Positions 1 to 54,796 of a stretch of DNA of 54,796 bases are shown here, one piece after another. How positions within the stretch are numbered: the stretch's first letter is position 1; each line of letters begins with the position of its first letter. A program made the position numbers and the translations under genes. A model generated the notes under the pieces. It saw only the letters and a program-made list of their open reading frames with translations. It made no database searches and was not told where the DNA came from. Source of the stretch: an uncultured Bacilli bacterium (GTDB taxonomy: Bacteria; Bacillota_I; Bacilli_A; RF39; UBA660). The DNA lies in contig CANQKX010000007.1 in assembly GCA_947624565.1 (NCBI GenBank), forward strand, positions 1 through 54,796. Reading direction: 5' to 3'.

Positions 1-60
1 AAAGTGCATTTTCTTTTAAAAATACACTTTTTAGATTCAAATGCACTTTTTTGTGCACTT
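1..60. repeat. Inverted/direct AAAGTGCA repeats, possible terminator
   Basis: AAAGTGCAT at 1-9 is matched by its exact reverse complement ATGCACTTT at 41-49. Related copies occur at about 23-30 (TACACTTT) and 52-59 (TGTGCACTT). The stem lies directly downstream of the minus-strand gene that ends at 64, so it may terminate that gene, but the U-tract that would settle this would lie beyond the window edge. Confidence 0.45.
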
Positions 61-63
61 TAC

Positions 64-813
64 TTAAAATTTAACGTTATTATTATTGATTGTATAATTT
101 AAATTTTTTTCATCTTTTAAATAACTAAAATTTGAGTTGATTTTAATTAATTCACCTACAAATTTTTCGTTAGAAAGCCAACTATCAACAGAAGTTTTTA
201 AAATACCCCATTCGCCACAGTGTTCTTCATCTTTTTGTTTAAAAAATTGATCATTAGTTTCATCAACTAAATTCTCAGGTTTTTTTCTAACATTATATAG
301 TGCAATTGCATATAAAGGATATTCAAATCTAATTTGATATTCTTGTGGAAGTGAAGCAATGAATATAGCAGCAGTATCTAAATTACCATCAAATACCGCT
401 GATTCAATAACTTTTCCAACTAATTCATTATCTAAAACACCATTATCTTTTAATACTTGAAAAAATGTATAATCCTTTTTAACTGCACTATTAAGAAAAT
501 TTCTATCACATAATAGTTCGCTACTTCCAAACAATTTAAAGCAATTAACAAAATCATAACCATACTCGTTAATATTTTTTAATGTATCATTTTCAATATT
601 TCTAATAATATGTTCGTTTGGAATATGCAACATATCATCAGGTTCAGTGTTTAAATAAAAATCTTTTTCTTCAGTGTCATTAAAAGATTCTGATATAAAT
701 TTTTTACATTCCTTTCTTAATTTTTCAGAATCCTCTTCCGTATTTGCTAAAATCATACGATATATATATGCTTTTATTTCTTTTTCTACTTTTTCAAACT
801 TTATTTGTTCCAT
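64..813 (-). CDS. Hypothetical protein, 249 aa
   Basis: I do not recognise this protein. It is acidic and soluble, with no signal peptide or membrane segment. The N-terminal third is charged and helical in character, and the middle contains short hydrophobic helices around residues 85-160. It has two well-separated Cys in the middle (NCFKLF, LLCDR) and one later (EEHCGEW), with no metal-binding spacing. The start is supported by a strong AAGGAGG about ten bases upstream. It appears to be a single-gene unit with its own promoter. An ankyrin-like helical solenoid is conceivable, but no repeat consensus is visible. Confidence 0.7.
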   Translation of the reverse strand: MEQIKFEKVEKEIKAYIYRMILANTEEDSEKLRKECKKFISESFNDTEEKDFYLNTEPDDMLHIPNEHIIRNIENDTLKNINEYGYDFVNCFKLFGSSELLCDRNFLNSAVKKDYTFFQVLKDNGVLDNELVGKVIESAVFDGNLDTAAIFIASLPQEYQIRFEYPLYAIALYNVRKKPENLVDETNDQFFKQKDEEHCGEWGILKTSVDSWLSNEKFVGELIKINSNFSYLKDEKNLNYTINNNNVKF

Positions 814-842
814 ACTAATTTTTCCTCCTTTTTACAGTAATA

Positions 843-871
843 TATAATATATATTTATTGAAAAAAGTCAA
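843..871 (-). promoter_or_regulatory. Possible promoter of the 249-aa gene
   Basis: On the minus strand TTGACT (866-871) is followed after 17-19 bases by an AT-only -10 candidate (ATTATA/TATATA). The region is so AT-rich that the exact -10 box is ambiguous. Confidence 0.4.
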
Positions 872-937
872 GAAAAAATGTTAAATACACAATAAAATTT
901 ATTATTTTTTATATTTATCATAACCTATAAACAACTT

Positions 938-2563
938 TTATTTATTAAAAATTTTTTGTATTTCTTCTTTTAGTTCTTTTAATTTATTTTGAGCATTTAC
1001 TTTATTATCAGAAATTACATTTATATATATTTTTATTTTAGGCTCTGTTCCAGATGGTCTAATCATTATTGAATAACCACTTGCTATATAGTCATATTTT
1101 ATTGCGTTAGTATTAAGATCCCCTACTTCATTTAAGTAATCCTTTTTTATATAATTTTTATCTTTAAAATCAATAATTTGATTTCTAAAATCATTCATAT
1201 ATTTATCTATTATTGATGTATCTTTATATACAAAATTTAATGTTTCATTTATCATATATCCAAATTCATTATATATTTTTTCAATATAATTATTAAGTGA
1301 TATATTAATACTCTTACAATAACATAATATTTCAAGCATCATAATCATACTAGAAAATCCGCATTTATCTAGTATATCAATATTAAACATATATCCTATG
1401 CTTTCTTCAAATCCAAATATATAATTATAATCTTTTTTATTTAAATTTATTATTTTATTTGCTATATTTTTACATCCAGTTAAAACTTCATATACGTTTA
1501 CATTATATTTTTTTGCTATTTTATCAAAGTATGGACTAGTTACAATACTTCTAACTACATATGAATTTTTCTTTATTTTAATATTATTTAAAATATAATA
1601 TAAGAATATACATCCAACTAAATTTCCATTAATATATTCATATTTATCATTATTTTTATATACTACCCCTAACCTATCTGCATCTGGATCAGTCGCAAGA
1701 ATTATATCTGAATTATTTTCTTTAGCATATTTTATAGATAATTCATAATTAAAATCATATTCAGGATTAGGTTCAGGTGCTGTCTTAAAATTACCATCAT
1801 AAACACATTGTTCTTTTACTATATTATAATTAAATTTATATTTATTAAATATTTCTTTTGCTGTATCTAACCCTACTCCATGAAAAGATGTATATGTAAT
1901 ATTTATTTTAGGTGCATATTTTTCTATTAATTTCTTATTAATTATTGTATTTTCATTTTCTTTAATAAAGCTTTTATGTTCATTATCATCTACATAATAA
2001 AATAATTTGTTATTTAAAGGTGCTTTTTTTATTAATTTAAAGTCATTAATATTATTTATCTCCTTGATTATTAATTCGTCTTCAGATGGCATTATTTGAC
2101 ATCCTAAAGAGTTATATATTTTATATCCATTATATTCTTTAGAATTATGAGAAGATGTTATTACAATACCATAATTACATTTTAAATATTTAACACTATA
2201 AGAAAGTTCTGGAGTTGATGTATATTTTTTAAATAAATATGTTTTTATACCATAATAATTTAGTATTAATGCTGAATTATATGCGAATGTATCTGAATCA
2301 TTTCTAGTATCATAAGCAATTACAACAGATGCATTTTTACAATTTTTGTTTATATAATTTGCAAAACCTGTTGTAATTTTACCAATTGTATATTTATTAA
2401 TTTTACTAGATCCTAATCCCATTTTAGATCTAATACCTGCAGTACCAAATGTTAAAGGCTTACTAAAGGATTCATCTATTTCTTCTTTAGACATATTTTT
2501 TAATATAGTTTTATCACTTTCATCAATATATTTACTATTTAACCATTCTTCATATGTATTCAT
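938..2563 (-). CDS. pgcA: Phosphoglucomutase / phosphomannomutase (PgcA type)
   Basis: This alpha-D-phosphohexomutase interconverts glucose-1-phosphate and glucose-6-phosphate (or the mannose forms), feeding cell-envelope sugar synthesis in the cytoplasm. The 541-residue length fits the long PgcA-type enzymes. Visible motifs in order are the N-terminal TFGTAGIR, the phosphoserine loop SSHNSKEYNGYK near residue 140, the magnesium loop DPDADR near residue 290, the sugar-binding loop GFEESIGYM near residue 385, and the C-terminal phosphate-binding RPSGTEPK near residue 505. The phosphoserine loop reads TSSHNS where TASHNP is usual; the phosphorylated Ser and the His are kept. The start follows AGGTGATAATATG. 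The gene lies 58 bases downstream of xerD with its own -10 box. Confidence 0.92.
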   Translation of the reverse strand: MNTYEEWLNSKYIDESDKTILKNMSKEEIDESFSKPLTFGTAGIRSKMGLGSSKINKYTIGKITTGFANYINKNCKNASVVIAYDTRNDSDTFAYNSALILNYYGIKTYLFKKYTSTPELSYSVKYLKCNYGIVITSSHNSKEYNGYKIYNSLGCQIMPSEDELIIKEINNINDFKLIKKAPLNNKLFYYVDDNEHKSFIKENENTIINKKLIEKYAPKINITYTSFHGVGLDTAKEIFNKYKFNYNIVKEQCVYDGNFKTAPEPNPEYDFNYELSIKYAKENNSDIILATDPDADRLGVVYKNNDKYEYINGNLVGCIFLYYILNNIKIKKNSYVVRSIVTSPYFDKIAKKYNVNVYEVLTGCKNIANKIINLNKKDYNYIFGFEESIGYMFNIDILDKCGFSSMIMMLEILCYCKSINISLNNYIEKIYNEFGYMINETLNFVYKDTSIIDKYMNDFRNQIIDFKDKNYIKKDYLNEVGDLNTNAIKYDYIASGYSIMIRPSGTEPKIKIYINVISDNKVNAQNKLKELKEEIQKIFNK

Positions 2564-2578
2564 ATTATCACCTATTTA

Positions 2579-2608
2579 ATTATACTATTTTAAAAAGATA
2601 ATTGTAAA
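2579..2608 (-). promoter_or_regulatory. Promoter of pgcA
   Basis: On the minus strand TTTACA (2603-2608), an 18-base spacer and TATAAT (2579-2584) lie just ahead of AGGTGATAATATG. The -10 flank is nearly identical to that of the xerD promoter. Confidence 0.6.
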
Positions 2609-2621
2609 TATAATTATACAT

Positions 2622-3509
2622 TTACTTGTCAATCTTACTTCTAGGATGTGCTTTATTATAATTTTCTTTAACATAATTATCACTCATATGAGTATATATT
2701 TGTGTAGTTTCAATATTTTCATGGCCAAGCATAGTTTGTACACTTCTTAAATCTGCACCATTACTTATTAAGTGAGTAGCAAATGAGTGTCTTATAGTAT
2801 GTGGTGATATATCTTTATTTATTCCTTTTTCTAAAGCAAGTAATTTTAATATTTTAAAAAATCCTTGTCTTGTTAATTTATCACCTCTTGAATTTAAAAA
2901 TAATGTATTAGTTATTTTACCTTTTAATAATGTATTTCTATATACGTATATATAATCATGTAAACAATTAGTTGCAATATTGCTAAGAGGTACTATTCTT
3001 TCTTTACTTCCTTTACCAAAACATCTTACAATATTCATATCAAAATCTATATCATTTACATCTAAGTTAAGAAGTTCTGATACTCTAAGTCCAGAAGAAT
3101 ACATAAGTTCAAGCATCGCTTTATTTCTATAATCATATGCATTGTTACAATTAATATCTAATAGTTTATCTATTTCTTCTTCAGATAATACATGAGGTAA
3201 GGTTTTTGGTGTTTTAAGACCAGTTATATCATCAGTTGGATCCTCATTAATTAATCCTTTTCTACTTAAAAATTTAAAATAATTTCTAATAGATACTATA
3301 TGTCTATTAACAGTTTTAGCATTTTTTTCTTTACTTATATATGTAATATAGTTTAAAATATCCTTTTTTGTTATTTTATTATATTCTTTATTAACGTATA
3401 AAAAAAATGAAGTTAAATCTCTTTTATATCCATCTGATGTATTTTTACTAAGTTGTCTTTCAATATTAATATAGTTCATATAATCATTTAATTGTTTATT
3501 AATATCCAT
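2622..3509 (-). CDS. xerD: Tyrosine site-specific recombinase, XerD-like
   Basis: This is a tyrosine recombinase of the XerC/XerD family, expected to resolve chromosome dimers at dif. At 295 residues it has normal family length. The N-terminal SAM-like core-binding domain spans about residues 1-90. The catalytic domain shows the first Arg in SSGLRVSEL, the beta-hairpin Lys in GKGSKER, the H-x-x-R box in HTIRHSFATHL, the second His in LGHENIETTQ, and the Tyr nucleophile in QIYTHM. The start follows AAGGTGATAATATG. It is transcribed divergently from rarA. XerD is preferred over XerC from overall resemblance, so that assignment is moderate. Confidence 0.9.
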   Translation of the reverse strand: MDINKQLNDYMNYINIERQLSKNTSDGYKRDLTSFFLYVNKEYNKITKKDILNYITYISKEKNAKTVNRHIVSIRNYFKFLSRKGLINEDPTDDITGLKTPKTLPHVLSEEEIDKLLDINCNNAYDYRNKAMLELMYSSGLRVSELLNLDVNDIDFDMNIVRCFGKGSKERIVPLSNIATNCLHDYIYVYRNTLLKGKITNTLFLNSRGDKLTRQGFFKILKLLALEKGINKDISPHTIRHSFATHLISNGADLRSVQTMLGHENIETTQIYTHMSDNYVKENYNKAHPRSKIDK

Positions 3510-3526
3510 ATTATCACCTTAATTTA

Positions 3527-3555
3527 ATTATACTATTTAGAAGAATAAAAGACAA
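3527..3555 (-). promoter_or_regulatory. Promoter of xerD
   Basis: On the minus strand TTGTCT (3550-3555), a 17-base spacer and TATAAT (3527-3532) lie upstream of the AAGGTGATAATATG start region. Confidence 0.6.
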
Positions 3556-3610
3556 TTAAAACATAGATTAAAGTTTAGAAATATAGTATAATTAATATGG
3601 AAGTGATTAT

Positions 3611-4834
3611 ATGAATAAGCCACTAGCTATTAAATTAAGACCTAATAATATAGATGAAATAATAGGACAAGAACATTTAGTTTCAGATGGTGCGCCTATT
3701 AGAAATTTTGTTAATAATAATAGAATATTTTCAATGATTTTGTATGGAGAACCAGGTATTGGTAAAACATCAATCGCAACTGCTATATGCAATTCTATTA
3801 ATATGAAATATAGATTACTAAATGCTACTATAAATAACAAAAAAGATATAGAAGTAGTAATTGAAGAAGCAAAAATGTATGATGGAATAATACTAATAAT
3901 GGATGAAATACATAGATTAAATAAAGATAAACAAGATATACTTTTGCCACACTTAGAAACTGGATTAATAACTTTAATTGGTCTTACTACATCTAATCCA
4001 TATCATAAAATTAATCCCGCAATTAGAAGTAGATGTCAAATATTTGAACTAAAACCATTAACATTAGATGAAGTTAAAATTGGTATTAATAGAGCAATTA
4101 AAAGTGATGAATTAAAAGGTATAAAAATTAAAGATGATGTTATTGATTATATAGCAAAATTATCATCTGGTGATTTAAGAAGTGCTTATAATTTACTTGA
4201 AATATCATATTATAGTACTAGTGATAAAAATATAACTATGGATGTAGTAAAAAAAATAAATAATAAACCTGCTTTATTTGCTGATAAAAATGAAACAGGT
4301 CATTATGATTTACTTAGTGCTTTTCAAAAATCTATTAGAGGTTCTGATGTAAATGCTGCTCTTCATTATTTAGCAAGACTTTTAGTTATAGAAGATTTAG
4401 ATAGTATATATAGAAGAATGACTGTAATTGCTTATGAAGATATTGGGCTTGCAAATCCATCTATTGGACCTAAAGTTGATGCGTGTATTAATGCTTGTGA
4501 AAGAGTTGGACTTCCAGAGGCAACTATACCATTATCAGTTGTAATTATTGAAATGGCTTTATCTCCTAAATCAAATAGCGCTAATGAGGCTTTAAATGCT
4601 GCGATTAAAGATATTGAAAGTGGTAATAATTATCCTATACCAGAAACAATTAGAATTGATTCTACTATATATAAATATCCTCATAACTATAAAGGTTCTT
4701 ATGTAAAACAACAATATATGCCAGATAATTTAATAAATACAGAATATTATAAAGCAAAATTAACTAGTAAATATGAAAAAATGTTAAATGATGTCTATGA
4801 GAAAATAAAACAAATTAATAAAACAGAAGATTAA
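3611..4834 (+). CDS. rarA: Replication-associated recombination protein A (RarA/MgsA)
   Basis: This is an AAA+ ATPase of the RarA/WRNIP1 family, which acts at stalled replication forks. Its 407 residues match the family. The N-terminal LRP and IIGQEHL stretch is characteristic, Walker A is GEPGIGKTS near residue 46, Walker B is LIMDEIHR near residue 96, and the SRCQIF region holds sensor and arginine-finger residues. The C-terminal half has the typical YEDIGLANPS and tetramerisation region. The start has GGAAGTGAT upstream. It is one of the few plus-strand genes and converges on tcdA. The rarA-tcdA neighbourhood is as in Bacillus (yrvN-yrvM). Confidence 0.95.
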   Translation: MNKPLAIKLRPNNIDEIIGQEHLVSDGAPIRNFVNNNRIFSMILYGEPGIGKTSIATAICNSINMKYRLLNATINNKKDIEVVIEEAKMYDGIILIMDEIHRLNKDKQDILLPHLETGLITLIGLTTSNPYHKINPAIRSRCQIFELKPLTLDEVKIGINRAIKSDELKGIKIKDDVIDYIAKLSSGDLRSAYNLLEISYYSTSDKNITMDVVKKINNKPALFADKNETGHYDLLSAFQKSIRGSDVNAALHYLARLLVIEDLDSIYRRMTVIAYEDIGLANPSIGPKVDACINACERVGLPEATIPLSVVIIEMALSPKSNSANEALNAAIKDIESGNNYPIPETIRIDSTIYKYPHNYKGSYVKQQYMPDNLINTEYYKAKLTSKYEKMLNDVYEKIKQINKTED

Positions 4835-4845
4835 TCTTCTGTTTT
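4820..4845. terminator. Bidirectional palindromic terminator between rarA and tcdA
   Basis: This is a perfect 26-base palindrome with arms AAAACAGAAGATT and AATCTTCTGTTTT. It contains both stop codons: rarA TAA at 4832-4834 and tcdA TAA, complementary to 4831-4833. Both proteins therefore end in the same residues, KTED. AT-rich tracts flank it on both sides. Confidence 0.85.
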
Positions 4846-5508
4846 AATTATATCTTTTATTATATAATCTGCAATTAATATTCCTGCAATATTAGGTACT
4901 ACACTATATGATCCTAATGATTTATTTTTTATACATTCTTCATTACTAGATAATACTGTTACTTTATCATTTATATTAAGTTTATTTAATTCATGTCTTA
5001 TTACTTTAGCAAGAGGATCATAAGTAGTATTTTTTATGTCTGTTATAGTAAGTTTTTTAGGATCAATTTTATTAGCAGTACCCATAGATGATATAAAATT
5101 AATATTTCTATTTAAACACTCTCTAATAAGCATTATTTTAGTTGATACAGTATCGCATGCATCTATTAAATAATCAATATTATATTTAAATAATTCTTTT
5201 TTATTATCTTCATTTAAAAATATATTTAATTTAATTATATTAACATTTTTATTTATATCTTTAATTCTTTTTTCAAATGCATCAACTTTATATTTATCAA
5301 TATTTGAATCAGTTGCTATTATTTGTCTATTTTTATTTGTAATTTCAATAGTATCTTTATCTACTATAATAATATTTTCAATAGAATTTCTAATTAATGT
5401 TTCAAGAACATATCCACCTACTCCACCAAGACCAATAACTGCTACTGTTTTATTTTTAAGTTTTTTAATATTATCATCACCAATAATTTTTTCTAATCTT
5501 TCAAACAT
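4831..5508 (-). CDS. tcdA: tRNA threonylcarbamoyladenosine dehydratase (TcdA-like)
   Basis: This ThiF/MoeB/E1-like enzyme is expected to adenylate and cyclise t6A37 to ct6A in tRNA. The nucleotide-binding glycine loop is GLGGVGGYV near residue 27, followed by the acidic strand end DKDTI and the NKNRQI motif typical of E1-like adenylating enzymes. The IDACDT motif and the DPLAKVIRHEL segment are characteristic of the YgdL/TcdA subgroup. At 225 residues it is slightly shorter than Bacillus YrvM. The start follows AAAGGTGATATTATG. It overlaps rarA by four bases at the stops, in a conserved neighbourhood with the 6S RNA gene and aspS. Confidence 0.88.
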   Translation of the reverse strand: MFERLEKIIGDDNIKKLKNKTVAVIGLGGVGGYVLETLIRNSIENIIIVDKDTIEITNKNRQIIATDSNIDKYKVDAFEKRIKDINKNVNIIKLNIFLNEDNKKELFKYNIDYLIDACDTVSTKIMLIRECLNRNINFISSMGTANKIDPKKLTITDIKNTTYDPLAKVIRHELNKLNINDKVTVLSSNEECIKNKSLGSYSVVPNIAGILIADYIIKDIIKTED

Positions 5509-5550
5509 AATATCACCTTTAATGATTATATCATATAGTTAATATTATAT

Positions 5551-6639
5551 CTAATTAATTTTATATTTATATAGTTCATAAATAATTGATAATATTGGTA
5601 CACATAAAATTAGTCCTAGTATACCAAAATTAATTCCAGAAATAATAGAAACGATAAAGACTATAATACCTGGTACATTAAAATTCTTTTCCATCAATTT
5701 TGGCATTATAAAATTACTTTCAATAAAGTTTGCAACTATTACAATACCTATAAATAACAATGATTTTATTATTGAATTAGGCAAAATTAGTATAAGACCA
5801 ATAATAGTTGCAATAAAAAGTCCTACTACAGGAATAAGTGTCAATACTGATATTATAATAGAAATAGATATTGAATAAGGTATTCTTAAAATTAGCATTA
5901 ATATTAATGAAATAATTCCAATAATTATAGCTTGTAAAACTTGCAATATAATAAATTTTTCAAATTTATCTTTAGTTATATTACTAATTTTTAGTAATTT
6001 TTTATATTTTTTTATTGTCAAATGTTTTTTTATAAATTCATTTACAGTTTTTTTGACTTTTTCTTTTCTTAATAATATTAAAATTGATATTATAATTCCT
6101 AAAAATATATTAATAACAAAATTTGTTATATTTCTAACTATATGAATAGAACTAAATGCTAAACCACTTGAATTATTATTTATTATTTTCAAAGTATCTG
6201 AAGTTATATTTTTTAAATTTATTTTATTAATAATATTTTTGATATATTGATTATTATTTAAAAAATCATTGTAAATTGTTTTAATATTATTTAATAGATT
6301 TGGTATTTTTTTTGATAATATGTCTATTGTATTAATAATTTGAGGAATAATTAATATAATAGTCATAACAACAATAAAACTAAGTATTAATAGTGTTAAA
6401 ATAACAGATATCAATCTTTTTTTATTTTTATTTTTTACTTTTAATTTTCTATCAAATAGTTTAACTAAAATATTAAGTATAAAAGCAATTATAAAGCCAT
6501 ATATCAATGGGCTTATGATATTAAAAATAATATATATTACATACATTGCTTTTTTAAATTGAAAAATAAAAAAGCAAAGAATTATTGCATATGTTATTAG
6601 TAATAAATTTTTTTGAATATTATTATTTGATTTAGTCAT
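5551..6639 (-). CDS. AI-2E family transporter (membrane protein), copy 1
   Basis: This is an integral membrane protein of the AI-2E/PerM exporter family. It has a cluster of N-terminal membrane segments, a soluble amphipathic region (about residues 90-160) and a C-terminal block of four to five hydrophobic helices containing NFIMPKLMEKN and GLILCVPILS, which are family hallmarks. I chose the start at 6639, because GGTGATATTATG precedes it; an upstream in-frame ATG at 6684 lacks such a site and lies close to the 6S RNA terminator. The substrate is not evident, and family members also include sodium/proton antiporters. A paralogue is encoded at 11981-13033. Confidence 0.85.
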   Translation of the reverse strand: MTKSNNNIQKNLLLITYAIILCFFIFQFKKAMYVIYIIFNIISPLIYGFIIAFILNILVKLFDRKLKVKNKNKKRLISVILTLLILSFIVVMTIILIIPQIINTIDILSKKIPNLLNNIKTIYNDFLNNNQYIKNIINKINLKNITSDTLKIINNNSSGLAFSSIHIVRNITNFVINIFLGIIISILILLRKEKVKKTVNEFIKKHLTIKKYKKLLKISNITKDKFEKFIILQVLQAIIIGIISLILMLILRIPYSISISIIISVLTLIPVVGLFIATIIGLILILPNSIIKSLLFIGIVIVANFIESNFIMPKLMEKNFNVPGIIVFIVSIISGINFGILGLILCVPILSIIYELYKYKIN

Positions 6640-6690
6640 AATATCACCATTAATATTATTTAATAAATATGATATATTATTCAAAAAAAT

Positions 6691-6864
6691 AAAAAAACCT
6701 AAAAAGGTCAGGGACGATAAACCTACACATATGTGCAGGTGGGCACCCCATAATAGATTTTAGGATCCTTATTAAAAATAAGTATTCGACACCATCTACT
6801 AATTCTGGTTCCCTTATAGATCGTTTAGTGGGTTTTATGTTCACCTGATTGTTCCTTCTTAGGT
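6691..6864 (-). ncRNA. ssrS: 6S RNA (SsrS-like)
   Basis: This transcript of about 174 nt lies between aspS and the AI-2E/tcdA genes on the minus strand. Its ends pair: ACCUAAGAAGG (complement of 6854-6864) forms an 11-bp closing stem with CCUUUUUAGGU (complement of 6697-6707), followed immediately by a U-tract acting as terminator. The interior is much richer in G and C than the surroundings and can fold into a long imperfect hairpin. In Bacillus subtilis, as I recall, the 6S-1 gene lies between aspS and yrvM (tcdA), so position also supports the call. 6S RNA binds the sigma-A holoenzyme. The central bubble was not modelled. Confidence 0.8.
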
Positions 6865-6870
6865 AATTTA

Positions 6871-6880
6871 ATTATAACAT
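6871..6880 (-). promoter_or_regulatory. Extended -10 promoter of 6S RNA
   Basis: The minus strand reads TGTTATAAT (6871-6879), a perfect TATAAT with the TG extension. It lies about seven bases before the first paired base of the RNA. The -35 position (about 6894-6899, TTTATT) is poor, so the extended -10 is probably the main element. Confidence 0.7.
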
Positions 6881-6921
6881 ATGTATAATAAAAAAATAAA
6901 GTAGTTTGACAAAAGTTTACT

Positions 6922-8661
6922 TTATTTTTCTATTTTTATTTTTAAATCCTGTAATTGCTTAATATCTACTTCATTTGGAGCATCACTCATAAGACAACTT
7001 GCAGATGATGTTTTAGGAAATGCTATTACATCTTTTATATTATCTGTTTCACATAAAAGCATAGTAAGTCTTTCAAGGCCAATTGCAAGACCTCCGTGTG
7101 GTGGAGTTCCATATTTAAATGCATTTACGAAAAATCCAAATTTATCTTTTATTTCTTCTTTAGTAAGTTCTAATGCTTCAAACATTTTTTGTTGCACATC
7201 TGCTGTATGAATACGAATAGATCCACCACCTGTTTCATAACCATTACAAACTATATCGTATGCTTTAGAATAACAATTTTCTTTATCTGTAAGTAATTTA
7301 TCAATATCTTCATCTTTTGGAGCAGTAAATGGATGATGAGATGATACATATCTACCCTCTTCTTCACTATATTCAAAAGATGGAAAATCAACAACCCAAA
7401 GTAATTTATAATCATCATTTTTATATAATTGTAAATCTTTAGCTATTTTACATCTAAGTGCACCAAGTGATTGTTTTACAATTAATCTTTCTCCTGCAGT
7501 TATTAATATCAAATCATTATCTTTAATTTTTAATTTTTTTATTAATTCTTTACTTATATTATCATCTAATATTTTAGCAATACTACCTGTAAATTCTTCA
7601 TTATATTTTAAGAAAAACAAACCATTTGCTTTATAATTTTTAACAAAATCTGCTAAAACATCTATATCTTTTCTTGAATATTTATCAGCAGCATTTTTAA
7701 CTACAATAGCATTTATTATGCCATTATCATTAACTATATTATTAAATATGGCAAAATCTGCTTTATTAAGTAACTCAGTAACATCAATAATTTCCATACC
7801 AAATCTAAGATCTGGTCTATCAGAACCATATTTATCAATCGCATCACAATATTTCATTCTCATAAGAGGTAACTTAATGTTAACATTTTTTATTTCTTTA
7901 AATATTTTTTTAAATAACTTTTCAGTAATATTCATTACATCTTCTTCACAAACAAAACTCATTTCCATATCTATTTGAGTAAATTCTGGTTGTCTATCTG
8001 CCCTTAAATCTTCATCTCTAAAACATCTAGCAATTTGATAATATCTTTCAATACCACCAATCATTAATAATTGTTTATATATTTGAGGACTTTGTGGAAG
8101 TGCATAAAAACTTCCCTTATTTACTCTACTAGGTACAAGGTAATCTCTTGCTCCCTCAGGAGTAGATTTAGACAAAATTGGAGTTTCTACCTCTATAAAA
8201 TCATTATCATTAAAGAATTTTCTAGCACACATCATAATTTTATGTCTAGTTATTAAATTATTTTTAATTTCATCTCTTCTTAAATCCAAATATCTATATT
8301 TAAGTCTTGTATCTTCTAATGCATCATTTTTATCAAGTTCAAAAACTGGAGTACTTGCCTCATTTAATATTTCTATTTCTGATACAATTACTTCTATATC
8401 ACCTGTTTTTAAATTAGGATTTTTATTTAATCTTTCCTTTATTTTACCCTTTACTTTAAGTACATACTCATTTCTTATTTTTTCTGCTAATTCATAACAT
8501 GAACTATCTGGATTTATAGTAAGTTGTATAATTCCACTTCTATCTCTTAAATCTATAAATATTATCCCGCCTAAATTTCTAACTTTTGATGCCCATCCAT
8601 ATAATTCAACATCTTCATTTATATTTTTAATATTAAAATCAATATTATTATATTTCTTCAT
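6922..8661 (-). CDS. aspS: Aspartate--tRNA ligase
   Basis: This class IIb aminoacyl-tRNA synthetase charges tRNA-Asp. It has the bacterial length of 579 residues. An N-terminal OB-fold anticodon-binding domain (about 1-105, with VRNLGG and FIDLRDRSG) precedes the catalytic core. Motif 2 is RCFRDEDLR near residue 215, followed by QPEFTQIDMEMSF. The bacterial GAD insertion spans about residues 275-410. Motif 3 is GLAIGLERL near residue 540. The stop lies about 58 bases upstream of the 6S RNA start. No T-box is seen upstream. Confidence 0.97.
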   Translation of the reverse strand: MKKYNNIDFNIKNINEDVELYGWASKVRNLGGIIFIDLRDRSGIIQLTINPDSSCYELAEKIRNEYVLKVKGKIKERLNKNPNLKTGDIEVIVSEIEILNEASTPVFELDKNDALEDTRLKYRYLDLRRDEIKNNLITRHKIMMCARKFFNDNDFIEVETPILSKSTPEGARDYLVPSRVNKGSFYALPQSPQIYKQLLMIGGIERYYQIARCFRDEDLRADRQPEFTQIDMEMSFVCEEDVMNITEKLFKKIFKEIKNVNIKLPLMRMKYCDAIDKYGSDRPDLRFGMEIIDVTELLNKADFAIFNNIVNDNGIINAIVVKNAADKYSRKDIDVLADFVKNYKANGLFFLKYNEEFTGSIAKILDDNISKELIKKLKIKDNDLILITAGERLIVKQSLGALRCKIAKDLQLYKNDDYKLLWVVDFPSFEYSEEEGRYVSSHHPFTAPKDEDIDKLLTDKENCYSKAYDIVCNGYETGGGSIRIHTADVQQKMFEALELTKEEIKDKFGFFVNAFKYGTPPHGGLAIGLERLTMLLCETDNIKDVIAFPKTSSASCLMSDAPNEVDIKQLQDLKIKIEK

Positions 8662-8716
8662 TATTTCACTTCTTTCTCATGAATATATGTATATTTTTGT
8701 TCAATAATATTTAGTA

Positions 8717-9337
8717 TTATTTTTTTGTTTTACAAATTTCTTTTAACTTACATGTATCACATTCAGGTTTAATTGCTTTACAATAATATCTTCCAAAAAG
8801 TACTAATTGTTTATGTCTTTTATTCCAATTTTCTTTTTTAAATTTTCTTCTAAGTTTCATTTCTACATCTAATACAGAATCATTTTCTTTAGCAAGTCCT
8901 AATCTTTTACTTACTCTTTGTACATGCGTATCAACTGCTATATTAGGTTCTATTTCAAGTTCACCAAATACAACATTTACAGTTTTTCTACCTACTCCAG
9001 GCATACTCTCTAAATCTTTTCTTTTTCTTGGCATAATACCATCATATTTATCACATATAATAGTAGCTATTTGTTTTATATAATTTGCTTTTTTGTTATA
9101 AGAGCCAAGTTCTTTTACAATATTTTTTAAATCATCAATATTTGCATTTTTTAATTCTTCTAATGTTTTATATTTATTAAATAATACTTTTGTTACTTTA
9201 TTTACTCTTTTATCAGTAGTTTGAGCACTAAGCATAACAGCAATTAAAAGTTCATAGTCTTTAGTATAATTTAACTCACATCTTGGATTATCTATTAATT
9301 CATCAATATAATTTTCTATTAATTCTACTTTATTCAT
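8717..9337 (-). CDS. nth: Endonuclease III (DNA glycosylase/AP lyase)
   Basis: This base-excision repair enzyme removes oxidised pyrimidines and cleaves abasic sites. It has the usual length of 206 residues. The helix-hairpin-helix contains PGVGRKTVN with the catalytic Lys near residue 115, followed by the catalytic Asp in VDTHVQRVSKRLG. The C-terminal iron-sulfur loop has the exact spacing Cys-x6-Cys-x2-Cys-x5-Cys (residues about 186-203). Its ATG overlaps the hisS stop by one base (TAATG), indicating translational coupling. Confidence 0.95.
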   Translation of the reverse strand: MNKVELIENYIDELIDNPRCELNYTKDYELLIAVMLSAQTTDKRVNKVTKVLFNKYKTLEELKNANIDDLKNIVKELGSYNKKANYIKQIATIICDKYDGIMPRKRKDLESMPGVGRKTVNVVFGELEIEPNIAVDTHVQRVSKRLGLAKENDSVLDVEMKLRRKFKKENWNKRHKQLVLFGRYYCKAIKPECDTCKLKEICKTKK

Positions 9338-10587
9338 TATAAATTAACATCAAAGTAATCAATGATATCATCAATTGCTACTTTTCTTTCTTCTTTAGTT
9401 AAATTATCTCTTATTGTTAATTCATTACTACTTGCTTCTTCTTCACCAATTATAATTATTTGTTTTGCTTTATATCTATCTGCTTCTTTAAATTTAGATT
9501 TCATATTTTTATTTGATAAATCAAGATCAATTTTATACCCACACATTCTAAGTTTTTGTGCTAAATTAAGTGCATATCCATTTTCATTTTCAGAAATAGT
9601 TAATATATAACAATCAAGTTCATCATTTAAATTTAATTTAATTTCATTTGATTCAATTTCAGAAATAATTCTATCTAAACCAAATGCAAAACCAATCGCA
9701 GGAATATCAGGACCATCTAGTGATTTTAAAAGATCATTATATCTTCCACCACCACCAATTGATCCAAATTCATTTGTTTTAGTTACATATTCAAAAACTG
9801 TATTTGTATAATAATCTAATCCTCTAACTAAAGTATCATCTACTTCATAATCAATATCTAAAGAATCTAAATATTTTTTTACCTTATCAAAATGATCTTT
9901 TTCTTCTTCATTTAAATAATCTAAAATAGATGGAGCATTTTTAACTAATTTATTATTACAATCTATTTTGCAATCTAATATTCTAAGTGGATTTTTATCA
10001 AGTCTATTTTTACAATCATCACAAAAGTTATCTATATCACTCTTAAAATGATTTATTAATGCTTTTTTATATTTTTCTCTAGTTTGCATGCTACCTATTG
10101 AATTTAAAACTACCTTAACATCTCTTAAACCAAGTTCTTTTAAGAAGTTAACTCCTAAAGATATTACCTCAGCATCCATTATTGGATCATTAGATCCGTA
10201 ACTTTCAATACCCATTTGTCTAAGTTCTCTATATCTACCTTTTTGTGGTCTTTCATATCTAAACATTGAGCCAATATACCATAATTTAAGAGGTAATATA
10301 TTATATAATTTATCTTCAATTATTGCCCTTGCAACACCTGCGGTTGCTTCTGGTCTAATTGTATTTTTTCTATTTCCCCTATCTACAAAATCATAAGTTT
10401 CCTTAGTTACTATATCAGTTGTTTCTCCAACACCTCTATGATATAATTCACTTCTTTCAATTAAAGGAGTTTCTATATAACTATAATTATAACTTTCGCA
10501 TACAGCTTGAAATAATTTTTTTACATAATCGTGTTTTTTAGATATATCACCATAAACATCATATGTCCCTTTTAATTTTTGTATCAT
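9337..10587 (-). CDS. hisS: Histidine--tRNA ligase
   Basis: This class IIa synthetase charges tRNA-His. It begins MIQKLKGTYDV; I placed the start at 10587, because AGGAAGTG lies just upstream, rather than at an in-frame ATG six codons earlier. Motif 1 (IETPLIERSELYHRGVGE), motif 2 (RPEATAGVAR and GSMFRYERPQKGR) and the histidine loop GLDYYTNTVFEY near residue 258 are present, as is the GGGGRYNDL motif. The C-terminal anticodon-binding domain follows. A run of four Cys between residues 190 and 215 (FCDDCKNR, LDCKIDCNN) resembles the insertion seen in many Firmicute HisRS. Confidence 0.97.
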   Translation of the reverse strand: MIQKLKGTYDVYGDISKKHDYVKKLFQAVCESYNYSYIETPLIERSELYHRGVGETTDIVTKETYDFVDRGNRKNTIRPEATAGVARAIIEDKLYNILPLKLWYIGSMFRYERPQKGRYRELRQMGIESYGSNDPIMDAEVISLGVNFLKELGLRDVKVVLNSIGSMQTREKYKKALINHFKSDIDNFCDDCKNRLDKNPLRILDCKIDCNNKLVKNAPSILDYLNEEEKDHFDKVKKYLDSLDIDYEVDDTLVRGLDYYTNTVFEYVTKTNEFGSIGGGGRYNDLLKSLDGPDIPAIGFAFGLDRIISEIESNEIKLNLNDELDCYILTISENENGYALNLAQKLRMCGYKIDLDLSNKNMKSKFKEADRYKAKQIIIIGEEEASSNELTIRDNLTKEERKVAIDDIIDYFDVNL

Positions 10588-10633
10588 TGTAACACTTCCT
10601 ATCATAAAAATTATATCATATTTATTACTTTTT

Positions 10634-11407
10634 TTATAGATATTTACTTATATTTTCATCAGTATACCTTAAGGTATATTCTTTTAAATTATAAATATCT
10701 TCTAAAGATGTAATTGCAAAATTAATCCAGTCATTCATTCCTTTTCTTACTATTTTAACATCTTCCTTTTTTATTTCTTTTATATTGATAATATCATTTA
10801 TATATTTCTTTTTATATTTTTTAAATAATTCTATTTTATTTTTTGGATGAATTACATCAAATTTTTGTATTTCTATATAAGAATCATCAAGTTCTTCGTC
10901 ACTTACATCTTCATTTTCATCATCATCTTCTGAATATTCTTCATTGTCAGTATTACCTATATATAATTCATATTCATATTCTTGTTGAATTGATGGAATT
11001 GTACTAAGTACACTACTATGTACTTTATATTCTAAATCTTGTTCAAATAAACTAGGATTATCTTCATTATTATCAAAATTTGTATATTCAAATAAGCTTG
11101 ATTTTATATCAGGATATAATACTTCATCAATATATTCAGAAAAATCTTGAATATCATTAAAATCTATATAATTTGCTGCATAAATTAAACCTTTAACATA
11201 CCTAATTCTATTTAATTTTTCATATTTTTTATTTAATACATATGATCTTAATATATACTTTCTTACATATTGTACATTAGGAAGTACTTTAGCAAAGTAT
11301 TTTTCTACCTCATCTGCATCTTTTACTTTTCTTTTAAATAATGGTATATTATCAAGACTAAATAATCCTCTTTTATAAAATTCTACTCCATAACTAAATT
11401 TTTCCAT
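10634..11407 (-). CDS. Hypothetical protein with acidic central stretch, 257 aa
   Basis: I do not recognise this protein. It looks soluble and cytoplasmic. The N-terminal half (about 1-110) is rich in Tyr, Lys and Arg. A strongly acidic stretch of Glu, Asp and Asn follows at residues about 155-175, and the C-terminal 70 residues are again basic and helical. It has no Cys and no known motif. It sits about 45 bases upstream of hisS on the same strand and may be cotranscribed with it. The start has a GGGGAG site. Its function is unknown. Confidence 0.65.
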   Translation of the reverse strand: MEKFSYGVEFYKRGLFSLDNIPLFKRKVKDADEVEKYFAKVLPNVQYVRKYILRSYVLNKKYEKLNRIRYVKGLIYAANYIDFNDIQDFSEYIDEVLYPDIKSSLFEYTNFDNNEDNPSLFEQDLEYKVHSSVLSTIPSIQQEYEYELYIGNTDNEEYSEDDDENEDVSDEELDDSYIEIQKFDVIHPKNKIELFKKYKKKYINDIINIKEIKKEDVKIVRKGMNDWINFAITSLEDIYNLKEYTLRYTDENISKYL

Positions 11408-11456
11408 AAAACTCCCCTACTACTAACTGTAAAATTATTATACTATAAATAATTAA

Positions 11457-11483
11457 AAAAACAAGTACTTATATCTTGTTTTT
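11457..11483 (-). terminator. Terminator after pgsA
   Basis: AAAAACAAG (11457-11465) pairs with CTTGTTTTT (11475-11483). On the minus strand the stem is followed by a T-rich tract. It overlaps the pgsA stop region and closes the rel-to-pgsA gene group. Confidence 0.75.
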
Positions 11484-11972
11484 CAGTATTTTTAATATAA
11501 AGAACACCTCAGGAACAAATAACAAAATAGCAAATATTAAAAATATACTAGATACTATATTCCACTTACCAATTAATAAAACAATCGCTAAAGATATAAT
11601 ATGCAAATTTGTTTTGACTTTACCATATATATTGGATTTTAATATAATTTTTGTTTTTTTTGCATATGCAATTGCAAATACAATAGATAAAAAATCTCTG
11701 AAAAATATAATTAAAGTCCAGTAAGGTATTATTTTTTTTATAAGTAAAACTATTGTTAAAGACAACATTAAAAATTTATCTGCAATACCATCTGCCACTT
11801 TACCAAATACGGTACAATTGTTATATTTCCTTGCAAGATAGCCATCAAAAAAATCTGTAATTGCAAGCAAAATAAATATTAACAATGATTCTAAACAAAT
11901 TCCCTTATTATATATTATTAATACAAGAGGAATCGTACCAATTATTCTTAAAATTGTTAAAAAATTTGACAT
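11469..11972 (-). CDS. pgsA: CDP-alcohol phosphatidyltransferase (phosphatidylglycerophosphate synthase-like)
   Basis: This is a membrane enzyme that probably makes phosphatidylglycerol phosphate from CDP-diacylglycerol and glycerol-3-phosphate. The CDP-OH-P signature DG-x2-AR-x8-G-x3-D-x3-D is complete, running from DGYLAR to ADGIAD near residues 42-65. Five to six hydrophobic segments surround it, and the 167-residue length is typical. The start follows GGGGGTGCTATG. Other members of this superfamily, such as cardiolipin synthase-type enzymes, cannot be excluded. It follows an AI-2E family gene by eight bases. Confidence 0.88.
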   Translation of the reverse strand: MSNFLTILRIIGTIPLVLIIYNKGICLESLLIFILLAITDFFDGYLARKYNNCTVFGKVADGIADKFLMLSLTIVLLIKKIIPYWTLIIFFRDFLSIVFAIAYAKKTKIILKSNIYGKVKTNLHIISLAIVLLIGKWNIVSSIFLIFAILLFVPEVFFILKILKNKI

Positions 11973-11980
11973 AGCACCCC

Positions 11981-13033
11981 CTAAATTTTTTCTTTTATAT
12001 TCTCTATTTTCTTTGATATATCTCCTTTATAATGTCTATAAATTGTTCTAAGTATTATTGTTAATGGAAGTGCAATTAAGATACCTACAAATCCACCTAA
12101 AACGCCACCTGTAAATACTGCAAATATTGTAAGAAGTGGAGATATATTATTTGTTTTACCATATATTTTTGGACTTATTACATATCCATCTATATTTGGC
12201 AAAACAAGTGCTATTACTAGAGTAAATATAAATAATGTTGGACTAACTACAGAAGCAATCATAAGAGCAATAACATTTACTATAAAACCACCAAAATAAG
12301 GTATTAATGTAGAAACAGATGATAATACACCAAGAAGCAAAAAATTTGGATGTCCAACTAGATAATATATTATAGTATATTCAAAAAATTGTATTAATAT
12401 AGTTAAAAATAATCCTTTAAAATATTGAGTTGTTTCATAATCAATTTGAGTAACTAAATTAAATGTTTTTTTACCTTTTTTTCTAAAATAATCTTCTACA
12501 TTATTTCTTATTTTATCCATATCAATTAAAAAATAAATAAAACATACAAATACAATTATAAAATTGCTAATAAAATTAATTGATGAATTAACTATACTTA
12601 CTGCTCCATCTGATATATACTTCCCTACATTATATGAAATTTTACTAAAAATATCTGATAAAGTTGTTCTAATTGGACTAACATCAATGTCAAATTTACT
12701 ACTAACATCACTTAAAAATGTCATTATGCTACTAAATAAAGATATTAATTGTTCAGAAAATATAGGTACTAAAGAATAAATTATTATTACCAAAAATGAT
12801 ATTGTTGTTACTACAATAATTGTTATTGCAATAGGCTTTGGTATTTTCTTTCTTTGTAAAAATTTTAAAAATGGATAAAAGGCATATGATATAGCAAAAG
12901 CAATTATAAATGGTTTTAATACTGCAAGTAATTTTACAAACACATTACCCCATAAATCTCTAAGTAAAAATAACACATATATAATAAGTAATATTAATAA
13001 TATATTTACTAATTTATAATTTGTTCTTTTCAT
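11981..13033 (-). CDS. AI-2E family transporter (membrane protein), copy 2
   Basis: This second member of the AI-2E/PerM family has 350 residues. It starts with two membrane segments, has a soluble middle (about residues 90-150), and ends with several hydrophobic helices containing GGFIVNVIAL, DGYVISPKIYGK and GILIALPLTI. The glycine-rich final helices and the P-K-x-x-G motif are as in the family. It lies four bases downstream of dtd and eight upstream of pgsA, so the three genes are probably one transcript with rel upstream. The start follows AAAGGTGAAAAAATG. Confidence 0.85.
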   Translation of the reverse strand: MKRTNYKLVNILLILLIIYVLFLLRDLWGNVFVKLLAVLKPFIIAFAISYAFYPFLKFLQRKKIPKPIAITIIVVTTISFLVIIIYSLVPIFSEQLISLFSSIMTFLSDVSSKFDIDVSPIRTTLSDIFSKISYNVGKYISDGAVSIVNSSINFISNFIIVFVCFIYFLIDMDKIRNNVEDYFRKKGKKTFNLVTQIDYETTQYFKGLFLTILIQFFEYTIIYYLVGHPNFLLLGVLSSVSTLIPYFGGFIVNVIALMIASVVSPTLFIFTLVIALVLPNIDGYVISPKIYGKTNNISPLLTIFAVFTGGVLGGFVGILIALPLTIILRTIYRHYKGDISKKIENIKEKI

Positions 13034-13037
13034 TTTT

Positions 13038-13481
13038 TCACCTTTCTTTTGAATCTATTATTATTGTAACAGGTCCATCATTTATTAAATTAACTTCCAT
13101 ATGTGATCCAAACTTACCAAATTCAACTTTTAAATCAGTTTTAAGCAATTCTTCTTTAAATTTTTCAAATAAAATATTAGCACTTTTAAAATCTAATGCA
13201 TTTGAAAATGATGGCCTATTTCCATGTCTACAATCTGCATATAATGTAAAATTAGGAATAATTAATATTTCACCATTAATATCTTTTATAGAAAGATTCA
13301 TCTTATTATTTTCTTCAAATATTCTTAAATTCAATATTTTATTAATTAAATAATTAATATCATTTATAGTATCATTATATGTTATACCTAGTAAAATCAT
13401 TAATCCTCTATTAACATTTTTACTTTCTTTATTATCAATTAATACACTTGATTTTAATGTTCTTTGCATGATAACTTTCAT
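13038..13481 (-). CDS. dtd: D-aminoacyl-tRNA deacylase
   Basis: This enzyme hydrolyses D-aminoacyl-tRNAs such as D-Tyr-tRNA. I placed the start at 13481 (MKVIMQR), because AAAGGAGGA lies 7-15 bases upstream; a 16-codon upstream extension is only an open frame. The protein has 147 residues, as in the family. It shows the Gly-cisPro motif NDGPVT near the C-terminus and the FTLYADCRHGNRPSF segment. The usual SQFT motif reads PNFT, an unusual change. In Bacillus dtd also follows rel directly, as here. Confidence 0.92.
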   Translation of the reverse strand: MKVIMQRTLKSSVLIDNKESKNVNRGLMILLGITYNDTINDINYLINKILNLRIFEENNKMNLSIKDINGEILIIPNFTLYADCRHGNRPSFSNALDFKSANILFEKFKEELLKTDLKVEFGKFGSHMEVNLINDGPVTIIIDSKER

Positions 13482-13521
13482 AATTTTTCCTCCTTTGATA
13501 ATTCTATCATTTATGAAAATT

Positions 13522-13545
13522 AAAAACAAGATTTATCTTGTTTTT
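13522..13545 (-). terminator. Terminator after rel
   Basis: AAAAACAAGA (13522-13531), a four-base loop and TCTTGTTTTT (13536-13545) form a ten-pair stem that overlaps the rel stop, followed by T-rich sequence on the minus strand. It lies between rel and dtd, so dtd may be expressed by read-through or its own promoter. Confidence 0.75.
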
Positions 13546-15685
13546 AATTACACATTCTTCTAACATTTATTACGCCAACTATTTGGTTTAACAAATTTAA
13601 ATATTTGTTTAACGATTCAACATCTGCTACATCAATTACAATATTATATGAAATATTATCTAAATTTATTTTTGTATCAATATTTAATACATTTATATTT
13701 AATCCGCTTGTTTTACTAATAATATCTACTAATAAATTATCTTTTTTATTTGTAATTATATTGATTTTTGTTTGAAATTTTGTTGTAATATCATTATTCC
13801 AAGAAACATCTATTATTCTTTCATTCATATACTTTAAATTATGACAAGTTTTTGTATGCACTATTATACCATTACCTCTTGATATATATCCAACTATAGG
13901 ATCACCTTTAATTGGCATACAACAATTTGCTAAAGTTACTTTTACATTATCTATACCATTAACTAAAACATCATTTTTTAATTCTATTGTTTTAATATTT
14001 CTTTTAGATATCTTATTAAGAACATACTCCTCTTTATCAATAGTTTGTGAAAAAGGAATATTTACTACAGTATTTGCAGAAAATTTACCCGTTCCTATAT
14101 TTAAATTAAGTTCATTTTCATCAGTTACTTTTAACTCTTTTATTATAAAATCGATATTATCATAAAATTCACTAGTTGATATTTTTTTCCTTCTAAGTTC
14201 TTTTAATAATAAATCTTTACCTTTTTCTATTGCTTTTTCTTTATCAATTTTAGAAAAAAATGCTTTTATTTTGTTCTTTGTTTGATTAGATTTTACTATA
14301 TTTAGCCATTCTTTAGATGGGGTAGAATTTTTATTAGTATTTATTTTTACAATATCTCCATTTTGAAGTTCATAATTAAGTGGGACAATATTGTCATTTA
14401 CAATTGCTCCAACCATAGTTTCTCCTATTTTAGTATGAACCCTATATGCAAAATCTATTGGTGTTGCTCCTGAAGGAAGTTCAAAAACATCGCCTTTTGG
14501 TGTATATACATATATATTTTCACCAAGTACATCACTTTGAACTGATTTAACAAATTCTTCATCACTAACATCTTCATTATTTAATTCCATTATATTTCTA
14601 AATAATTGAAGTTTTTGTTCCATAGAATTTTGTATTTTCTTACCCTGTTCTTTGTATGACCAATGTGATGCGATTCCTCTTTCAGCAACTTTATCCATAT
14701 CAAATGTTCTAATTTGTATTTCATATGGTTTACCATCAAATCCAAATACAGTTGTATGAAGTGATTGATACATATTAGTTTTTGGATTTGCAATATAATC
14801 CTTAAATCTTTTTGGCAAAGGTTTATATTTAGCATGTATTAATCCTAAAACTTGATAACACTCTGCCTTAGTATTTACAATTACTCTTAATGCATAAATA
14901 TCATATATATCAGATATTTTTTTACCCTTTTGTAATTTATTATATATAGAATAAATACTTTTTGCTCTTCCTTTAATTTCAAAATCAATATTATTTTCTA
15001 TTAATATATCTGATACCCTTTTTTTCATTTCATTAACTGATAGATCTCTTTGTTCTTTTGTACTATTTAATTCTTCTTCTATTGATTTATATACATCAGG
15101 TTTTGAATACTTTAAAGATAATTCCTCAAGTTCTGATTTTATATGTGATAATCCTAATCTATGTGCAATTGGGGCAAGTATTTCTAAAGTTTCTTTTGCC
15201 TTAGCAACTTGATTTTCTTTTGGAATTGCCCATAATGTTCTCATATTATGACATCTTTCAGCTAGTTTAATTATAATTATCCTAACATCTTCTGTAAGTC
15301 CTACAAGTATTTTTTTATAATAATTTATCATATTTTCATTTTCTGCAGATAAACTAAGTTTATTTATCGTAGTTATACCATTAACTAAATATGTTATTTC
15401 ATCACCAAATACCTTCTTAACATCTTCTATAGTGCTATCTCCTTTATGAATAACATCATGAAGTAAAGCAGTACAAATAGTATCACTATCAGCATTTAAA
15501 CTAGTTAAAATATATGCAACATTAAGAGGGTGAAGAATATAATCTTCACCTGATAACCTTTTTTGATTTTTATGTACATTATACGCAAAATCGTATGCTT
15601 TTTTAATATTATTAATTTCATCTTCATCTTCTATATAATCTATAGATGAAATTAATTCATCTATTGTTTTTATTTCTTTTATCAT
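13544..15685 (-). CDS. rel: RelA/SpoT family (p)ppGpp synthetase with degenerate hydrolase site
   Basis: This long-form RSH protein of 713 residues controls the stringent response. The domain order is HD hydrolase (about 25-175), synthetase (about 230-345), TGS (about 385-450, with VYTPKGDVFELP), zinc-finger-like domain (NCCMPIKGD) and C-terminal ACT. The synthetase looks intact: GRAKSIYSIYNK, DIYALRVIV, YQSLHTTV and EIQIRT are all present. The hydrolase does not. Rel enzymes carry HDxxED, and here the segment reads HDVIHKGD, so the catalytic Glu-Asp pair is gone. The later metal Asp in KLADRLHNM is Glu (KLAERCHNM). I infer a synthetase-only or synthetase-biased protein. The start has AAGGAATG. 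Confidence 0.95.
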   Translation of the reverse strand: MIKEIKTIDELISSIDYIEDEDEINNIKKAYDFAYNVHKNQKRLSGEDYILHPLNVAYILTSLNADSDTICTALLHDVIHKGDSTIEDVKKVFGDEITYLVNGITTINKLSLSAENENMINYYKKILVGLTEDVRIIIIKLAERCHNMRTLWAIPKENQVAKAKETLEILAPIAHRLGLSHIKSELEELSLKYSKPDVYKSIEEELNSTKEQRDLSVNEMKKRVSDILIENNIDFEIKGRAKSIYSIYNKLQKGKKISDIYDIYALRVIVNTKAECYQVLGLIHAKYKPLPKRFKDYIANPKTNMYQSLHTTVFGFDGKPYEIQIRTFDMDKVAERGIASHWSYKEQGKKIQNSMEQKLQLFRNIMELNNEDVSDEEFVKSVQSDVLGENIYVYTPKGDVFELPSGATPIDFAYRVHTKIGETMVGAIVNDNIVPLNYELQNGDIVKINTNKNSTPSKEWLNIVKSNQTKNKIKAFFSKIDKEKAIEKGKDLLLKELRRKKISTSEFYDNIDFIIKELKVTDENELNLNIGTGKFSANTVVNIPFSQTIDKEEYVLNKISKRNIKTIELKNDVLVNGIDNVKVTLANCCMPIKGDPIVGYISRGNGIIVHTKTCHNLKYMNERIIDVSWNNDITTKFQTKINIITNKKDNLLVDIISKTSGLNINVLNIDTKINLDNISYNIVIDVADVESLNKYLNLLNQIVGVINVRRMCN

Positions 15686-15699
15686 TAAATCATTCCTTT

Positions 15700-18276
15700 T
15701 TATGAATTGATTCCTTTAACTAAAAGTTCATCAGGAGACTTTTTTATTTCCTTTTTAACTTTTTTAGGCTTATTCTTTTTTTCTTTTAATTCTAATCTTA
15801 TCCAAATTTGTGCAGATAACAATACTGATGAATATACACCTGCGATTAAACCAAATAATATGGCAATATCAAATTCAAATATCTGTCTTGCACCTAATAA
15901 AAGTAATACAATAATTGGAATCATAGTTGTTATTGTAGTATTAATTGTTCTAAATAAAGTTTGTTTAATACTTTCATTAACAATATAATTATATTCTTCT
16001 TTTGATTTCTTTTTACCTTTATTATTTGCAATATTTTCTCTAATTCTATCAAATATAACTATAGTATTATTTATTGAATAACCTACTATTGTTAATATTG
16101 ATGCGATGAACATTGTATTAATTTCAACATTAAATATTGAAAATAAACATATCATCATTATTACATCATGTAATAATGCAATTATAGCACTTATAGCATA
16201 ACTAAATTTATATCTAAATGAAATATATATTGATATACCTAAAAACGCAATTAAAAGTGCAATTATAGCATTTTTTATTAAATCTCTTTTTACTACATTA
16301 GATACAACTGAAATTTCAGTTTTAGCATCGTATTTATCTTCAAATGTATTTTTAACTAATTTTATATTTTTTTCATCTAATACATCATCTATTTTAACAT
16401 ATGTATTATTATCACTTCTTGTTATATCTGATACTTCATATCCAAATTCTTTTATATCATTTTTTATATCCTTATCAGATATAGTTTTTTCACTAACTAT
16501 TGTTATATCTGATCCACCTTTAAAATCTACACCTATATTAATTCCTGTTATTATAGTTACAACTATAGCAAGAATGAAACATATAATAGGTGCGATAAAA
16601 TGTTTCTTAAAGTTCTTAACATAACTAAACTTAGAAGTTTTTTCTTCTTTTTCTTTATAATTTACAAATGAGGCTTTTTTATCATCAAAATAACTTGTAT
16701 TTACAAATAATTTCATAATAAATCTATTAATCATAATAATTATGAACATAGTCATTAATATATTTATAATTAACATTGTTGCAAATCCTTTTACTGAACT
16801 TTCACCAAATGCAAATAATATAAGAGCAATTATTAATGTAGTTACATTAGCATCAAATATAGAAGAAAATGAATTCTTATTACCATTTACAAATGCTGTT
16901 TTTAAACTTCTTCCTTTTCTTAATTCTTCTTTTATTCTTTCATTAGTAATTACACATGCATCAACTGCCATACCAATACCTAATATTAATGCTGCTATTC
17001 CAGTAAGTGTTAAAACACCTTCAATCAAGTAAAATATTAATAATACTACACATGTATATATAAGTACTGATAATGATGAAATAAATCCAGAAAATCTATA
17101 GCATAAAATCATAAATACAATTATTAATAAAATTCCAATAACACCAGCAATAGCTGTTTTATTTAAAGAATTTTCACCAAATGAAGCCGCAACTGTCTTA
17201 GATGATAATTCTTTATATTTTACATTTGATGATCCAGAATTAATTAAATCAACTAATGTTTTTGCTTGTTCATATGTAAAATTACCTTGTATTATAACGT
17301 TACTACTAAATCCTTCACTTACAGTAGCAGCAGATAAACATTTAACAGTATTTTCATTTTCAAAATTACCACAATCAGCAGTTTTATAACTATCACCCAT
17401 TGATTTATCAAAATCAAGCCATATAACTATAAGTCTATCACTTGTTTGACTAATAGAACTTGTTACTTCATAAAATAAATCTTTATCTTTTACATTAAGT
17501 AAAATTGCTGGATTACCGCTTTCATCTTGTGATACTTTAGCACCTGATATTACATCTTTATCCATTAACTTATTATCACTACTATCTCTAAATGTTAATT
17601 CACCAGTTATAGTAATATAATCTCTTGCTTCATCAGGATTAGTAATACCTGCTAATTTAACTCTTATCTTATCATTTCCTTCAATTGATATTTCAGGTTC
17701 AGATACACCCAATTTATCAATTCTTCTAAGCATTGTTTTATAAGCACTTTCTAAATCTTCTTTTGTTAATTTACCTTTTTCATCTGCAGGTGATACTTTA
17801 TATAAAATCTCAAAACCACCTTTTAAATCAAGACCTTTAGTAATATTATTAAATATAAAAGGAATAGATATAGTACTTACTATAGTAACTGTTAATATAA
17901 CTATTAAAACAGTTGCTAGTCTAAATCCTTTTCTATCATAATTTACTGTAATATCATATTTATCTTTATTAAATCCTAAAATCAAATAAAATATAATAGG
18001 TAAAATAATCATTCCAAATATAAATAAATTAGATTTATTAAACTTTTTACCTAACTTTATATTTAAATATATCCAAAGCCATATATTAACTGGAGATATA
18101 ATAAACCCAAATATATAATACCATTTTAAATCTACTAACGATAATAATTTAATAAAATTATATATGGGTATATAGGCATACAACCTTTTTATATTAGCCT
18201 TTTTAAAAATATTTGAAACAATAAAACAAGATAACAAATAAATAAATAAACAACTAAGTATAACTACTAACTTCAT
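15700..18276 (-). CDS. secDF: SecDF protein-export protein with extra N-terminal membrane domain
   Basis: This single-chain SecD-SecF uses the proton gradient to assist Sec-dependent export. The SecD part starts near residue 113 (RKGFRLATVL) and contains GLDLKGGFEILY and GIGMAVDACVITNERI. The SecF part contains GVDFKGGSDITI near residue 600 and GYSINNTIVIFDRIREN. Ahead of this, about 110 residues form three to four extra membrane helices with IPIYNFIKLL, PVNIWLWIYL and LPIIFYLILGF. These resemble the small four-helix DUF5684-type membrane domains. The extension is in frame from an ATG with AGGAAGGTGAAAAA ahead. At 858 residues it is longer than Bacillus SecDF (about 737). A short ComN-like gene lies upstream. 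Confidence 0.93.
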   Translation of the reverse strand: MKLVVILSCLFIYLLSCFIVSNIFKKANIKRLYAYIPIYNFIKLLSLVDLKWYYIFGFIISPVNIWLWIYLNIKLGKKFNKSNLFIFGMIILPIIFYLILGFNKDKYDITVNYDRKGFRLATVLIVILTVTIVSTISIPFIFNNITKGLDLKGGFEILYKVSPADEKGKLTKEDLESAYKTMLRRIDKLGVSEPEISIEGNDKIRVKLAGITNPDEARDYITITGELTFRDSSDNKLMDKDVISGAKVSQDESGNPAILLNVKDKDLFYEVTSSISQTSDRLIVIWLDFDKSMGDSYKTADCGNFENENTVKCLSAATVSEGFSSNVIIQGNFTYEQAKTLVDLINSGSSNVKYKELSSKTVAASFGENSLNKTAIAGVIGILLIIVFMILCYRFSGFISSLSVLIYTCVVLLIFYLIEGVLTLTGIAALILGIGMAVDACVITNERIKEELRKGRSLKTAFVNGNKNSFSSIFDANVTTLIIALILFAFGESSVKGFATMLIINILMTMFIIIMINRFIMKLFVNTSYFDDKKASFVNYKEKEEKTSKFSYVKNFKKHFIAPIICFILAIVVTIITGINIGVDFKGGSDITIVSEKTISDKDIKNDIKEFGYEVSDITRSDNNTYVKIDDVLDEKNIKLVKNTFEDKYDAKTEISVVSNVVKRDLIKNAIIALLIAFLGISIYISFRYKFSYAISAIIALLHDVIMMICLFSIFNVEINTMFIASILTIVGYSINNTIVIFDRIRENIANNKGKKKSKEEYNYIVNESIKQTLFRTINTTITTMIPIIVLLLLGARQIFEFDIAILFGLIAGVYSSVLLSAQIWIRLELKEKKNKPKKVKKEIKKSPDELLVKGINS

Positions 18277-18288
18277 TTTTTCACCTTC

Positions 18289-18507
18289 CTAATTTTTAAA
18301 TACATCATCTTTAACATCAAGAATATCATTTACGATATCATTTAATGCTAAATTAATGCTTTTTGACCATTTTTCTTTTACTAGATATTCAAATATTTGT
18401 TTTTCACTTTTTTCTATACCCTTTTTATGTAAAATTCTTTTTTTTACTCTTAAAGCAGGACAAACCCTTTTATATAATTCTTCTACATTTTTAAATTCAA
18501 TATCCAT
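18289..18507 (-). CDS. comN: ComN-like post-transcriptional regulator
   Basis: This 72-residue basic helical protein lies between secDF and spoVB, exactly where Bacillus subtilis has comN (yrzD). ComN is a small protein linked to post-transcriptional control of the comE operon. The C-terminal half, with EKWSKS and LNDIVNDILDVKDDVF, matches my memory of the family pattern of a Lys-Trp-Lys-rich segment followed by VVNDIL. The start follows AGGTGAC. The stop is 13 bases before secDF. Position is the strongest argument; sequence resemblance alone is moderate. Confidence 0.7.
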   Translation of the reverse strand: MDIEFKNVEELYKRVCPALRVKKRILHKKGIEKSEKQIFEYLVKEKWSKSINLALNDIVNDILDVKDDVFKN

Positions 18508-18615
18508 AAATAGTCACCTAATTTTTTGCTTCCTATATAATTATACAAAAAAATATAATTTTTTTAAAGACTAAAAACATATATTTATTATGAAAAGTAT
18601 ATATGGAGAATAAAT

Positions 18616-19905
18616 ATGAGAAAAAGTAAGTTCATAAAAAGTACAATAATATTACTTATTGGTGGATTTATAACTAAAATATTAGGTATGTTTATAAAAA
18701 TTATTACAACAAGAATGATTGGAACAAAAGCAATAGGACTATATATGATGATAATGCCAACATTTAACTTATTTATAACACTTGCTCAAGCAGGTTTTCC
18801 TGTATCAGTAAGTAAAATAGTTTCAGAAGATAAAAAAGATAATAAAAAAATAGTATCATCAAGTATATTTATGTCTGTAATAATAACATTTATATTAATG
18901 ATTGTACTAATATTTATTTCACCAATAATTGCAAGAAGTTTACACAATGAAAGTCTTCGTTTTCCAATAACATGTATCGGATTTACTCTACCATTTATAA
19001 GTATATCAGGTATAGTTAGAGGATATTTTTTTGGTAAAGAAAAAATGTTACCACATGTAATATCTAATACATTTGAACAAATTGTTAGAATTATATTAAA
19101 TATTATTTGTTTACCTCTATTATCATCATTTAATACTGAAGTAATAATAACATTTCTAATTCTAACAAATATAGTAAGTGAAACTATGTCTATATTAATT
19201 TTATATTTCTTTTTACCAAAGAAAATAAAAATAACTAAAGAAATGATAAAACCAGATATTCCAATCATGAAAGATGTATTAAATATATCAATACCAACAA
19301 CAGGATCTAGAATAATTGGTACCATTGGATATTTTTTTGAACCAATAATATTAACTAGTTTTTTACTATTAAATGGATATTCATCAAATTATATTACTTA
19401 TGAATATGGAATTATTACAGGATATGTAATGCCACTTTTAATGCTTCCATCATTTTTTTCAATGGCAATAAGTCAAGCAACAATACCAGTTATTAGTAAT
19501 GGATATGCGAATAATAAAATTAACTATATAAAAACTAAAATAAAGCAATCATTATCTTTATCATTTATTATAGGTTTAATATTTACAATTATTATAATGT
19601 TATTTCCAAACTTTTTTATGAAATTAATATATAATACAAATGAAGGAGTAAACTATATTAGAATTATTGCACCATTCTTCTTATTTTACTACATTCAGGT
19701 CCCACTTGTTGCAGTACTTCAATCATTAAATAAAGCAAAAGAAGCAATGATGAGTACACTTATAGGAATATTTATTAAATTAGGATTAATAATTATATTA
19801 TCATTTTTAAAGATTGGTTTATATCCTCTATTAATTGCAACTATAGCAAATATGATTTATGTTACTATATTTAATTATATAAAGGTCAAAAAAATATTCA
19901 AATAA
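18616..19905 (+). CDS. spoVB: SpoVB-like MATE/MOP flippase
   Basis: This polytopic membrane protein belongs to the polysaccharide/lipid flippase (MOP) superfamily. It begins with a basic segment and GGFITKILGMFIKIITTRMIG, the typical SpoVB/MurJ-like N-terminus. The internal QAGFPVSVSKIVSE and GYFFGKEKM are also typical of the SpoVB/YtgP group. It has 429 residues and about twelve hydrophobic segments, fewer residues than Bacillus SpoVB (about 518). Transport of lipid-linked envelope or cortex precursors is the likely role. It is placed as in Bacillus, next to comN and secDF, but transcribed divergently from them. GGAG lies seven bases before the ATG. Confidence 0.85.
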   Translation: MRKSKFIKSTIILLIGGFITKILGMFIKIITTRMIGTKAIGLYMMIMPTFNLFITLAQAGFPVSVSKIVSEDKKDNKKIVSSSIFMSVIITFILMIVLIFISPIIARSLHNESLRFPITCIGFTLPFISISGIVRGYFFGKEKMLPHVISNTFEQIVRIILNIICLPLLSSFNTEVIITFLILTNIVSETMSILILYFFLPKKIKITKEMIKPDIPIMKDVLNISIPTTGSRIIGTIGYFFEPIILTSFLLLNGYSSNYITYEYGIITGYVMPLLMLPSFFSMAISQATIPVISNGYANNKINYIKTKIKQSLSLSFIIGLIFTIIIMLFPNFFMKLIYNTNEGVNYIRIIAPFFLFYYIQVPLVAVLQSLNKAKEAMMSTLIGIFIKLGLIIILSFLKIGLYPLLIATIANMIYVTIFNYIKVKKIFK

Positions 19906-19928
19906 AAAACTATCTATTGATAGTTTTT
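19905..19928. terminator. Bidirectional terminator between spoVB and the ZIP gene
   Basis: AAAAACTATC (19905-19914), loop TATT and GATAGTTTTT (19919-19928) form a ten-pair stem with A- and T-tracts at its base. It sits between two convergent genes and overlaps both stop regions. Confidence 0.85.
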
Positions 19929-20676
19929 AAAATGCAAAATGATTGATGCACATAAATATAATTCCAATTATAAAAAACAGTGATGTTAATTTATTTTCAT
20001 TATATTTTTTTGATGTTGGAAGAAGTTCATAAAATGATATATGTATCATTATACCCGCTATAAATGCAAATAACATTCCCATAAATGAATCAGTTACAAA
20101 TTTTTGTAAAAATAAATAAGCAATTATTGCACCAAATGGTTCAGATACAGCACTTATAAATGTATATAAAAATGATTTTTTAAAACTTTTAGTAGAATAA
20201 TATATTGGTACAGATATACTAATACCTTCCGGTATATTATGCATTGCAATTGCAAGAGCAAGTGATATACCAAGTTTAGTATCCATACTAGATGCCATAA
20301 ATGTTGCTATACCCTCTGGTATATTATGCAATATAATCGCAAGCATAGAGATTATCCCTACTCTAAATAATTTACCATTATTTTCGTTATTTTCTGGCAT
20401 ATATTTGTCTATTGTCATAGATGTTAAAACACCAATACATAAAAATATTAAAAAAAACATTATACTAACAAAATTTTTATATCTACTTGTTAATAATTCA
20501 ACTGATTCTGGTATTAAATCAAGTAATGATACACATGTCATAACACCTGCTGCAAAAGCTAAAGATGATGAAATTATTTTATTAGTATCTTTCTTTTTAA
20601 ATAATAATACAAACATCCCTACCATAGTTGATAATCCCGCTAATGATGTAATTAAAAAACTATAACCTATATTCAT
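19927..20676 (-). CDS. ZIP family metal transporter (ZupT-like)
   Basis: This is a predicted zinc or other divalent metal importer in the cytoplasmic membrane. Its 249 residues form about eight hydrophobic segments. The ZIP hallmark HNIPEG occurs twice, in HNIPEGIATF near residue 117 and MHNIPEGISI near residue 143, providing the metal-binding His and Glu in two central helices. A C-terminal HISFYELLP is typical of the ZupT/GufA-like subgroup. The start follows AGGTGAAAATAAATG. It converges on spoVB through a shared terminator. The exact metal cannot be told from sequence. Confidence 0.92.
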   Translation of the reverse strand: MNIGYSFLITSLAGLSTMVGMFVLLFKKKDTNKIISSSLAFAAGVMTCVSLLDLIPESVELLTSRYKNFVSIMFFLIFLCIGVLTSMTIDKYMPENNENNGKLFRVGIISMLAIILHNIPEGIATFMASSMDTKLGISLALAIAMHNIPEGISISVPIYYSTKSFKKSFLYTFISAVSEPFGAIIAYLFLQKFVTDSFMGMLFAFIAGIMIHISFYELLPTSKKYNENKLTSLFFIIGIIFMCINHFAF

Positions 20677-20710
20677 TTATTTTCACCTATTATAAATAAA
20701 TGAACTTAAG

Positions 20711-21343
20711 TTATAGTTTAGAACTATCAGTAATTTTTTGTAATATCTTTACTCTTCCATCAAATAAATATTCTATCTTTTTTTCATCTATTACACTAAA
20801 ATCCGGATCCCAATATTTTTTTGCATTTTCATATATTTGTAAAATACTCATTTCTTTATTTGGTAAAAATTGATCACTAGATTTAAATAAATTACCTGTA
20901 ACACTAACTTTAAATAAGCTTCCTTTTTTACTTTCAATATCTAATTTATTTTTCCAATATAATAATTGTTTTGTTTCACAAAGCCAAATGCACTTTTTTC
21001 TACTAGGTAAATTTGGATAATATTTTTTTCTATATTCTTCTAAAACTAACTCTCTTTTAGATAATTCAAAATTTTTTAAAAATCCACTAGCTATTTCTAA
21101 CAATTCTATATACGCTTGTTTATCGTAATTTTCTTTTAAATACTTATCTATTAATACTTCAAGTGGTAGTAATTCTTTCTTATCGTCATTATTTACACAT
21201 ATAGATGTAGAAAAATTTAATATAAAATTATAAAAATTTGAAATAAAATTTTTATCAGTAGTATCGATATCATTACCTACTTGCCATATATCACTATATA
21301 TACCATTATTAAAGTGATACATTATTTTATTGTTAACTTCCAT
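20711..21343 (-). CDS. DUF2441-like protein
   Basis: This 210-residue cytoplasmic protein starts at 21343 (MEVNNK), with GAAGGTG upstream; a GTG three codons earlier overlaps that site. The C-terminal half follows the layout I recall for DUF2441: a Y-rich EEYRKKYYPNLPSR segment near residue 105, an aromatic IWLCET strand, LFKVSVTG, a KYW motif and a closing strand RVKILQKI. The family has no firm function; an ADP-ribosyltransferase-like fold has been suggested to me by the Pro-Ser-Arg and strand pattern but is unproven. The gene has a near-consensus promoter with an operator-like palindrome inside it. Confidence 0.6.
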   Translation of the reverse strand: MEVNNKIMYHFNNGIYSDIWQVGNDIDTTDKNFISNFYNFILNFSTSICVNNDDKKELLPLEVLIDKYLKENYDKQAYIELLEIASGFLKNFELSKRELVLEEYRKKYYPNLPSRKKCIWLCETKQLLYWKNKLDIESKKGSLFKVSVTGNLFKSSDQFLPNKEMSILQIYENAKKYWDPDFSVIDEKKIEYLFDGRVKILQKITDSSKL

Positions 21344-21375
21344 AACAAACACCTTCGAAAATTAATTTGACCTAT

Positions 21376-21404
21376 ATTATACTTTTGACAATTATATTTG
21401 TCAA
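21376..21404 (-). promoter_or_regulatory. Consensus sigma-A promoter of the DUF2441-like gene
   Basis: The minus strand carries a perfect TTGACA (21399-21404), a 17-base spacer and a perfect TATAAT (21376-21381). This is the best-matching promoter I found in the window. Confidence 0.85.
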
Positions 21405-21406
21405 AT
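21383..21406. promoter_or_regulatory. Operator-like palindrome TTTGACAA-n6-TTGTCAAA
   Basis: TTTGACAA and its exact reverse complement TTGTCAAA are separated by six bases. They cover the -35 box and spacer of the minus-strand promoter. Further AATTTGAC half-sites occur at 21364-21371 and 21419-21426, the latter overlapping the -35 box of the plus-strand promoter. The arrangement suggests a repressor that controls both divergent genes. Confidence 0.6.
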
Positions 21407-21421
21407 TAACTATTAAATAAT

Positions 21422-21450
21422 TTGACTTACAATAAATTATATGTTAATCT
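21422..21450 (+). promoter_or_regulatory. Promoter of the 128-aa gene
   Basis: TTGACT (21422-21427), a 17-base spacer and TAATCT (21445-21450) with a TG extension (TGTTAATCT) precede the AAGGAGTG site by about 15 bases. Confidence 0.7.
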
Positions 21451-21478
21451 ATTTAAAGTGTTTTTAAGGAGTGATTTT

Positions 21479-21862
21479 ATGAATGAAATAACTTTAAAAA
21501 AGTATAAATTATTGCTTGAACTTGCTGATAAAGTAGAAGAAATGAAAAAAAGTGATGAATTTATTGATATAGATTTTGATTTAGGAATAAATAAAAACTC
21601 AGGTGATTTTGAAAAACAAAATGATAAAGTATTTAGAATAAATATGTACGTTATTACTAAATTATTTAAATCAGAATATGAAGAAGTAAAGAAAAAAAAT
21701 GAAAAATTTACTTTAGATGAATATTATGATTTTATTGAAAATCTAGAATTACCAGATGCTATTTACGAATTATATATGAAAATGCCTAATATGATTAATG
21801 ATAATAAAATATTATCTTATATAACTGATATACCAAGTTTTATGGGAATTGTAAAAGACTAA
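21479..21862 (+). CDS. Hypothetical protein, 127-128 aa
   Basis: I do not recognise this small acidic protein. It starts at 21479 (MNEITLKKYK), directly after AAGGAGTGATTTT; the open frame extends upstream to a TTG but that stretch is the promoter. It is rich in Lys, Glu, Asp and Tyr, has no Cys, and is likely all-helical (KLLLELADKVEEMKK, KLFKSEYEEVKKKNEK). It diverges from the DUF2441-like gene across a shared operator-like region and might be a partner or the regulator of it, although no DNA-binding motif is visible. Confidence 0.65.
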   Translation: MNEITLKKYKLLLELADKVEEMKKSDEFIDIDFDLGINKNSGDFEKQNDKVFRINMYVITKLFKSEYEEVKKKNEKFTLDEYYDFIENLELPDAIYELYMKMPNMINDNKILSYITDIPSFMGIVKD

Positions 21863-21872
21863 TTAGTCTTTT
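21853..21872. terminator. Bidirectional palindromic terminator
   Basis: The perfect 20-base palindrome with arms AAAAGACTAA and TTAGTCTTTT contains both convergent stop codons. The two proteins therefore both end in KD. Beyond the plus-strand arm lies a T-tract. Confidence 0.85.
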
Positions 21873-22495
21873 TTTATTATATAAACTTCATTATCTTTAT
21901 AAAAAGCATAAAATACATTATCTATATCTACTTTTTTATTACTTAATATCATTTTAATCCATTTTCTATTTTTGTTTATATATTTTAAATTTTTTTCCTC
22001 TATTACACCATCTAGTATTAATGGTAGTGGGAATATATTATTATCTTTATCTTGTTTTTTAAACACAGATAATTTACCATTTGTTTCAAGAATTGCAAAA
22101 TCTACTTCTTCTATTGTTCTTATTCCCTTATCCCTTAATTGTAAAAGTAAATCATTAAGATTATACTTTTGTTTAGTCATTTCATTAAAATTTAATTTAC
22201 CATTTGCAATTATTACACTTTCTTTACCATCTAATATATCCCTAAATTTATTACTTTTTAAAGATAATTTTGCAAATACAATTTGAAAAACTACTAGTGT
22301 AAGTGCTGGAACGATAACAAACCATATTGGATCATCATAATTTTCTATACTAATTGCAATTAATTGAGATATTAACATAGATATTATAAAATCAAATACA
22401 CCAAGTTCTCCAACTTCTCTTTTTCCCATAATTTTATAAGATAATACAACTAATAAATAAAAAAATATAGTCCTAAAAAATATAGTTAGTAACAT
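21863..22495 (-). CDS. YetF/DUF421 family membrane protein (YrbG-like)
   Basis: This 210-residue protein has two to three N-terminal membrane helices followed by a soluble YetF domain. The segment MGKREVGELGVFDFIISMLISQ is highly typical of the YetF family, as is the later RGIRTIEEVDFAILETNGKLSVF in the soluble domain. Bacillus has a YetF-type gene (yrbG) next to spoVB, as here. The molecular role is not established; some relatives are linked to spore germination or envelope functions. The start follows AGGTGATAATATG. Confidence 0.9.
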   Translation of the reverse strand: MLLTIFFRTIFFYLLVVLSYKIMGKREVGELGVFDFIISMLISQLIAISIENYDDPIWFVIVPALTLVVFQIVFAKLSLKSNKFRDILDGKESVIIANGKLNFNEMTKQKYNLNDLLLQLRDKGIRTIEEVDFAILETNGKLSVFKKQDKDNNIFPLPLILDGVIEEKNLKYINKNRKWIKMILSNKKVDIDNVFYAFYKDNEVYIIKKD

Positions 22496-22571
22496 ATTAT
22501 CACCTATTTTATTTTGATTTAAATCATATTATTTTATACATAAGAATAATATTAATTAGTAGGTGATAATT

Positions 22572-22925
22572 TTGAAATATTTAAAAACAATTGGGTTTGA
22601 ATTTATATTATTAATAATTCTAACTTTAATTACAACTATATTATATTACTTTAATTTAATAAGTTCTGGAACTAATAACATTTTAAAAATAATAACTTTT
22701 ATAATAGTTTTTATTTTCACAGGTATATATATAGGTAAAAATAGTAATAAAAAAGGATGGCTTGAAGGATTAAAAATATCAGGAATAAATATATTAATAT
22801 TCTTACTTGTAGCACTGCTATTTAAATATGATTTTAATATACTACAATTTTTGTATTATTTAATTACATCTGTAACTGTAGTTATTGGTAGTATGATAGG
22901 AATTAATTTTAAAAAAAATAAATAA
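22572..22925 (+). CDS. TIGR04086/YrzE-like small membrane protein
   Basis: This 118-residue protein has four predicted membrane helices and a short basic tail. The layout, with GIYIGKNSNKKGW after the second helix and GSMIGIN near the end, fits the TIGR04086 (YrzE) family, and Bacillus yrzE occupies the same spot between yrbG and tgt. I place the start at a TTG at 22572, because the local ribosome-binding pattern AGGTGATAAT runs directly into it; the upstream GTG at 22563 is part of that site. It diverges from the YetF gene and has a strong terminator. Its function is unknown. Confidence 0.75.
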   Translation: MKYLKTIGFEFILLIILTLITTILYYFNLISSGTNNILKIITFIIVFIFTGIYIGKNSNKKGWLEGLKISGINILIFLLVALLFKYDFNILQFLYYLITSVTVVIGSMIGINFKKNK

Positions 22926-22946
22926 AGATATAAATATATCTTTATT
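22921..22946. terminator. Bidirectional terminator after the YrzE-like gene
   Basis: AATAAAGATATA (22921-22932) and TATATCTTTATT (22935-22946) are perfect reverse complements, followed by TTTT. The stem lies between convergent genes. Confidence 0.85.
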
Positions 22947-22961
22947 TTTAGTATATAATTA

Positions 22962-23720
22962 TTAACTTAATTTTTTAACATCTGTAATTTGCTCATTATA
23001 ATAAAATTCAGTATTATTATAATATATATCGTGATTTTCAGTATTTAAAATTATATTACCTATATTTCTATTATGTACAGGAACATAAGCGCATATAAAA
23101 TCAGGTTTTAAATATATATTGCCATCTTTATTTTTATAAAATATAGGATCCGCATTTTCAATTAAACCTTTTACATCTTTTTTTGGTATTTTTATTATAA
23201 AACACCCTCTTGAAAATTTATAACTTTCACAATACTTTATTTCTCTTAAAAAAAACGGAAAATTTGAAAACAATTGTACATGATCATATAAATCTAAATT
23301 TTTATATATTATACCTTTACTAAATATTTGATTTACATCACTAGCGGTTCTATGAATTCCTATTACATATTCATCACTATCATAATCATATAAGTTTTGA
23401 AGTATTTCACCTATTTTTTTACTTATAGAATTATTCATTTCAATATACATATCATTTCTATCATCTTTTAAAAATTTGCTTTCTGGAACATTATATTTTT
23501 TTGGAATTTGATATAAATCATCGTCTTTTAAATTTTTTTCTTCATTTATTTTTTCAAGTATTTTCATTGCTCTAATTACTATTACTTCTTTTGAAGCACT
23601 ATTAAACATTTTCTGTACATAATCTTCATTATATCCTGCTGATAAAAACACACTTGATAGATTATTTGGATTTTCATCATATAATTTTTCTATATCTTCT
23701 TTTTTTATATATTTATCCAT
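22962..23720 (-). CDS. Hypothetical protein with GIHRT motif, 252 aa
   Basis: I do not recognise this protein as a named family. The N-terminal 75 residues are charged and helical. The C-terminal half has a patterned beta-rich core: YVIGIHRTAS near residue 117, then IFSKGIIYKN, a SRGCFIIKIPKKDV strand, and LKPDFICAYVPVHN. An early His-Arg-Thr strand followed by an I-x-x-x-GI turn recalls the opening of ADP-ribosyltransferase-like folds, but no complete catalytic triad can be assigned. The gene starts after AAAGGAGTAA and lies three bases downstream of tgt, so the two are probably cotranscribed. It has no signal peptide. Confidence 0.7.
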   Translation of the reverse strand: MDKYIKKEDIEKLYDENPNNLSSVFLSAGYNEDYVQKMFNSASKEVIVIRAMKILEKINEEKNLKDDDLYQIPKKYNVPESKFLKDDRNDMYIEMNNSISKKIGEILQNLYDYDSDEYVIGIHRTASDVNQIFSKGIIYKNLDLYDHVQLFSNFPFFLREIKYCESYKFSRGCFIIKIPKKDVKGLIENADPIFYKNKDGNIYLKPDFICAYVPVHNRNIGNIILNTENHDIYYNNTEFYYNEQITDVKKLS

Positions 23721-23723
23721 GTA

Positions 23724-26007
<2,284 letters not shown>

Positions 26008-26015
26008 ATTAACTC

Positions 26016-27038
26016 CTACTTAATAAACATTGAATCTCCAAACGAAAAAAATCTATATTTATTTTTAACTGCATCATTATAAGCATTCATTATATTATTT
26101 TTTCCCGCAAATGCACTAACAAGCATTATTAATGTTGATTTTGGCAAATGAAAATTAGTAATAAGACTATCGATTGCTTTAAATTTATATCCAGGATATA
26201 TGAATATATCAGTCCATCCAGAACACTCTTTAAATTCATTATATAAATTCATTATTGTTTCTAATGTCCTAGTTGTTGTAGTACCAATTGATATTATTCT
26301 TTTACCATCTTTTTTTGCTTTATTTAAATTATCTGCAGTTTTTTTATCCATTTCATAATATTCACTATGCATTTTATGATTTGTTACATCTTCTACATTA
26401 ACAGGCCTAAATGTACCAAGACCTACATGTAATGTTATTTCTTCTATTTCGATACCTTTATCTTTTATTTTTTTAAGTAATTCTTTTGTAAAATGTAATC
26501 CTGCAGTTGGAGCAGCAGCACTACCATCTTTTTTTGCATATACTGTTTGATATCTACTTTTATCTTCTAATTTTTCATGTATGTATGGAGGAAGAGGCAT
26601 TTCTCCAAGTTTATCAAGTATTTCAAGTAATATACCTTTATAAATAAATTTAAATCTCCTAATTCCATCTTCTCCTTCATAAACACATTCAAGTTTCAAC
26701 TCATCACTAAAATTAATAATTGTCCCTAATTTAACCCTTTTAGCAGGTTTACATAAACACTCCCATATATTATTTTCTAATTCTTTTAACATTAATACTT
26801 CTATAACAGCATTTGTTTCTTCTTTAATTCCAATTAATCTTGCTGGAATAACTTTAGTGTTATTAAGAACAAGTACATCATTTTCATCTAAATAATTAAT
26901 AATATTATCAAATCTTTCATGAATAATATTACCTGTTTTTCTATCTAAAATTAATAATTTAGAATGATCCCTATTTTTTAAAGGACTTTGAGCAATTAAT
27001 TCTTCTGGTAAATAATAATCAAAATCATCTGTTTTCAT
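26016..27038 (-). CDS. queA: S-adenosylmethionine:tRNA ribosyltransferase-isomerase
   Basis: QueA transfers and isomerises the ribosyl part of SAM onto preQ1-tRNA to form epoxyqueuosine. The start is the second of two close ATGs (27038, [19 protein letters not shown]), which has AGAGAGG at proper distance. The canonical pieces are present: [17 protein letters not shown], the [11 protein letters not shown] core near residue 175, [22 protein letters not shown], and the C-terminal [19 protein letters not shown]. The 341-residue length is normal. It lies downstream of ruvAB, with a hairpin between. Confidence 0.97.
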
Positions 27039-27078
27039 TTTCATGCCTCTCTCTTAAAAAATTATAACATAAATAAAA

Positions 27079-27099
27079 AGAGATTTCTATAAAATCTCT
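27079..27099 (-). terminator. Terminator or attenuating hairpin after ruvB
   Basis: AGAGATTT (27079-27086) pairs with AAATCTCT (27092-27099), and on the minus strand the stem is followed by TTTTTATTT. It overlaps the end of ruvB and separates it from queA. Confidence 0.7.
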
Positions 27100-28102
27100 A
27101 ATCAAACATACTTTTTTGATAATCTATTCCTAAATGTTTATATGCCTTTTCAGTTACTACCCTACCTCTATTAGTTCTTTTTAAAAATCCATGTTGAAGT
27201 AAATATGGTTCATACACATCTTCAATAGTTGTAGATTCTTCACCAATAGAAGAAGCAAGTGCATCTATTCCAACAGGTCCACCATTAAATTTATATATTA
27301 TTGATTTTAATAGATTATGGTCAGTATCATCTAATCCTTCTGAATCTACTTTTAATCTATTTAAAGACTCTTTAGTTATATCTATGTCAATATTACCATT
27401 ACCGTTAACTAACGCAAAATCTCTTACTCTTTTAAGCAATCTATTTGCAATTCTAGGTGTTCCTCTACTTCTTTTAGCAAGTTCAATTGCAGCATTTTCT
27501 TCAATTTTTACACCAAATACATCTGATGTTCTTTTTATTATATTACATAAATCATCAATACTATAATATTCAAGTTTAGAAATAATACCAAATCTATCTC
27601 TTAAAGGTGATGTTAAATCACCAACTCTAGTAGTAGCGCCTACAAGTGTAAATGGTGGTAAATCTATTTTTATACTTCTACTTGACCCATCATTACCAAT
27701 TATTATATCTAAAGTAAAATCCTCCATTGCAGAATAAAGTACTTCTTCTACTATTTTTGGCATTCTATGTATTTCGTCAATAAAAAGTACATCACCAGGT
27801 TCTAATGTTGATAAAATTGCTGCTAAATCCCCAGTTTTTTCAATTGCTGGTCCACTTGCAGTTTTTATATTACTTTCAAGTTCATTAGCAATTATAAATG
27901 CTAATGTTGTTTTACCAAGACCAGGAGGACCATATAAAAGTGTATGATCTAATGGTTCATCTCTTAATTTTGCTGCTTTAATAAATACATTTATATTATC
28001 TTTTACATCTTTTTGACCTATATATTCTCTTAAATATTTAGGTCTTAAAGAAAGTTCATCTTCATCTTCTATAGTTTTTTCTTCATCAAGTATTCTTTCC
28101 AT
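27098..28102 (-). CDS. ruvB: Holliday junction branch migration ATPase RuvB
   Basis: This AAA+ motor drives branch migration with RuvA. The N-terminal [12 protein letters not shown] is typical. Walker A is [11 protein letters not shown] near residue 62, Walker B is VLFIDEIHR near residue 106, sensor 1 is in TLVGATTR, and the arginine finger is in PLRDRFG. The C-terminal winged helix contains GPVGIDALA and [16 protein letters not shown]. The 334-residue length is standard. It lies 10 bases downstream of ruvA, with AAGGAGG at the start. Confidence 0.98.
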
Positions 28103-28112
28103 ACTAACCTCC

Positions 28113-28664
28113 TTATTTTAATAATAATTTTAGTGCTTCTTTAATTTGATTTTCAATTGTCAATGTACTATCAACATTTGATATTACTCTTTTAATATCT
28201 GAATTTTTATAACCTAAGGATAATAATGCTTGAGTTAATTCATCATTATCTATTTTTACATTTACTTCATTACTAACTAATTTACCTTTTAAGTCAAGTA
28301 TTATTTGTCTTGCTACTTTATCTCCAATTTTAGGGAATTTTTTTAAATATAATATGTTTTCTCTTTCAATCGCATCTATTATTCCTTTTGATGAACCTGT
28401 CGCAAGCATTGGAAGAGCCATTTTTGGTCCAAGTCCTTTAACATCTATTAATTTTAAAAATAAATTTTTATCATCTATTGTTTTAAAACCAAATAAAGTA
28501 TTTTCATCTTCTCTTATATGTTGATATATATATACTTTATATTCTTCATCTATGTTAAATGAATATGGACTTGCAGTATATATTTTATAACCTATTTTAT
28601 TATTTTCTAGTACAATATAATTACTCTCTATACTATCTATCTTTCCTATTAAATATTCGAACAT
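28113..28664 (-). CDS. ruvA: Holliday junction DNA helicase subunit RuvA
   Basis: RuvA binds four-way junctions and recruits RuvB. The N-terminal OB-fold begins [13 protein letters not shown]. The two helix-hairpin-helix motifs are visible at [13 protein letters not shown] near residue 76 and [21 protein letters not shown] near residue 112. The C-terminal domain that binds RuvB ([14 protein letters not shown]) is present but short. Its 183 residues are slightly below the usual 190-205. It heads the ruvA-ruvB pair. Confidence 0.96.
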
Positions 28665-28765
28665 ATGTTATCACCATATTAATTATAACACAAAAATATA
28701 ATAATGTATAATAATTTTAAAACATGATAAAGTATATTTTTATAAATATATAAATAAAAAAAGAA

Positions 28766-28791
28766 ATACCTAATTTTATAAAATTAGATAT
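28766..28791 (-). terminator. Terminator after obg
   Basis: A palindromic stem around CTAATTTTATAAAATTAG, extended by a few imperfect pairs, is followed on the minus strand by TTTCTTTTTTTA. It lies 14 bases beyond the obg stop. Confidence 0.7.
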
Positions 28792-28804
28792 TATCCTATA
28801 TTAA

Positions 28805-30073
28805 TTATTCTTTAAATTCAAACTCAAAATCTAATATTCTAACTGTATCACCTTGTTTTACACCCATTTCTTTTAGTTTATCATCTACTCCAAGTTTTCT
28901 TAATTTATTAGCAAATCTTCTTGCTCCTTCATCTGTAAATTTAGTCATTTTAAGTAGTTTTTCTATTTGATCACCTTTAACTACAAAACAATCATTTTCT
29001 TTATATATATCAAATGGTTGCTCTTTTTTAAATTTATAAAGAACATGACTTTCGAATTTTTCTTCATCATATAAAGGTTTATCTTCTATTTGATCAAGAA
29101 CATCTGCTATTTTAATTAAAAGTTCATCTATTCCAACATTATTAAGTGCAGAAATCTCATATACATCTTTTTTAACTTTCTTTTTAAATTGAATTAAATT
29201 TTCTTTAGATGATGGCATATCCATCTTATTTGCAACTATTATTTGAGGTCTATCAAGTAATTTTTTATCAAAGTTTTCAAGTTCTTTATTTATAGTAACA
29301 TAATCTTCATATGGATCTCTTCCTTCAAATGAACTCATATCAATTATATGAACAATTACTTTTGTTCTTTCAACATGTCTTAAAAATTGATCTCCAAGTC
29401 CTTCTCCTAATGATGCACCTTTAATTAATCCTGGAAGATCTGCTGCAACAAATACTCTATTATCTTTTGTTTTTACTACACCTAAATTAGGAGATAAAGT
29501 AGTAAAATGATATGCAGCTATTTTAGGTTTTGCTTTAGATATTTTAGATATTAATGTAGATTTACCAACACTTGGCATACCAACAAATCCTACATCTGCA
29601 AGTAATTTTAATTCTATTTTTAAATTTCTTACTTCTCCAGGTTCTCCATTTTCAGAAAAATTAGGTGCAGGATTACTTGCAGTAGCAAATGCAGTATTTC
29701 CTCTTCCTCCTCTTCCACCTTTTGCTACTACAACTTCATCATTTTCTTTTGTTAAATCTGCTAATATTAAACCTGTATCCATATCTGTTATAGTAGTACC
29801 TTGTGGTACTTTTATTATTATATCTTCTGATGATTTACCATTCATGTTTTTACCTAGACCATTTTCACCTTTTTTACCTTTTATTTGCTTTTTATATCTC
29901 AAATCTAAAAGTGTTTTTAAGCCTAAATCAACTTTAAATATTATGTCAGAACCTTTTCCTCCATTACCTCCATATGGACCTCCCATTGGAATAAATTTTT
30001 CTCTTCTAAAAGCAGTACATCCATCTCCACCATTACCTGCTTTTACATTTATAATAACTTCATCAACAAACAT
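28805..30073 (-). CDS. obg: GTPase Obg/CgtA
   Basis: This ribosome-associated GTPase acts in large-subunit assembly and stress control. I place the start at 30073 ([18 protein letters not shown]), after GGTGAATATT. The glycine-rich Obg domain covers about 1-158. The G domain shows GMPSVGKST (G1), DLPGLIKGA (G3), VANKMD (G4) and SALNN (G5). The C-terminal OCT domain (about 350-422, ending [11 protein letters not shown]) is present, as in the Firmicute form. The rplU-prp-rpmA group lies upstream with trmB between, where Bacillus has spo0B. Confidence 0.97.
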
Positions 30074-30094
30074 AATATTCACCTTCTTTTTTTA

Positions 30095-30733
30095 TCAATT
30101 TTTAAAATATGCATCTACATAATATATTGCTCTATGTTCTTTAAAATATTGCTTTTCAAAATCAGTCATAACATTTTCTATTTTTCTTTCATCATTATGT
30201 AAATCTAAACTTACTTTATTAAATGAATACCAATATTTACTTAAACTTTCAAGAGAAGAAGAAAATAATATTTTATTATCTGTCTTCAAAATTATGTGTT
30301 TATCTTTCTTAAATATTCTATCATATAATTTTAAATAACTTTCATGAGTAAATCTCTTCTTTTCATCTTGTTTTTTTGGCCATGGTTCAGAAAACGTTAA
30401 ATATATTGTATCTATTTCTTTTGTAAAATAATTTATTATATTTTTAGCATCTGCACATATAATTTTTAAATTATTTAGTTTTTGATTTTTAAGATTATTA
30501 ATCGCAGTTGCTGTTTGTGATTTATCTAATTCTAAACCAATATAATTAATATTTGGATGTAACTTAGCCATTTGAATAATAAAACTACCTCTACCCATTC
30601 CAAGTTCTAAACATATAGGATTATTATTAGAAAATACATTAGACCATTTTCCCTTATAATTTTCAGGATTTTTAATTAGATATTCACTACCACTTATTAT
30701 ATTATCAGCATTTTTTACAACATTATAACGCAT
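30095..30733 (-). CDS. trmB: tRNA (guanine-N7-)-methyltransferase
   Basis: TrmB forms m7G46 in tRNA with SAM. It starts at 30733 (MRYNVVKNADN) after AGAGGTGTTATAT. The SAM motif ELGMGRGSF lies near residue 43, the acidic strand end is LELDKS, and ICADAKN follows. The family signature DPWPK appears as SEPWPKKQDEKKRF, with Glu replacing the usual Asp. The 212-residue length is normal. It lies between rpmA and obg, with a hairpin separating it from rpmA. Confidence 0.93.
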   Translation of the reverse strand: MRYNVVKNADNIISGSEYLIKNPENYKGKWSNVFSNNNPICLELGMGRGSFIIQMAKLHPNINYIGLELDKSQTATAINNLKNQKLNNLKIICADAKNIINYFTKEIDTIYLTFSEPWPKKQDEKKRFTHESYLKLYDRIFKKDKHIILKTDNKILFSSSLESLSKYWYSFNKVSLDLHNDERKIENVMTDFEKQYFKEHRAIYYVDAYFKN

Positions 30734-30784
30734 ATATAACACCTCTTTGATATTTTATCATATTTTAACTTATATATAAAGAAA

Positions 30785-30807
30785 AATATCACCACTTAGA
30801 TGATATT
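30785..30807 (-). terminator. Weak terminator after rpmA
   Basis: AATATCA (30785-30791) pairs with TGATATT (30801-30807), and TTTTTC follows on the minus strand. The seven-pair stem is modest, so read-through into trmB is possible. Confidence 0.55.
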
Positions 30808-31093
30808 ATCTTTCTTCATATACACTAACTTGTTTTTTATCTCTACCTTTACGTTCAAATTTTACATATCCATCTATTTTAGCATATAAAGTATGATCAA
30901 CACCCATACCTACATTAACACCTGGATAAATTTTAGTTCCTCTTTGACGATAAATAATTGAACCAGCTGAAATAAATTCTCCATCTGCTGCCTTTGCACC
31001 TAATCTTCTACCTGCTGAATCACGTCCATTATGTGTTGAACCTTGTGCTTTAACGTGAGCAAATTTTTGTATATTTAAAAACAATTTTAACAT
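30806..31093 (-). CDS. rpmA: Ribosomal protein bL27 with cleavable N-terminal leader
   Basis: bL27 reaches the peptidyl-transferase centre. The body, with [17 protein letters not shown] and [12 protein letters not shown], is canonical. The first 11 residues ([11 protein letters not shown]) form the leader found in Firmicutes, which the Prp protease removes. Known leaders end FF before Ala; here the site reads KF-A, so one Phe is replaced by Lys. prp lies directly upstream in the same operon. AAGGAGG precedes the ATG. Confidence 0.97.
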
Positions 31094-31099
31094 AGATAT

Positions 31100-31393
31100 T
31101 TACCTCCTTAATATTTTAATATTTTTAGGATAATCTTTTTCAAGTCCTTCTAACATAAAAACCATATTATTTATAAGTTTTTTTACTATTTTATCTTCTT
31201 TTAATATTTCTATTAAAATTTTATTATCTAAATCTTCATAGAAAATTGAATCTTCATCAATTTCTAATATTGCATTAATTGTAGTTATTACAATAGAACT
31301 GACTGATGCACATACTATATCTTTTCCTATATCATCATAATATGCATGTCCAGATATTTCTATTTTATTATTATCTAATACTATTTTAATCAT
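31100..31393 (-). CDS. prp: Ribosomal-processing cysteine protease Prp
   Basis: Prp removes the N-terminal leader of bL27. The 97-residue protein shows the family signature with the catalytic His in SGHAYYD (residue about 16) and the catalytic Cys in DIVCASVSS (residue about 28). It sits between rplU and rpmA, the standard arrangement in Firmicutes. Its presence agrees with the extended bL27 leader. The gene begins four bases after rplU. Confidence 0.95.
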   Translation of the reverse strand: MIKIVLDNNKIEISGHAYYDDIGKDIVCASVSSIVITTINAILEIDEDSIFYEDLDNKILIEILKEDKIVKKLINNMVFMLEGLEKDYPKNIKILRR

Positions 31394-31397
31394 ATAC

Positions 31398-31694
31398 CTA
31401 TTTTATTGATTTAATAACTACTTTTGTATATGGTTGTCTATGACCTTGTTTTTTATGGTAATTTTTCTTAGGATTGTATTTAAATATAACTACTTTTCTT
31501 TGTTTACCTTGTTTAACAATTTCACCAACAACTTTAACTGAAGTTAAATATGGTGTACCAACCTTATCATCAGCCATAAGAACTTTATCAAAAGTTACCT
31601 TATCTCCAACTTCTCCAGTTAGTTTTTCAACATATATTTCGTTTCCTTCTTCTACTCTATATTGTTTACCACCAGTTTCAATAATTGCTTTCAC
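31398..31694 (-). CDS. rplU: Ribosomal protein bL21
   Basis: bL21 is a large-subunit protein binding 23S rRNA. The sequence contains [14 protein letters not shown] at the start and the basic C-terminal [15 protein letters not shown] typical of the family. I place the start at a GTG (31694), with AAAGGAGGT seven bases upstream; the longer open frame runs into the mRNA leader. The protein is then 98-99 residues. It is the first gene of the rplU-prp-rpmA operon, controlled by an L21 leader. Confidence 0.95.
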
Positions 31695-31714
31695 TAAGTA
31701 TACCTCCTTTATAA

Positions 31715-31794
31715 ATATTCTAAGACTCGCCATTAAGGTGCATACTGCTTATAACCTTTTCAGTGCGGTTGTAGAGCCAAGAGGCTTTACAAAC
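31715..31794 (-). promoter_or_regulatory. L21 leader (rplU autoregulatory mRNA element)
   Basis: Between the promoter and rplU the minus strand carries a G+C-richer structured segment with AGCCTCTTGGCT, CCGCACTGAAAAGGTTATAAGCAG and GCACCTTAATGGC. AGCC/GGCT and AAGGT/ACCTT can pair. This composition matches what I remember of the Firmicute L21 leader, an element upstream of rplU thought to bind its product. Exact ends are estimated. Confidence 0.8.
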
Positions 31795-31800
31795 ATTAAA

Positions 31801-31830
31801 ATTTTAACATAAATTACCTATAATTGTCAA
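31801..31830 (-). promoter_or_regulatory. Promoter of the rplU-prp-rpmA operon
   Basis: The minus strand has a perfect TTGACA (31825-31830), an 18-base spacer and TAAAAT (31801-31806) with a TG extension. Transcription would begin near 31794, at the start of the L21 leader. Confidence 0.8.
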
Positions 31831-31847
31831 TACTTATATAATAAAAT

Positions 31848-31870
31848 AAATAGCCACAAATGGCTATTTA
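31848..31870 (-). terminator. Terminator of the surface-protein locus
   Basis: AAATAGCCA (31848-31856) pairs with TGGCTATTT (31861-31869) around a four-base loop, overlapping the stop of the large SpaA-domain gene, with TTATTTTATT after it on the minus strand. Confidence 0.75.
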
Positions 31871-34800
31871 TTCATTTTTTTTATTATAAACATAAGTATA
31901 CCAATTACTATTAATAAACCTACTATTATTAATGTATATCTAATTACTGTTTGCCCAGTTTGAACGCTAAGTACTAATTCTGAATCAGCTTTATTTAATT
32001 TTATATTAGGTTGAGTTGGTTTTTTATTTGTTATTATAAAATCTCCTCTTACTTTTCCATCATCAGTAACAAAGAATGTTGATACATTTATTGATGCCTT
32101 TGGAAGTACATATCCTTCTGGTGCTTTTGTTTCAAGAACTCTATATTGACCTTCAGTTAATAAATAAATTGTTGCTTGTCCGTTAGTAGTAGTTATTGTT
32201 GTATTATTACTATTATAATCTATAGTATATACAGAGCCTTCTTTTTCTTCTAATTTACTAACAAAAACATCTTCATATTTTTTCTGTTTATTTAACTTTT
32301 GTAGTTTATATTCTCCACCATCTAACAATTTATTATATTCATCATATTTATAAAATGTTATTGGTGTATAATTATTTTCAATACTTACATCTATATCTTT
32401 ATCTTCTGTACTCTCTGGTAAATATACCAAAACATATGGATCATCTGGTAAACTATAACCTTCTGGTGCTTTTGTCTCTTCTATTACATACCAACTTTCT
32501 GTTTCAAGATATTCTACTAATAATTCACCAGATTTTATAATACCTGAATCATTTGTTTCTTTTCCTATTTCACTACAATTTTCTATACATGTAGTTATAT
32601 CAGTAGTATCTCTTACTTCTTTATTTTCATATTCACCATCTCTGATTGTTTTAAATGCTAATAATTGACCGCTGGTTATGACATTATTTTCAGCAGATAA
32701 ATTTTTATCATAATTAGTTATTTTATATACCCTAAATCTAGCGCCTGTAATTAAACTTCCATCTTGTGAATATTTTCTTATTATCAATCTTGATGGTTTA
32801 TTTTTAACAACTTCTGTATCCGCTTCTATAGTAGTTCCACTAACTTCAAAATATGTTTCAGCTTTTTCTCCTACAGGCAAATCATATCCTTTTGGTGCTT
32901 CTATTTCTTTTAATACATAACTACCTTTAGGTAAATATCTAAATACAATATAACCATTAGTAATATGAATTTTAACATCAGTCTTTGCATTTAATTTTGA
33001 ATATCTATATGCGTACTCCATATTACCAAGAGCATCAGGTATAAGTGTTTTTTCAGTAACATAAATTCTTGTTAAAGAACCATCACTTTCTTTTTTATAT
33101 AATTCAAATGTTGTTTTATATTCTTTATCTTCAATTAATTTTCCTGTTTTTAAATCTCTTTTTTCTATTTTTATTCTTGTTGGTGTATTTTCTGTTACAT
33201 TTGTAATTGAATCATCATTTTCATTTTCTGGTTGTTCTTCTTTAATATTATATGTTTTCTTTGGATGATCATCAGGTAATATAAATCCTTCTGGTGATGA
33301 TACTTCTTCAATAGTATAACTTGTATTATTCATTAGATGTGTTATTATAAGTTTTCCATTATAAGTATTTATTTGTTCAACTGTATTATTATCATCAAAA
33401 GGTAAATACCTATATACTTCATTACTTATCTTCTTTAATCTCAATACATTACCATTTTTATCTTTTAAGACAAATTTTGCAGTATCTAGTAATTTTTCAT
33501 CACTATCTATTTTAGCCTTATCATCTGCTGTATAATATTTATAAATATCTGTTTTTTCAAAATTTATTTGAACTAACTTATTTACTATATTAGCATTAGA
33601 TGAATCCATGCCATCAATTACACCATTATTATATTTTGTTATATCAAAAGCCTCTTTTGTACTATTGTAATAATATCCAGGTACTCCTTTTATTTTTTCA
33701 TTTGTATACCATGTACCAGAATTTTTGAAAACTACTTGTTTTTCTGTTTCTGTAAGTGTGTATTCTGCTTCATTTACTGTATATTCTCCCCATGGTAAAT
33801 ATTTTATATTAAACTTTCTATTTGTAGTATGAAGTAAAGTTATACTTCCATTTTTATCATACCAATATTCACCATTACCCTTATCAGTAAATTTTAATGG
33901 TGGATTATCACCTTTTTTAGTTATTGTAAATTTTGCTATGTCAATTAAACTAGTAATTGTATTATCATCATTCGTAGCATCATCATTTACTTTTTTTACA
34001 AAATCCAATTTTGTTGGATAATTTATAAATGTTGAATTATTTCTAATAGTTCCATCAAGATTTTTAATAGTTTGAGTATTTGTTACATCATTTACATTTA
34101 TTAGTATTCCACTTTCAGTTTCCTGTGGTTTAAAGAAAGTATATCCATCAACTAATTCAGTTTCAAGAATCTTATAATCTGTATTAGCAGTTACATATTT
34201 AATACATACTCCTGCTTTTATTGATTTTGTTTCTACAGATCCATCTTCTTTTGTAGAATTTATTGTAATATCTTTCGTAACTAATTTTTCAATGTTACCA
34301 CTTGCATCTTCTAAATAACAATCATCAGTATCTTTTTTTGTAAATTTAACTAATTTATTATTCTTGTATACATTAAAACCAACATTATTTAATGGAGCAT
34401 TTGTTTCACCATCTATCTTGTTAAAATACATATATAATGGTGTTTCTAATTTAGTATCTTCTACATATCCATTTGTATCAGTATTAGATGTTGAAGTTAT
34501 TTCAAAATCAGGCATTTTTTTATAACCTTCAGGTATCTTGGTTTCTACAGCCCTATATGTAGTGTTTTTTGTTACATTTTTAATACATACTTCTCCATTA
34601 TTATCAGTTTCAGTATAATTTGTAGTACCATCAGTACCTACTTTTTCAGTTCCATCAGAATTTCTATCTATCACATAACAACCATGGTCTTTTTCAGATT
34701 TCAATGCAACAGCATTACCTGTTTGTTGATTATATACATTAAATCCTGCACCTGTTAATCTAGTATGAGTTTCACTATCTTCTTTATACCAAATTATTTT

Positions 34801-36768
34801 TAATGGTTTTTCTGTAATAGCAGCAGGTAATTTTTGTGCGGTATCATCATTTGGTCCTATTGTTATAGTCATATCATTAGCTTTTTGATATCCTTCTGGC
34901 ACTTTATCTTCTTTTTCTTTTATTGTATAAGTAGCCCCCGCAGTTACTTTACTTAAGCATGCAACTCCATCATTAATTGATTTTTTCGTATATACTGTTG
35001 TTATAGTATCATTACCACTATTATCTACTACATAACAATTTTCTGAATCTAAATTTTTACTAAAATGTACTATTTGATTATTATTAAATATCTCAAATCC
35101 TGCTTCTAATGGGTCTCCTGTTTCTTCATCTTTTTTATAGAATCTTGTTTTTATTCGATCTTCACCAAGTTCTGTTTCTAAAACAGTTGGATCTGTATTT
35201 GGACCTATTGTTATACTTTTAGGATTCATTTTTAAATATCCTTCTGGTACATTAGTTTCTTCTATTGTATAAGTAGCTCCCGCAGTTAATTTACTTAAAC
35301 ATGTAGCTTTATCTGTTGTTGTAAATATTTCTGTTATAGTATCATTACTACTGTTATCTACTACATAACAACCTTCTGAATCTGGATTTCTACTAAAATG
35401 TACAACTTGGTTATTGCTTGTTTTTATCTGAAATCCTGCGACTAATTTATCTTTTGTATCAGAATCATTATCTTTCTTATAAAATTTTGTTTTTATTGGG
35501 GTATTAGTAGCAGTAAAAACTGTCACATTGCCATCAATATATGGATTACCAGTTGTTGATGTTGCAGGTATTGTAATCTGTTTATCAGCCATCTTTAGAT
35601 ATCCTTCTGGAACTACAGATTCTGATAAAGTATATGTACCTGGTTTTACATCTACAGCCTCGCCGTTTCCTTTAATTTTAATAGCGCTAACTCCATCACT
35701 TCCACTACTAGTTGATCTCAAAATAAATTCAGAACCAGATAATAAATTATTATTTTCATCTTTTTTAACTACTTTAAATTTTGTTTCTTTCTTATTTTCT
35801 ACTGTTATAGTTGTTTCTCCACCACTATTACTTACTTTTGCATAATATGTATATGTTTTTATTTTATAATCTCCTACTGTTGAAATCTCTCTAATGTAAT
35901 ATTCAGATCCACCTAATAATGTATCTTTAGGTGATCCCTTACCATAAAATATTTCACCATTTTGATCAGTAACACCACTATAAATCATATTATTTGCAGT
36001 TAAATTTATTGCATCAGAATGTGAATTATATATATTAAATCTTACCCCTTGCAAAGGTTGTCCATTTTCATCAACTTTCTTAATTTTTATATGGCCATAT
36101 TTTTTTTCAGCACCAATTCTATATATTATGGCACCATATGGTTCTTTTTGACCGTCACTATATGTATAATTTAATAATTCTTTCTTTATAGAGCCTTTTT
36201 CATAACTAAGCGCATGATACAAAAGAGGGTCTTCTCCAGCAGTTGCTACTATTGCAGCGTGAGCCATTACATCAGAATTTCCAGTATAAAATATTATTAT
36301 ATCTCCTGCTTGTAATTTATCCCTTAGTCTTTTTGTTCTACATGCTGCTACTGTATTATTAGTAGCTGAATCATTCTTTGTTATAAGTCCACAACCATCA
36401 AATCCTTTAGGATCATCATACACTACTGTTAAATTACCATCACTTGATTTTGTCTTTGAATCCAAATAAGCTTTCAATGGAGTAGCTCTAGCAGTATTTT
36501 CACATGCAGTACCAATATCAGAAAATTGGGAATAGCCACCCTTCTTATAATAGGCATAATATAAAGCATGCGCTACGAAACCTGCACATGACCAGTTTTT
36601 CTCATCAGAATAATCGCCAGTACCATATCCATGTCCAACCATATTTTTTTCAATATAACTAGATATATCTGACCAATTGTCTAGTGCAAAAACATTTTTA
36701 ACATTATAATTAATCATGCAAATGATAGCAACAAATAAAACTATTATTTTTTTTATTATTTTCTTCAT
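31864..36768 (-). CDS. Surface protein: NlpC/P60-like domain plus about eleven SpaA/Cna-B domains
   Basis: This exported, wall-linked protein has 1634 residues from the ATG at 36768. The same frame also offers GTG and TTG starts up to 36786. Residues 1-28 are a signal peptide. Residues about 30-220 form a cysteine-peptidase-like domain of NlpC/P60 type (Cys61 in SCAGFV, His170 in MAHAAIV, with AGDIIIF between). About eleven SpaA-like domains follow (from residue 228 to about 1585), each with an early Lys strand and a late E-x-x-PEGY-type motif. The third to sixth carry Cys pairs. The C-terminus has SVQTGQ, a hydrophobic helix and KKMNK, resembling a sortase signal without the LPxTG consensus. 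A pilin- or adhesin-like role is inferred. Confidence 0.85.
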   Translation of the reverse strand: MKKIIKKIIVLFVAIICMINYNVKNVFALDNWSDISSYIEKNMVGHGYGTGDYSDEKNWSCAGFVAHALYYAYYKKGGYSQFSDIGTACENTARATPLKAYLDSKTKSSDGNLTVVYDDPKGFDGCGLITKNDSATNNTVAACRTKRLRDKLQAGDIIIFYTGNSDVMAHAAIVATAGEDPLLYHALSYEKGSIKKELLNYTYSDGQKEPYGAIIYRIGAEKKYGHIKIKKVDENGQPLQGVRFNIYNSHSDAINLTANNMIYSGVTDQNGEIFYGKGSPKDTLLGGSEYYIREISTVGDYKIKTYTYYAKVSNSGGETTITVENKKETKFKVVKKDENNNLLSGSEFILRSTSSGSDGVSAIKIKGNGEAVDVKPGTYTLSESVVPEGYLKMADKQITIPATSTTGNPYIDGNVTVFTATNTPIKTKFYKKDNDSDTKDKLVAGFQIKTSNNQVVHFSRNPDSEGCYVVDNSSNDTITEIFTTTDKATCLSKLTAGATYTIEETNVPEGYLKMNPKSITIGPNTDPTVLETELGEDRIKTRFYKKDEETGDPLEAGFEIFNNNQIVHFSKNLDSENCYVVDNSGNDTITTVYTKKSINDGVACLSKVTAGATYTIKEKEDKVPEGYQKANDMTITIGPNDDTAQKLPAAITEKPLKIIWYKEDSETHTRLTGAGFNVYNQQTGNAVALKSEKDHGCYVIDRNSDGTEKVGTDGTTNYTETDNNGEVCIKNVTKNTTYRAVETKIPEGYKKMPDFEITSTSNTDTNGYVEDTKLETPLYMYFNKIDGETNAPLNNVGFNVYKNNKLVKFTKKDTDDCYLEDASGNIEKLVTKDITINSTKEDGSVETKSIKAGVCIKYVTANTDYKILETELVDGYTFFKPQETESGILINVNDVTNTQTIKNLDGTIRNNSTFINYPTKLDFVKKVNDDATNDDNTITSLIDIAKFTITKKGDNPPLKFTDKGNGEYWYDKNGSITLLHTTNRKFNIKYLPWGEYTVNEAEYTLTETEKQVVFKNSGTWYTNEKIKGVPGYYYNSTKEAFDITKYNNGVIDGMDSSNANIVNKLVQINFEKTDIYKYYTADDKAKIDSDEKLLDTAKFVLKDKNGNVLRLKKISNEVYRYLPFDDNNTVEQINTYNGKLIITHLMNNTSYTIEEVSSPEGFILPDDHPKKTYNIKEEQPENENDDSITNVTENTPTRIKIEKRDLKTGKLIEDKEYKTTFELYKKESDGSLTRIYVTEKTLIPDALGNMEYAYRYSKLNAKTDVKIHITNGYIVFRYLPKGSYVLKEIEAPKGYDLPVGEKAETYFEVSGTTIEADTEVVKNKPSRLIIRKYSQDGSLITGARFRVYKITNYDKNLSAENNVITSGQLLAFKTIRDGEYENKEVRDTTDITTCIENCSEIGKETNDSGIIKSGELLVEYLETESWYVIEETKAPEGYSLPDDPYVLVYLPESTEDKDIDVSIENNYTPITFYKYDEYNKLLDGGEYKLQKLNKQKKYEDVFVSKLEEKEGSVYTIDYNSNNTTITTTNGQATIYLLTEGQYRVLETKAPEGYVLPKASINVSTFFVTDDGKVRGDFIITNKKPTQPNIKLNKADSELVLSVQTGQTVIRYTLIIVGLLIVIGILMFIIKKMNK

Positions 36769-36792
36769 ATTTTTTTCACGCACCAATCTATA

Positions 36793-37554
36793 TTATTCAT
36801 CTTGACCTGTTACAAAAGTAGACATATTTGCATTATAATCACTTAAATTAGAAGTAGAAGGAGGTGTATTTTTAGGTAAAAGTTTTATTTGAATTGCTTC
36901 TATTTGTTTAGAAGTTTCTCTACTTCCTGCAGGTTCACCATTTTTTGCCCAACCTAGCCATCCAAATGTTTGTGAATGTACTCTATAATAAACATCATAT
37001 TCTTTTGAAATTGCACCAGTCAATTCAATTCTAATAGCTTCCATCCTTAAAGCGTCTCCCGCAGTACCAGACATATCATTATTTGAAACCCAATCTCCCC
37101 ATCCTTTTGACTGAATGTGAGATTTATATCTAATACCACCATCATTAGAATTAATATTTTCTAATTTAATTTTTATTGCTTCTACTCTTAATTTAGCACC
37201 TGTTGTTCCTGCAGTTTGACCATCTGATACATAATTTTCATTTCTGGTTTCTTTTGGACACGTTCTGTCATCATGATCTCCATCTATGTGAGTAACACCT
37301 TCTGTAGCTATTATTTCACTTTGTATTACAGCACTTGATATCCAACCACATTTTTGAACATGTACCAAATAAGATACTTGAGGTGTAGCTGCTAATTTAT
37401 TACCTGATTTAAATAAATGAAAGCCTGTTTCTTTGTCATATATTTTATTAAAATTTAGTAAAACTACTGATAATACTAATAAAACTAATATTGCACATAC
37501 TATTATTTTATTTTTTTTATTTGGATTATTACTTTTTTTAACATTTTTTTTCAT
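36793..37554 (-). CDS. Membrane-anchored protein with three ChW (hydrophobic-W) repeats
   Basis: This 253-residue protein has a basic N-terminus and one hydrophobic segment (about 17-36), so it is exported and probably stays anchored. Three ChW repeats follow. The second (YKSHIQSKGWGDWV, later AGDALRMEAIRIEL) and third (YRVHSQTFGWLGWAKNGEPAG, later QIEAIQIKL) are canonical. The first (YLVHVQKCGW to RVEAIKIKL) is split by about 34 extra residues that contain DGDHDD and a second Cys. ChW repeats are known from clostridial exported proteins. It is the middle gene of the exported locus, 16 bases after the adhesin-like gene. Confidence 0.88.
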   Translation of the reverse strand: MKKNVKKSNNPNKKNKIIVCAILVLLVLSVVLLNFNKIYDKETGFHLFKSGNKLAATPQVSYLVHVQKCGWISSAVIQSEIIATEGVTHIDGDHDDRTCPKETRNENYVSDGQTAGTTGAKLRVEAIKIKLENINSNDGGIRYKSHIQSKGWGDWVSNNDMSGTAGDALRMEAIRIELTGAISKEYDVYYRVHSQTFGWLGWAKNGEPAGSRETSKQIEAIQIKLLPKNTPPSTSNLSDYNANMSTFVTGQDE

Positions 37555-37570
37555 AGTTATACCTCTATTC

Positions 37571-40500
37571 TTACTGTAATAATATATTTTCTTTTGAAAC
37601 TGTAATAACAGGTCTTACAGTTGCTTTTGTAGTAGCCACTTGTGATATAGGTGTAGTAGTTTTATTAATAAGAATTGCCTGATTTGCTACACTATTCATT
37701 GTATTACCATACTCATCTTGAATTATACTTACATATTCTGAATTCATTGTCCAATAGTTTTTTGTACCTATAAGCCAATCTACATTACTTAATTTAGATA
37801 CTAAATTATCAAACTCATTAGTTGTTAATAATCTTACTCTATAATTATTATAAACTCCACTTTGACACTTTCCTTCAGAAGATAATGTTCCACCATATGA
37901 TGCATTACTTAATCCAGATGCATCATCACAAATAGATTGTTCAACTAATATTCCTTTATCAATGCTATTTGTTTCAAGCCAAGTAGTATTGATATATTCA
38001 TTTATAACAGATGTGCTCCATTTATAAACATCGTTAGATGATGTAATGTGAGACATTGTAGTAGCTATTTCATCTTCATCTGCTAATAAAGTTACATTTT
38101 TCCCATCATCATTTATAACATGGAAATTTACCCCTGCATAAGATAATGAAGATCCAATTTCAAAATTATTTATAATATATTCATCATCTTCTCTATTTAT
38201 TTCTTGCTCTATATATGGAGTCAAATCAACTATTTGTACTTGATTTAAGAATACTCCAGCTTCTTGTCTTGGACTCATATCAAGTGCAATTTGCAATGTT
38301 CTTTGTTCTCCAGGTTTTATCAAATCATTTTTAAGTGAATCTGAATATACACTTCCATCAACACTAAACCAATCTTTATTTTCTTCATAAGAAGAATTAA
38401 ATGACATACCATCTGGCAACATTTCTTCAATCATACTAACATATCCTGATGTATCACTGTTATTTGTAATTACAAATCCATAATATACTTTTGCATATAT
38501 ATTTTTAGTATTTTTTACACTTAATGATATAGTTTTTAAGAAATCATAATCATTTGTAGTAAGTTTACCATCTTGATATAATTCAACTTTATTTATACCT
38601 TTTTTAATATCAACCTCAAATCCTGTTTTTGATATTAAACCTAAATCTAGATTACTTTGAACTTCTACATCCTTAGTTACTTTAATACCATTAGTTTTAC
38701 TACTTATTTCTGCTTTTCCCTCTTCATCAGATACTTTATATGCATCTGAATCAATTGTTTCATCAGAAGTAAAATATCTATCAGTTACATCGTATCTTTC
38801 ATTGTCATACATAAAATTAACTTTATATCTACCAATATCTAATTTATCAAATTTATAATTACCATTTTCATCAGTCATAGTATTATCAATATCTTTACAT
38901 TGATTTTTTGAATCTAATTTACATAAACTTACATTTATATCTTTTAAATATAAACTATCATCTTTTATACCATTTTTATTTTGATCAACAAATACTTGCC
39001 CAGAAATAGTTCTATTTACAACTCTTACCTTTGCCTGTGAAGATTCTGTTTGTATTAACTTTTCACTTTTTGCATAAAATTTATTATTATATTTATCTGA
39101 ATATGAATTGTTGCTTGTTTTTACTTGTAATACAATAGGTTGCAAATTTTGATTAGCTAAAACTTTAATATTATCTATCTTAAATGCGAATGTATTAATA
39201 TAATCATTTGTTATATTACAATCTTCCCATTTATTAAGTGTAGAATCAACTTCTTTTACTACTTTTGATCCCTCATCGTTATAACAAGAAACTTTTACAT
39301 TTTTAAGAGAATCTGGAAGAATCATTTTTACTTTATAACTTCCTTCATATTTACTTTCTAATTCATCATTGTTATATGGTAAAATATCCATAATTGATAA
39401 ACTGTTTATATCTTCATTTGAATTATTATAAATATTTAAATTATAATTAAATTCTCCATTTTTTTCTATTACACTACCTAAACTACCAACATCTTCTGTA
39501 ATAATAATACCATCAACACCAGTTACATATATTGTCTCTTTAGCACTAGATGATCCAATTACACTAGTATCAACTTCATTATTTACATTAATTGCATCTA
39601 CTGTACTTTGAACAACTACTTCGTTATTTGCTCCTTTTATATCTGATTTAAATACAGCATCAAAATAAATTGAGTCTATTTTTTTATTTGGTTTAGTATA
39701 CGATAAATCATATATTAACCTAGTCGTATCACCATAACTAATTACTGATACAGGTTTCATATAATTATTATTTTCTTTATATATTAATGTATTAGGCAAT
39801 AATACTGTTACCTTTAAAGATTTTATATACCAAACATCATCAGCACCTACATTTATACTATTATCATCTATTTTAACATCAATTTTATATTTTAATGTTT
39901 CATTATCTTTTGTATTATAAGATAATTTTTTTGTTCCATCACTTTTTTTGTTAGTTATATTTATAGAATTCTTAGATGAAAAACTAACTATTTTCAAACT
40001 ATCTGCATATGGTTTATCATCAACTATTGCATTTGTTCCCTCGTATCTTGTTTTTATATAATTATTATAATTAGTAACACTTGATACATCATTAGAAACA
40101 GAAGGTTCAAAATATATATCGTTTTTATTATTTTTAGATTTAACTAATGTCAAACCTTGGTGAGTTTGAGTAATGTCTTTAATATTTCTTACTCTAAGTC
40201 CAATAATAAAATCTATTTTTTCATTTGAATCTAATACTTTATTATCTTTAGTTTCAATAATAATCTTACTTACTTTTACCCCATTAATATCTTTTATATC
40301 ATTATAAACTTGTTCAACATCACTTTTTGCTTTTATACATGGTCCACCATATAAATTCATGATTTGATCTGAATTTAAATTATTATAATTATTTTTTACA
40401 TTTAAACATTGATTTTTAATTGTATCTTTGTCTTCATTTAAGAAATTACCTTCCATAGTTTCATCACTATAGTTTATAACTTCATAATTATTTTTATCAA

Positions 40501-42064
40501 AACTACCAGTTATATATTTTATTGTAAAATCATCTTTTGATAGATTACATTTTTTTTCATCACAAGTGATATCTAATAAATAATCATTATCTTTATTTAA
40601 TTTTATTACTTCATAAGCATCAGGATCAATCTTTATCATTTGAATAATACCTGTTTTTAAAACATTATTATTAAAATTAAAGCTTGATTTATATGCTATT
40701 TCGTCACCTCTTGTAACTGAAGCATAATTTCTTTCTTTTGAAACCCTATTAGACAATGATATAAAGTTTGTTTTATCAACAAATGTACCTGATATAAAGT
40801 AATCACTTTCTTCTTTATATTCATTTATTATACTAGCAGTATTATTATTAATTGTAGTTTCTTTTAAATCTTTATCATCTTCGCTTTTTGCAATTACACT
40901 ATTAGACTTATTAGCATTCATTGTAACTACAATATTATTTTTTGCATCAGAATCTTCTCTTTGAGAGAATGCTGTTATAGCAAATGTTGAAAATATTGTT
41001 CTAGAATTATCAATAATATTTCCAGTTGAAGTTACATTACTAGTACTGCTATCATAATTAGATATAGTAATTGTATATGTAGAGTCACTTTTCTTAGTAA
41101 AAGTAATATCTCCACTTGGATTATATGGCAATTCCATTGCTACTGGAGTTATATTTGCAACTTTTTCATTTGTGTATGGTCTTATAAAATCTTTATCAAC
41201 TACTAAAGGTCCTCCATTACTAGATGATAAATCAATATCAAAAGTAATATCACCTTTAGGTAATTGTAAACCTTTTATACCTTTACTTTCATTATCAGAA
41301 AGTAATTGTAATGCTAAACCAAATGTTACATATCTACCATTTTTGTCATTTAAGGTTGCTATTTCAGTTTGATTAGATGAAACAACAAGTACATCTACAC
41401 TAGATTTTGATGAAACTACAGTAGGCATATAATTAGTAAATCCAGATACACTACTTGTAGAACTATATTTACCATTGTTATATTCATAATAATCTATATC
41501 ATTGACTTTACCTAAAACTATTCCATCTTCTTTATCAGTTGATTCTTTAATTATAAAAGTGGGATTTATCTCATATCCATTTGGTGCACTTTTTACATTT
41601 AATTTTATAATTTTATTAAAATCTCCATATGTATTAACATCAAATATAGGATATGTTATTGTTGTTTTATCATCACTTATAGTAACATCAATATCCCTAT
41701 TTGTTGATTCATAAACAAAATCTGTATATTTAATATCCTCTTTAGATAATTTCATAGTAACAAATACAACTCTATCTTCTAAATCATCAACATCTACATT
41801 TTCTTTAGGTTTTATACTAAATTTAATATCATATGAAATTGTATCAAAACTTCTAACTACTCTATCAGATGAACTAACATCATTCCCAGCAGCATTTGTT
41901 TTATCAAAAGGCTCACTACCTGTTTGTATTGAAGTTATTTGAGCATCTTTAATATCCACTTTATTTGCATATTCATCTGCACTTGCATAAATTCTAATAA
42001 ATATTATAGATATAATTACTATACCAATTACCAAAAAAAATATATTTCTTTTTTTATTATCCAT
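37571..42064 (-). CDS. Large exported adhesin-like protein with SdrD-B-like and C-terminal DUF6273-like domains
   Basis: This 1497-residue protein opens with a signal anchor (about 6-27). A long beta-rich region follows, with repeated segments of the DUF11 or adhesin type such as NLNIYNNSNEDINSLSIMDILP. Near residues 1018-1110 there is an SdrD-B-like domain (SGQVFVDQNKNGIKDD, then TDENGNYKFDKLDIGRYKV). The last 200 residues, with YAGVNFHVIND, INEYINTTWL, YWTMNSE and RPVITV, resemble the DUF6273 domain of surface and phage-related proteins. Cys occur in close pairs, suggesting disulfides. There is no C-terminal sorting signal. It is the first gene of the exported operon and begins after AGTAGGAGAGTTAATATG. 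Confidence 0.82.
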   Translation of the reverse strand: MDNKKRNIFFLVIGIVIISIIFIRIYASADEYANKVDIKDAQITSIQTGSEPFDKTNAAGNDVSSSDRVVRSFDTISYDIKFSIKPKENVDVDDLEDRVVFVTMKLSKEDIKYTDFVYESTNRDIDVTISDDKTTITYPIFDVNTYGDFNKIIKLNVKSAPNGYEINPTFIIKESTDKEDGIVLGKVNDIDYYEYNNGKYSSTSSVSGFTNYMPTVVSSKSSVDVLVVSSNQTEIATLNDKNGRYVTFGLALQLLSDNESKGIKGLQLPKGDITFDIDLSSSNGGPLVVDKDFIRPYTNEKVANITPVAMELPYNPSGDITFTKKSDSTYTITISNYDSSTSNVTSTGNIIDNSRTIFSTFAITAFSQREDSDAKNNIVVTMNANKSNSVIAKSEDDKDLKETTINNNTASIINEYKEESDYFISGTFVDKTNFISLSNRVSKERNYASVTRGDEIAYKSSFNFNNNVLKTGIIQMIKIDPDAYEVIKLNKDNDYLLDITCDEKKCNLSKDDFTIKYITGSFDKNNYEVINYSDETMEGNFLNEDKDTIKNQCLNVKNNYNNLNSDQIMNLYGGPCIKAKSDVEQVYNDIKDINGVKVSKIIIETKDNKVLDSNEKIDFIIGLRVRNIKDITQTHQGLTLVKSKNNKNDIYFEPSVSNDVSSVTNYNNYIKTRYEGTNAIVDDKPYADSLKIVSFSSKNSINITNKKSDGTKKLSYNTKDNETLKYKIDVKIDDNSINVGADDVWYIKSLKVTVLLPNTLIYKENNNYMKPVSVISYGDTTRLIYDLSYTKPNKKIDSIYFDAVFKSDIKGANNEVVVQSTVDAINVNNEVDTSVIGSSSAKETIYVTGVDGIIITEDVGSLGSVIEKNGEFNYNLNIYNNSNEDINSLSIMDILPYNNDELESKYEGSYKVKMILPDSLKNVKVSCYNDEGSKVVKEVDSTLNKWEDCNITNDYINTFAFKIDNIKVLANQNLQPIVLQVKTSNNSYSDKYNNKFYAKSEKLIQTESSQAKVRVVNRTISGQVFVDQNKNGIKDDSLYLKDINVSLCKLDSKNQCKDIDNTMTDENGNYKFDKLDIGRYKVNFMYDNERYDVTDRYFTSDETIDSDAYKVSDEEGKAEISSKTNGIKVTKDVEVQSNLDLGLISKTGFEVDIKKGINKVELYQDGKLTTNDYDFLKTISLSVKNTKNIYAKVYYGFVITNNSDTSGYVSMIEEMLPDGMSFNSSYEENKDWFSVDGSVYSDSLKNDLIKPGEQRTLQIALDMSPRQEAGVFLNQVQIVDLTPYIEQEINREDDEYIINNFEIGSSLSYAGVNFHVINDDGKNVTLLADEDEIATTMSHITSSNDVYKWSTSVINEYINTTWLETNSIDKGILVEQSICDDASGLSNASYGGTLSSEGKCQSGVYNNYRVRLLTTNEFDNLVSKLSNVDWLIGTKNYWTMNSEYVSIIQDEYGNTMNSVANQAILINKTTTPISQVATTKATVRPVITVSKENILLQ

Positions 42065-42104
42065 ATTAACTCTCCTACTATTCTTTATTTAATATTATAT
42101 AATA

Positions 42105-42140
42105 AAAAAACATTTAAATCAATAATTATAAATGTTTTTT
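42105..42140 (-). terminator. Terminator after cysE
   Basis: AAAAAACATTTA (42105-42116) pairs with TAAATGTTTTTT (42129-42140). On the minus strand the stem is followed by T's. The downstream flank also supplies the AT-rich -10 region of the surface operon. Confidence 0.75.
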
Positions 42141-42702
42141 ATAGAAATCTTATAAGTTCTTTTATTTTTTTTAAATCATATATATCCCCTGAATTTATAG
42201 GCATTGCCTTTTGACCTATAACCGTAGTATTTTTCATAACATCATCAATAACAATTGCGCCTGCTCCTACTTTTGAATTTTCACCTATAGTTACATTTCC
42301 AAGTATTTTAGCTCCCGCACCTATTGTTACATTATCTTTAACTGTTGGATGTCTTTTTCCTTTATCCTTACCTGTTGCTCCTAAAGTAACACCATGATAC
42401 ATAGTTACATTATCACCTATAATTGTAGTTTCACCAATAACCACCCCAAATCCATGATCAATAAATAAATTTTTCCCAATTACTGCTCCTGGATGAATTT
42501 CTATACCTGTTTTTCTTTTTGCCTTTTCTGATATTAACCTTGCTAAAAAATAATGTTTCTTTAAATATAAATAATGAGCTATTTTATAATATATTTTTAC
42601 TTTAAAAGATGGATATAAAAATACTTCTAGTACACTATTAACAGCTGGATCTTTTTCTTTTATCAATCTAATTTCATTTTTAATATATTTTACTATTTTC
42701 AT
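42139..42702 (-). CDS. cysE: Serine O-acetyltransferase
   Basis: CysE acetylates serine as the first step of cysteine synthesis. The protein has 187 residues, the short form common in Firmicutes. After an N-terminal helical domain it has a left-handed beta helix of hexapeptide repeats ([65 protein letters not shown]). The catalytic His segments in IHPGA and DHGFG are present. No cysK is seen nearby. The start follows AAAGGAGTTTTGTATG. A linked role in supplying Cys to the Cys-rich surface proteins would be speculation. Confidence 0.95.
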
Positions 42703-42770
42703 ACAAAACTCCTTTATATTATTTATATGAAAATTAAAATCATTTACATAATAAAAAGGACTACTAAGTC

Positions 42771-43703
42771 CTATAATAATTTCTTTTTTCTAAAAATAAA
42801 TGCAATAATTATTGATATTATTATCGAAACAATAAGTATAATTATAAAAGCATACCTAATTGTAGAGATAATACCTAAATTAACATTCATACCTAAAAAT
42901 GATGATATCATAGTTGGTATTGAAAATATAATTGTAATACTAGTTAGAATCTTCATCGCAGTATTTAAATTATTAGATATAATAGTTGCATATGTATCAG
43001 ATACACTTGCCAAAATTTCTCTATATATTTTAGCCATTTCAGCTGCTTGTTCATTTTCTATAGTTGCATCTTCAAGTAAATCCAAATCCTCTTCATACAT
43101 TTTTATTACATTTCCTTTAGATATTTTATCTATTAATCTCTTATTCTCATTTAAAGATGTAATAAAATATACTAAACTTTTTTCAATATTAAGAACATTT
43201 ATTAATTCTTCATTTTCAGATAAATTATGAAGTTCTTTTTCAGTTTTATCTATCTCATCATCTATTTTGCGTAAGTATTTTAAATATAATTTTGCATTTT
43301 CGTATAATAATTGAATTATAAATCTAGATTTCATTTCAGTTCTTACTTTTTTTATTTTTCCCCTTTTAAATATTTTTAATAACTCTAATTTTTTTGAAGA
43401 AATGGTTACTAAATAATTATTACTAAATACAATACCAAGTGGAAGTGTTGAATATTTATTATCTTTATCTTCAATATATGGTGTATCAACAACAATCAAA
43501 GTAGAATCTTCTTCTATTTCAACCCTTGGCATCTCTTCTTCATCAAGCATTTTCATTATTAAATCTTTATCTATTTTAGTTTTATTTGAAATCTCTTCTA
43601 TTTCCTCAACACTTGGATTAATTAAATCTATCCAGCAATCTTTTTGAACTTTGTCTAATTTTTCTACCATTGAATCTTTATTAGATTTATAAATTTTTAT
43701 CAC
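42771..43703 (-). CDS. corA: CorA family divalent cation channel
   Basis: This 310-residue protein belongs to the CorA magnesium/cobalt channel family. A large N-terminal cytoplasmic domain with long helices (about 100-240) precedes two C-terminal membrane helices. The signature GMN closes the first helix (SFLGMNVN). A basic tail FRKKKLL follows the second. The start is a GTG with GAGGAG eight bases upstream. It is alone in its transcription unit next to cysE. Substrate preference within the family cannot be read from this sequence. Confidence 0.93.
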
Positions 43704-43790
43704 ACTACCAACTCCTCGTATAATATATTAAAAAAGTTTTTACACTCTTATATTAATATATTTTTTAAAAAAGTCAATAACTTAAAATAA

Positions 43791-43811
43791 AAAGGGATTA
43801 AAAATCCCTTT
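43791..43811 (-). terminator. Terminator after spoIVB-like gene
   Basis: AAAGGGATT (43791-43799) pairs with AATCCCTTT (43803-43811), overlapping the stop, and TTTTATTTT follows on the minus strand. Confidence 0.85.
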
Positions 43812-44790
43812 AGTTTTCAGCCTCTTGTAACATATTAGTTATAAAGATACCATATCCTCTTGTACAATCATTTACTAAAACATGTGTAACTGCACCAATA
43901 ATTTTATTATTTTGAACTATTGGTGATCCACTCATTCCTTGAACAATACCACCAGTTAAATTCAATAATCTTTCGTCTGTTATTTTAAAAACAATATTTT
44001 TAGTATTATCCTTACTATTGATTTTTTCTATTTCTATTTCAAATGATTCTACATTTTCCCCATCAATAACGGTAAATATACTTGCTTTTCCTGTTTGTAT
44101 TTCATTTGTTTGTGCTACCTCATATAAATTATCAGAATTTATATTAGATATATAATTTCCAAATATTCCTTTTGTAGTATTTTCATTTATAATACCATAT
44201 TTCTTTTGTGTATCATAATTTGCTTGTTTTTCTCCTGGATTTCCATTGATTGATTTGCTTATTCCTGTTATGTATGAATAATATATCGAACCATCTCCAA
44301 CATTTAATACTTCATTTGTATTTTTATCTGCAATTTCATGACCTAAAGCTCCAAATGTTTTAGTATTTGGATCAATAAATGTTAATGTACCAATACCATT
44401 TATTGTATCTTTTACATATAAACCAGTTTTATATTCACCATTTTGGTTAATAATATCTAAAGAACCTTGATAACTTTTTGATTTTCTAATATATTCTATA
44501 TCTATTTGTGTCTTATCATCGTCTTTATTTATTTGATCTGTAAAATCAGAAATACTATTAATAGAATTATTATTTACTTTTACTATATAATCTCCAGGCT
44601 GAATACCAGAAGATTCTGCGACTAACTTATCATTAATTTCGTACAAACCTATAACTAATATTCCTTTTGTTTTTACTTCTATACCAATATTTTGTCCACC
44701 TAATATTAATTTATTTGAATAAGCAAATACATTTATTGGTATAATAAGTAATGATATAAGAAGCATTAAAAAAAATTTTTTAAATTTCAT
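43810..44790 (-). CDS. spoIVB: SpoIVB-like serine peptidase (PDZ + S55)
   Basis: SpoIVB is the secreted protease that triggers sigma-K processing in sporulating Bacilli. This 326-residue protein has a signal peptide (about 1-23), a PDZ domain (about 50-110, with ESSGIQPGDYIVKVNN), and a C-terminal S55 peptidase domain. That domain holds the catalytic His in FGALGHEIAD near residue 151 and the catalytic Ser in GIVQGMSGSPIVQ near residue 292. The following HVLVNDCTRGYGIF is a family hallmark, with Cys where Pro is usual. It lies upstream of other genes that are near spoIVB in Bacillus (xseA, xseB, nusB). At 326 residues it is shorter than Bacillus SpoIVB (about 426). Confidence 0.9.
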   Translation of the reverse strand: MKFKKFFLMLLISLLIIPINVFAYSNKLILGGQNIGIEVKTKGILVIGLYEINDKLVAESSGIQPGDYIVKVNNNSINSISDFTDQINKDDDKTQIDIEYIRKSKSYQGSLDIINQNGEYKTGLYVKDTINGIGTLTFIDPNTKTFGALGHEIADKNTNEVLNVGDGSIYYSYITGISKSINGNPGEKQANYDTQKKYGIINENTTKGIFGNYISNINSDNLYEVAQTNEIQTGKASIFTVIDGENVESFEIEIEKINSKDNTKNIVFKITDERLLNLTGGIVQGMSGSPIVQNNKIIGAVTHVLVNDCTRGYGIFITNMLQEAEN

Positions 44791-44860
44791 AATAAAGCTC
44801 CTTTGTAATCTAGATTACATTATTATTATGAATCAATTATTAATTAATATATCAATAAAA

Positions 44861-44883
44861 AAATACCAATTTTTTTGGTATTT
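44861..44883 (-). terminator. Terminator after the fic region
   Basis: AAATACCAA (44861-44869) pairs with TTGGTATTT (44875-44883), with a T-tract after it on the minus strand. It lies directly at the stop of the shifted fic reading frame, not at the stop of the current fic frame. Confidence 0.8.
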
Positions 44884-45143
44884 ATTGTAAACTTAATCTT
44901 TTAATATTTTCAGTATTTAAATATTTTTCATTTATTTTAAATGTAAAATTATTATCTCCGTTATAAATTTTAATATTTGTTGTACCTGTTTTCAATAATA
45001 TTTTTTTAGAAAATAATGGTTCTAATAGTAGTTCGTTAATATCCTTTATAGATTTTGAATCATTATATCTTCGATAAAATGCGTATAATGGGTATATTTG
45101 ATGGTATCTTTCATTTGTAATAAATAATTTAAAGTTTGTTTTT
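44882..45143 (-). pseudogene. Shifted C-terminal part of the fic gene
   Basis: If one A is added to the A5 tract complementary to 45139-45143, the Fic frame continues after SIEEK as TNFKLFITNERYHQ, then YPLYAFYRRYNDSKSIKD, and runs for about 85 codons to TAA at 44882-44884. This ends exactly at a terminator hairpin. The intact protein would have about 372 residues. The current frame ends at 45046 with an unconvincing tail. Causes could be a recent mutation, slippage-based switching, or a sequencing error. Confidence 0.7.
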
Positions 45144-45999
45144 CCTCTATACTTAATTTTTCGGTTAAAGACTCAATTATAGTAATTAAATATTCCTTTT
45201 CTAATTCAATTTTTACAGTTTCTAACATATATTTTAAAAATATTGTAATATCACCATACTTTTGCGTTTCTCTAATCGATTTATAATACATATTTTTATT
45301 GTAATTTATACCTCTATTAAATATTATATACGGAAATATATTGTTATTTAACAAATACCACATACTAAGAGTACGACTTGTTCTTCCATTAACATCAAAA
45401 TAAGGATGAATATAAACAAAATAAAAATGTATTATTTGAGACTTTATATAAAAATCTGTTTGTGTTTTAAAACTATTACCCTTATTTATATAATTAAAAA
45501 GACTGTCCATATATTCATCAATAAGTTTTGAATCAATTCCCTCATCTGGTTCTTTACTAAGATTGCTTGAGTAATATATATATACAGGTTCATTTCTATA
45601 ATACTCACCCATATCCATAAGTTCTTGTTTTGTTAATAAATTTTTAGATAAAATTGAATATAGTTTTTTTAGAGTATCTTTATCTATTTTTCTATTATTT
45701 AGTATATATTTATAACCATTATATAAATTCAATATTCTTTGTTCTTTATTATTAGGTGCATTTTTATTTTTAGGATTAGATTTAACAACCTCATCAATTA
45801 ATTGTAAATCATCTATGTATCCTTCAACTAAATTATTAGTTTTTATTTCCTCACTAAACATAACATTTTTTGCAAAACTTATATTATTCATATCTGTAAT
45901 TTTTAAAAAATCTTCTAATTCTTTTTTTATTTCATCAAGTTGTTCCATACACATATGCAACTTAGTAATTTGATTTATTAATAACTCAATATTCTGCAT
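45046..45999 (-). CDS. Fic family protein (probably frameshifted near its 3' end)
   Basis: Fic enzymes transfer AMP or other phosphate-containing groups to target proteins. The Fic motif is near residue 196, reading HPYFDVNGRTSR; the catalytic His, the Asp, the NGR and the final Arg are kept, but the usual Gly after Asp is Val. An N-terminal NNLVEG near residue 58 resembles the inhibitory helix of class II Fic proteins ([ST]xxxE[GN]), with Asn for Ser/Thr. The 317 residues include a frame change after residue 287. GAGGTGAT precedes the ATG and abuts an 8-bp hairpin. It is not part of an obvious toxin-antitoxin pair. Confidence 0.88.
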   Translation of the reverse strand: MQNIELLINQITKLHMCMEQLDEIKKELEDFLKITDMNNISFAKNVMFSEEIKTNNLVEGYIDDLQLIDEVVKSNPKNKNAPNNKEQRILNLYNGYKYILNNRKIDKDTLKKLYSILSKNLLTKQELMDMGEYYRNEPVYIYYSSNLSKEPDEGIDSKLIDEYMDSLFNYINKGNSFKTQTDFYIKSQIIHFYFVYIHPYFDVNGRTSRTLSMWYLLNNNIFPYIIFNRGINYNKNMYYKSIRETQKYGDITIFLKYMLETVKIELEKEYLITIIESLTEKLSIEEKQTLNYLLQMKDTIKYTHYTHFIEDIMIQNL

Positions 46000-46008
46000 A
46001 AAATCACC

Positions 46009-46029
46009 TCAAGAAAATTAATTTCTTGA
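46009..46029 (-). other. Hairpin next to the fic ribosome binding site
   Basis: TCAAGAAA and TTTCTTGA (46009-46016 and 46022-46029) form an eight-pair stem with a five-base loop. Its 3' arm on the minus strand shares GA with the GAGGTGAT binding site. There is no U-tract directly after it, so it is not a simple terminator. Confidence 0.5.
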
Positions 46030-46061
46030 TTTTATATATTAACATAAAATTTAAAAACTTC

Positions 46062-46286
46062 CTAGTCTTCTTGTTTAAACTCTTCTAAAGTACCATTTTC
46101 AGTTAATACTTTATTAACTGCTTTTTGAGCATTATCTAATTTTTCAGAACATTCTTTAGCAATATTCATTGCCTCAGTATATTTATTAATTGCATTATCT
46201 AAATCTACATTACCAGATTCAAGTTCTTTTATTATTTTTTCTAAATCATTTAATTTTTCTTCAAAAGTTTTTTCCTTTTTTTCCAT
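46062..46286 (-). CDS. xseB: Exodeoxyribonuclease VII small subunit
   Basis: XseB joins XseA to form the single-strand exonuclease VII. This 74-residue, all-helical protein shows the family signature FEEKLNDLEKIIKELESGNVDLDNAI. It begins after AAAGGAGTGTTAAAATG, one base after the xseA stop. Confidence 0.95.
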   Translation of the reverse strand: MEKKEKTFEEKLNDLEKIIKELESGNVDLDNAINKYTEAMNIAKECSEKLDNAQKAVNKVLTENGTLEEFKQED

Positions 46287-46287
46287 T

Positions 46288-47556
46288 TTAACACTCCTTT
46301 ATATTTATTACATTTGCATTTATTATTCCATCTTGCAATGTTATATCAATATTATCATTTTTCTTTATATTTTTAATACTTGTTACTACTTTATTACCTT
46401 TTTTAGTTATTGCATAGCCTCTTTTCAAAGTATTAAGAGGATTTAGTAATTCAAGTTTGTTAATTAAATTATTATATATATTATTTTTGTTTTCAAATAT
46501 TCTATTTGGATTTGTAAATACATAACTATTTGTTATAGTTTCTAATTTTACTTTATTGTATGATAAATGTGATGATACAATGTTTTTTGCTCTTTCAATT
46601 AAATTTGATAATTTTTCTTCTTTTACTTCATATATACTCATTGGACTTTTTAGTATATAACTATCAAGTATTTTATTTAAGTAAATTCTATTATTATCTA
46701 TTTTATCATTTATATTTTTATTTAATCTTATCTTATATTGAATAATAAGTTTCTTTAAATCTTCTTTTGATGGAACAGATATTTCTGCTGCTCCTGTTGG
46801 AGTTGCTGCTCTTTTGTCTGCAACAAAATCTGCTATTGTAAAATCAATTTCATGACCTACTGCACTAATTACTGGTGTATTACACTCATATATTGCACGC
46901 GCTACTATTTCTTCATTAAAAGCCCATAAATCTTCAATTGATCCTCCACCACGTCCAACTATTAAAGTATCAAGATTATATGTATCAGCAAGTTTTATAT
47001 TTTTAACTATATCTTCAGATGCTTGTTTTCCTTGTACTAAAGATGGGAACAATATTACTTCACATAAAGGATATCTTCTATTTATAGTAGATATTATATC
47101 TTTAATTGCTGCTCCTGTTGGTGCAGTTACTACACCTATTTTACTTGGTATTTTAGGAATTTGTTTTTTATGTGATTCATCAAATAATCCCTCAGAAGAT
47201 AATTTTTTCTTTAACTCTTCATATAAAGCATATAAATTACCAACACCATCTTCCATCATATCAGTTACATATATTTGGTAATTACCTGAACTTTCAAATA
47301 CACTTATTCTACCCTTTACTAACACCTTCATACCATCTACAGGCTCAAAATTTATATTTTTAGTATTTGATGCAAACATAATAGCATTAATCCTAGACTC
47401 TTCATCTTTAATTGTAAAATAAAAATGTCCTCTTGTATGATGCTTAAAATTAGATATTTCTCCTTTTAAATATACTTCTTGTAAATTAGCATCATTATCT
47501 AATTTATACTTTATATATCTAGTTAATGCACCTACTGTTATATAATTATTATTCAT
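46288..47556 (-). CDS. xseA: Exodeoxyribonuclease VII large subunit
   Basis: XseA is the catalytic subunit of exonuclease VII. It starts at 47556 (MNNNYITVGALTRYIK), where GGTGAAGAT is well placed; this start lies inside the last codons of nusB with an eight-base overlap. The N-terminal OB-fold (about 1-100) includes LKGEISNFKHHTRGHFYFTIKD. The catalytic core has GVVTAPTGAAIKDI, VGRGGGSIEDLWAFNEE, SAVGHEIDFTIADFVADKRAATPT. The C-terminal half is a long coiled helix region ending with LKRGYAI. Length 422 is normal. Confidence 0.97.
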   Translation of the reverse strand: MNNNYITVGALTRYIKYKLDNDANLQEVYLKGEISNFKHHTRGHFYFTIKDEESRINAIMFASNTKNINFEPVDGMKVLVKGRISVFESSGNYQIYVTDMMEDGVGNLYALYEELKKKLSSEGLFDESHKKQIPKIPSKIGVVTAPTGAAIKDIISTINRRYPLCEVILFPSLVQGKQASEDIVKNIKLADTYNLDTLIVGRGGGSIEDLWAFNEEIVARAIYECNTPVISAVGHEIDFTIADFVADKRAATPTGAAEISVPSKEDLKKLIIQYKIRLNKNINDKIDNNRIYLNKILDSYILKSPMSIYEVKEEKLSNLIERAKNIVSSHLSYNKVKLETITNSYVFTNPNRIFENKNNIYNNLINKLELLNPLNTLKRGYAITKKGNKVVTSIKNIKKNDNIDITLQDGIINANVINIKEC

Positions 47557-47950
47557 TATCTTCACCATGATAAATGCTATCAAGTACTGCATTAATAATA
47601 TTTTTTACCTTTTCATCAGAATACTCTTTAGCAAGTTCAACTGCTTCATTAATAGACACTATCTCTGGTGTATCAGTATATACAAGTTCATAAATTCCCA
47701 TTCTAAGAATTGCTTGATCTGTTTTTGATAATCTATCTATAGTCCAATCTTTTAAATGTTTATTTGCTATTTTATCTATATCATTTTTATACTCTAATAC
47801 ACCATTAACAACGTTATTTACAAATTCATTTTCTATTTTCACTGACTCACTAATAACATCTTTTACATTATAATCTATATTATTAGAATCATATAAAAAT
47901 ATTTGATATAAAATTGTCATTATTTTCTTTCTAAGTTCTGATCTATTCAT
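47549..47950 (-). CDS. nusB: Transcription antitermination factor NusB
   Basis: NusB helps antitermination of rRNA transcription. I place the start at 47950 (MNRSELRKK), after AGAAGGTGAAAAA. The 133-residue all-helical protein ends in the typical TDTPEIVSINEAVELAKEYSDEK and FINAVLD-like segment (IINAVLDSIYH). It heads the nusB-xseA-xseB operon, an arrangement close to that of Bacillus. Confidence 0.93.
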   Translation of the reverse strand: MNRSELRKKIMTILYQIFLYDSNNIDYNVKDVISESVKIENEFVNNVVNGVLEYKNDIDKIANKHLKDWTIDRLSKTDQAILRMGIYELVYTDTPEIVSINEAVELAKEYSDEKVKNIINAVLDSIYHGEDNE

Positions 47951-47987
47951 TTTTTCACCTTCTAATACATAACATAATTTTATCATA

Positions 47988-48017
47988 AAAAAATTAAAAA
48001 AGATAGTTGTTACTATC
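47988..48017 (-). terminator. Terminator of the 48-kb repeat-protein gene
   Basis: GATAGT (48002-48007) and ACTATC (48012-48017) form a short stem, followed on the minus strand by TTTTTTAATTTTTTT. It separates the small repeat-protein gene from nusB. Confidence 0.7.
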
Positions 48018-48023
48018 TATTTA

Positions 48024-48716
48024 TTAATTTTGCTTATCTCTATGATTTGGAATATATGAAAAAACTTTGTCACTTAATTTTATATCTTTATTTTTTCCAT
48101 ATTCTTTTTCTAAACCTTCAATATAAGATTTCATTTCTTGTAATGATTCAATTTGTGAAATATTTTCTTCATGTTCAACTTTTTTGATATTAATATATTT
48201 AAATTTTTCTATATAATTCAAAATCTCCTCACGACAATTGATTTTATAAAATTCTTTCCCTTTATTTTTTTTAGCAAATTTAATAATTCCTTTTGAAAAA
48301 TCTATCGATTCATTTAATATTATAATCAAATTTTCAATATTTCCAGCATACTCGAAAGTTTGAGGACGTGTTGCAATATAACATAAAACAGGATTTTCAC
48401 AAATTTTAATTACCTTTACTAAATCATCTATATTTCCTGTAAAATCTTGTAAATTTTTATTTGTTGCTAATTCATATAAATATTTATTTGTGCAAACTTT
48501 CATTATTTTGATTAAATTATCAATACTTCCTGCAAATTTATACAAATCTTTATTTGTTGCTACGCACACTGAATAATTTGAATCTAATGATTTTAAACTA
48601 TTTAATAGTTTTATAACTTCTTCATCTGAAATATCACTATAAATATTTAACATATTCTTAACTTCATTAACATCATTAATTCTTTCCATAATCATTTGCA
48701 TTGTTGATACTTTCAT
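48024..48716 (-). CDS. Protein with about three 31-residue helical repeats
   Basis: This 230-residue protein is not one I can name. I place the start at 48716 (MKVSTMQMIMER), after AGAAGGTGAAAAA. Between residues about 55 and 140 it has tandem units beginning IDNLIKIMKVC, IDDLVKVIKIC and IENLIIIL. The units include the pattern ATNK or IATR followed about seven residues later by an aromatic. This is very similar in pattern to the 34-residue repeats of the partial gene at 53478-54796 (IDEQIRLIK, CE, IAT). An alpha-solenoid binding protein is the likely structure. It is cytoplasmic. Confidence 0.75.
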   Translation of the reverse strand: MKVSTMQMIMERINDVNEVKNMLNIYSDISDEEVIKLLNSLKSLDSNYSVCVATNKDLYKFAGSIDNLIKIMKVCTNKYLYELATNKNLQDFTGNIDDLVKVIKICENPVLCYIATRPQTFEYAGNIENLIIILNESIDFSKGIIKFAKKNKGKEFYKINCREEILNYIEKFKYINIKKVEHEENISQIESLQEMKSYIEGLEKEYGKNKDIKLSDKVFSYIPNHRDKQN

Positions 48717-48772
48717 TTTTTTCACCTTCTTTGAGTACATATTATGCCAAAAATAATATTTAAAGTCAATAT

Positions 48773-49357
48773 CTATATATATAATTTTTTATTATATTTT
48801 TTATATAAATGGGTTTTTGTTGGATTAATAAATCCAATAATATTTAATACTATGTTTATTAATGAAATTATAAATATTAATACAACTACATATAGTTTTA
48901 TAAGTTCAATATTTCTATTTAAAATATAATTTGTATTAGATAATATTTTATCATAATAATCTTTATTTAATTTATCTTTTATTGTATCTGTAATAGCTAT
49001 ACTATCTATTATTTCTAAATTAACCTTATCTGTTATCATGGTATTTGTATCTAATAAAACTAATATATTTTTATTATCAATAGTTAATGTATATATATCT
49101 ATAGTATTTTTTTTATCATTTAATGAATATTTTTCAAGTTGTGATTCTCTTAAATCAACAGAAATAAATCTTTCTTTATTTTTAACTGCTTTTTCTAATT
49201 CAGTAAATGAATTAATTTGTAAATAATTATTAGTTATTACTTTATAATAAACATTATAATTCAATACAATATTTATTATACATACAAATATCAAAATAAA
49301 ACTTAATATTATATTTTCTTGTTTTTTTACCTTTACTAACCCTTTTATATCATTCAT
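48773..49357 (-). CDS. Membrane protein of unknown function, 194 aa
   Basis: I do not recognise this protein. It has one membrane helix near the N-terminus (about 17-38), an extracytoplasmic region of about 110 residues with beta character (RFISVDLRESQLEKYSL, DIYTLTIDNKNILVLLD), and a second helix near the C-terminus (about 153-178), followed by a basic tail. The single-loop, two-helix arrangement suggests a small membrane sensor or assembly factor. It has its own start after AGGTGAAAATATG and lies between the M18 aminopeptidase gene and the small repeat-protein gene. Confidence 0.75.
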   Translation of the reverse strand: MNDIKGLVKVKKQENIILSFILIFVCIINIVLNYNVYYKVITNNYLQINSFTELEKAVKNKERFISVDLRESQLEKYSLNDKKNTIDIYTLTIDNKNILVLLDTNTMITDKVNLEIIDSIAITDTIKDKLNKDYYDKILSNTNYILNRNIELIKLYVVVLIFIISLINIVLNIIGFINPTKTHLYKKYNKKLYI

Positions 49358-49387
49358 ATTTTCACCTACATTAATATTATAACTAAA

Positions 49388-49419
49388 AAAAGTTAAAAAG
49401 TATATACCTTTTAACTTTT
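49388..49419 (-). terminator. Terminator after the M18 aminopeptidase gene
   Basis: AAAAGTTAAAAAG (49388-49400) and CCTTTTAACTTTT (49407-49419) pair over most of their length, overlapping the stop, with T's following on the minus strand. Confidence 0.75.
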
Positions 49420-50796
49420 ATAAAATTCACTATAACATCTATAGGCACTATAAATATCATACTTACTTACTACTTCATAAGGAGCATGCATAGAAAGTAC
49501 TGGAACTCCACAATCTACTACTTCCATTCCTTTATCTGCTAATATATATGCAATTGTTCCTCCTCCACCTATATCTACTTTACCTAGTTCAGAAACTTGA
49601 TATTTTATATTATTTTTTTCTAATATATTTCTAATATGTGCCATATATTCTGCATTTGCATCACTAGCACCTGATTTACCTCTTGAACCTGTATATTTAT
49701 TTAAAGTAACACCATAACCAATAAATGATGCATTATTTAATTCTGATACATTTTTATATATAGGATCTACTCCAGCATCAACATCTGCAGATAACATCTT
49801 TGAATTCATATATACTTTATCTATCATATTAGTAGTATTTTGGTTTAATTTATTAAGTAATTCTGATATAAAATAAGTAAATGCATTAGATGCCATACCA
49901 GTATTACCAACACTACCTATTTCTTCTTTATCTGCAAGTATACATACGCATGTATTTTTTGGATTATCTATTTCTAATAATGCTTTAATAGATGTAAATG
50001 CACATACTTTATCATCTTGACCATATGCTGCGACCATAGATTCATCAAATCCTAAACTTCTTGCTTTAAATGCTGGTACTAACTCTATTTCACTACTTAA
50101 AAAATCTACTTCTTTGATGCCATATTTTTTATTTAAAATATTAAGTATATTTAATTTTACTAAATCTTCTCCTTCACTATTAAATGGAATACTTCCAATT
50201 AATAAATTTAAATCTTCACCATCAATAGCATTATTTAAACTTTTCTTCATTTGATCCATTGCTAAATGAGGAAGTAAATCAGTAATTGTAAATATTGGAT
50301 CATTTTCATCTTCTCCAATTGAGATATCAATTTTTTCACCATTTGTTTTAATAATAGTTCCATGAATAGCAAGTGGTATTGTGGTCCATTGATATTTTTT
50401 TATTCCACCATAATAGTGTGTTTTAAAATATGCTAAATTTGAATCTTCATATAAAGGATTAGGTTTCAAATCTAATCTTGGAGAATCAATATGTGCACCT
50501 ATTAAATTAATACCATTTTCTATTGCTTCTTCTCCTATTACTGCTGCAAAAACATTTTTATTTTTATTTATAAAATAAACTTTATCTCCCTTATTTAGTA
50601 AATCTACATCACAAATGTTTTTATAATTATTTTCTTCAAGTAATGAAATTACACTTTTTACAACTTCTCTTTCTGTTTTAGATTTATTCATAAATGAAAT
50701 ATATTCATCACTAAGTTTAAATATTTCTTCTTTTTCACTTTCATTTATACTTTTCCATCCAGATTCTCTTTTCATAAGTAATTCATCTTTTTCCAT
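49411..50796 (-). CDS. M18 family aminopeptidase
   Basis: This zinc aminopeptidase of the M18 family has 461 residues. The metal-binding His-x-Asp motif is in GAHIDSPRLDLKP near residue 97. It is followed by YYGGIKKYQWTTIPLAIHG, characteristic of the clostridial-type M18 enzymes. The catalytic Glu-Glu is in DKEEIGSVGNTGM near residue 292, and further ligands are in SADVDAGVDP and VLSMHAPYE. A TGSRGKSGASDANAE segment is also typical. It probably trims peptides in the cytoplasm. It lies 46 bases downstream of mutS and may be cotranscribed. AGGAGGAATATT precedes the ATG. Confidence 0.93.
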   Translation of the reverse strand: MEKDELLMKRESGWKSINESEKEEIFKLSDEYISFMNKSKTEREVVKSVISLLEENNYKNICDVDLLNKGDKVYFINKNKNVFAAVIGEEAIENGINLIGAHIDSPRLDLKPNPLYEDSNLAYFKTHYYGGIKKYQWTTIPLAIHGTIIKTNGEKIDISIGEDENDPIFTITDLLPHLAMDQMKKSLNNAIDGEDLNLLIGSIPFNSEGEDLVKLNILNILNKKYGIKEVDFLSSEIELVPAFKARSLGFDESMVAAYGQDDKVCAFTSIKALLEIDNPKNTCVCILADKEEIGSVGNTGMASNAFTYFISELLNKLNQNTTNMIDKVYMNSKMLSADVDAGVDPIYKNVSELNNASFIGYGVTLNKYTGSRGKSGASDANAEYMAHIRNILEKNNIKYQVSELGKVDIGGGGTIAYILADKGMEVVDCGVPVLSMHAPYEVVSKYDIYSAYRCYSEFYKS

Positions 50797-50842
50797 AATA
50801 TTCCTCCTATAATTTATTATAACAGTTTTTACTATTAATATT

Positions 50843-53377
50843 CTATTTTACCATCTGCTTTAATTCATATAATACATTCATCGCATCAATAGGAGTCATT
50901 TCTAGTGGATTTATTTTTTTAAGTTTTTCTTCTATTTCATTTTTTTCCTCTTTTAAATCAAATGATATTTGCTCATTATTACTTATTACTTTCTTATTAC
51001 TATTTTTCTCATAACTATTTAATATTTCATTTGCTTTATTTATAAGTTCATCTGGTAATTTAGCAAGTTTTGCAACATGAAGTCCATAACTTTTATCAAT
51101 ACTTCCATCTTGTATTTTATGTAAAAATATAATATCACCATTTTCTTCTTTTGCTGATACATGAACATTTTTTATATGCTTATGATTTTTTTCTAAATCA
51201 GTTAATTCATGATAATGTGTTGAAAAAAATGTTTTAGCCTTAACTTTATCATGTATATATTCTATAATGGCTGCGGCTAAACTCATACCATCATATGTTG
51301 CTGTTCCTCTTCCTAATTCATCAAATAATATTAAACTATTTTTAGTTGCATTACTAATTGCACTATTTGCTTCCATCATTTCTACCATAAATGTTGATTC
51401 ACCAGAAACTAAATCATCAGATGCTCCTATTCTTGTAAATATTTTATCAAAAATAGGAATATTTGCTTTTGATGCAGGAACAAATGATCCAATTTGAGCC
51501 ATAATAGATATTATTGCCATTTGCCTCATATATGTTGATTTACCTGCCATATTAGGTCCTGTTATTAACATAATAGTATCATCATTATTCATTTTAATAT
51601 CATTACTAACAAATTCAGTATTAGTTAATACTTTCTCTATTACAGGGTGTCTAGCATCTTTTATATCTATTATATTTTCATTATTTAATGTTGGTCTTAC
51701 ATAATTATTTTCTTCTGCTACTACTGATAAAGAAGAAAGTACATCAATTTCACTTAATATATGTGCTAAATCTTGTATTTTTGGAATATATTTTTTTATT
51801 TCATCTCTTATTTCAATAAATAACTGATATTCTAAAGATATTATCTTTTCTTCTGCTCCTAATATTAATGATTCTTTTTCTTTCAATAAAGGAGTTACAA
51901 ATCTTTCACAATTAGCAAGTGTTTGTTTCCTTTCATATCCAAATTCTTCTTTTATATCTTTACAAGCACCTTTACTAACCTCAATATAATATCCAAATAT
52001 TCTATTATAACCAACTTTTAAAGTCTTAATTCCAGTTCTTTCTTTTTCTTCTTTTTCTAATTTAGAAATAAAATCTTTATTACCTTTTCTAGATAATTTA
52101 AGTTCATCTAAATCATTGTTATATCCATCTTTTATTAAATAACCTTCTTTTAATGTTATAGGTGCATCTTCATATATTGATTTTTCAAGTAAATCATATA
52201 AATTAGTAAATTCTTCTATTTCTTTATAATTTATTTTCTTTAATATTTTATTAATTTCAGGCAATACTCTAAATGAATTTTTAAGTTGAAGTAAATCTCT
52301 TGCATTAGCAGAACCAAAAGATATTTTTCCAATTAAACGCTCTAAATCATATACTTCAGATAAATATTCTCTTAATTCTTCTTTTAATATAAATTCTTTC
52401 ATTAAAGTTTCTACTATATCATATCTATATTCTATTTTTTCTTTATCTACTAGTGGATTTAATATATATGATTTTAATTTTCTACTTCCCATTGCAGTTT
52501 TAGTCTTATCTAAAAGCCATAATAGTGAAAACTTCTTTTCTTTAGTTCTTATATTTTCTACAAGTTCTAGATTTCTTTTAGTATGTATATTCATTCTTAA
52601 AAAAGAATCTTCTTTTACTAACTTTACACTTTGAAGATGTGATAAATTTCTTTTTTGTGTATTTTCTAAATATGATAATAAATATTTTATACAAGATATT
52701 ATTCTTTCATCGTTAATATTATTATATACATGTGAATAATCATTTTCTAAATTTGTATTATTATATATTGATATTGTGACATTATAATTTCTTCTTAAAG
52801 TATCTAAAGTTAATTTATCAAAATCAGTATTTACAACTACTTCTTTAATATTTCTTTCTAAAACTTCATTAATAATTAAATCATTATCTTTTTCTTTTAA
52901 AAACGCATAAAATTCTCCAGTAGTAATATCTGCATAACTAACTACATATATATACTTTAAATCTAATATAGCACCAATAAAATTATTAGATCCTTCATCA
53001 ATAAAATCACTATTCATTCTAGTACCTGATGATATTATTTGAACTATATCTCTTTTTACTATACCTTTAGCATTTTTAGGATCTTCAGTTTGTTCACATA
53101 TTGCTACTTTATAACCTTTTTCAACTAATTTTTCTATATATATACTTGCAGAATGATATGGAATTCCACACATTGGAACTCTTTCATCTAATCCACAACT
53201 TTTCCCCGTTAATGTAAGTTCTAACTCTTTTGATGCAACTAAAGCATCTTCAAAAAACATTTCATAAAAATCTCCAAGTCTAAAAAACAATATATTATCT
53301 AAATTTTCCTCTTTTATTTCTAAATATTGTCTCATCATTGGAGTTATTTTTTCTCTATCTACTTCTTGTCTTGTCAC
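50843..53377 (-). CDS. mutS: DNA mismatch repair protein MutS
   Basis: MutS recognises mismatches. The 844-residue length is normal. The mismatch-binding FYE motif is in RLGDFYEMFFEDA near residue 36. The connector, lever and clamp domains follow. The ATPase has Walker A GPNMAGKSTYMRQ near residue 610, Walker B LILFDELGRGTATYDG, and STHYHEL. A C-terminal tail with PLEMTPIDAMNVLYELK is present. The start is a GTG with AGGTGAAG upstream. mutL is not next to it in this window; the downstream gene encodes an aminopeptidase. Confidence 0.97.
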   Translation of the reverse strand: MTRQEVDREKITPMMRQYLEIKEENLDNILFFRLGDFYEMFFEDALVASKELELTLTGKSCGLDERVPMCGIPYHSASIYIEKLVEKGYKVAICEQTEDPKNAKGIVKRDIVQIISSGTRMNSDFIDEGSNNFIGAILDLKYIYVVSYADITTGEFYAFLKEKDNDLIINEVLERNIKEVVVNTDFDKLTLDTLRRNYNVTISIYNNTNLENDYSHVYNNINDERIISCIKYLLSYLENTQKRNLSHLQSVKLVKEDSFLRMNIHTKRNLELVENIRTKEKKFSLLWLLDKTKTAMGSRKLKSYILNPLVDKEKIEYRYDIVETLMKEFILKEELREYLSEVYDLERLIGKISFGSANARDLLQLKNSFRVLPEINKILKKINYKEIEEFTNLYDLLEKSIYEDAPITLKEGYLIKDGYNNDLDELKLSRKGNKDFISKLEKEEKERTGIKTLKVGYNRIFGYYIEVSKGACKDIKEEFGYERKQTLANCERFVTPLLKEKESLILGAEEKIISLEYQLFIEIRDEIKKYIPKIQDLAHILSEIDVLSSLSVVAEENNYVRPTLNNENIIDIKDARHPVIEKVLTNTEFVSNDIKMNNDDTIMLITGPNMAGKSTYMRQMAIISIMAQIGSFVPASKANIPIFDKIFTRIGASDDLVSGESTFMVEMMEANSAISNATKNSLILFDELGRGTATYDGMSLAAAIIEYIHDKVKAKTFFSTHYHELTDLEKNHKHIKNVHVSAKEENGDIIFLHKIQDGSIDKSYGLHVAKLAKLPDELINKANEILNSYEKNSNKKVISNNEQISFDLKEEKNEIEEKLKKINPLEMTPIDAMNVLYELKQMVK

Positions 53378-53419
53378 TTTACTTCACCTAAACAAATTAT
53401 ATCAAAATTTTACAAAAAA

Positions 53420-53470
53420 TAAAATAAAAAACTAATCAAATAGTTTATATTAATACACTATTTAATTAGT
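53420..53470 (-). terminator. Terminator of the 34-residue-repeat gene
   Basis: ACTAATCAAATAGT (53431-53444) pairs with ACTATTTAATTAGT (53457-53470) over 14 positions with one mismatch. On the minus strand TTTTTATTTT follows. It closes the large repeat gene. Confidence 0.8.
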
Positions 53471-53477
53471 CTAAAAA

Positions 53478-54796
53478 TCAATCTTTTTTAGGTTTATAAA
53501 CAGGAACTAAAGTTTCTGAATTTACATCTTTAATTTTTAATTTTTTTAAATATTCTCTCATTTGATCCAATGTTTGAATATTATTTATTATAGTAGCAAT
53601 GGAATCTAAACATTTTTTTTCACGTTTATCCGCTTCTTTTATTAATCTTATTTGCTCATCTATTGTTTTGTTTTTTAGTATATCAATATTTCTTGCAATA
53701 ATTGATGCTTTGTTTTTATCTTCACATTTATCTACTTCTTTTATTAATCTTATTTGTTCTTCTATTGTTCTATTTTCTAATACATTAGTATCTGTTGCAA
53801 TAAATGATGCTATGTTTTTATCTTCACATTTATCTACTTCTTTTATTAATCTTATTTGCTCATGTATTGTTCTATTTTTTAGTACACTAGTATTAATTAC
53901 AATAAATGATGCTATGTTTTTATCTTCACATTTATCTACTTCTTTTATTAATCTTATTTGCTCATCTATTGTTCTGTTTTTTAATACATTAATATCAATT
54001 GCAACATATACTATGTATTTACTTTCATGTTTATATACTTGTTTTATTAATCTTATTTGCTCATCTATTGTTCTATTTTTTAGTACATCAATACTAGTTG
54101 CAATAATTGATGCTATTTTTTTACCTTCACATTTATCTACTTCTTTTATTAATCTTATTTGTTCTTCTATTGTTCTGTTTTTTAGTACATCAATATTGAT
54201 TGTAATATCTGATGCTATTTTTTTACCTTCACATTTATCTACTTGCTTTATTAATCTTATTTGTTCTTCTATTGTTCTATTTTCTAATACATTAGTATCT
54301 ATTGCAATATCTTTTGCTATGTATTTATCTTCACATTTATCTACTTCTTTTATTAATCTTATTTGTTCTTCTATTGTTCTGTTTTTTAGTACAGCAAGAT
54401 CAATTGCAATAACTGATGCTTCTTCTTTTTCTTCACATTTATCTACTTCTTTTATTAATTTTATTTGTTCTTCTATTGTTCTGTTTTTTAGTACATCAAT
54501 ACTAGTTGCAATAATTGATGCTATGCTCTTAATTTCATATTTATCTACTTCTTTTATTAATCTTATTTGCTCATCTATTGTTCTGTTTTTTAGTACAGCA
54601 ATACTAGTTGCAATAAATAATGCTTTGTTTTTATTTTCACATTTATCTACTTGTTTTATTAATCTTATTTGCTCATCTATTGTTCTGTTTTTTAGTACAT
54701 CAATATTTCTTGCAATAATTGATGCTTTTTGTTTATCTTCACATTTATCTACTTGTTTTATTAATCTTATTTGCTCATCTATTGTTCTGTTTTTTA
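53478..54796 (-). CDS. 3' part of a gene for a protein of 34-residue tandem repeats
   Basis: The frame is open from the window edge to TGA at 53478-53480, so 439 codons of the C-terminus are visible and the start is missing. It consists of eleven near-identical 34-residue units, one of them 33 residues long, and a diverged last unit. The consensus is LIKxVDKCEDKxxASxIA, then TxIxVLKNRTI(D/E)EQIR. A tail of about 35 residues (from LDQMREY to VPVYKPKKD) follows. There is no membrane segment or signal in the visible part. The pattern predicts two helices per unit and a solenoid. The length of 34 is that of TPR, but the TPR consensus residues are absent. The smaller gene at 48.0 kb encodes related units. 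I know of no family that it fits. Confidence 0.85.
   Translation of the reverse strand, partial: KNRTIDEQIRLIKQVDKCEDKQKASIIARNIDVLKNRTIDEQIRLIKQVDKCENKNKALFIATSIAVLKNRTIDEQIRLIKEVDKYEIKSIASIIATSIDVLKNRTIEEQIKLIKEVDKCEEKEEASVIAIDLAVLKNRTIEEQIRLIKEVDKCEDKYIAKDIAIDTNVLENRTIEEQIRLIKQVDKCEGKKIASDITINIDVLKNRTIEEQIRLIKEVDKCEGKKIASIIATSIDVLKNRTIDEQIRLIKQVYKHESKYIVYVAIDINVLKNRTIDEQIRLIKEVDKCEDKNIASFIVINTSVLKNRTIHEQIRLIKEVDKCEDKNIASFIATDTNVLENRTIEEQIRLIKEVDKCEDKNKASIIARNIDILKNKTIDEQIRLIKEADKREKKCLDSIATIINNIQTLDQMREYLKKLKIKDVNSETLVPVYKPKKD
53641..54796. repeat. 102-bp tandem repeat array, at least twelve units
   Basis: ATTAATCTTA recurs at 53641, 53743, 53845, 53947, 54046, 54148, 54250, 54352, 54454 (one base changed), 54556, 54658 and 54760. 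The spacing is 102 bases except for a single 99-base step. The conserved block (ATTAATCTTATTTG plus TCTATTGTTCTGTTTTTTAG) alternates with a variable block of about 45 bases. The array lies inside a reading frame and continues past the window edge. Confidence 0.95.

Follow-up and report, generated by a model that had tools for sequence, protein, structure and literature searches.

Conserved cysteine pairs in tandem SpaA-type domains of a Bacilli surface protein: a probable disulfide in addition to, rather than in place of, the isopeptide bond

Disulfides beside isopeptides have already been published, and the kind of arrangement considered here is therefore known. The D3 domain of SpaD from Corynebacterium diphtheriae has a disulfide and an isopeptide in one CnaB-type domain (PMC4014117), and the N-domain of FimP from Actinomyces oris, also of CnaB type, has a disulfide with the isopeptide unformed (PMC3485203). 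In the available part of a global survey, disulfides alongside isopeptides are predicted to be prevalent in SpaA_2, SpaA_3 and SpaA_4 (PMC12617251). The C-domain of GG-SpaA from Lactobacillus rhamnosus GG (Pfam SpaA, PF17802; PDB 5f44) has an isopeptide between Lys184 and Asp295, with Asp as the partner residue (PMC4923907).

The domains described here (D1 to D11) are found in a single protein encoded in the window, which is the whole stretch of DNA analysed (54,796 nucleotides). They share with GG-SpaA the Lys in strand A, the catalytic Glu and the partner position in strand G, and D3 has the same fold as the GG-SpaA C-domain, whose Asp partner is likewise found in some relatives of the window domains. 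However, GG-SpaA has no Cys at the aligned positions, and the partner in D3, D4 and D5 is Glu. SpaD and FimP are both from Actinobacteria and their Cys spacing is different. Above the Pfam cut-off, the window domains match SpaA and not SpaA_2, SpaA_3 or SpaA_4, and a Glu partner, as seen in D3-D5, is not described in the available part of the survey. What is particular here is the conserved Cys positions of this family and the combination of Lys, catalytic Glu and Glu partner in three consecutive domains.

The source genome was assembled into 27 contigs totalling 1.06 Mb (94 % complete). The relatives with a name are Bacilli and Erysipelotrichaceae genomes assembled from metagenomes; one of these came from the duodenum of dairy cattle. 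The protein consists of a signal or anchor segment, a papain-like N-terminal domain, eleven tandem SpaA/CnaB-type domains (from residue 232, the start of D1, to residue 1592, the end of D11, delimited by hand and by profile) and a C-terminal transmembrane tail. SpaA was the only Pfam family above its cut-off. The features are as follows.

31864..36786, minus strand, gene for the 1640-aa surface protein (translation of the window; Pfam SpaA E=8e-75, ten stretches)
36097..36690, minus strand, N-terminal domain, residues 33-230, with candidate catalytic Cys67 (weak Amidase_6 and NlpC/P60 similarity)
35491..36093, minus strand, D1-D2, without Cys, with Lys, Glu and Asn (masked scan; D1 by hand)
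35149..35490, minus strand, D3 (residues 433-546), Lys437, Cys473, Cys496, Glu510, and Glu542 replacing Asn
34801..35148, minus strand, D4 (residues 547-662), Lys551, Cys584, Cys610, Glu624, and Glu659 replacing Asn
34435..34800, minus strand, D5 (residues 663-784), Lys668, Cys703, Cys734, Glu748, and Glu781 replacing Asn
34009..34434, minus strand, D6 (residues 785-926), Lys790, Cys823, Cys861, Glu875, Asn922 (full isopeptide triad and Cys pair)
32011..34008, minus strand, D7-D11, with Lys, Glu and Asn, Cys in D10 only (masked scan; D11 by hand)

The N-terminal domain has the look of a papain-like amidase or NlpC/P60 protein (motifs SCAGF, AHAAIV and LLYHAL), and its matches to Amidase_6 and NlpC/P60 are both below the curated cut-offs. 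No relatives of this domain were found among 291 genomes of the family, and the relative of the 1640-aa protein in L027 has a different N-terminus. A phage origin was considered and rejected, as the Listeria phage matches numbered only two and both were weak. The match to the model for LPXTG-anchored SpaH/EbpB-type major pilins (NF033902) scored 72.4 bits, below the curated 95. The C-terminal tail is SVQTGQT and contains no LPXTG. When the tails of the giant SpaA proteins were compared (window 31867-31989, L027-L030, L064-L071, L074, L106 and L107), LPXTG was found to be replaced in nearly all of them by a conserved AELIVNIQTGQ-like motif, after which come a transmembrane segment and an end rich in Lys. 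This motif may be a variant sorting signal, and the source genome encodes three sortases. We read the protein as a probable surface stalk, anchored in the membrane and built of SpaA/CnaB-type domains in tandem, and this reading shares the probability given below for the explanation as a whole.

The Cys codons of D3-D6 and the Glu codons at the partner position are as follows.

35299..35370, minus strand, D3 Cys pair (Cys473 codon 35368-35370, Cys496 codon 35299-35301)
34957..35037, minus strand, D4 Cys pair (Cys584 codon 35035-35037, Cys610 codon 34957-34959)
34585..34680, minus strand, D5 Cys pair (Cys703 codon 34678-34680, Cys734 codon 34585-34587)
34204..34320, minus strand, D6 Cys pair (Cys823 codon 34318-34320, Cys861 codon 34204-34206)
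35161..35163, minus strand, Glu542 (GAA), isopeptide-partner position of D3
34810..34812, minus strand, Glu659 (GAA), isopeptide-partner position of D4
34444..34446, minus strand, Glu781 (GAA), isopeptide-partner position of D5

The spacing between the two Cys is 23 residues in D3, 26 in D4, 31 in D5 and 38 in D6, and in all four domains the catalytic Glu lies exactly 14 residues after the second Cys. A scan in which the partner position was masked read this position as E in D3, D4 and D5, and as N in D2 and D6-D10. At every window junction scored, the partner residue is 9 residues ahead of the Lys of the next domain, and because this offset is fixed the register is independent of the gapped alignment. 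The complete triad of Lys, Glu and Asn or Asp is present in D1, D2 and D6-D11 (D1 and D11 by hand), and D3, D4 and D5 have neither Asn nor Asp at the partner position.

The original prediction, that D3-D6 each carry two Cys ahead of the catalytic Glu, that D1, D2, D7, D8, D9 and D11 lack Cys and retain Asn, that Asn is changed to Glu in D3-D5 with the Lys and catalytic Glu present, and that D6 has both features, agrees with these residues. Two details needed correction. The CLSK motif is found only in D3 and D4, with CIKN or CIKY in D5 and D6, and the interval assigned to the four domains (34190-35490) stops within D6, leaving Glu875 (34162-34164) and Asn922 (34021-34023) outside. A close Cys pair in D10 (residues 1400 and 1404, CIENC, 32575-32589), which had not been listed, is accompanied by an intact Asn, and L027 has CESNC at the equivalent place.

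D3 alone scored 31.2 bits against Pfam SpaA (cut-off 23.1) and is a member of that family. An AlphaFold model of D3, built from a 14-row alignment, has eight strands and a mean pLDDT of 84. Solved CnaB domains match it from end to end, the best being GBS52 (Z 13.9, 104 residues). Residues 1-116 of the model match GG-SpaA residues 180-301 (Z 10.8), with Lys437 on Lys184 and Glu542 on Asp295 at the end points of the match. As modelled, the D3 fold is CnaB-like.

Domains of the Cys-pair subfamily were found in ten other genomes, and the masked scan covered the SpaA proteins both of the window and of its relatives. The partner was Asn in 53 and Asp in 15 of the domains lacking the Cys pair. In the Cys-pair domains it was Asn in 15 (14 outside the window), Asp in four and Glu in three, the last being D3, D4 and D5 of the window, the only domains with a Glu partner. 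Two further Cys-pair domains, both in L067, were below the scan threshold and were read by hand as Asn and Gln. The Gln is in the domain at residue 958 of the ORF at 5278-10662 on the plus strand (YQCPTEVKITK), in a different genus. Hence, the 20 Cys-pair domains outside the window, all with the Lys and catalytic Glu, have 15 Asn, four Asp and one Gln, and the partner is isopeptide-competent in 19 of the 20 as well as in D6. As the Cys pair is found together with a complete triad, the pair would be older than the loss of Asn and does not exclude the isopeptide. Judged from the residues, the disulfide was probably added to the Lys-Asn bond and not traded for it, with D3-D5 alone losing the Asn later. 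Where the normal partner is missing, no ordinary Lys-Asn or Lys-Asp bond is possible, and the isopeptide is therefore likely to have been lost in D3-D5.

In the domain tree, D3-D6 form one well-supported group with domains from L027 and L105 (100/99, the support applying to the group as a whole). Four of the L027 and L105 domains in this group have an Asp partner encoded by GAT, and most of the nearest relatives of D3-D5 also have Asp. A single base change converts GAT to GAA, the codon used for Glu542, Glu659 and Glu781. This is consistent with a Cys pair that arose in an ancestor having the complete isopeptide triad, followed by a change from Asn to Asp in the D3-D5 lineage and then from Asp to Glu in the source genome. 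In the structure that we infer, the disulfide would tie the strand-C region to strand D in D3-D6, in addition to the usual Lys-Asn or Lys-Asp isopeptide between strands A and G. D6 would carry both crosslinks, and D3-D5 would now probably be held by the disulfide and a Lys-Glu salt bridge, for which the retained Lys and catalytic Glu leave room. The presence of these two residues in all three Glu domains is contrary to simple decay and counts against this reading. We put the probability of this explanation, namely a disulfide in addition to the isopeptide, an Asn to Asp to Glu series in D3-D5 and the candidate oxidase described below, at about two in three.

The original prediction went further, proposing that one crosslink had been swapped for the other. 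The conserved Cys pair, the probable disulfide and the missing Asn or Asp partner in D3-D5 bear out part of this, but replacement does not fit D6 and the 19 outside Cys-pair domains that hold the triad together with both Cys. In a true replacement, the disulfide would have taken over the stabilizing role and loss of the isopeptide would have followed from that. All four clear losses of the partner (D3, D4, D5 and residue 958 in L067) are indeed in Cys-pair domains, with none at approximately 68 junctions of the other kind. However, three of the four are in one protein and they amount to two to four independent events, so that the pattern is suggestive at most of a disulfide that permits loss of the partner, and we consider replacement unlikely.

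For the disulfide itself, the sequences of the Cys-pair domains are informative. An alignment of 14 of these domains, drawn from five genomes, shows no variation at the Lys, at either Cys or at the catalytic Glu. Each domain has exactly two conserved Cys, and the alignment contains no third conserved Cys and no conserved His; the two Cys are thus conserved as a pair, in the manner looked for in a disulfide-bonded CnaB-like domain. The eleven window domains contain ten Cys, all in even numbers (chance probability approximately 0.003). Among 86 domains with both Cys columns aligned, 26 have both Cys, 56 have neither and four have one (Fisher p approximately 1e-17), with the caveats that the domains are not independent and that the 26 include two misalignments. 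Misaligned matches were excluded from the domain counts (HMM matches L068 1219 and L107 182; PSSM matches L029 441 and L065 1455).

Upstream and in the same direction (36793-42064) are genes for a ChW-repeat protein and for an SdrD_B-type protein of 1497 aa that has its Cys in five close pairs, and a giant SpaA protein adjoins a similar large protein again in L027, L028, L030 and L107. In each of the three surface proteins encoded at the locus, the number of Cys in the mature part fits pairs; of the Cys in close pairs, ten belong to the SdrD_B-type protein and two to the ChW protein in its mature form.

Profiles for DsbA, Thioredoxin_4, VKOR and DsbB had no matches in the source genome assembly (94 % complete). 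Five genomes of the genus share a conserved thioredoxin-fold protein with an N-terminal membrane anchor and a CPHC active site (G000:C5:1253-1567), which matches the PedC/BrcD disulfide isomerase family weakly, below the cut-off. A known Gram-positive example of a thiol-disulfide oxidoreductase that acts on secreted proteins is SdbA of Streptococcus gordonii (PMC5112981). By inference, the CPHC protein may be an exported thiol oxidoreductase that makes the D3-D6 disulfides, though it could instead be a reductase.

As the two Cys are nearly always found together, the Cys counts of the neighbouring proteins are even and the CPHC protein is conserved in the genus, the Cys pair in D3-D6 is likely to be a disulfide. 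In an anoxic habitat the cysteines could instead bind metal or remain free thiols; a gut anaerobe may keep its surface thiols reduced, which counts against a disulfide, and the classical oxidase families were not found in this genome. A metal site or free thiols are nonetheless quite improbable given two conserved Cys per domain with no conserved His or further Cys, Cys pairs throughout the locus and a conserved, exported CPHC thioredoxin-like protein. A Lys-Glu isopeptide beside the disulfide in three consecutive domains, with Glu as acyl donor, is very improbable: Glu has the same carboxyl group as an Asp partner, and the changed positions are all Glu rather than mixed and lie in domains with the Lys and catalytic Glu, but the extra methylene alters the geometry, the close duplication of D3 and D4 makes the three Glu fewer than three events, and the available part of the survey (PMC12617251) names Lys-Asn and Lys-Asp for CnaB-like domains with no Lys-Glu example found. 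A literature search for Asp-to-Glu partner variants returned nothing useful.

On the preferred reading, of a disulfide in addition to the isopeptide, disulfide-paired surface proteins would occur, alongside an exported thioredoxin-like protein, in a Bacillota lineage of small genome size where searches for DsbA, DsbB and VKOR found nothing. If D3-D5 are without the isopeptide, and D6 and close relatives have it, these domains form a natural matched set with the disulfide only, both crosslinks or the isopeptide only. Such a set would allow the share of each crosslink in the stability of a surface stalk to be measured.

What the first reader, a model, noticed from the sequence alone, without database searches (positions are those of the whole stretch)
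53478..54796. Unfamiliar 34-residue tandem-repeat protein with at least twelve units
The frame open at the right edge is built entirely from 102-bp units. Positions for helix packing (LIKxVDKC, ASxIA, VLKNRTI) are almost invariant, while about eight residues per unit (after CE and after IA) vary. That is the pattern of a modular solenoid with a variable binding surface. It does not match TPR, PPR, HEAT, ankyrin or LRV consensus as I know them. The near-identity of the DNA units suggests recent expansion and potential for copy-number change.
Basis: partly seen in the sequence, partly recalled or inferred. Interest (0 to 1): 0.8.

Follow-up and report, generated by a model that had tools for sequence, protein, structure and literature searches.

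The report
New tandem-repeat helical protein family
The window ends inside a real gene for a helical repeat protein with at least 13 near-identical 34-residue units; it belongs to an undescribed, fast-changing protein family found so far only in one uncultured family of gut Bacilli, and it probably acts as a binding scaffold whose partner is unknown.

Summary
The repeat is real: TRF finds a 102-bp unit, 11.6 copies, in frame on the minus strand. The window is a whole contig that breaks inside the gene. The 5' end lies on another contig of the same genome, joined by an exact 77-bp overlap. The joined protein has 532 aa: 62-aa N-cap, 13 units, 40-aa C-cap. Two further members share the caps: one in the window (48024-48740), one on contig C8. 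Pfam, NCBIfam and PADLOC give no match above cut-off. AlphaFold2 (pLDDT 75) predicts an alpha-solenoid, three helices per unit; fold searches return only generic solenoids. Relatives were found only in the window's own Bacilli family, patchy and often multi-copy; a GTDB-wide scan returned 12 loci, all in rabbit-named MAGs. At one orthologous site (pcrA-X-ligA) two species carry 7 and 14 units, so unit number changes. Variable residues cluster on the A-B loop, helix B and B-C loop, but an independent test gave no excess of amino-acid change, so a selected binding surface is unproven. About 5 of 14 loci abut mutS or mutL, unexplained: a hairpin terminator separates X1 from mutS, and varied genes occupy the mutL-upstream site. 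Most likely a cytosolic protein-binding scaffold.

The parts
53478..54796 (-). X1: 3' part of the tandem-repeat gene (438 aa in the window; start on contig C12, joined protein 532 aa)
   Evidence: open frame, TRF, 77-bp unique overlap with C12, ATG and RBS on C12
53568..54796 (-). array of 102-bp (34-aa) units; 12 in the window, the last one degenerate
   Evidence: unit table and pairwise DNA identities 79-94% among the regular units
53976..54074 (-). 33-aa unit (one codon short, aberrant helix B)
   Evidence: unit spacing 33 at residue 334 of the joined protein
53481..53588 (-). C-cap, family-specific (IxxNIxTLxEMKxYIxxL...TLVYKY type)
   Evidence: profile A3: in this genome it finds only X1, X2 and X3
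53429..53472 (-). hairpin with U-run between X1 and mutS, likely intrinsic terminator
   Evidence: RNA fold -17.8 kcal/mol, z -3.9; the stem is AU-rich, so the consensus terminator scan does not list it
50843..53377 (-). mutS, the next gene downstream, 100 bp from X1
   Evidence: ORF; TIGR01070 hit 1060.9 bits
48024..48740 (-). X2: second family member, about 3 diverged units, same N- and C-caps (likely start ATG at 48716)
   Evidence: N-cap profile A2 E 4.0e-26, C-cap profile A3 E 2.0e-18; both profiles include this sequence as a row, so the aligned caps are the evidence

Best explanation
X1 is a cytosolic alpha-solenoid made of 34-residue units, each a long helix A (unit positions 3-14), a short helix B (19-26) and a helical turn C (29-32), closed by a conserved N-cap and C-cap. 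It belongs to an undescribed, lineage-restricted family of accessory, often multi-copy genes. Units are gained, lost and homogenised by recombination between 102-bp repeats. Structural positions (R1 T2, E5 Q6, hydrophobic 7, 9, 10, 13, 22, 25, 31, 32) are kept while the A-B loop, one side of helix B and the B-C loop drift. It most likely works as a protein-binding scaffold or adaptor whose partner preference follows unit number and surface residues. Shown: the array, the caps, the family, its distribution and the unit-number change. Predicted: the fold. Inferred: recombination as the mechanism of unit change, cytosolic location, protein binding.
For: Array and reading frame. Caps shared by members in several genera, with family-specific C-cap hits. 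AlphaFold2 with 19 rows: mean pLDDT 75, pTM 0.60, the same three-helix pattern in nearly every unit. Fold searches return only solenoids: designed helical repeats, TPR, PUF, importin and PP2A-type. Unit number 7 v 14 at pcrA-X-ligA between two species whose PcrA and LigA are 92% and 90% identical. One v two X genes before mutS in two near species. Most members are acidic (pI 4.6-5.7) and none carries a recognised catalytic domain, so protein binding is likelier than nucleic-acid binding.
Against: The model is of medium confidence, from a shallow alignment. No partner is known. Positive selection on the presumed surface is not supported when positions are chosen independently. X1 itself is near neutral (net +4, pI 8.2), so charge does not exclude nucleic-acid binding for this member.
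Confidence: 0.6

Rival explanations
1. A modular DNA- or RNA-binding repeat protein: each unit reads one or two bases through residues of the A-B loop and helix B, like other three-helix repeats found in gut Bacillota MAGs (pTERF).
For: Three helices per unit, most variable positions 18 and 20 in the A-B loop and start of helix B, neutral-to-basic charge of X1 and L117b; gut Bacillota tandem-repeat proteins with three-helix units bind DNA sequence-specifically (pTERF, PMC11417379).
Against: Most members are acidic, down to net -35. Variation is spread over about nine positions instead of one or two. No profile match of the family to a pTERF-like protein (hhalign probability 0.1) and no mTERF Pfam hit.
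Confidence: 0.15
2. A partner or regulator of mismatch repair: the family is kept beside mutS and mutL because it acts on the MutS-MutL pathway.
For: Directly upstream of mutS in the window and in two MAGs of another lineage, directly upstream of mutL in G135 and G138 and, as a diverged member, in G197 of the window's own genus. MutS of the two lineages is only 59% identical, so mutS and X did not travel together recently. About 5 of 14 loci, far above a uniform-placement expectation (my estimate, post hoc).
Against: Terminator-like hairpins separate X from mutS in two genomes. The gene upstream of mutL is highly variable in this bacterial family, so the site looks like a general insertion place. 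The same-genus mutS loci read lack X1. Nine of 14 loci are elsewhere.
Confidence: 0.12
3. A host-interaction or surface protein whose repeat number varies phase-like to change binding or antigenicity.
For: Unit-number change and patchy distribution; all GTDB-scan relatives come from one kind of host by their names.
Against: The proteins begin directly with the N-cap MKIETM..., with no apparent signal peptide or transmembrane segment (by inspection, no dedicated predictor was run).
Confidence: 0.08

Closest known systems
Tetratricopeptide (TPR) and other 34-residue helical repeats
   Same: unit length 34, stacked helices in a solenoid predicted
   Different: no TPR, PPR, HEAT, ankyrin, Sel1 or LRV Pfam hit listed for the 19 members at E 0.01; additional short third helix per unit
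pTERF (prokaryotic mTERF-like tandem repeats; Hu et al. 2024, PMC11417379)
   Same: gut Bacillota MAGs, three helices per unit, tandem units, unit number 3-11 within that family
   Different: no mTERF match and no profile similarity to a pTERF-like protein of a relative; mostly acidic
Pfam LED_rpt (PF20854)
   Same: weak match E 1.4e-5, 25.4 bits
   Different: below its cut-off of 59 bits, matched by 1 of 19 members; its other hit among relatives (L034, G001:C28:22646-22936) falls in a collagen-like repeat gene, so probably compositional

Membership tests
TPR / HEAT / PPR / ankyrin / LRV / Sel1 repeats | Pfam profile match above the gathering score | tested here: not met
   hmmscan of X1, X2 and 19 family members lists none of them
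TPR and other alpha-solenoids | superhelical stack of helical repeats | tested here: inconclusive
   AF2 pLDDT 75 gives a helical stack; best Z 11.6 to a designed repeat, others about 7-9, which can be a common arrangement
mTERF / pTERF | mTERF profile match (PF02536) or similarity to a pTERF-like protein | tested here: not met
   no PF02536 hit in the family, hhalign probability 0.1 to L058, which itself hits PF02536 at 4.7e-33
mTERF / pTERF | sequence-specific DNA binding | not testable with these tools
   needs SELEX/EMSA
LED repeat (PF20854) | score above the curated cut-off | tested here: not met
   25.4 v 59 bits
X family as defined here | N-cap MKIETM..., 34-aa units with R-T-x-x-E-Q-I-x-L, C-cap ending TLVYKY-like | tested here: met
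   X1, X2 and X3 in this genome; X3 and X1 carry weaker C-caps (E 7.5e-15 and 2.9e-14)
Known anti-phage defence proteins | PADLOC model match | tested here: not met
   no match for X1, X2, X3 and others; one marginal 0.0077 hit for L120

The most novel reading that the evidence does not exclude
A modular recognition protein whose unit order encodes ligand specificity, diversified by recombination of 102-bp units, and functionally tied to mismatch repair (which would itself control repeat stability) in an uncultured gut lineage.
Probability: 0.07. Interest if true: 0.8.

Novelty: new variant of a known kind. Interest (0 to 1): 0.42.

Why it matters
It is an undescribed repeat family with near-ideal consensus units, defined caps and natural unit-number variants at one orthologous site: useful raw material for repeat-protein engineering, and a tractable case of fast protein evolution in small-genome gut bacteria. 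A survey (PMC11417379) puts 95.6% of tandem-repeat proteins outside known families, so a new family alone is not rare; the recurrent placement beside mutS and mutL is the part that would be surprising if it proved functional.

Tried and rejected
LED_rpt, NOG1, Arg_repressor, OHA and similar stray Pfam hits: each hits one or a few members over short stretches, with a different family each time, taken as compositional noise. PHROG hits (phrog_12362 E 1.5e-12, phrog_7171 E 2.2e-8) cover 19-23 residues; tblastn of X1 and a relative against phage records and of the relative against plasmids, and an IMG/VR scan, found nothing, so a phage origin was dropped. Weak PDB profile hits to response regulators (E 7e-4) do not fit the predicted all-helical fold and were discarded. 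Positive selection on units: strong only with positions chosen post hoc, not with positions chosen from other genomes. A 71-aa ORF at the X1 site in G194 as a remnant of X: hhalign probability 0.8, rejected. Single-sequence AlphaFold gave pLDDT 57.6 and was not used. Weak N-cap hits to ~470-aa ORFs were MiaB in the two cases read (L062, L063). VIA-align listed no mTERF match among its rows; absence there excludes nothing.

Full report
Observation. The minus-strand frame at 53478-54796 is a tandem array of 102-bp units (TRF score 1626). The window is the whole of contig C7 of a 1.06-Mb, 27-contig genome. Contig C12 starts with 77 bp identical to the window end, unique in both, and carries the first 119 codons of the gene including ATG and RBS. 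The joined protein has 532 aa: N-cap (1-62), 13 units (twelve steps of 34, 34, 34, 34, 34, 34, 34, 34, 33, 34, 34, 34) and a C-cap. Seventy-seven bp looks like an assembler k-mer (inference), so the break is an assembly effect of the repeat and further units may be collapsed.

Family. The same genome has two more members: X2 inside the window (48024-48740, about three diverged units, same caps) and X3 on C8 between dnaJ and a csoR-like gene. In 193 genomes of the bacterial family only five carry the double unit at E 1e-5; with the N-cap profile, clear matches (E below 1e-20) are in G000, G135, G138, G390, G159 and G169, with some weaker and partly unrelated hits. G138 has about six copies and G135 seven, five of them in a row. 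In 395 genomes drawn across the class there was no match outside the window's own family. A scan of 84,980 species genomes gave 12 loci, all in MAGs named 'Lapin' (rabbit) and titled uncultured Bacilli; that this means rabbit gut is read from the names. IMG/VR, phages and plasmids gave nothing. Diverged relatives exist: L057 (hhalign 99.3%), L070 upstream of mutL in the window's genus (96.3%), and L146, a 249-aa protein in G194 at exactly the X2 site between a membrane-protein gene and nusB (weak by profile, 35%; supported by synteny).

Structure. AlphaFold2 on the window protein with 18 relatives gives mean pLDDT 75 and pTM 0.60, with helices at unit positions 3-14, 19-26 and 29-32 in nearly every unit. 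Foldseek and VIA-align return a mix of generic solenoids with low TM-scores and middling Z. So an alpha-solenoid is likely, and a specific fold relative cannot be named. No Pfam, NCBIfam or PADLOC model matches X1 or X2 above cut-off.

Unit evolution. Regular units are 79-94% identical in DNA, and the closest pairs are not neighbours (2 and 12, 94%), which suggests block duplication or gene conversion. Positions 1-3, 5-7, 9-11, 13-15, 17, 19, 22, 25 and 34 are invariant; 4, 18, 20, 21, 24, 27-30 vary. Over the whole unit pN is 0.125 and pS 0.112. At the variable positions pN is 0.35 and pS 0.115, but choosing positions by their variability biases this. With positions chosen from other genomes the ratio is about 1 in X1 and below or near 1 in most relatives; L110 is the exception (0.205 v 0.074). 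The surface therefore looks weakly constrained; diversifying selection is not demonstrated. Unit number does change: at pcrA-X-ligA, G138 has 7 units and G390 at least 14 while the flanking proteins are 90-92% identical and the caps 74-75%. The G390 figure also rests on a join at a repeat (75-bp overlap that occurs twice in one contig), but one of its contigs alone already shows eight 34-aa steps.

Neighbours. X1 lies upstream of mutS; two MAGs of another lineage (Lapin-017, Lapin-020) also have X directly upstream of mutS, with MutS only 59% identical to the window's while same-genus MutS are 79-86%. In G135 and G138 X lies upstream of mutL (C38 and C71 of G138 join through 77 bp), and in G197 a diverged member does. 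Other sites: pcrA-X-ligA, rnhB-X-topA, dnaJ-X-csoR, nrdG-X-X, efp-X. By my count about 5 of 14 independent sites abut mutS or mutL, post hoc. Against a functional reading: terminator-like hairpins between X and mutS, highly variable genes upstream of mutL across the family, and same-genus mutS loci without X1, including two (G196, G194) that keep nearby genes of the same neighbourhood. I leave the association as unexplained.

Function. The members read contain no recognised catalytic domain, no apparent secretion signal, and mostly acidic repeats. A protein-binding scaffold is the most economical reading; DNA or RNA binding as in pTERF (PMC11417379) is the main rival.

Reading of novelty. It is a new sequence family of a known structural kind.

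Conduct. That is among the things the task asks not to write out.

Noticed in passing
L058:461-1468 (genome G366): A bacterial mTERF-like repeat protein (Pfam mTERF E 4.7e-33), i.e. a pTERF, a class already described in PMC11417379.
   Followed up: partly
L046:3536-4756 (genome G169): A second solenoid-like repeat protein (KGANIEKLENAIIKTGDAKYIYEFA-type units) whose end overlaps the start of an X homologue on the same strand.
   Followed up: no
L045:2323-4491 and L059:1-2046 (genomes G159, G220): A 37-residue version of the repeat with a different C-cap, each beside a transposase-like gene (IS256 type by eye).
   Followed up: no
L057, L130, L147 (genomes G054, G213, G772): Other repeat proteins with 34-residue spacing and different consensus; L057 is related to the X family by profile (99.3%), the other two were not compared.
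   Followed up: partly
L124:4103-4312 and L128:4097-4312 (genomes G196, G194): Same-genus mutS loci carry a 69-71-aa ORF where X1 sits in the window; the one from G194 shows no profile match to the X N-cap.
   Followed up: partly
L082-L109, region upstream of mutL: The gene just upstream of mutL differs in almost every genome of this bacterial family, as if the site were an insertion place.
   Followed up: partly
G390:C6:9496-9570: An isolated piece of the family C-cap in a 32-aa frame, possibly a remnant of a lost X gene.
   Followed up: no
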